Shown here one piece after another: positions 1 to 24,797 of a stretch of 24,797 bases of DNA; positions within the stretch are counted from its first letter, which is position 1, and each line of letters opens with the position of its first letter. Source of the DNA: a virus. The DNA is taken from positions 1 to 24,797 of the IMG/VR virus record IMGVR_UViG_3300021961_000600. One strand, given 5' to 3'. The notes under the pieces are model-generated. The model saw only the letters and a program-made list of their open reading frames with translations, was not told where the DNA came from and made no database searches. Both the position numbers and the translations under genes were made by a program.

Positions 1-90
1 TCACCTTACACGGATATAAGCACGGATTGTTTTTGCGACCATTATTACCATTCAATTACTGCAGCAGTGGCAGAACTCAATCGCGCCTAA
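1..90 (+). CDS. C-terminal end of an unidentified protein (partial)
   Basis: Frame 1 is open from the first base and ends at a TAA at 88-90. It leaves 29 residues rich in Asp, Cys, His and Tyr and ending in AAVAELNRA. The start lies outside the window. The strand and codon style match the following genes, and the next gene begins 62 bases later behind a hairpin and a good ribosome binding site, which suits a real gene end here. The fragment is too short to identify, and chance openness cannot be excluded. Confidence 0.4.
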   Translation, partial: SPYTDISTDCFCDHYYHSITAAVAELNRA

Positions 91-102
91 CCAAACCAAG
101 CA

Positions 103-128
103 GGGCGCAAGTTACCAAGCTTGCGCCC
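103..128 (+). repeat. Hairpin upstream of the first complete gene (member of a repeated leader)
   Basis: A perfect 9-bp inverted repeat, GGGCGCAAG (103-111) and CTTGCGCCC (120-128), encloses an 8-base loop. It is followed by ACTAACTAAC and then the GGAGACC ribosome binding cassette. The same arrangement recurs at 719-743. There is no T-run after the stem, so it is not a classic terminator; it may be an RNA-stability or processing element in the leader. Confidence 0.6.
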
Positions 129-138
129 ACTAACTAAC

Positions 139-155
139 GGAGACCAAACCTAATG
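139..155 (+). promoter_or_regulatory. Conserved translation-initiation cassette, copy 1
   Basis: GGAGACCAAACCTAATG, with the ATG at 153 as the start codon. Identical 17-base copies sit at 379-395, 1095-1111 and 1394-1410, and close variants at 757-773, 1892-1908, 2463-2477, 3933-3949 and 5192-5206. GGAG is the Shine-Dalgarno core, but conservation runs on through the spacer into the start codon, beyond what ribosome binding alone requires. Confidence 0.85.
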
Positions 156-371
156 AGCGCAACCAGAACCAGCAGGCAACCAGTAGCAATGGTAAGAGTA
201 GTTTATGTAGATATTCGCTGCCCGATTTGTAAAGAGTATATTTCAGATGCTGATAGCGGCAGCCACAATTTTGAAATAAACAATATTCCGCAAACCGTGT
301 ATTGCCACAACTGCAATTTACAATTGCCAATTAGTAAAAAAGTGCATGGCACATTTCGCACAAGCAAATAA
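153..371 (+). CDS. Small zinc-ribbon-like protein, unknown role
   Basis: This 72-residue protein has two CxxC pairs, CPIC at residues 23-26 and CHNC at residues 51-54, spaced as in a zinc ribbon that binds one zinc with four cysteines. Such small folds usually bind nucleic acid or partner proteins, but nothing here shows which. The start at 153 is fixed by the conserved GGAGACC cassette ending in its ATG; the in-frame ATG at residue 13 lacks such a site. It is followed after 21 bases by another gene with the same cassette, so the two are probably co-transcribed. The family was not recognised. Confidence 0.75.
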   Translation: MSATRTSRQPVAMVRVVYVDIRCPICKEYISDADSGSHNFEINNIPQTVYCHNCNLQLPISKKVHGTFRTSK

Positions 372-378
372 AACCAAC

Positions 379-395
379 GGAGACCAAACCTAATG
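379..395 (+). promoter_or_regulatory. Conserved translation-initiation cassette, copy 2
   Basis: GGAGACCAAACCTAATG is identical to copy 1, and its ATG at 393 opens the next gene. It lies in the short gap after the previous stop codon. Confidence 0.85.
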
Positions 396-692
396 AAAAC
401 TGCAAAATCAAAAAACAAACCCTCGAAAGTAGAAACGCAATATTGCAAAACTACAACTGTAAATGGAGTAGTGCGCTTAAAAATGCTGCAATATGTAACC
501 GCAAAACTTACGCCCATGCATGAACACATCCGCAACTATTACCCTGCCGAAACGCGCATTGGGCAAGTGGTTACCATAGGCGGTTGTTTTTCTATGTTTG
601 TAATTGAGAAACGCATTGCTAGTAAAGATTGGGAATGGGCGTTTGTGCAAGCGGTGAAACAATACCGCGCAGACAAACGGCTCACTGCATAA
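393..692 (+). CDS. Hypothetical protein, 99 residues
   Basis: The start is set by the second identical GGAGACC cassette. The N-terminus is basic (MKTAKSKNKPSK), followed by a mixed alpha/beta-looking stretch with GQVVTIGGCFSMFVIEKR near residues 57-74 and a basic, aromatic C-terminus (WEWAFVQAVKQYRADKR). There is no signal peptide, membrane segment or known motif. The basic ends would fit a nucleic-acid-binding or host-takeover protein, but that is only a guess from position in an early-type cluster. Confidence 0.7.
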   Translation: MKTAKSKNKPSKVETQYCKTTTVNGVVRLKMLQYVTAKLTPMHEHIRNYYPAETRIGQVVTIGGCFSMFVIEKRIASKDWEWAFVQAVKQYRADKRLTA

Positions 693-718
693 AGCACTAT
701 AGCAAACCAAATCCAACA

Positions 719-743
719 GGGCGCAGTAACCAATGCTGCGCCC
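719..743 (+). repeat. Second copy of the leader hairpin
   Basis: GGGCGCAG (719-726) pairs with CTGCGCCC (736-743) around a 9-base loop. As at 103-128, the loop contains TAACCAA-like sequence, and the stem is followed by ACTAACTAAC and a GGAGAC ribosome binding site. Conservation of stem, loop and flank argues for a shared leader element rather than chance. Confidence 0.6.
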
Positions 744-770
744 ACTAACTAACAACGGAGACTAACGACA

Positions 771-968
771 ATGAAACACAAATTAGAAAACAAACAGGGT
801 AACCAGAATGCACTAACGCTGGCGCTCGTGCTGGCAGTATGCGCGAACACTGCTGCTAAAAGCAGGCGGGCGGTATTGCTTGCAGGCACTATAGCGGCAG
901 GCATGGAAGCGCAGGAAGTGGCACAATGCCAAGCCAACGCAAAGCGGGTTTTAGATGCGCGTTTTTAG
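771..968 (+). CDS. Hypothetical small Ala-rich protein, possibly membrane-associated
   Basis: This is a 65-residue protein. The ATG at 771 sits 10 bases after GGAGAC, a variant of the cassette used by its neighbours. It has a charged N-terminus (MKHKLENKQGNQ) and two short hydrophobic stretches, near residues 15-29 and 34-45, separated by KSRR. These could be one interrupted membrane hairpin or two amphipathic helices. The C-terminal 20 residues are polar. A terminator-like hairpin follows 13 bases after the stop, so this gene probably ends its transcript. No family was recognised. Confidence 0.65.
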   Translation: MKHKLENKQGNQNALTLALVLAVCANTAAKSRRAVLLAGTIAAGMEAQEVAQCQANAKRVLDARF

Positions 969-981
969 CGCCTGACAGCGC

Positions 982-1006
982 AGGCATTGCCAGAATGCCT
1001 ATTTTT
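982..1006 (+). terminator. Probable intrinsic terminator
   Basis: The inverted repeat AGGCATT (982-988) and AATGCCT (994-1000), with a 5-base loop, is followed by ATTTTT at 1001-1006. It lies directly after the stop codon of the gene ending at 968 and just before a promoter at 1024, so it separates two transcripts. The stem is short but the layout is typical. Confidence 0.65.
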
Positions 1007-1023
1007 ACAGGGTAAATTGGTAC

Positions 1024-1052
1024 TTGACAGCGGGCTAGTTTGCCTGTAAAAT
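1024..1052 (+). promoter_or_regulatory. Sigma70-type promoter P1
   Basis: TTGACA (1024-1029), a 17-base spacer, then TAAAAT (1047-1052): a consensus -35, optimal spacing and a one-mismatch -10. It sits between a terminator and the gene starting at 1109. The surrounding CTTGACAGCG is repeated exactly at the second promoter (2423-2432), suggesting two co-regulated promoters read by the host housekeeping polymerase. Confidence 0.7.
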
Positions 1053-1094
1053 TCTAGTAGTTCGGGGGGCTAACCCTGAAACAGAAAACGAAAA

Positions 1095-1111
1095 GGAGAC
1101 CAAACCTAATG
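1095..1111 (+). promoter_or_regulatory. Conserved translation-initiation cassette, copy 3
   Basis: GGAGACCAAACCTAATG is identical to copies 1 and 2, and its ATG is the start codon at 1109. It is the first cassette downstream of promoter P1. Confidence 0.85.
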
Positions 1112-1390
1112 ATTGCAAAAGAAACCAAGCAGGTAGATATCAAAATCGGCAACGATACCAAGTCCGTAACAATATGGCGGTACAGCGCAGACCATTGTTG
1201 GATTTGCAATACGCCAGTGCTTGTGCGCTTCCCAACTGGCAGAAAAGTGCATTTGACCTTCGACACTACGGCGCACGAGCGTAAAGACGGTACATATTTT
1301 TTGCATGCAACTGGTTACCGCAATTCCAACGTTGCAAAAGTTTACGCTTGGGGCAATGGCGAGCTTGCAACTAGCAAGTGGCGCGGGTAA
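1109..1390 (+). CDS. Hypothetical protein with a CxxC pair, 93 residues
   Basis: This is the first gene after promoter P1, with its start set by the identical GGAGACC cassette. The N-terminal third looks beta-rich (KQVDIKIGNDTKSVTIWRY) and leads into HCWIC at residues 29-33, then a His/Asp/Arg-rich middle. The CxxC could bind metal or be redox-active, but no second cysteine pair is present, so a full zinc finger is not supported. The C-terminus ends in WRG. Family unknown. Confidence 0.7.
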   Translation: MIAKETKQVDIKIGNDTKSVTIWRYSADHCWICNTPVLVRFPTGRKVHLTFDTTAHERKDGTYFLHATGYRNSNVAKVYAWGNGELATSKWRG

Positions 1391-1393
1391 CAG

Positions 1394-1410
1394 GGAGACC
1401 AAACCTAATG
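1394..1410 (+). promoter_or_regulatory. Conserved translation-initiation cassette, copy 4
   Basis: The fourth exact copy of GGAGACCAAACCTAATG. It decides the start of the following gene at 1408 in preference to an in-frame upstream start at 1378 that overlaps the previous gene. Confidence 0.85.
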
Positions 1411-1656
1411 AACAAAATAAGAACCATAGATATAGAGCCAACTGCAATTGCACAGTATGCAGCCGCGCAGGGCGCAAGCGCTGCAGACCGCCCGCCCTAT
1501 GCCAGCAGCAATAACGGTATGGCGTTTGCAGTTGGGCTATGGGCGCGGGAGCGCGGCATAACAGTTTTTAGTGTGCATAAGTCTAGCGGCTATAACTACA
1601 TTCTCAACGATACCTACAAAATTAAACTATACACAGAAAAAGGAGCGCAACGATAA
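1408..1656 (+). CDS. Hypothetical protein, 82 residues
   Basis: The frame is open further upstream, but the identical cassette ending at ATG 1408 makes that the start. The protein begins MNKIRTIDIEPTAIAQYAAA and has an Ala-rich, then Gly- and Tyr-rich sequence with a basic C-terminus. No motif or membrane segment was recognised. Its stop TAA shares a base with the next ATG (TAATG at 1654-1658), so the two genes are translationally coupled. Confidence 0.65.
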   Translation: MNKIRTIDIEPTAIAQYAAAQGASAADRPPYASSNNGMAFAVGLWARERGITVFSVHKSSGYNYILNDTYKIKLYTEKGAQR

Positions 1657-1886
1657 TGATAAACTCAACAAGCAAAGTAGACAGGCTGCCACACCTAATA
1701 GCGTATGGCGAAGCATACAAAATTGCAGGCGGTAATATTGCCGCTATGCACGAGGCAGACGTTGCATATTACAACGCTGAAACTGCAGCGGATGCGGCAG
1801 ATGCTGCGGCGTACAGTGCCGCTTACCGCGCTACACTGGATGCAGCAGGGCGTGCATATTATGCACAAGCTGCGCACACTAACTAA
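1656..1886 (+). CDS. Hypothetical Ala-rich protein, 76 residues
   Basis: It starts in the TAATG overlap with the previous gene, with AAAGGAGC upstream as ribosome binding site. Residues 30-70 are dominated by Ala with regularly placed Tyr, Asp and Arg, as expected of a long amphipathic or coiled helix. No known domain was seen. The helical, Tyr/Ala-rich composition would suit a small oligomeric protein. Confidence 0.6.
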   Translation: MINSTSKVDRLPHLIAYGEAYKIAGGNIAAMHEADVAYYNAETAADAADAAAYSAAYRATLDAAGRAYYAQAAHTN

Positions 1887-1891
1887 CTAAG

Positions 1892-1908
1892 GGAGACCAA
1901 CAATAATG
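1892..1908 (+). promoter_or_regulatory. Translation-initiation cassette, variant
   Basis: GGAGACCAACAATAATG, preceded by ACTAACTAACTAAG as at the hairpin-linked copies. The GGAGACCAA half is conserved and the spacer diverges. It selects the ATG at 1906. Confidence 0.7.
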
Positions 1909-2427
1909 CAACCGTTAACAGAGGTAATACCAATGGAAGTAAACCCAATGCATAAGGAAATTGCAGACCTAAAAACCCTGCTTACCAAAATGCAACCCGA
2001 TAACTGGAAAGCCAACGAGCGCAGGATGTTACGCATGCGCGATTTTATTTCTACTACGCAACGAGAACTGCGGGCGCTGGCAGAACAACTAGAAACAGAA
2101 ATGATTGCGCACATAGATTTGCACGGCGATATTGAAATAAGCGAAACGGAACGGTTATACGTTGGCAATACCAAAACCAACAAAGCCATTGGCGATGGGC
2201 AGGGAATAACAATGGCAGTGCTAGAGGCAGGCGGCGGCAATTTAGAATTGCTTACCAGTGGCGAGGGCGGGGTATTGGCTAGCCAGCCGTGGAAGTATGG
2301 CGCAGTAAAGGCGCTTATTGGCGAGGCTAAAATGGCGGAATTGTTTTCAGTAGAGGTAAAGCAGGATTTGAAAACAGGCAAGGCGCAGCGCGTGGTAAAA
2401 AGTTACGATAGCAAATTTGGCGCTTGA
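1906..2427 (+). CDS. Hypothetical protein with N-terminal coiled coil, 173 residues
   Basis: The start at 1906 follows the variant cassette; in-frame ATGs at 1933 and 1948 are less well served. Residues about 15-70 are charged and heptad-like (MHKEIADLKTLLTKMQ, then RRMLRMRDFISTTQRELRAL), predicting a coiled coil. The C-terminal half has Gly-rich turns (VLEAGGGNLELL, TSGEGG) and a lysine-rich beta-looking end. The shape recalls small phage nuclease-inhibitor or recombination accessory proteins, but I could not match a family. Promoter P2 overlaps its stop codon. Confidence 0.7.
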   Translation: MQPLTEVIPMEVNPMHKEIADLKTLLTKMQPDNWKANERRMLRMRDFISTTQRELRALAEQLETEMIAHIDLHGDIEISETERLYVGNTKTNKAIGDGQGITMAVLEAGGGNLELLTSGEGGVLASQPWKYGAVKALIGEAKMAELFSVEVKQDLKTGKAQRVVKSYDSKFGA

Positions 2428-2452
2428 CAGCGATTGAACTAAGCAGTATTAT
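2424..2452 (+). promoter_or_regulatory. Sigma70-type promoter P2
   Basis: TTGACA (2424-2429), a 17-base spacer, then TATTAT (2447-2452). It overlaps the stop codon of the preceding gene and lies just before the cassette at 2463. It shares the extended -35 block CTTGACAGCG with P1. It probably boosts transcription of the genes from 2475 onward. Confidence 0.7.
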
Positions 2453-2462
2453 TTACAGTATA

Positions 2463-2477
2463 GGAGACCTAACAATG
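2463..2477 (+). promoter_or_regulatory. Translation-initiation cassette, short variant
   Basis: GGAGACCTAACAATG. With its upstream bases it reads ACAGTATAGGAGACCTAA, the same block found at 5184-5201 before another gene. It fixes the start at 2475. Confidence 0.7.
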
Positions 2478-2795
2478 AGCGCAAAAGCATTTGATTGGAT
2501 GCCAGAGTATTTTGTACCAAGTGTTTACGGCGGGTTACTGCCTGCCGCATTGAGCGTAGAAAAGAGCAACGCTAATTTCCGCAATGGTTACCTAACTAGT
2601 AACGAGACAACAGTAGAGCGCGTGGTAGACCGTTTCCAAGCCGCGGGGCAGGTTACAGCGGCAGATGGTATACGCGTATTGGGGCAGGTTGCACAGGATT
2701 TACTAGACCTGTGCATAGAGGCAGAACCAGACGAACCGTTTGATTGGGCAGTTATACAGAATTCAATAAATGCGTTGCGCAGTTTGCTAAAATGA
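2475..2795 (+). CDS. Hypothetical protein, 106 residues
   Basis: The frame opens at 2424, but that start lies on the promoter; the cassette GGAGACCTAACAATG selects 2475. The protein begins MSAKAFDWMPEYFVPSVYGG and has a helical, acidic second half (VLGQVAQDLLDLCIEAEPDE) ending in SINALRSLLK. It has no cysteine pairs or membrane segments. It is translationally coupled by ATGA to the next gene. Function unknown. Confidence 0.7.
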   Translation: MSAKAFDWMPEYFVPSVYGGLLPAALSVEKSNANFRNGYLTSNETTVERVVDRFQAAGQVTAADGIRVLGQVAQDLLDLCIEAEPDEPFDWAVIQNSINALRSLLK

Positions 2796-3025
2796 GCCGC
2801 GTTAAGGTAGATATGCAGTTTACGTTTTTTGTGGATGCCAACGCGGGCAATGCCATTAACAGCTACTGCGCGTGGAATAGGTTGCAGCGCAGTAGCGTAT
2901 TGCGCCAAGCCGTAAATAAGTTTTTGCAGGTAGAAGCAGGCAATATAAATGCAAACACTAATGCGGATGTGCGCAAGGCGCTAACACTGTATACTAAAAA
3001 CCAGTTGCGAAACAAAAAGCCATGA
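2792..3025 (+). CDS. Possible ribbon-helix-helix DNA-binding protein, 77 residues
   Basis: The start at 2792 lies in the ATGA overlap with the previous stop; an upstream in-frame start at 2744 would overlap far more. Residues 4-16 form a strand-like VKVDMQFTFFVD, followed by two helices, the second RSSVLRQAVNKFL. That order (short strand, helix, helix ending in A-x-x-x-F-L) resembles CopG/Arc-type ribbon-helix-helix repressors. The match is by pattern only. If right, it could regulate promoters P1 and P2. It is coupled by ATGA to the PAPS-reductase-like gene. Confidence 0.55.
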   Translation: MSRVKVDMQFTFFVDANAGNAINSYCAWNRLQRSSVLRQAVNKFLQVEAGNINANTNADVRKALTLYTKNQLRNKKP

Positions 3026-3444
3026 GCGTAATTGTTGCATTGAGCGGCGGCAAAGCCTCCGCATACTGCGCACATTGGGCGTTAAGCAATTACCCTAAAC
3101 AGGAAGTGGTTTTATATTTCAACGATACAAAATGGGAACATGTAGATTTGTATCGGTTTTTAGATGATTTGGCAAAATACTTTAAACATGAAATTATATT
3201 TGATACAGATGGGCGCAGTCCAGAGGAGTTGTTTTACGATAATAACGCACTGGCAAATAACAGGATGCCATTTTGCAGCCGCATTCTAAAAGCAGAACGG
3301 CTGCAAAAGTTTTATAAACATAACGACACGCTGGTTTTTGGTATTAGTGCGGATGAGCCGCAACGCGCAATCAGAATTGTAAACGTTTATAATGCGGTTG
3401 CACTGCAAACAAAAAAGATGTTAAACTTATTTTTCCGCTCATAA
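3022..3444 (+). CDS. PAPS-reductase-like ATP pyrophosphatase, zero-frame part
   Basis: The N-terminal 140 residues carry the PP-loop signature SGGKASAYCA near residues 8-17, CSRILKAERL near residue 93 and GISADEPQRA near residue 115. These are typical of the phosphoadenylylsulfate reductase/DndC-type adenine nucleotide alpha-hydrolase family. The frame stops early at 3442-3444, whereas the family continues with a C-terminal cysteine region. That region is present in the -1 frame, entered at the heptamer A AAA AAG (3411-3417). The truncated form alone would lack part of the fold. The substrate is unknown; family members activate or reduce sulfur or modify nucleic acids. It is coupled to the upstream gene by ATGA. 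Confidence 0.8.
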   Translation: MSVIVALSGGKASAYCAHWALSNYPKQEVVLYFNDTKWEHVDLYRFLDDLAKYFKHEIIFDTDGRSPEELFYDNNALANNRMPFCSRILKAERLQKFYKHNDTLVFGISADEPQRAIRIVNVYNAVALQTKKMLNLFFRS

Positions 3445-3452
3445 AGGAAAAA
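3411..3452 (+). other. Candidate -1 frameshift site in PAPS-reductase-like gene
   Basis: The slippery heptamer A AAA AAG (3411-3417) is in register with the zero-frame codons ACA AAA AAG, the same heptamer used in E. coli dnaX. Slippage by -1 continues with GAT GTT into the conserved C-terminal half. Downstream is only a weak 7-bp stem, TTTTTCC (3430-3436) with GGAAAAA (3446-3452), 12 bases after the heptamer. A missing base in the A-run (six A instead of seven) would give the same picture, so sequencing error or a real mutation are live alternatives. Confidence 0.5.
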
Positions 3453-3812
3453 GTAACCAAGCAGGATATAAATAAATTTTTACAAGCCGCAAACATTGTA
3501 GAACCGTTATTGTATCGGTTAGGGTTTGCGCACAATAACTGTTCGGGCGGTTGTGTTAGGGCAGGCAAAAAGCATTGGAAGTTACTTTACGAAAAATTGC
3601 CAGAGGTATATGCAGAGCGCGAAAGGGTAGAGCGGGAAATGCGCGAATATACAGGTAAGGATATATCATTTTTTAAAGACGAAACATTGGCAAACTTTAG
3701 GGTTCGTTTAGACCAAGCTAGGTTGATAGATAATTTACAAACGCGCATGCATTTTGAATTAGAGGATGAGGTTGAAACAGAATGCATTGGAATTTGTGCC
3801 ACTACAGCGTAA
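3417..3812 (+). CDS. PAPS-reductase-like protein, -1 frame C-terminal part
   Basis: Reading from 3417 in the -1 frame gives about 131 residues beginning DVKLIFPLIKEKVTKQDINK, which continues the family's usual sequence after the R-x-x-R region. Later comes the cysteine cluster NNCSGGCVRAGKKHW, then a charged helical end with LPEVYAERERVEREM. The frame has no well-placed start of its own: an internal ATT at 3510 lacks a ribosome site, and it would remove conserved sequence upstream. Joined to the zero-frame part, the product would be about 263 residues, a normal length for the family. Confidence 0.75.
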   Translation, partial: DVKLIFPLIKEKVTKQDINKFLQAANIVEPLLYRLGFAHNNCSGGCVRAGKKHWKLLYEKLPEVYAERERVEREMREYTGKDISFFKDETLANFRVRLDQARLIDNLQTRMHFELEDEVETECIGICATTA

Positions 3813-3870
3813 AATATCAACTATACTTACTGTTATTACCAAAGGAGGCAAAGCACAAAAATAAACCGAA

Positions 3871-3910
3871 GCCTGCAGCGCAAGCAGGCAGTAAACCAAT
3901 TCCATTGGTT
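3871..3910 (+). repeat. Two tandem hairpins in an intergenic gap
   Basis: GCCTGC (3871-3876) pairs with GCAGGC (3884-3889), and AACCAAT (3894-3900) with ATTGGTT (3904-3910). They lie in the 134-base gap before the gene at 3947. Neither stem is followed by a T-run, so they are weak terminator candidates; they may shape the leader RNA of the next gene. A strong AAAGGAGG at 3841 leads to no usual start codon. Confidence 0.45.
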
Positions 3911-3932
3911 GAATTGGACTAGAGCGAATAAA

Positions 3933-3949
3933 GGAGACTAGTTACGATG
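3933..3949 (+). promoter_or_regulatory. Translation-initiation cassette, variant
   Basis: GGAGACTAGTTACGATG, preceded by AAA. It keeps the GGAGAC core of the family with a diverged spacer and gives the ATG at 3947. Confidence 0.6.
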
Positions 3950-4696
3950 AGCGATGCATTACAGACAATAGAACAGGTTTTGGTTACGGGCGATTTATCA
4001 CGGTTTACAGCCGAACAAAAAATAACGTATTACGAGCGCTTATGCGAAAGCCTAGGGCTAAACAAACTTACCAAGCCGTTTGAGTATTTATCGCTGCAGG
4101 GCAAACTTGTTTTGTACGCAACGAAAAACTGCGGCGAGCAATTGCGCCAGTTGCACGGAGTAAGTATTACAAACCTCGTGGGGCAGCGCGTAGAGGATGT
4201 TTACATAGTAACCGCAACGGCAGTGGATAAACACGGCAGAACAGATTGCGCAACAGGCGCAGTTAGCGTTGCAAACCTGAAAGCCGATGCACTATGCAAT
4301 GCGTTTATGAAGGCAGAAACAAAAAGTAAACGCAGGGTTACCTTATCATTGTGTTCGCTAGGCATGCTGGACGAAACAGAGATAGAGACCATTGCAGGCG
4401 CAGTCCGTGCAAATATTGCACTGCCTGTTACCAATGGCATTCACAAACAGATTGCAGGCAATGGCGCAGAGGCGGCTATTACCACAATTACCACGCTAAA
4501 AGAATTATGCTATTGGGCGTTTGGCGAATTTGGCGAGGATATTTTTCCAACAGAGGAAAGCGTAAAGCAGGTATTGCGCGACAATGGCGTTACTACTTGG
4601 AATAAAAATATCAACGTGCAGCAATGTATGGATATGCTTAGCAACGAGGCGAATTTGCAGACTGCTGGTTTTGGCATATCGGGAGCCGTGCAATAA
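3947..4696 (+). CDS. Possible Rad52-like single-strand annealing protein
   Basis: This is a 249-residue protein. Residues about 26-65 read YYERLCESLGLNKLTKPFEY followed by LSLQGKLVLYATKNCGEQLR. Further on, ATGAVSVANLKADALCNAFM, then ETKSKRRVTLSLCSLGMLDE, lead into an acidic segment. This layout is familiar to me from phage proteins assigned to remote Rad52-type (Sak3-like) annealing recombinases: a beta-rich core, an invariant ETKAKRR-type basic motif and LGMLDETE. Such proteins pair complementary single strands during phage recombination. The assignment rests on recalled patterns and is uncertain. The C-terminal third is variable and may bind partners. Its stop overlaps the next ATG (TAATG). 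Confidence 0.6.
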   Translation: MSDALQTIEQVLVTGDLSRFTAEQKITYYERLCESLGLNKLTKPFEYLSLQGKLVLYATKNCGEQLRQLHGVSITNLVGQRVEDVYIVTATAVDKHGRTDCATGAVSVANLKADALCNAFMKAETKSKRRVTLSLCSLGMLDETEIETIAGAVRANIALPVTNGIHKQIAGNGAEAAITTITTLKELCYWAFGEFGEDIFPTEESVKQVLRDNGVTTWNKNINVQQCMDMLSNEANLQTAGFGISGAVQ

Positions 4697-4776
4697 TGGA
4701 ATGGCTGCCAATGATTTTTGCAGTATGCGGCTTGTTACTGGTTGCATTCTATTTTGCGCCTAAAACAGGGGTTTAG
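4696..4776 (+). CDS. 26-residue single-span membrane microprotein
   Basis: It opens at the TAATG overlap with the previous stop and ends in TAG at 4774-4776. The sequence begins MEWLPMIFAVCGLLLVAFYF and then APKTGV, so residues 3-20 form one hydrophobic transmembrane helix with a short basic tail. Coupling to the upstream gene and the clean membrane profile support it despite its size. A small phage membrane peptide of this type might act in lysis timing or exclusion, but the function is not evident. Confidence 0.5.
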   Translation: MEWLPMIFAVCGLLLVAFYFAPKTGV

Positions 4777-4824
4777 CGCCAAAACACTTGGTTACAGGGC
4801 GTTTAGAACGCGCCACAACGCAAC

Positions 4825-4865
4825 CTAAGGCGTTTCTATAGCAAACCTATACTAAACTACCTTAG
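4825..4865 (+). repeat. Long imperfect hairpin
   Basis: CTAAGG (4825-4830) pairs with CCTTAG (4860-4865), GTTT (4832-4835) with AAAC (4854-4857) and TATAG (4837-4841) with CTATA (4847-4851), around a 5-base loop. This gives 15 base pairs with small internal loops, and there is no T-run after it. Confidence 0.6.
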
Positions 4866-4868
4866 CGG

Positions 4869-4880
4869 CAAAACGTTTTG
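4869..4880. repeat. 12-base perfect palindrome
   Basis: CAAAACGTTTTG reads the same on both strands. It lies 3 bases after the hairpin ending at 4865 and could be a dimeric protein binding site. Confidence 0.5.
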
Positions 4881-5002
4881 TTTATGCGCAGGCAAAACCA
4901 AATAGGCGGCAGCGGTTGGCAACCGAAACCAGCTAGTAGCGCATTACTGAATTTGTACCGTGTGCATGCAGGCATGGTTACAAAGCAGGCTAGAATAACA
5001 AA

Positions 5003-5047
5003 CGGGCGTTTAGCACCTGTGCGCGTCGGCGCAGACCTAAACGCCCG
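5003..5047 (+). repeat. Two-tier hairpin with 11-bp outer stem
   Basis: CGGGCGTTTAG (5003-5013) pairs perfectly with CTAAACGCCCG (5037-5047). Inside it, TGCGC (5020-5024) pairs with GCGCA (5029-5033) around GTCG. The outer stem reuses the GGGCGTTTAG decamer found at 4797-4806. Confidence 0.7.
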
Positions 5048-5067
5048 CTATGTACCAAAGCAGGAAG

Positions 5068-5097
5068 CCGCGCATTATAATTTTTTGTAATGCGCGG
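5068..5097 (+). repeat. Hairpin with 10-bp perfect stem
   Basis: CCGCGCATTA (5068-5077) pairs with TAATGCGCGG (5088-5097) around a 10-base loop containing six T. It runs straight into the G-run cluster. Confidence 0.65.
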
Positions 5098-5126
5098 GAA
5101 TGGGTATCGGGATTGGGGGTGGGGGG
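5096..5126 (+). other. G-quadruplex-forming motif
   Basis: Five G-runs lie close together: GGG (5096-5098), GGG (5102-5104), GGG (5109-5111), GGGGG (5115-5119) and GGGGGG (5121-5126), with loops of 1-4 bases. This meets the usual G3+ with N1-7 loop rule on the + strand, about 80 bases upstream of a gene start. Such G-runs are not seen elsewhere in the window. Confidence 0.65.
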
Positions 5127-5162
5127 CAGCATTTTAAAAACAACCTGTTACACTTTTGAAAA

Positions 5163-5180
5163 GCATATATAAATATATGC
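5163..5180. promoter_or_regulatory. AT-rich near-palindrome, possible operator or promoter element
   Basis: GCATATATAAATATATGC has perfect 8-base arms around AA. It abuts a second dyad, CTTTTGAAAAG (5153-5163). TATAAA within it could serve as a -10, but I found no convincing -35. It is placed 23 bases before the start codon at 5204, where a repressor would block the leader. Confidence 0.45.
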
Positions 5181-5191
5181 CTCACAGTATA

Positions 5192-5206
5192 GGAGACCTA
5201 AACATG
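5192..5206 (+). promoter_or_regulatory. Translation-initiation cassette, short variant
   Basis: GGAGACCTAAACATG within ACAGTATAGGAGACCTAA, a block shared with 2456-2472. It selects the ATG at 5204 over an in-frame upstream start at 5156 that overlaps the palindrome. Confidence 0.7.
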
Positions 5207-5701
5207 ATTACAGAAACACAAAACGAGAATGAAGCAAAGCAACTAATGGCAGAATGGGGCGTTGGCAATGATGGAGTGCGCCAACAAACCAACGATGTAG
5301 GCGTTGTGAATGCTTACCAGCTAAAACACGAGCGCATTATAAAAGAGGGTATACGGCACGGGCTGGCAGAAATTTGCGGCTATGGCGTAAAGCTTGTAAA
5401 GTATTGGGGCTTGCATAAAAGCAGCAGTCCAGAGGCAACCAATTTTTTTGAAATTTGCAAACTGGCATACGAGGAAAACATGGTTGATACGTTTTGGTTG
5501 GAAGTCTACGAGGATTGGAAAGCTAACGATTGGCGCGGGCAAAAGGGGCAGCGCCCAACTCCGCAACTGGCATTTGAGCGCGGGCTAATGTTATTGCAGC
5601 GTTTCGAAAACGAGCGCGAGGCAGACCGCATAAGGGTTTCAGAGAAGCAACCGAAGCGGGTATCATTGTTGGATGTAGAGGATACAAACGAAATAATCTA
5701 A
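5204..5701 (+). CDS. Hypothetical protein, 165 residues
   Basis: The start is fixed by the GGAGACC cassette. The N-terminus is acidic and polar (MITETQNENEAKQLMAEWGV). The middle is helical and aromatic (HERIIKEGIRHGLAEICGYG, later YWGLHKSSSPEATNFFEICK), and the C-terminus is charged (ERGLMLLQRFENEREADRIR). No cysteine motif, membrane segment or recognised catalytic signature was seen. It opens a tightly coupled run of genes that continues to 7739, with TAATG or ATGA overlaps at most junctions. Function unknown. Confidence 0.7.
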   Translation: MITETQNENEAKQLMAEWGVGNDGVRQQTNDVGVVNAYQLKHERIIKEGIRHGLAEICGYGVKLVKYWGLHKSSSPEATNFFEICKLAYEENMVDTFWLEVYEDWKANDWRGQKGQRPTPQLAFERGLMLLQRFENEREADRIRVSEKQPKRVSLLDVEDTNEII

Positions 5702-5943
5702 TGGCATTCAACGAGCAAGAGGCGGATAACGACGGCGCGGAAATAACCTACACAAGCACGGATTTTAAGCGCATGGTAGTTAGGGAATGGACGCTATACG
5801 CCCTGACCCACGTAAACGAGGATGACGTGTTGCAGTATAAAATCGTTGGCGTTACAGGAACGCAACTAGAAGCCGAAAGGTTTATTGCGGGAGACCCTGC
5901 AAAGTATTTGCGCATTGCAGAACAAAAACAAAGCAGGCAGTAA
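5701..5943 (+). CDS. Hypothetical acidic protein, 80 residues
   Basis: It opens in a TAATG overlap with the previous gene and closes in another TAATG overlap with the next, so it is embedded in a translational chain. The N-terminus is very acidic (MAFNEQEADNDGAEITYTST), and a basic, hydrophobic core (FKRMVVREWTLYALTHV) follows. There is no recognised domain. The small alpha/beta look and strong charge asymmetry could fit an inhibitor or adaptor protein, but nothing in the sequence settles this. Confidence 0.65.
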   Translation: MAFNEQEADNDGAEITYTSTDFKRMVVREWTLYALTHVNEDDVLQYKIVGVTGTQLEAERFIAGDPAKYLRIAEQKQSRQ

Positions 5944-6116
5944 TGGCAAACGTATTGCAAATTAGTTTGTGGGTTACCCTATTGTGCAAAGCATGCAGCG
6001 GAACTGGCATAGAGTGGCGCGAGCGTTTGCGGTTCGATGTAGAGGGCGATTTGCTAGAAGTGCGCGTTAGCACTGTGCATACATGCGAAGTTTGCACAGG
6101 CACAGGAAAGCAGTAA
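5943..6116 (+). CDS. DnaJ-type zinc-finger microprotein, 57 residues
   Basis: It is coupled to its neighbour by TAATG. It carries two copies of the CxxCxGxG motif: CKACSGTG at residues 15-22 and CEVCTGTG at residues 49-56, separated by a charged linker (IEWRERLRFDVEGDLLEVRV). In DnaJ and related proteins, pairs of this motif bind zinc and support protein-protein or substrate contacts. Here the pair stands alone with no J-domain. Its exact target is unknown; a small zinc-binding adaptor or chaperone-interfering protein is possible. The two motifs and the start/stop coupling make it a confident gene despite its size. Confidence 0.75.
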   Translation: MANVLQISLWVTLLCKACSGTGIEWRERLRFDVEGDLLEVRVSTVHTCEVCTGTGKQ

Positions 6117-6119
6117 CCA

Positions 6120-6491
6120 ATGCAAGCCGCTAAAACGGATAGCAACCAAAACGAAATTGTGCAAGCGTTTAGAGGCATGAATTGCACAGTAGCATTGTTG
6201 CATGCAGTTGGAAAGGGAATACCAGATTTACTGGTTGGTTGCAGAGGGGTAAATTTACTAGTAGAGTGCAAAATAAAAACAGGCGTGCTAAACCTAATGC
6301 AAATAGAATGGCACAAGCATTGGAGCGGGCAGGTAACAGTTTGCCGAAGCGCAAACGAGGCAGCCGATTTAGTTTTTGAGACTTGGGATAAAATTGGTTA
6401 CTTGCCGCTTACGCCTGACCTGCCGAAACTAAGCCTAACTACAAAAATGATACAGGCGTTAGTAACACGCCATAAAGGAAAAAAACAGTAA
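6120..6491 (+). CDS. VRR-NUC-like PD-(D/E)XK nuclease
   Basis: This is a 123-residue protein. The core GKGIPDLLVGCRGVNLLVECK contributes P35-D36 and E49-x-K51, with an upstream helix containing E12 (SNQNEIVQAFRG), the expected order of a PD-(D/E)XK active site. The following MQIEWHKHWSGQVTVCRSAN matches the usual tail of the VRR-NUC/Holliday-junction-resolvase-like group. It probably cuts branched or recombining DNA during phage replication or packaging. AGGAA upstream serves as ribosome site, and the stop shares a base with the next start (TAATG). Confidence 0.8.
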   Translation: MQAAKTDSNQNEIVQAFRGMNCTVALLHAVGKGIPDLLVGCRGVNLLVECKIKTGVLNLMQIEWHKHWSGQVTVCRSANEAADLVFETWDKIGYLPLTPDLPKLSLTTKMIQALVTRHKGKKQ

Positions 6492-6781
6492 TGCAACTAT
6501 CTAAGAACGTAAACCAATTTATGCAAAATAAAATGCGCGTGGCAAAACTTGCCATAGCCGTATTTTGCGCAGCGGCGCTAATTACCCTGCTTGCTAATGC
6601 GCCGCGCACTAGCCAAGCAACCAGCGTAACGCCTGCCATTGCGCCAACTGCCACAGTTGCGCCAATGGTAGTAGGGCAGCCAATGATGCTTACAGATGCA
6701 AACGGTAATACGTTTATGATTATGCAGGGCAGCACGTTTTTTGTGTTTCCAAAACAGGAACCTACACAAAACCCAAAATAG
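6491..6781 (+). CDS. Membrane-anchor/secreted N-terminal protein, zero-frame product
   Basis: This is a 96-residue zero-frame product. A basic N-terminus precedes a hydrophobic stretch at residues about 16-36 (VAKLAIAVFCAAALITLLAN), a signal peptide or signal anchor. Next come a Thr/Pro/Ala-rich linker (VTPAIAPTATVAPMVV) and a short ordered part with MMLTDANGNTFMIMQG. It stops at TAG 6779-6781, immediately after the slippery codons CCA AAA. The -1 frame from 6778 is open for 157 more codons and encodes a 3D-type domain, so this gene is best read as the short form of a frameshifted pair. Alone it would be a small exported or anchored protein. Start by TAATG coupling. Confidence 0.75.
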   Translation: MQLSKNVNQFMQNKMRVAKLAIAVFCAAALITLLANAPRTSQATSVTPAIAPTATVAPMVVGQPMMLTDANGNTFMIMQGSTFFVFPKQEPTQNPK

Positions 6782-6816
6782 CAAGCCTGCAAATTGCGCC
6801 AACTGCAATTGCAGGC
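6772..6816 (+). other. Probable programmed -1 ribosomal frameshift signal
   Basis: The heptamer C CCA AAA (6772-6778) is in register with the zero-frame codons and is followed at once by TAG. After a 6-base spacer comes a stem: GCCTGCAA (6785-6792) with TTGCAGGC (6809-6816). It continues past one bulged A with TTG (6794-6796) and CAA (6806-6808), closing a 9-base loop. Heptamer, stop, spacer length and 11-bp stem match the textbook arrangement, and the same heptamer serves the tail chaperone at 19453-19459. A lost base in the A-run is the alternative. Confidence 0.75.
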
Positions 6817-7251
6817 GAACCAATAGAAACGCCACAACCATTCCAGCCGTTGCCGAGAGTAGGGCAATATCAAAACCTAAAACTGCGCCTTAGTTATTAC
6901 AATCCAGCATTGGGCGGCACTAATTGCCATCCTGCAAATTGGGTTGCGGCGCATAATGGCATGCAAGGCGTTTGCAAGTCTTTACTGTTGGGCGAGCCGT
7001 GGTCTACGTGGTTAAATATTGGGGCAGCCTGCCCGATGAGTATTCCATTGCGCAGCCGTATTTACATAGAGGAACTAAACAAAAGTTTTTATTGCGTTGA
7101 TAGAGGCGGGGCAATACAGGATTTGCCAGACGGCAGCAAGTTTATAGACCTGTTGCAGAAAAGCGCGGCTTGGTATCCAGACGCGGTAATTGTTACTGAC
7201 AGGTATTGCCCTAGCGGTTGTTTTCTCGCTAACGGCTATGTGCTAGAATGA
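6778..7251 (+). CDS. 3D-domain (double-psi beta-barrel) enzyme, -1 frame extension
   Basis: Entered from 6778 by -1 slippage, it adds 157 residues to give a fused product of about 253. After a Pro/Thr linker comes LRLSYYNPALGGTNC, then ACPMSIPLRSRIYIEEL, FYCVDRGGAI (D204 of the fusion) and KFIDLL (D220). This is the pattern of the 3D domain, a double-psi barrel related to lytic transglycosylases of the MltA type that cleave peptidoglycan. Five or more cysteines suggest disulfides outside the membrane, consistent with the N-terminal signal anchor. The frame has no ribosome-served start: the first candidates are a TTG at 6850 without Shine-Dalgarno and a late ATG at 6961. It is coupled by ATGA to the next gene. 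Confidence 0.75.
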   Translation: MASLQIAPTAIAGEPIETPQPFQPLPRVGQYQNLKLRLSYYNPALGGTNCHPANWVAAHNGMQGVCKSLLLGEPWSTWLNIGAACPMSIPLRSRIYIEELNKSFYCVDRGGAIQDLPDGSKFIDLLQKSAAWYPDAVIVTDRYCPSGCFLANGYVLE

Positions 7252-7739
7252 CCCTAGCCATAAATACCGCAGCATGGCAGCAAGCGCCAGACCAAGAGCC
7301 AAACGCCTATGCAATATTTGAGCGCGTAAAGCCTGATTACAAAATACTGCGCACAGATAAAAAACAACCGCTAGTGTTTGACGGTTGGATTATGCACAAC
7401 GCTAAAAGGGTTGCATTGGTTGAAACCAAATGCAGGGAACTAACCTACTACGAACACGAACACAAATATAAAAGCAAGTGGCTACTAAGCGAAAGCAAGC
7501 TAACAGGGTTGCAACGTTGCGCGGTAGACTGGCAGTTACCCGTGTATGGTTTTCTATATTTTATAAACTGTAAAATCCTGCTTACAATCAAACTGGTAAA
7601 CAGGCAGGGCGTTATTATTGAGCGGGAGAAAAGAATTGTAAAAACAAAAGAAAAGTATTTAGGCGGCACAGAGGAAACAGAATGCGGGTTTGTGCCAATG
7701 CATAGCGCAACAATTATGCAATGGTTGGAAAATAACTAA
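7248..7739 (+). CDS. PD-(D/E)XK-like putative nuclease, 163 residues
   Basis: It begins at the ATGA overlap with the 3D-domain gene. Residues 43-63 read VFDGWIMHNAKRVALVETKC, giving D45 and E59-x-K61, the core of a PD-(D/E)XK fold. An upstream helix holds NAYAIFERVKPDY, and a downstream WLLSESKL-type helix and a strand (LPVYGFLYFINCKILLTIKL) follow. Together these suggest a small restriction-endonuclease-like enzyme acting on phage or host DNA. The motif is looser than in the nuclease at 6120, so the call is moderate. It is the last gene of the coupled chain. Confidence 0.6.
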   Translation: MTLAINTAAWQQAPDQEPNAYAIFERVKPDYKILRTDKKQPLVFDGWIMHNAKRVALVETKCRELTYYEHEHKYKSKWLLSESKLTGLQRCAVDWQLPVYGFLYFINCKILLTIKLVNRQGVIIEREKRIVKTKEKYLGGTEETECGFVPMHSATIMQWLENN

Positions 7740-7765
7740 TAATAAAGTAAAAGGAAACAATTATT

Positions 7766-7954
7766 ATGGATAGCAAATTGCAGGGCGTTTTGAAAAGCCG
7801 TAAGTTTTGGGCGTTGGTTGCTTCGCTGGTTGCGATTATTGGCGGGTTTTACACAGGGCAAATTCCAGCACAGGATGCAGCCAACAATTTAGTTATTGCG
7901 CTGGCGGTTTACTCTATTGCTACTGGCATAGATGATAATGGCAAAGGCAGCTAA
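7766..7954 (+). CDS. Small membrane protein, possible holin
   Basis: This is a 62-residue protein with AAAGGAAA before its ATG. A basic N-terminus (MDSKLQGVLKSRK) precedes a hydrophobic span at residues 14-30 (FWALVASLVAIIGGFY). After a polar loop (TGQIPAQDAAN) a second hydrophobic span covers residues 41-54 (LVIALAVYSIATGI). Two short spans, small size and location beside a peptidoglycan-enzyme-like gene fit a holin, which forms the membrane lesion that releases the lysin. No family-specific signature is visible. It overlaps the next gene by 23 bases. Confidence 0.6.
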   Translation: MDSKLQGVLKSRKFWALVASLVAIIGGFYTGQIPAQDAANNLVIALAVYSIATGIDDNGKGS

Positions 7955-9227
7955 CACAAGCAATAAACAAATAGAAACGCTGGCAGACCTGACACCTGAC
8001 ACGCGCAACGCCCGCAAGCACAACCCGCGCAACGTTGGCATGCTGGAAAAGTCCCTAAACGAGGTTGGGGCTGCTCGCAGTATTGTTATAGACGAAAACG
8101 GCGTTGTGCTGGCGGGCAATGCAACCATCGAAGCCGCAGGGCGGGCAGGCATTGAGCGCGTGCAAGTGGTAGACGCGGACGGGGAAACAATCGTTGCAGT
8201 GCGCAGAACAGGGCTAACCCAAACGCAAAAAACAAGGTTGGCACTATACGATAACCGAACCGCAGAACTGGCAGATTGGGATGCAGACGTTATTGCAGAC
8301 CTAATGGCAAATGAGCGTGCAATGCTGGATGGGCTATTTGAGAATAACGAGTTATTAGAACTAATCGAAAATATAGACCAGACGGGCAGCGCAGACGCGG
8401 AACCGCAGATAGATAGAGCCGCAGAACTAAACGAGAAGTGGCAGGTAAAACCGCAAGACCTGTGGCGCATTGGTAACCATCGGCTGCTATGCGGCGATTG
8501 CACAGTGCGCGAGGATGTGCAGCGCGTTATGGGCGGCGAGCAGGCGCAAATGTGTTTTACAAGTCCGCCTTATAATCAGCAATTACAAACACAATCCCAA
8601 CCAACAGGCATGCACAAAAACAATAAATGGTTTAACCGTTTAGATGCAGCCTATGCAGACAATATGCCTGAAAGCGAATATCAAACTTGGCAGGTAGAAG
8701 TTTTAAATATCGTTTTCGATGTGGTAAAGGAAGGCGGCGCGTGTTTTTACAATCATAAATACCGATACAGAGAACGTCGCCCGATTGTGCCGTTAGATTG
8801 GATACGCAAAAGCAATTGGGAAATGAGACAGGAAATTATTTGGGATAGGGGCGGCGGAGTTGCTGCCAATGCGGAAATGTTTATTCCAAGCGATGAGCGT
8901 ATTTATTGGCTAGAAAAAACAGGGATGCACATTTGGAATGGTATCGGGATTAATAGCACAACGGTTTGGTCCATTCACCCACAAGCTAATAATGGCACTC
9001 ATGTTTGCCCGTATCCATTGCAATTATTACAACTGCCAATTTTATGCGTTAGCAACGAAGGCGCAATAATTGTAGACCCATTTTTGGGCAGCGGAACTAC
9101 AATGGTTGCTAGTGAGAATTTACAGCGCAAATGTTTTGGAATAGAGATTAGCCCGAACTATTGCGCGGTAATATTAGAACGCATGCAAACCGCGTTTCCA
9201 GCGCTGGCGATTGAGCGCATAACATAG
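7932..9227 (+). CDS. ParB-like domain fused to an N4/N6 DNA methyltransferase
   Basis: This is a 431-residue protein. Residues about 15-115 are a ParB/Srx-like domain (NARKHNPRNVGMLEKSLNEV, then DENGVVLAGNATIEAA). The rest is an amino-methyltransferase: CFTSPPYN at residues 208-215 (catalytic motif IV), a region with WDRGG near residue 304, and DPFLGSGTT at residues 382-390 (AdoMet-binding motif I). Catalytic motif before binding motif is the beta-class order. It adds a methyl group to adenine N6 or cytosine N4 in duplex DNA; the target sequence is unreadable from here. ParB-methyltransferase fusions are common beside phage terminases. Role options are protection from host restriction or marking DNA for packaging. 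ATG 7932 or 7938 could be the start. Confidence 0.88.
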   Translation: MIMAKAANTSNKQIETLADLTPDTRNARKHNPRNVGMLEKSLNEVGAARSIVIDENGVVLAGNATIEAAGRAGIERVQVVDADGETIVAVRRTGLTQTQKTRLALYDNRTAELADWDADVIADLMANERAMLDGLFENNELLELIENIDQTGSADAEPQIDRAAELNEKWQVKPQDLWRIGNHRLLCGDCTVREDVQRVMGGEQAQMCFTSPPYNQQLQTQSQPTGMHKNNKWFNRLDAAYADNMPESEYQTWQVEVLNIVFDVVKEGGACFYNHKYRYRERRPIVPLDWIRKSNWEMRQEIIWDRGGGVAANAEMFIPSDERIYWLEKTGMHIWNGIGINSTTVWSIHPQANNGTHVCPYPLQLLQLPILCVSNEGAIIVDPFLGSGTTMVASENLQRKCFGIEISPNYCAVILERMQTAFPALAIERIT

Positions 9228-9228
9228 A

Positions 9229-9645
9229 ATGCCAAAACAAAAACAAACGGGGAATAAACGCCCTAAGCCAAAAATGGTAGGCGCAGGGCGCGGCAATGTT
9301 TTTCCGCCTGTTGAACATCGTTTCAAACTTGGAAACAAAGCCGCAGTTGGACACGGCAGACCGCGTACCATTGGAGAACTGCGCGAATATATCCAGCAGC
9401 TAGGCGAGCAGCCAAGCGGTTTGCCAGAACTTACAAGGCTTGATTTATTGTTGCGCCAAATGTATGCAAGCAAGAATGCGGGAGACCGCGCAAACGTTTT
9501 GAAATATGGTTGGGGCAATGTGCCGCAGCCAATAGGCGGAAGCGATGAGTTGGGACCGATACAAATAGAAGCAGTAGAGGCATATAGTTTTGACGCTGCA
9601 GTTGCCGCGATTGCGTTTAGACCAGACACAAATAGCACAGACTAA
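9229..9645 (+). CDS. Putative small terminase subunit
   Basis: This 138-residue protein lies immediately upstream of, and overlaps, the large terminase. The N-terminus is very basic (MPKQKQTGNKRPKPKMVGAG), then FKLGNKAAVGHGRPRTIGEL, followed by a helical region (LTRLDLLLRQMYASKNAGDR) and WGNVPQP. The basic start, GRPR motif and position fit a DNA-recognition subunit that brings the phage genome to the packaging motor. The call leans on position because no classical helix-turn-helix could be confirmed by eye. Confidence 0.6.
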   Translation: MPKQKQTGNKRPKPKMVGAGRGNVFPPVEHRFKLGNKAAVGHGRPRTIGELREYIQQLGEQPSGLPELTRLDLLLRQMYASKNAGDRANVLKYGWGNVPQPIGGSDELGPIQIEAVEAYSFDAAVAAIAFRPDTNSTD

Positions 9646-10783
9646 ACAGAAAATCGTTACCGTTGCTATGGGGCGCAGGTGGGGCAAAACCACTATGGCA
9701 GGCGCACTGGCAATTAGCAGTGCATGCAAGGGCGGTATTGTTGCATGGGTTGCGCCTACGTATTCCAATAGCCGCCCGCTATGGCGGTTTGTAGAGCGCG
9801 TAATTACCAGCGAACCACGGGCGCAAGCCAGACGCGCAGAGCGCACAGTTGATTTTTATAACGGCGGCAGGCTTACAGTTTACAGCGCAGATAACGATAT
9901 TAGTTTGCGCGGCGAAACATTTGACCTAGTGATTGTGGATGAGGCAGCCCGCATACGCGAGGAGACGTTTACCGATGTGCTGCTACCTACGCTGGCAGAT
10001 AGAGACGGGCGCATGTTTATTGTTTCTACTCCCAAAGGGCGCAATTGGTTTTGGCAGCAATTTATTGCAGGCATAGAGGCAAACAGTTATTGCGTTAGTT
10101 TTACAGCGCCAAGCGCGGCAAACCCAATGCCAAGCATACGCAACGCGGCAGAACTAGCCAAGCAAACGGTATCGGATAGAACCTACAGGCAGGAATGGTT
10201 AGCAGAGTTTGTAGACGATAATGCAGGCGTTTTCAAGGGCGTTAGGGAATGCATTAGAGACCATGCAACCGAGCCAGAACCCTATAAAAGCTATGTAATG
10301 GGTATAGATTGGGGCAGGGTAAACGATGCAACGGTATACACTATTATTTGCGTAGAGGATGCGCAGGTAGTTTGCATTGAGCGCATAACGCAAACCAGCT
10401 ATGCAATACAATTGGAGCGGCTGCGGCGTTTGTGCGAATTGTGGAAACCTTATGATATACTTGCAGAGGCTAACAGTTTAGGTTCGCCATTAGTGGAAGC
10501 ACTGCAGCAATTTGAGTTGCCAGTGCGGGCGTTTCAAACTACAGCCACAAGCAAGCCGCCGCTAATAGATGCACTAGCGCTGGCAATCGAGCGCAGGGAT
10601 ATTGGGCTAACAGACAATCATTTTTTGATAAGCGAATTGCAGGCATACCAAAGCGAGCGGCTAGTATCGGGTACAATCCGTTTTAGTGCGCCCGCAAACA
10701 TGCATGATGATATGGTTATATCCTGCAGCCTCGCTTGGAAAGCTGCCAAGCTAGGCAGTAGATTGGTTTTATTTGAGGCGTAA
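9590..10783 (+). CDS. terL: Large terminase subunit (packaging ATPase-nuclease)
   Basis: This is a 397-residue protein. Walker A is GRRWGKT (residues 28-34), Walker B is FDLVIVDEAAR with D117-E118, and the coupling motif is VSTPKGRNWFW near residue 145. The nuclease half has VMGIDWGR (D240), a conserved DILAEANSLGSPLVEAL segment and HDDMV (D373, D374), the RNase-H-like metal site. The enzyme cuts concatemers and drives DNA into the prohead. The start is a TTG at 9590 preceded by GAGG with normal spacing; the first ATG (9668) would cut off the strand leading to Walker A. It overlaps the small subunit by 56 bases, typical of the pair. Confidence 0.92.
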   Translation: MTLQLPRLRLDQTQIAQTKQKIVTVAMGRRWGKTTMAGALAISSACKGGIVAWVAPTYSNSRPLWRFVERVITSEPRAQARRAERTVDFYNGGRLTVYSADNDISLRGETFDLVIVDEAARIREETFTDVLLPTLADRDGRMFIVSTPKGRNWFWQQFIAGIEANSYCVSFTAPSAANPMPSIRNAAELAKQTVSDRTYRQEWLAEFVDDNAGVFKGVRECIRDHATEPEPYKSYVMGIDWGRVNDATVYTIICVEDAQVVCIERITQTSYAIQLERLRRLCELWKPYDILAEANSLGSPLVEALQQFELPVRAFQTTATSKPPLIDALALAIERRDIGLTDNHFLISELQAYQSERLVSGTIRFSAPANMHDDMVISCSLAWKAAKLGSRLVLFEA

Positions 10784-10786
10784 GAA

Positions 10787-13700
10787 TTGAGCTACACAAA
10801 AACCAAACTGTTTGACGCTGGCATAAGCAGCAAAAGCGTTATTGCTATTCCTGCTTGGGCGCAACAGATGATAGACAATGGCGGCGAAGTAAATTCCACA
10901 GTAGACGCTTATAACAAAACTCCGCAGCTATACAGGGCGGTTCAAATGCGGGCAAATGCATTGGCGGCAATGCCATTTGTATTGCGCAAAAACGACAAAC
11001 TAACCTCGTGGATATACCCGCAATCGCTAAACAAAATCCTGTTTGAAATGGAAGCCTCGTTACTTGTAAGCGGCGCGGCTTACTTGCTAAAGATGCAACC
11101 CACAAACGGCGGCAAGCGCACAGTTGGGTTGCAGGTGCTAAACCCTACAACGATGCGCACAACCTACGACCACCGAACACGGGAAACCCTGTTTACCCAA
11201 CAGATTAGAAACGAAACGTTTGGACCGTGGCAGGCAGACCGCTTGGTTTATATGCGCGAGTTTAGTTTTCAAGACGAAGTAGGCGCAGGCATTGCGCCTG
11301 CAAAGGTTGCGTTACCTGCTGCCATTCTACGAATTGCAATGAGTGATTTTGCACACGGGTTTTTTAGCAGTGGCGGGCAGCCGCTAACCCTGCTAAGCAT
11401 GCAGGGCAACCCGCCGCCACAGGAAATAGAACGCACTGAAAGGTTTTTCAAACGCACAATGCAAGGGGTACGCAACGCGTGGCGCGTGCTGGCAGTTAGA
11501 AGCGAAGTAACCGTTACGCCAATTACACCTGCCCTAAATACAATGGCAATGGAGGAATTGCAGACAGTTACAACGCGGGAGATTGCAAGCGCGTTTGGTA
11601 TTCCACTAAGCCTGCTAACCAGTGATAGCGCCAACTATGCAACTGCAATATCAGACCAGCGCATGTTTTACGAAAACACAATCAAGGCGCGGTTGCAGTT
11701 TTACGAGGATGCATTCAATACCCAACTGCTAAACGAAACGCAAACTACTATTCGGTTTACGCCCGAAAGCCTAAGCGTATACCAAGAGGACGAAGCAGAG
11801 CGCAGTAACGCATTGGTAAACCTAGTAAACGCTGGAATGCCATTGCGCGATGCAATGCTTATATTGGGCTATAGCGTAGAGGAAGTAACAGGCACAGATG
11901 CCACAGTAGAAACCATTAGCAACGATGCGCCCGTGGTTATTGCCAAAAGCAAGAAGCCTGCAACCGTTAGTTTGCAAGAGCAACTAGCAGACGAATACGC
12001 AAATGCAACCCACGTGCAACAGGTGAAAGCCGAACTAAAAACTTGGCAGCGCGTGGCGGCAAAATCCATTGAGCGCGGCAGGGAATTTGAATGCCTGCAA
12101 ATACCGCCTGAATTGGAAACGTTTATAAAATCACACTTGCAGGAACCGAGCGCATATTTAGAACACGTATTCGAGGACGGGGTTATAAAGAGTTTGGTTT
12201 TGCAGACCAAAGCAGAGAAAGCAGTTGCGGCAAAAGTGCGGGCGGTATTCAAGCAATATGGCAACCAGATAAAAGCAAAGGCGGCACGCGGGATTGTAGA
12301 CCATGTAGCAGCCGATGAGATGTTTAGCACGCTGGCAAAAAGAATAACGCCCGTGCTAACCAATGTTTACACAACGCAAATACAGGCAACCGAAATAGAA
12401 ACAGGCGTACCGCTGGATACCGAGCGCTACCAAACTGCCGCGCAGGAATGGGCGGCAAAATATAGTTATGGGGAACTAAAACTTAACCTTACAGCTACAA
12501 CCATAACTAACGTGCAGCGCATGGTAAGTAAGCTAGTGCAAGACCCAACGCTAACGCCCGCAATGGTTGCGGCGGGTTTGTTTCCAACGTTTAGCGATTA
12601 CCGCGTGGCAATGATTGCCACAACGGAAGTAACCAGAGCCAAGAGCGCAGCAGTAAACGGTTATTACGATGGGCTAACAGAGGATGGGTTAGACGTTGTG
12701 CGGCGTTGGGGTACAAAGCTAGACGAAAAGGTTTGCCCGATTTGCGGACCGTTGGATAATAAAAAAGAAGAAACATATAAAAAAAAATTCAATGACGGAC
12801 CGCCCGCCCATCCCAATTGCCGTTGCAGAATAGGCGTTGAGGTAAAAGCGGAGAACACAGAGGAAGGGCGCGGAGAAGTTATTGCGCCAACGATACCGAA
12901 GCCGAAACCAGTAAAGCCCGTTGCGCCCAAGCCAGTTATTGCAGTGCCAACAGTTGCGCCTGTGGCAGTTGTGCCGCCGTTGCCTGCTGCGGTATTGCCT
13001 GCCAAACTACAAACAGGAAAAGAAATATTAGACCTCGTAAAAGAGTTGGCAGCCAATGACCCTAAGCGTATAGAAACAAGCAGGCTGCGCAAACAGTTAG
13101 CGGAATTAGACGCGGCGTTTCTTAAGTTTGTGCAAAAACCAAAAATTCAACGTAGTAATTTTAGTAGTTCGGACGAATATTGGGAAGCATACAATAAAGA
13201 CTTCGACGAATATAAACGACTTAAGGCAGAGCTAGACGACGCCAAAACAGTTTTCCGCGCAGCAAATATTAGCATACAACTAAAAGTAGGCGAACTGCTA
13301 GCGGTTCAAAATTCAATACCTATAAAATTAAGCACTGACCCTGAATTTGCGCAATTGCAACCGTTAACAGACAAAGACTTATTAACAAAACGCGAGGAGC
13401 AAATTGTAAAATATATTTCTAGTTGGGTGAACCCTGCTATTGTGCCAAACGCGCAAACTTTTGGGACTTTGTATAGCACAGATAAAACACAAGGAAGTTT
13501 TTACAGCCCAACCAGTTACCGCAAAAGTTTTATTAACTTTGGAAATAGTTATACTGACGTTTCAATTGTGCATGAGTTAGGGCATTTTATAGATAACGAA
13601 ACTTTAGCAATAAACAAAACAACGGGGCTAAAGGAAACTACAAATGTAGCTACTAAGAAGTTTTTCGACAAACGAACCTCTGGTGATAAGTTAGAGCTAT

Positions 13701-13921
13701 TAAGTAGCGCATTACCAGCATCGGGGTATACAGAGGATGATAAATACAAGCGCGATAAATGGCGCGATGCGTACACAGGCAGAGTTTATAAAAATTCAGA
13801 TGATACGGAAGTGTTATCTAATGGAGTGGGCTATATGTACGTAGATGCAGTAGGGTTTGCGGAATTTGACCCGCAGCATTTCGAAGCAACAGTAAACTTG
13901 TTGCGAGGTATTGCGCCATGA
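10787..13921 (+). CDS. Portal-MuF-zinc metalloprotease fusion protein
   Basis: This 1044-residue protein starts at a TTG with GAGG 8 bases before. Residues about 1-390 are an HK97-type portal (AYNKTPQLYRAVQMRANALA near 42; IASAFGIPLSLLTSD near 265). Residues about 600-690 are a MuF/SPP1-gp7 domain with zinc ligands C650, C653, H675, C678 and C680 (VCPICGP, HPNCRC). A Pro/Val/Lys-rich linker (about 700-745) and a coiled coil follow. The C-terminal part has HELGH at residues 929-933 and TEVLS with E1008, the layout of a gluzincin metalloprotease. MuF proteins are ejected with DNA and often carry toxin domains. Fusing portal, MuF and protease in one chain is unusual. The last 260 codons are AT-richer than the rest. 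Confidence 0.85.
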   Translation: MSYTKTKLFDAGISSKSVIAIPAWAQQMIDNGGEVNSTVDAYNKTPQLYRAVQMRANALAAMPFVLRKNDKLTSWIYPQSLNKILFEMEASLLVSGAAYLLKMQPTNGGKRTVGLQVLNPTTMRTTYDHRTRETLFTQQIRNETFGPWQADRLVYMREFSFQDEVGAGIAPAKVALPAAILRIAMSDFAHGFFSSGGQPLTLLSMQGNPPPQEIERTERFFKRTMQGVRNAWRVLAVRSEVTVTPITPALNTMAMEELQTVTTREIASAFGIPLSLLTSDSANYATAISDQRMFYENTIKARLQFYEDAFNTQLLNETQTTIRFTPESLSVYQEDEAERSNALVNLVNAGMPLRDAMLILGYSVEEVTGTDATVETISNDAPVVIAKSKKPATVSLQEQLADEYANATHVQQVKAELKTWQRVAAKSIERGREFECLQIPPELETFIKSHLQEPSAYLEHVFEDGVIKSLVLQTKAEKAVAAKVRAVFKQYGNQIKAKAARGIVDHVAADEMFSTLAKRITPVLTNVYTTQIQATEIETGVPLDTERYQTAAQEWAAKYSYGELKLNLTATTITNVQRMVSKLVQDPTLTPAMVAAGLFPTFSDYRVAMIATTEVTRAKSAAVNGYYDGLTEDGLDVVRRWGTKLDEKVCPICGPLDNKKEETYKKKFNDGPPAHPNCRCRIGVEVKAENTEEGRGEVIAPTIPKPKPVKPVAPKPVIAVPTVAPVAVVPPLPAAVLPAKLQTGKEILDLVKELAANDPKRIETSRLRKQLAELDAAFLKFVQKPKIQRSNFSSSDEYWEAYNKDFDEYKRLKAELDDAKTVFRAANISIQLKVGELLAVQNSIPIKLSTDPEFAQLQPLTDKDLLTKREEQIVKYISSWVNPAIVPNAQTFGTLYSTDKTQGSFYSPTSYRKSFINFGNSYTDVSIVHELGHFIDNETLAINKTTGLKETTNVATKKFFDKRTSGDKLELLSSALPASGYTEDDKYKRDKWRDAYTGRVYKNSDDTEVLSNGVGYMYVDAVGFAEFDPQHFEATVNLLRGIAP

Positions 13922-14154
13922 CTGAAATTGAAATTTTAGGTGAACGCATATTTATTAACAACCTAACTATTACAGGCAAAAATCCACAAGTCGTGAAATT
14001 ATGCAAGAACCTTATTGTATTATTAGAGCAACGAATGTTTTATTCCAGTAACGAATACACTTTATCGCAAATGGCAATTGAAAATTTTGATGCCAAAATT
14101 ATTGCGGGCGATGCGCTTAGTATTCTAAAACCTAAACAGGGAACGTTATACTAA
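13918..14154 (+). CDS. Small protein coupled to the metalloprotease fusion; candidate immunity or partner
   Basis: This 78-residue protein opens at the ATGA overlap with the stop of the portal-MuF-protease gene. It begins MTEIEILGERIFINNLTITG, beta-rich, then has a helix (VVKLCKNLIVLLEQRMFY) and ends in LKPKQGTLY. It shares the AT-rich codon style of the upstream protease domain, so both probably arrived together. Toxin-like MuF domains are commonly followed by a small immunity gene, which makes an antagonist or assembly partner the leading idea; the sequence itself shows no known immunity motif. Confidence 0.65.
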   Translation: MTEIEILGERIFINNLTITGKNPQVVKLCKNLIVLLEQRMFYSSNEYTLSQMAIENFDAKIIAGDALSILKPKQGTLY

Positions 14155-14717
14155 TGGCAGAAAAGGAAGCAGGCATTAGTTTTGAGAATGTGCAAGCGTT
14201 TATAACTGCATTGTCTACAATGCCAACGAAAGAAATTTTGCGGGAGTTGGTAAACCAAACCAGCATAAAAGCACGCGAGCGGATTGCGCTAAGACCAGCG
14301 CCAACAGGGGTAACGCCAAACACAAGCGGGTTGCATAGCACAGGCAATATAAAAACTCCGCAACGCGCATTCTATGCACGCGGCGAAGGTGGGTTTTATG
14401 TGCGCAAGAATGGCAGCATGAAACCTAGCAAAAAACGCTCGCAGGATTTGCAACAAAGCTGGCGGCGGGAAAGCACATTATCGGGGCAGGGAATGGTTGT
14501 GGATGTTAGAACCACGGTAAGCTATGCAGGTTACGTGCAAGGCGGAACCAATGACGAAATCGGGCAAAGCCAAGTTATGAAGGATAGAGGCTGGCAAACA
14601 ACCGATGCAGTGGCGGCAGACGTAGAACAGGAAGCGGGAAAGATAATGAATAACGTATTTCGCGCCAAATATAGTGAATGGCTTACAAGCCATGGAATAA
14701 CCAACACAGTTGCCTAA
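14154..14717 (+). CDS. HK97 gp10-like head-tail joining protein
   Basis: This is a 187-residue protein starting at the TAATG overlap. After a helical N-terminus (ENVQAFITALSTMPTKEILR) comes RIALRPAPTGVTP, later SQDLQQSWRRES, then TTVSYAGYVQGGTND and a C-terminal helix. The pattern ALRPAP...SQ.L...W...YA.YVQ.GT is typical of HK97 gp10-type proteins, which close the connector or terminate the tail tube. Its place between the MuF and capsid genes is somewhat forward of the usual position after the connectors. The Arg/Lys-rich middle may contact DNA or the portal. Confidence 0.65.
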   Translation: MAEKEAGISFENVQAFITALSTMPTKEILRELVNQTSIKARERIALRPAPTGVTPNTSGLHSTGNIKTPQRAFYARGEGGFYVRKNGSMKPSKKRSQDLQQSWRRESTLSGQGMVVDVRTTVSYAGYVQGGTNDEIGQSQVMKDRGWQTTDAVAADVEQEAGKIMNNVFRAKYSEWLTSHGITNTVA

Positions 14718-14727
14718 AGGAACTAAT

Positions 14728-17520
14728 ATGGATGCGCCACAATCAACCCTAAGCCCGAAAAAACCAAAACGGATGCCTACGTACCCACGTGAAAAAGCAG
14801 AACACGAGGAATACACAGAGGGCGCAGCCTGCCCAATAGAAACGCAGGATGTAGCGGCAAACCTAGCCAACAGGCAGAAAGCAATTGAGGTTGCAAACTA
14901 TGGACCGTTAGACCCAAGCGAACCCAACACGGAATATTGGCAGGCAGCCGCAGACCGTTGGGAGCTAAGCGTTGAGGAAGTGCAAACTGCGCGTTGTGGC
15001 AATTGTGCTGCATTCAATATCACAACGCCAATGCAGGAATGCATAGCAGAGGGCGTAGGCGGCAGCGAAGCCGAAGCAATGGTAGATGCTGGCGCACTAG
15101 GGTTTTGCGAAGTGTTTGATTTTAAATGCGCGGCGGCGCGGCGCTGCGATGGTTGGATTGTTGGCGGACCGATAACCGATGAGTTGGCGAAATCATTTGA
15201 ACCAGAACCAACAGACCCTAACGATGCAGACGGTTACGAGGAATGGGCAGATGAGGAGCCGCAAGTTGATTTTAGGAAAAACAATGGTAATATGGTTGCG
15301 CCTGCAATAAAGATTGCAGCGCCGCAATGGATGCGGGCTAATGCGCGGCGCGGCTTGGAGTGGGTGAAAGAGGGCAAGGGCGGCGGAGGGCTAACCGCGC
15401 AGACAATGCAGGAAGCGCGTACAATGGCTGCAGGCACGGTAAGCGATGATAAGGCAATGCGAATGGCAGCATGGTTTGCACGGCACATGGGAGATTTGGA
15501 AGCGCCTGCCGCAACTGTAGGCGCAGAGGGTTACCCTAGCAATGGAGTTGTGGCGCATGCATTGTGGGGCGGCGGTTCGGTTACAGATAGCGAGCGGGCG
15601 GCAGGTTGGGCGCGGGAGCGCAGCGCAGGCGATGGAGAAGCAAAAGCAAAGTATGGCGCGGCTGCGCGGCGCGATATGATGCCTAGCGATTTTGTGCTAA
15701 GCGATGAGCGCAAATTTCCAATAATGGATGCAGAGGATATTACGGCAGCGGTAAACAGTTGGGGCAGGTACAAAGGGCGCGTTACGTTTGCGCAGTTTAA
15801 AGAGCGGCTAACGCGGTTGGCAAAGCGCAAAGGTTTAGATAGTGCGTTGCCGCAGGCTTGGAGAGTTGATTTAATGAAAACAGTAAACGAAAATTTTATT
15901 GGCGGCGAAGTAAAAGCGTTGGGCAATGGCAAGTTGGGCGGTTACCTAGTGCGGTTCACCACAGAGGCGCAACCAGACTTGCAGGGCGATTACTTTACAA
16001 AGGATACCGAACTAGGCACGTTTACAGACCTGCCCGTTTTGTATCACCACGGCGCAGATAAAACTATTGGCAAGCGCGTTATTGGGCGCGGCACAATCAA
16101 GCAGGATGCAATCGGGCTATGGGTAGAAGCACAGTTGGCAATGCGCGATGAGTATGAAAAAGAAATTTACGCATTGGCAGAAAAGGGCGCGTTGGGTTGG
16201 AGTAGCGGCGCAGTTAGTCATTTGGTAGAACGCGAATATAAATCTGAAAAAATCGCGTGGGTAAAAACGTGGTGGATTGCGGAAGCAAGTTTAACGCCAA
16301 CGCCTGCCGAAGCGCAGAACGAAGCGTTTACTATAAAGGGGAATGTTATTGCAATGCCAGAGGAAGCGCAGCCCGTTTCGGCAATGCAAACACAAACCAT
16401 TAGCGATGATACAGAAACATTAGAGGAAACTAAAACAACTATGGAAGCAAACGATGTTACGGAATTGAAAGCGCAGATTGCGGCGCTTACTGCGATTGTA
16501 AACGAGCCAAAGGTTGAGGCAGGCAAAATGGCTCCAGTAGTAAAGAGTTTGGGCGGCGACCATGACGGCGGAAACGCATTCAAGCATTGGATACGCACAG
16601 GGCAAATGAATTACTACACGAAAAACAACGAGCAGGATTGGAGCGCAACCAAGACGAATGCGTTGAATGAAGCCACAGGCACAGAGGGCGGTATCCTAGT
16701 GCCAGAGGGTTTGAACGCAAGCATTATTGCTAAGCGCGATGAGATGAGCGTTATCCGTGCAAATGGCGCATTGGTTATTACAACCAATTTGGATACTGTG
16801 CAAGTGCCAGTGGAAAACGCCCGCATGACAACTGCGATTGTTGCAGAGAGCGGAAGTTATGTGGCGGCAGAGCCAACGTTTACAAGCAATAGCGTTACGG
16901 TTTACAAGTTTGGCAACCAGTTGCGCCTTACCGATGAGTTGCTTGCAGATAACCAGACTAACCTTATGCCATACCTTAGCAATGGGCTTGGGCGTGCATT
17001 TGGTTTGATGGAAAACCAATACTGCATTGCAGGCACAGGCAGCAGCCAGCCAAAAGGTTTGCTAACGGGCGGCACTGCGGCGATTACTGCCGCCAGCACA
17101 ACGGCGATTACCGCAGCAGAGTTGGTAAGCCTTTACCATTCACTGCCAGAACCCTACACAACTAACCCAAATGAAGTTGTGTTTATTACTCGTAATGCAA
17201 CGCTTGGCGCGTTGCGGGCGCTTGCTTCGTCAAGTGTGTTTACATTCAATTTGCAGCCGCAGGGCGACCAAGGTGCGCAGCAGTTGTATGGACACAAGGT
17301 AGCGGTTAGCGGTTATATGGAAGCCGCCACAACTGGCAAGAAATCCCTGCTGGTTACTAACCTCGCTGCTGGTTACATTCTCATTGAGCGGGCAGGAATG
17401 GTAATGAGCCGTAACCCATATTTGCTGCAGGCAACAGGTCAAGTTGCCCTGTTCACAACGATGCGGTTTGGCGGCACTACCACGGTTGCCGAAGCAACGC
17501 AAATTCTTACACAGGCGTAA
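14728..17520 (+). CDS. Cys-rich domain, middle domain, prohead protease and major capsid fusion
   Basis: This is a 930-residue protein. The ATG at 14728, with AAAGGAAC upstream, is preferred to a TTG at 14710. Residues about 80-150 are a Cys-rich module (ARCGNCAAF, LGFCEVFDFKCAAARRCDGW). Residues about 195-390 are a Gly/Ala-rich middle domain (SNGVVAHALWGGG). Residues about 390-560 are an S78-type prohead protease with H440/H441 (VLYHHGADK) and S492/S493 (LGWSSGAVSH). A short coiled coil at about 565-595 is scaffold-like, and from about 600 an HK97-fold capsid protein follows (TGTEGGILVPEGLN, NQLRLTDELLADN, MRFGGTTTV). The protease would cut itself and the scaffold away during maturation. Encoding protease and capsid in one chain ensures a 1:1 ratio. 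Confidence 0.9.
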   Translation: MDAPQSTLSPKKPKRMPTYPREKAEHEEYTEGAACPIETQDVAANLANRQKAIEVANYGPLDPSEPNTEYWQAAADRWELSVEEVQTARCGNCAAFNITTPMQECIAEGVGGSEAEAMVDAGALGFCEVFDFKCAAARRCDGWIVGGPITDELAKSFEPEPTDPNDADGYEEWADEEPQVDFRKNNGNMVAPAIKIAAPQWMRANARRGLEWVKEGKGGGGLTAQTMQEARTMAAGTVSDDKAMRMAAWFARHMGDLEAPAATVGAEGYPSNGVVAHALWGGGSVTDSERAAGWARERSAGDGEAKAKYGAAARRDMMPSDFVLSDERKFPIMDAEDITAAVNSWGRYKGRVTFAQFKERLTRLAKRKGLDSALPQAWRVDLMKTVNENFIGGEVKALGNGKLGGYLVRFTTEAQPDLQGDYFTKDTELGTFTDLPVLYHHGADKTIGKRVIGRGTIKQDAIGLWVEAQLAMRDEYEKEIYALAEKGALGWSSGAVSHLVEREYKSEKIAWVKTWWIAEASLTPTPAEAQNEAFTIKGNVIAMPEEAQPVSAMQTQTISDDTETLEETKTTMEANDVTELKAQIAALTAIVNEPKVEAGKMAPVVKSLGGDHDGGNAFKHWIRTGQMNYYTKNNEQDWSATKTNALNEATGTEGGILVPEGLNASIIAKRDEMSVIRANGALVITTNLDTVQVPVENARMTTAIVAESGSYVAAEPTFTSNSVTVYKFGNQLRLTDELLADNQTNLMPYLSNGLGRAFGLMENQYCIAGTGSSQPKGLLTGGTAAITAASTTAITAAELVSLYHSLPEPYTTNPNEVVFITRNATLGALRALASSSVFTFNLQPQGDQGAQQLYGHKVAVSGYMEAATTGKKSLLVTNLAAGYILIERAGMVMSRNPYLLQATGQVALFTTMRFGGTTTVAEATQILTQA

Positions 17521-17524
17521 GAAC

Positions 17525-17719
17525 ATGTTACTTACATTTGGCACTGCCTGCTGCGGAGTTACGGAAGCTGGCGCAATTTGGGCAGCCGCAGACGGTGAAA
17601 CGCTAGAGGTGGATGCAGTGCTTGGCGCTGAAATGCTGCGCGTTGGTTATGCAGTGTTAGCACAAGCCGCCAAAGCCGAAGCGCCGAAAGCAAAGCCAAA
17701 GGCGAAGCAGGCAGACTAA
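17525..17719 (+). CDS. Hypothetical small structural-module protein, 64 residues
   Basis: The start at ATG 17525 lies 4 bases after the capsid stop; an upstream in-frame start at 17444 would lie inside the capsid gene. The sequence is a short ordered part (MLLTFGTACCGVTEAGAIWA) followed by VDAVLGAEMLRVGYAVL and a Lys/Ala/Pro tail (KAEAPKAKPKAKQAD). Small proteins of this type between capsid and connector genes are frequent in HK97-like phages and may aid head completion. It ends in a TAATG overlap with the connector gene. Confidence 0.6.
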   Translation: MLLTFGTACCGVTEAGAIWAAADGETLEVDAVLGAEMLRVGYAVLAQAAKAEAPKAKPKAKQAD

Positions 17720-18315
17720 TGGCATACGCAACTGCTGCGCTCGTGAAAACATATTTATCTATTACAAGTGTTGCCGATGATACTTTAATAGGCACGTTGA
17801 TTACACGAGCGCAGGCAGTTATAGATAACTATACGCATAGAACGTTTGAGGTGTCTACCAATACTACAAAGTATTTTGACAGCTACAGAAACGTTACCAA
17901 AACTACACTATTGTTTAACGAGGGCTTGGAGTTGGCAACTGCGCCCACTACAATAACCAACGGCGATACAACGGTTTTGGTTTTGAATACTGATTGCGTA
18001 ACGTTGCCTGCAAATGCTAGCCCGTTTTATGGAATAGAAATGCTGCGCAGCACGTCTAACTACTGGACACAAACCGCAGCAGGCGATAACCAGCGGGCAA
18101 TTAGTATTCTAGGGAAATGGGGTTACAGTTTGACTGCGCCCGATGATATAGTGGCGGCAACCATTCGCCTAACTGCATTTTTTTATCGGCAGCGCGAAAG
18201 CAATGCGGATTTAGATAGAGCCGTTAGTGTGGCAGATGGAATGGTTTTACTGCCTAGCAACCTGCCCAATGATGTTATTGGCATGTTAGAGCCGTATAAG
18301 CGGTTTGCGGTGTGA
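17719..18315 (+). CDS. Head-tail connector protein (HK97 gp6-like)
   Basis: This is a 198-residue protein. It begins MAYATAALVKTYLSITSVAD, then DDTLIGTLITRAQAVIDNYT, the usual helix pair of gp6-type connectors that form a ring under the portal. A beta-rich middle (TTTVLVLNTDCVTLP) and a C-terminal helix (VAATIRLTAFFYRQRES) complete the fold. It prolongs the DNA channel and provides the docking surface for the tail. It overlaps the previous gene by TAATG and the next by 4 bases. Confidence 0.75.
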   Translation: MAYATAALVKTYLSITSVADDTLIGTLITRAQAVIDNYTHRTFEVSTNTTKYFDSYRNVTKTTLLFNEGLELATAPTTITNGDTTVLVLNTDCVTLPANASPFYGIEMLRSTSNYWTQTAAGDNQRAISILGKWGYSLTAPDDIVAATIRLTAFFYRQRESNADLDRAVSVADGMVLLPSNLPNDVIGMLEPYKRFAV

Positions 18316-18776
18316 GTAACATAAGGGCAATTGCAAGCGCACTAGCGGCGCTTACCGTTTCGTATACGGCAGAGGCAGGCGGCACGGTTACGCCAACTGC
18401 CTACGATGTGCAGCAACTGCCGCCAACGGTAGCGGCGGCAAACCTGCCAGTAAGGTTGATTGGTACGCAACGCGGAGATAGCAGCGCAAGTTTCAACGCT
18501 ATAACCGCAGGCACAGGCAGCACGAGGGTAGACCATTCAATAAGCGAATTGGCGCTAATTGAATTAGTAGGGCTAAGCAGAATGCAAGACGAGTGGTGCG
18601 ATACAATGCGCTACATGGATGCATTGACGGTTACACTACAAGCGGCACGGAGTATTTATACAAAGTGCGAGATAACAGGCGCGAGCGCGTCGCGCAGCGT
18701 GTTTGAGTATCCAAACGGAAGTGGCGAATACTTTTATGGATGCCAAACGATTGTGAGTATTACGGAATATCAGTAG
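18312..18776 (+). CDS. Putative tail terminator or minor tail protein
   Basis: This 154-residue protein starts on GTG in a GTGA overlap with the connector. It has an N-terminal helix (SNIRAIASALAALTVSYTAE), then mixed strands with VQQLPPTVAAANLPVRLIGT and a long helix near residues 90-118 (MQDEWCDTMRYMDALTVTLQ), ending in a short beta hairpin. Size, fold and location directly before the tail tube gene fit a tail-terminator or joining protein that caps the tube. No signature motif was seen, so the role rests on gene order. Confidence 0.55.
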   Translation: MSNIRAIASALAALTVSYTAEAGGTVTPTAYDVQQLPPTVAAANLPVRLIGTQRGDSSASFNAITAGTGSTRVDHSISELALIELVGLSRMQDEWCDTMRYMDALTVTLQAARSIYTKCEITGASASRSVFEYPNGSGEYFYGCQTIVSITEYQ

Positions 18777-18788
18777 AGGAAAAACATA

Positions 18789-19178
18789 ATGGCAGTATTT
18801 AGCGGTAAAGGTTTGGTAGTAAAGTTTGGTTCGGATACCCTTACGCATGTGCGCAGCGCAAGCGCAACGGATAGCATGGATACAATTGAAATCACGGCGG
18901 CGGCGGATACTGTAAAGAGTTACATTACCACTACCACAGGTTACGAGGCAAGCGTTGAAATGCTATACGATGACACAACCGATTTGTTCGACACAGAGCT
19001 AAAGGTCGGCACTAGCGGCGCGTTTATCATAAACCCTGAGGGCGTTTCGGTTGGCGCAATCAAACTAAGCGGCACGGCGCTTATAACCAGCGTAGAGTTT
19101 TCAGTGCCTTACGATGGCTTGGTTACTGCAAGCATTTCGCTGCTTGGCACAACTGCGCTTACTGTAGGCGTGAACTAG
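18789..19178 (+). CDS. Major tail tube protein
   Basis: This is a 129-residue protein with AGGAAAAACATA before its ATG. It begins MAVFSGKGLVVKFGSDTLTH and carries MDTIEITAAADTVKSYI, the loop and strand pattern of phage tail tube proteins. Two beta sheets follow, ending with SVPYDGLVTASISLLGT. Hexamer rings of it would stack around the tape measure to build the tube. The small size suggests a compact tube without an extra Ig-like domain. The next gene starts 2 bases after its stop. Confidence 0.8.
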   Translation: MAVFSGKGLVVKFGSDTLTHVRSASATDSMDTIEITAAADTVKSYITTTTGYEASVEMLYDDTTDLFDTELKVGTSGAFIINPEGVSVGAIKLSGTALITSVEFSVPYDGLVTASISLLGTTALTVGVN

Positions 19179-19180
19179 CA

Positions 19181-19465
19181 ATGCAACTAGCCAACGATAG
19201 GTTTGGTTTGCAATGGGAAGTTGTAGAACTAAAGCAACGGCACATTGAAAAATTTTCCGAACTGCATAAAGAGTTTGAGGAAGGTTTACCAATGCCAAAA
19301 TATCGGGGGCAGGTTGTAAGGGCGGCAATAGAAAGCGGTTGGTTTTCGTTTCCAGTTGTAACCGCTGCGGATGTGGCAGAACTAAAAGCCGCAGCGGTTC
19401 GCTGGTTGAGTGAACGCATAACAGATATTTATGTAGAGGCAAACGAGATTGACCCAAAAGTTTAG
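19181..19465 (+). CDS. Tail assembly chaperone G-like, zero-frame
   Basis: This is a 94-residue protein placed between tail tube and tape measure, the fixed position of lambda-G-type tail assembly chaperones. The sequence is mostly helical (FSELHKEFEEGLPMPKYRGQ, then AADVAELKAAAVRWLSERIT). Such proteins coat the tape measure during tail growth and are absent from the virion. The zero-frame reading stops at TAG 19463-19465, two codons after the slippery heptamer, and a minority product continues in the -1 frame. Confidence 0.75.
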   Translation: MQLANDRFGLQWEVVELKQRHIEKFSELHKEFEEGLPMPKYRGQVVRAAIESGWFSFPVVTAADVAELKAAAVRWLSERITDIYVEANEIDPKV

Positions 19466-19509
19466 TTGAGGCGTTGCGCTGCGCCCGCGATGGGAGCGCA
19501 GCGCCAACG
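19453..19509 (+). other. Programmed -1 frameshift signal, tail chaperone G/GT
   Basis: The heptamer C CCA AAA (19453-19459) is in register with the zero-frame codons GAC CCA AAA GTT TAG. A strong stem follows after 12 bases: CGTT (19472-19475) with AACG (19506-19509), one bulged C, and GCGCTGCGC (19476-19484) with GCGCAGCGC (19496-19504). Slippage by -1 continues as AGT TTA GTT GAG into the downstream frame. G/GT frameshifting at this locus is well established for long-tailed phages. Confidence 0.85.
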
Positions 19510-19743
19510 GCACTAAGGTTGGCTTGGCAATCCGAGCGTTGGGGCGCATTACCAGAGGCAGGCGGGTTGCTAGACCAGCCCGCAGGCTTATTAAATAAAA
19601 TGGCTGCAGTAAGTAATGTTTACAATGCATTTGTTACCATGCAGAGGCACACGGGGCAGCTAGTGCAATTGGCAAATTCTAATCCACAAGTAATAGCAAC
19701 TGTTCGCAGAATAGAAAAATTGGAAGCAAAATTATATGGCTGA
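19459..19743 (+). CDS. Tail assembly chaperone T part, -1 frame extension
   Basis: Entered from 19459 after -1 slippage, it adds about 94 residues for a fused GT product of about 187. The T part begins SLVEALRCARDGSAAPTALR and includes LAWQSERWGALPEAGG, later a helical stretch (VSNVYNAFVTMQRHTGQLVQ) and RRIEKLEAKLYG. In lambda-type systems the T part recruits tail tube subunits. Its end overlaps the tape measure start by 8 bases. An independent start (TTG 19474) has no ribosome site. Confidence 0.75.
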   Translation, partial: SLVEALRCARDGSAAPTALRLAWQSERWGALPEAGGLLDQPAGLLNKMAAVSNVYNAFVTMQRHTGQLVQLANSNPQVIATVRRIEKLEAKLYG

Positions 19744-22384
19744 TATAAAGGTGCGCATTGTTGCGGTAGATGAGGCAAGCAAGCCGCTAGACGAAACCGC
19801 CAAAAAAGCAAAAGGCACTGCCGATGCAATGAAGGGGTTATCGGCTTCGATTGGTTCGGTTGCTGCTGGAATGGGTTTGCAGATGGGGCTAACGTCTCTC
19901 GTTGGCGCAATGAAAAATGCAATCGTTAGCAGTTTTGAATTAGCCGATGCATTAGAGCAAAGCAAAATTGCATTTACAACCATGCTTGGCAGCGGAGAAG
20001 CTGCAGGCAAAATGCTAACAGACCTAAAAGCATTCGCAGACAAAACACCGTTTGAATTTCAAGATATACAAGCAGCCGCTAAACGCCTAATGGCAATGGG
20101 AACTGCGGCAGAGGATGTAATCCCAACGTTACGCGCAGTAGGCGATGCGGCTGCAGGGTTAGGCGGCGGCAAAGCAACCATAGATGGCATAACTTTAGCC
20201 TTAGGACAGATGGGGGCTAAGGGCAAAATTTCTACACAGGAATTGAACCAGTTGACAGAACGCGGTATCCCTGCTATGCGCTATTTGGCAGAGGCTGCAA
20301 AAGTTTCTACAGGTGAAATGGCGAAGCTGGTTGAAAACGGTTTAGTGCCAGCGGACAAAGGCGTAAAGGTTTTGTTGGAAAGCATGCAACGAGACTTTGG
20401 CGGGCTAATGGCGAAGCAAGCAGACACTGCTAGCGGCAAACTTTCCACAATGAAAGATTCAATGGCAAGCCTAGGCACAGAGGTTGGGCAAAGTTTTATC
20501 CCTGCCGTAAAAGCGGGCGCAGATATTATTGCGTATTTTTCTCAAAAAGCTGCGGACGCGATACATGCGAACCGCGAAACAAATAACACTATTGAACAAG
20601 TAGTAACTGCTTATAACAAGGGTTATATTTCACTTGAACAATATAACAGTGCCATTGACACGACAATAGATGGTAGTTACGACCTAACCGATGTAGACCG
20701 CTCGTTAGTGCATACGATAAAGGATGTAACTATTGCTAACGATTTGCTAAAGTTTGCGGTTCAAAAGGAAGCAGAGGAAGTAAAGATAGCAGCAGAGCGC
20801 TCGTCAAGTTGGGCAGACCAACTAGGTGAAACTACAACTGCGCTAGACCTAAGCACAAAAAGAACGGATGCAAATAAAGATGCAATAACGCGGCATAAAG
20901 AGGCGCTAGGGTTAGTAAGCGGCGTTGCTAATGATTATAGAAAATCAACTGCCGATAACGCGGAAGCAGCTAAAAACGCCCAAAAGAAAATAGATGACCT
21001 AACCAAAGCGCATGGCAAAAACCATGCAGCGTTATTGGCAGGCAAGGGCAGTATTGTAGACAATGCAGATGCAATCGAAAGGGCAAACATTCAAGCAGAG
21101 CGCGGCGCAATTTCATTTGCGAACCTGCAAGAGCGTTTTGCAAACCAAGAAAATATAGATAACTACAACGAGCGCACGGCAGAATTAGGCGTTTCGCAAA
21201 CCGAATTAAACGATGCACTGGCAAAGGGCGAAATCGACCAAAAGAAATTTGACGATGCAAGCGGCAAGTTAGCAGGGCGGCAAGCTGACTTAAAGGAATC
21301 TTTGGATAATAGCCAAATGAGTTTGGCGGATTACAATTTAGCGCAGCGAGACCATGCACTAGATGTAAAGGATAGCGCAACCAAGTTGGGCGAACTAACC
21401 GCAACACATAACACAGGCAGAACCGCCGTGCAACTGGCGGCAGCCGAACAAAACACTTACAACACAAAACTAAAGGACGCGCAAACAGAGTTAGAGAAAA
21501 CAAGGCTGAAGGAATTAGAGTTGCGCACTTATGTAGCAACGGCTATTAAGGAAAACATTATTGACAGGCAAATTGAGCGCTTGGCAAAAGACACGCTAAC
21601 CGCACAAGAAATAAAAGATATTCAAGACACGGCAGCGGCGTTTGGAATTGCAACCAGCGATAAAATCAAATTCCGTTTGATAGACGAAGCAAGCGCCACA
21701 GCGCTAGAAACAGTCGAAAAACTTGTTGCCGAAAATTACATAGAGGGCACGGTAGAGCAAAGCACGGCGCATAGGGCAATGGTAGAAAGTATCGGGCAGG
21801 ATATTACAAACGGATTTTTACCAAGCATGGAGAAAGCAAAAAAGGCTGCCCAACTTGCATTGCAAGAGTTGCTATTATTCGAGCAATCCTATAACGGTTT
21901 GCAGAGTAAAGAAATTGTTTTAACAATTCGGCAGCAGAAAATTTTCGACGAGCAAGCATTTACAGGCAGGGAGATGGGGCAGGCGTATGGTTCGCAAGCG
22001 CAACCAGAGGCAAGCCCTGCCCAAGCACGCGCAGCAGCAGCGGCAGCAGCGGCAGCGGGCAAGTTTCAAGTTGGCGGGCAAAAAGGCGCAAGCGCAACAG
22101 GCGGCGCAATCATTGGTAATGGCGCTTGGCGGGCAACAGGCGGCGCAATGGGAATGGGAGGCGGTTACTTGGTTGGCGAACACGGACCCGAACTGTTTGA
22201 CCCTGCTGGAAGCGGCAGAGTATTTAGCAACAATACTTTTAAGCAGTTGGGTTCGTCGCAGCAGAGCGGCGGCAATTTGCGCATTGGCACACTAAATATT
22301 TATGGCGTGCAAACTGCCTCGCAACTGTACGATGCGATTACCGCAGAGGCACGCGCAAGAGGGCTAACATTCGGCTTGAATTAA
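19736..22384 (+). CDS. Tape measure protein
   Basis: This is an 882-residue protein. The N-terminal 220 residues carry the conserved tape-measure domain: ALEQSKIAFTTMLGSGEAAG, then PFEFQDIQAAAKRLMAMGTA and KISTQELNQLTERGIPAMRY. A long, largely helical, charged middle (about 240-730) with coiled-coil character follows. Near residue 760 is a run of Ala, then a Gly-rich C-terminus (GGAIIGNGAWRATGG, VGEHGPELFDPAGSG), a motif common at tape-measure ends. Its length sets the tail length; at about 1.5 angstrom per residue an unprocessed 882-residue protein would correspond to roughly 130 nm. It starts inside the end of the chaperone gene. Confidence 0.9.
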   Translation: MADIKVRIVAVDEASKPLDETAKKAKGTADAMKGLSASIGSVAAGMGLQMGLTSLVGAMKNAIVSSFELADALEQSKIAFTTMLGSGEAAGKMLTDLKAFADKTPFEFQDIQAAAKRLMAMGTAAEDVIPTLRAVGDAAAGLGGGKATIDGITLALGQMGAKGKISTQELNQLTERGIPAMRYLAEAAKVSTGEMAKLVENGLVPADKGVKVLLESMQRDFGGLMAKQADTASGKLSTMKDSMASLGTEVGQSFIPAVKAGADIIAYFSQKAADAIHANRETNNTIEQVVTAYNKGYISLEQYNSAIDTTIDGSYDLTDVDRSLVHTIKDVTIANDLLKFAVQKEAEEVKIAAERSSSWADQLGETTTALDLSTKRTDANKDAITRHKEALGLVSGVANDYRKSTADNAEAAKNAQKKIDDLTKAHGKNHAALLAGKGSIVDNADAIERANIQAERGAISFANLQERFANQENIDNYNERTAELGVSQTELNDALAKGEIDQKKFDDASGKLAGRQADLKESLDNSQMSLADYNLAQRDHALDVKDSATKLGELTATHNTGRTAVQLAAAEQNTYNTKLKDAQTELEKTRLKELELRTYVATAIKENIIDRQIERLAKDTLTAQEIKDIQDTAAAFGIATSDKIKFRLIDEASATALETVEKLVAENYIEGTVEQSTAHRAMVESIGQDITNGFLPSMEKAKKAAQLALQELLLFEQSYNGLQSKEIVLTIRQQKIFDEQAFTGREMGQAYGSQAQPEASPAQARAAAAAAAAAGKFQVGGQKGASATGGAIIGNGAWRATGGAMGMGGGYLVGEHGPELFDPAGSGRVFSNNTFKQLGSSQQSGGNLRIGTLNIYGVQTASQLYDAITAEARARGLTFGLN

Positions 22385-22385
22385 C

Positions 22386-23924
22386 ATGGCTAAACCAGAA
22401 TTCAAGTTTTATTTAGACACACTAAACGATGGCACGTTTGCGGCAAACATAACCACAAAGGTTATAAGCGCAGACTGGCAATTAGGGTTTGCAGCGCCAT
22501 TCGATAAAATGGCGCGAGACAATACCGCCTCGTTTGTGGTGAACAATGTAAACAGGGATTTTTCGCCCGAATACGCAAGCGGTGCATATTACGGCAACCT
22601 AACCACAGGCAGAGCAATAAAGGTTACCAGCACATATGCAAGCGTTACGCGTACCATGTGGCTAGGCTGGATTGCTTCGATAGCGCCTACAAGCAATAGC
22701 AACGGCACACGGCAAACAACTATAAACTGTTCGGGTTGGATGGAGCGTGCATTGCGAAAAGAAAGTTTGATACCCATTCAACTAAACAAACGCGCAGACG
22801 AAATCATTGCAGTAATTTTAGATGAGAGTGATATATTGCCGCCCTCGGTTATTGGCGTTTGGATACTTGGCAATTCCTTACTAGGCAGTAACACAATACT
22901 TGGTGCGGTAAGCGATTACTTTAGCGCAGATGTAGGCGATAGCACGTTTGCATTTGCGGGCGATTGGGAAGCCAATACAAGTGTGCATAGCGCCATAATG
23001 CAAACGGTAGACAGGGAAGCAGGCAGATTTTTCCAAAAGCGCGATGGCAAGTTGCAGTTTTACCGCAGGCTGCATTTTCCAACAGATGTAACGAGCCTCG
23101 TTACCGTTACCGATAAGAATAGCGAAATGGATTATGAGTTTGGCGCAGACGTTGCAAATATTGTGCAAGTGCAATACCAGCCGCGCAGCGTTGGCACGGT
23201 TGGCGATACAGTTGCAACGCTTGGCACGGCAACTGCAATTGGAGCCGCGAGCACATTAGATATTGAGTATCGGTTTACAGACGGGGCAGGCACTGCCATT
23301 GGCGCAACGGCGTTGATTACTCCAGCAGCCACAACCGATTACACAGTATTTGCAAACAATGATGGCACAGGCGCAAACCTAACTGCAAACGTTACCGCAA
23401 GCATTACCAGAACCAACGCAACTGCCGCAACCGTGCAATATACCAATACAGGCGCAGCGGGTTATGTAATGCCAACAAGCAAACTGCGCGGCACGCCACT
23501 AACCAAATACGAGTTGCAAACCTACACGGCAACCGATGCAACAAGTGTGCTTGCTTATGGAAAACTTGGATACACTAGCGATGGCGTACAGGATACCCTT
23601 ACCGATGCTACTACGCTGGCGGACTATGAATTGAGTTTATTTAAAGACCCTGTAGGCAGGGTAAACAATGTTACGTTTGCGGGTTGGGATACAACGCTAA
23701 CGCCAACGCTGCTAACCTATAGCATTGGCACGCGTATCACAATGCACGAAACGCAAACAGGCGTAAACGGAGACTGGTTTGTATTAGGCGAAACGCATAG
23801 ATACAATTCGGGCGATTGGCGGGTACAATGGGTGCTAGAGGATGCAGGCACAATTATTTATTGGGCGTTGGGTTCGGCTGGTTATAGCGAACTTGGCGAT
23901 ACAACGTGGCTTGGACCGTTATAA
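22386..23924 (+). CDS. Tail tip/baseplate protein, 512 residues
   Basis: It begins 2 bases after the tape measure stop with no clear Shine-Dalgarno except the end of the upstream gene. The N-terminal 150 residues are beta-rich (FKFYLDTLNDGTFAANITTK) with NVNRDFSPEYASGAYYGNLT, typical of tail-tip proteins that build the hub. Residues about 265-350 form a Thr/Ala/Gly-rich, Ig-like-looking insertion (IEYRFTDGAGTAIGATALIT, NVTASITRTN) that may be a carbohydrate- or surface-contact domain. The protein ends with LGSAGYSELGDTTWLGPL, a W-x-G tail like that in several distal tail proteins. The exact homologue (distal tail versus tail-associated) is unclear. Confidence 0.65.
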   Translation: MAKPEFKFYLDTLNDGTFAANITTKVISADWQLGFAAPFDKMARDNTASFVVNNVNRDFSPEYASGAYYGNLTTGRAIKVTSTYASVTRTMWLGWIASIAPTSNSNGTRQTTINCSGWMERALRKESLIPIQLNKRADEIIAVILDESDILPPSVIGVWILGNSLLGSNTILGAVSDYFSADVGDSTFAFAGDWEANTSVHSAIMQTVDREAGRFFQKRDGKLQFYRRLHFPTDVTSLVTVTDKNSEMDYEFGADVANIVQVQYQPRSVGTVGDTVATLGTATAIGAASTLDIEYRFTDGAGTAIGATALITPAATTDYTVFANNDGTGANLTANVTASITRTNATAATVQYTNTGAAGYVMPTSKLRGTPLTKYELQTYTATDATSVLAYGKLGYTSDGVQDTLTDATTLADYELSLFKDPVGRVNNVTFAGWDTTLTPTLLTYSIGTRITMHETQTGVNGDWFVLGETHRYNSGDWRVQWVLEDAGTIIYWALGSAGYSELGDTTWLGPL

Positions 23925-23945
23925 CTTTAGGAGTAAAAAAATATT

Positions 23946-24239
23946 ATGCCGTGGACCGTACCGAGTGATAAGACCCAAGGCGATTTAGTAACCGCTGCTA
24001 GTTGGAATTCCTTTTTAGGAACAAGCGGCGATATGAGCCGCACAAGCGCGGCGGTAGTAACCACGGCTGGCGATATGGCTTATGCAAGCGCGGCAAACCA
24101 GATGGCACGTATTGCAGGCGGCACGTCTACCTATGTGCTAACTAGCAACGGTGCAACAAGCGCTCCAAGTTGGCAAGCGCCTGCTAGCGGCGGAATTACA
24201 ATGGGCAAAGCAATTGCAGCCGCAATGATTTTCGGCTAA
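23946..24239 (+). CDS. Small tail appendage/fibre-type protein, 97 residues
   Basis: The ATG follows TAGGAGTAAAAAAATATT, a good but long-spaced ribosome site. Sequence features are GDLVTAASWNSFLG, TTAGDMAYASAANQMARIAG and VLTSNGATSAPSWQAP, a phrase often seen at the ends of phage tail-fibre or collar proteins. It probably forms part of a trimeric appendage or attaches a fibre to the tail tip. The second half is short, Ala/Gly-rich and ends in AAAMIFG. Confidence 0.6.
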   Translation: MPWTVPSDKTQGDLVTAASWNSFLGTSGDMSRTSAAVVTTAGDMAYASAANQMARIAGGTSTYVLTSNGATSAPSWQAPASGGITMGKAIAAAMIFG

Positions 24240-24262
24240 CAAGTTTTACGGAGTAAAAGAAA

Positions 24263-24640
24263 ATGGCTAATCCAAATATCGTAGCAGTCGCAACTATCAA
24301 CGGTAATATGCTAACGGCGGCAGTTGGTACAGGTTCGCCCGATACCAGCATTGTTAGCAACGCAAGTAGTAGCGGCAAAATCTTTAAAATAAATTCGTTG
24401 TATGTGGCAAACATTGACGGCAGCGCAAGCGTGGATGTAAGCGTGCGCATGTATTCGCAAGCCGCATTAGGCGGCACGGCAACTGCTATCGCAAGCACTA
24501 TTGCAGTGGCGGCGGATAGCACTTTAGTTGTAATAACTAAAGATAGTGCAATCTACTTGTTAGAAAATCAGAGCATGGGCATTTTTGCGAGCGCGAGCGG
24601 CGATGCGGTGTTCACCTGCAGCTGGGACGAAATCAGCTAA
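24263..24640 (+). CDS. Small virion-type protein, 125 residues
   Basis: It has ACGGAGTAAAAGAAA before the ATG. It begins MANPNIVAVATINGNMLTAA and continues SIVSNASSSGKIFKINSLYV, later DVSVRMYSQAALGGTATAIA and a beta-rich end (VFTCSWDEIS). This beta-sandwich-like pattern (NPNIVxVATI...N.SSSGKxFKINSLxVAN) recurs beside tail-fibre genes in many phages, mostly as uncharacterised tail or decoration proteins. It probably sits on the virion surface; its contact is not known. Confidence 0.6.
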   Translation: MANPNIVAVATINGNMLTAAVGTGSPDTSIVSNASSSGKIFKINSLYVANIDGSASVDVSVRMYSQAALGGTATAIASTIAVAADSTLVVITKDSAIYLLENQSMGIFASASGDAVFTCSWDEIS

Positions 24641-24641
24641 C

Positions 24642-24797
24642 ATGTTTGGGCTGACGCAAACAACAAAGGTTGGAAGGTTGCATAAAAGACCGCCTTATGT
24701 TATTGGTCCGATAACTTTTGAATATCTTGTGGTCGCAGGCGGCGGCGCTGGCGGAAGCACTTATGGCGGCGGCGGCGGTGCTGGCGCTTTTATTACA
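24642..24797 (+). CDS. Gly-rich tail fibre/adhesin, N-terminal part (cut by window end)
   Basis: The ATG at 24642 follows the previous stop by 1 base, and the frame stays open for 52 codons to the last base. It begins MFGLTQTTKVGRLHKRPPYV, then FEYLVVAGGGAGGS and YGGGGGAGAFIT. The phrase YLVVAGGGAGG with Gly runs is typical of the glycine-rich modules in phage receptor-binding proteins, where polyglycine helices build a tip that touches the host surface. The rest lies beyond the window. Confidence 0.65.
   Translation, partial: MFGLTQTTKVGRLHKRPPYVIGPITFEYLVVAGGGAGGSTYGGGGGAGAFIT

Follow-up and report, generated by a model that had tools for sequence, protein, structure and literature searches.

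We report a viral gene that is divided between two reading frames and is very probably expressed by programmed −1 ribosomal frameshifting, which would yield two anchored proteins, a short one and a longer form active on the cell wall. The gene lies in a 24,797-nucleotide stretch of DNA, called the window in the following (IMG/VR record IMGVR_UViG_3300021961_000600). Its split arrangement, the conservation of this arrangement, the selection acting in each frame, the recurrence of the split with in-frame slippery heptamers and the fold of the domain model are observed. The original prediction, made from the letters alone, had already proposed frameshifting at this site, and it gains support from a split that is conserved and always in the −1 direction, and from heptamers that recur, the slippage itself being inferred.

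According to the proposed mechanism, most ribosomes would probably terminate at the stop codon that follows C_CCA_AAA, yielding a 96-residue membrane-anchored protein. A fraction of them would be paused by the hairpin 6 nt downstream, and tRNA-Pro and tRNA-Lys would re-pair on CCC AAA. After the slip, 157 more codons would be translated to give a protein of about 253 residues, consisting of the anchor, a linker and a 3D-like double-psi-barrel domain, with the latter located outside the membrane.

Slip site and overlapping frames

The relevant features are collected in Table 1. As criteria for frameshifting we used a stimulatory structure about 5–9 nt downstream of the heptamer, a downstream frame that is open, at −1 and without a conserved start of its own, and conservation under selection among relatives, and these are met.

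Table 1. Positions of the features in the window.
Feature	Position	Strand	Remarks
ORF1, zero frame, 96-aa signal-anchor protein	6491-6781	+	synonymous-biased change in frame 0
−1 frame	6709-7251	+	open 6709 to 7248; post-shift part 157 codons (6778-7248)
Slippery heptamer C_CCA_AAA	6772-6778	+	X_XXY_YYZ register in zero frame; invariant in clades 1 and 2
Spacer TAGCAA, 6 nt	6779-6784	+	opens with the zero-frame stop: TAG in the window, TAA in L003/L004
Putative stimulatory hairpin	6785-6816	+	13 bp, one bulge; outer GCCTGC/GCAGGC common to clade 2
Small hydrophobic protein, holin-like by eye	7766-7954	+	a comparable protein comes after the 3D gene in L043, L047 and L048
C_CCA_AAA in tail-chaperone ORF pair	19453-19459	+	ORFs 19181-19465 and frame ending 19743

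The zero frame can indeed be followed in the sequence from ATG 6491 to a TAG (6779–6781) standing directly 3′ of the heptamer, as predicted. The span of the downstream stem and the 6-nt spacer had also been given correctly, but not the 11 bp: the hairpin has 13, arranged as 8+5 around one bulged A. Its folding energy is −18.3 kcal/mol (z −3.6), and a structure of equal stability was found in none of 200 shuffled sequences. Spacers of 5–9 nt are usual, and the related C_CCA_AAG is highly shift-prone in E. coli (PMC5009743).

It should be stressed that the heptamer alone is not unusual, with six copies of C_CCA_AAA in the window against 6.06 expected, and the case rests therefore on the arrangement, that is position and structure, and on conservation. 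These exceed chance; the mere presence of the heptamer does not. An alternative slippery reading, A_AAC_CCA at 6769, was discarded, being disrupted in the relative L002. We also note a direct repeat, ATTGCGCCAACTGC, at 6638–6651 and 6793–6806, with one copy in ORF1 and the other within the hairpin; judged from this repeat only, the stem region may have originated by local duplication.

The post-shift product consists of a P/T-rich linker and the 3D-like double-psi-barrel domain (about 6886–7248). There are six cysteines in this part and it lacks its own signal, and the domain is for these reasons most sensibly fused to the ORF1 anchor; the cysteines would point to a protein exported via that anchor. 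Immediately upstream of the slip site, ORF1 carries a short juxtamembrane module (DANGNTFMIMQGSTFFVFP). A similar module is joined directly to the domain in the single-frame relative L051, so that the split gene appears to encode two halves of one protein. In pairwise shuffle tests, an equally good match was obtained in 0 of 2000 cases for L050–L051 and in 1 of 2000 for window–L051, and window–L050 was also significant. A family-profile test of the module against shuffles was not significant, and we claim the link only for these three pairs. The N-terminal ORFs of L065, L067 and L068 have a different juxtamembrane motif, D-x-D/N-G-D-G, which resembles calcium-binding loops.

Conservation and selection in two close clades

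Clade 1 comprises, besides the window, the relatives L002, L003 and L004, which come from other metagenome records and represent two further haplotypes (L003 and L004 are alike over the stretch). The frame break is kept in all of them without a single indel across 821 aligned bases, and heptamer and hairpin are invariant, the zero-frame stop being TAG or TAA. Codon changes after the shift point, counted in the −1 frame for three pairs, have synonymous to nonsynonymous ratios of 25:1, 24:4 and 27:5, while the same stretch read in frame 0 gives 1:26, 5:22 and 6:25. For ORF1 in frame 0 (window against L003), the numbers are 8 synonymous and 1 nonsynonymous codons. The synonymous bias in each proper frame means that both halves are maintained, each in its own frame. 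Between the window and L002 there are 0 substitutions in 218 bases (6491–6708) but 28 in 468 bases (6781–7248); recombination or extra constraint can be suggested for the substitution-free part.

Clade 2 (L021, L023, L030 and L032) was found by a scan for the motif C-V-D-R-G-G-A-I, and its proteins are 57% identical to those of the window over ORF2 and 58% over ORF1. The break here reads CCA AAA CCG TAA, placing the stop one codon later than in the window. The heptamer and the 6-nt spacer are retained, as is the outer stem GCCTGC/GCAGGC; the inner stem has a different sequence with its pairing preserved.

Two observations would have spoken against the original prediction, namely five A at the slip site, or close relatives with one continuous frame and no heptamer. 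Neither was made: every contig of the two close clades has four A, no relative has five, and the close relatives keep break, heptamer and hairpin. Relatives with one frame and no heptamer do exist at a greater distance; L047 and L048 come nearest, with 60–65% identity in the domain.

One can also consider that the locus consists of two separate genes, with the 3D domain produced by reinitiation or from a non-standard start and working apart from ORF1. The stop and the −1 frame do overlap closely, the window has a TTG at 6850, and the −1 frame of clade 2 contains an in-frame ATG; an AUA overlapping the stop, CUG and AUU were considered as well. However, the candidate starts vary by lineage and have no visible Shine-Dalgarno sequence. 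TTG 6850, the only common start codon near the beginning of the −1 frame, was rejected as the start of the domain, since it is lost in L003/L004, where CTG is found, which upholds the prediction that the 157 codons open after the heptamer have no start served by ribosomes. Furthermore, the product would be anchorless despite its six cysteines, whereas single-frame relatives have their own anchor, and the heptamers would be left unexplained. We consider the two-gene explanation improbable.

Split and single-frame members of the wider family

The domain alignment served as the query against viral contigs and prokaryote genomes, and the family members found include a record from Anaerolineaceae (L072), other Chloroflexota and some Patescibacteria. 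The members among Chloroflexota make bacteria of this group the probable host of the window virus, but this is an inference. L072, from Anaerolineaceae bacterium BD1, has a single-frame homologue (about 6001–6753) with two tandem domain copies, the second of which is degenerate.

Many members have anchor, linker and domain all in one frame, and eight lineages are split: clades 1 and 2, L050, L064, L065, L067, L068 and L073. In every one of the eight the domain is at −1 relative to the anchor, and in none at +1. An in-frame slippery heptamer is located within the overlap in seven of them, compared to 0.39 expected (P about 1e-9). This P value is approximate, since the background was taken from mechanical open frames of the same loci and the lineages were treated as independent. 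Outside the two clades, the heptamers are C_CCA_AAA in L050, C_CCU_UUG in L064, C_CCU_UUU in L065 and C_CCU_UUA in L067 and L073; in L068, also split, a strict heptamer is missing. The downstream hairpins reach only moderate significance in L050 and L073, and no convincing one could be seen downstream of the slip site in L067. In the 16 single-frame members tested, neither C_CCA_AAA nor C_CCU_UUN occurs upstream of the domain; two of them have a heptamer of the G_GGA_AAN or G_GGU_UUN type. The split gene of L073 (5603–6297), in a Woesebacteria MAG, is apparently chromosomal rather than phage-borne; downstream of it, at about 7917, lies a gene whose product resembles an undecaprenyl-diphosphatase.

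On the maximum-likelihood tree of the family, five state changes are needed, four of which are forced by well-supported branches, and a single split clade is rejected (p-AU 1e-4). The tree is based on 116 columns, and the exact history of splitting is uncertain. At the level of sequence, tree and heptamer statistics together show repeated gain or loss of the split −1 arrangement, not error.

The break might also be an artefact of sequencing or assembly, or mark a gene that was broken recently; this had to be considered, because the records are metagenome contigs and the six split lineages outside the two clades are represented by one contig each. The identical break is, however, present in eight contigs of two clades, its stop codon has been altered and yet retained, purifying selection is seen on either side in the proper frames, and the shift is always −1 and accompanied by heptamers. 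The same kind of slip site in distant relatives suggests a real use of frameshifting, and we regard error as practically ruled out. Only slightly less remote is transcriptional slippage at the A-run as the source of the frame change. Polymerase slippage usually requires longer runs; the one present here has just four A, other lineages have CCCTTTN, and the distance of the hairpin, 6 nt, agrees with pausing of the ribosome.

A different question is what the short product does, if programmed frameshifting takes place. In a corrective variant, which we hold to be possible but not probable, a fixed deletion is tolerated owing to slippage at the site, and no function attaches to the short product. 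The existence of single-frame relatives, among them the syntenic L047 and L048, agrees with this, and implies that not all such phages need two products. Distinct heptamers in separate lineages and the kept hairpin argue instead for selection, the importance of the short form being unproven. As a sub-question of the same mechanism, this variant has a likelihood that overlaps with that of programmed frameshifting itself. With similar reservation we put forward that the short anchored module is itself functional. The inferred slippage rate would then set the ratio of enzyme-less to enzyme-bearing anchors, in mixed assemblies or through competition for wall or membrane sites, and would time or place the opening of the wall; such regulation would have been acquired or lost on several occasions in the family. 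The roles put forward in the original prediction, a fixed short:long ratio that sets lysis timing or a short form that buffers the long one, are speculative.

Further searches were less productive. In wider genome searches, no additional split member was present among the matches examined, the weaker ones (L094–L102 and L106–L136) being incompletely checked, and the last viral scan with the domain alignment gave no new family member. Megablast and tblastn returned no direct match to a phage record, and the terminase relatives L008–L010 (37–42% identity) have no homologue in the stretches examined.

Predicted activity, gene context and known systems

A structure model of the domain from 13 homologues has a pLDDT of 85.5, while one built from three near-identical rows was useless (35.5). 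The criterion of a double-psi beta-barrel fold (3D/MltA/RlpA) is met by the good model, whose best structural matches are mostly such barrels: RlpA-like PA4485 (4avr, Z 6.7), YuiC (5.9) and MltA (5.2). The original reading of a wall enzyme with signal anchor and barrel domain is supported by this model. The barrel of the expansin EXPA is also matched, and the list further contains two baseplate proteins and cerato-platanin. Since Z values of 5–6.7 are in the middling range, the fold assignment rests on the consistency of the list.

The YuiC residues used for comparison are D151, the catalytic D162 and S3/Y5 (PMC4499186). In the alignment, D151 and D162 have counterparts in D72 and D88, which are two of the three conserved 3D aspartates, the first being replaced by Cys49. 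S3/Y5 correspond to T91/Y93, and the structural alignment with YuiC, which begins at residue 89, also suggests this. Neither half of the window gene has a Pfam match, including to the 3D model (PF06725), which gives a weak match in 2 of 31 family members (best E 0.0089). A PDB sequence search found no match for the window protein and no meaningful one for the family profile. The inferred enzyme activity is probably that of a lytic transglycosylase acting on peptidoglycan.

The next gene (nuclease-like) and the small holin-like membrane protein are common to the window, clade 2 and the single-frame L048, and L047 shares the latter. The small protein has no significant match to a holin family, and in L050 a recognised holin (Holin_LLH) is encoded shortly downstream of the split gene. 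This neighbourhood suggests, without demonstrating it, a role in wall opening or lysis, which remains an inference. At 7932–9227 lies a gene for an N6/N4 DNA methylase whose N-terminal domain is ParB-like.

Conserved frameshifting in phages is well documented mostly for tail chaperones. The window contains such a pair as well (19181–19743), upstream of the tape measure gene and with a strong hairpin. Its heptamer is the same, as predicted, and is correctly placed for a −1 shift; L007 has retained both heptamer and hairpin. The pair is likely a second −1 frameshift of this phage. Two fusions in single long ORFs were also noted, of a portal with a Mu-F-like domain (10787–13921) and of a prohead protease with the major capsid protein (14710–17520).

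In a wall-enzyme family that alternates between split and single-frame states, the purpose of frameshifting can be studied by comparing naturally matched versions. If the mechanism is real, the catalytic half of these proteins is overlooked by annotation pipelines in phages that infect Chloroflexota and related bacteria, and the ratio set in translation becomes a point at which control of wall opening by the phage can be tested.

In the open-licence literature, no matching case was found in titles and abstracts on frameshifting together with endolysins or wall hydrolases, and a survey of frame transitions lists no wall enzymes except a Mur ligase entry (PMC3711429). As only open-licence papers were covered, priority is not established. 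The mechanism is known; that a family of membrane-anchored wall enzymes should use it repeatedly is apparently undescribed in the literature searched.

In PMC10885494, lysins appear only through a Lactococcus phage lysin described as two overlapping genes (Shearman et al. 1994) and cited among genes containing a frameshift. This is likewise a phage wall enzyme, but the description available mentions neither an anchored 3D family nor slippery sites that recur. Mycobacteriophage Ms6 lysA, as far as its citation in PMC10700055 goes, also has two wall-enzyme products per locus, but from an embedded in-frame endolysin gene and without a frame change. With the 3D-domain lytic transglycosylases, such as B. 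subtilis YuiC and MltA, the window domain shares the double-psi barrel and two aspartates, and it differs from them by the Cys at the first aspartate, the six cysteines and the lack of a significant Pfam 3D match. The tail assembly chaperones of the lambda gpG/gpGT type are similar in having an X_XXY_YYZ heptamer and two nested products from a phage gene. Here, however, one product is a membrane anchor and the other an anchored protein resembling a wall enzyme, and the split state of the family comes and goes among relatives.
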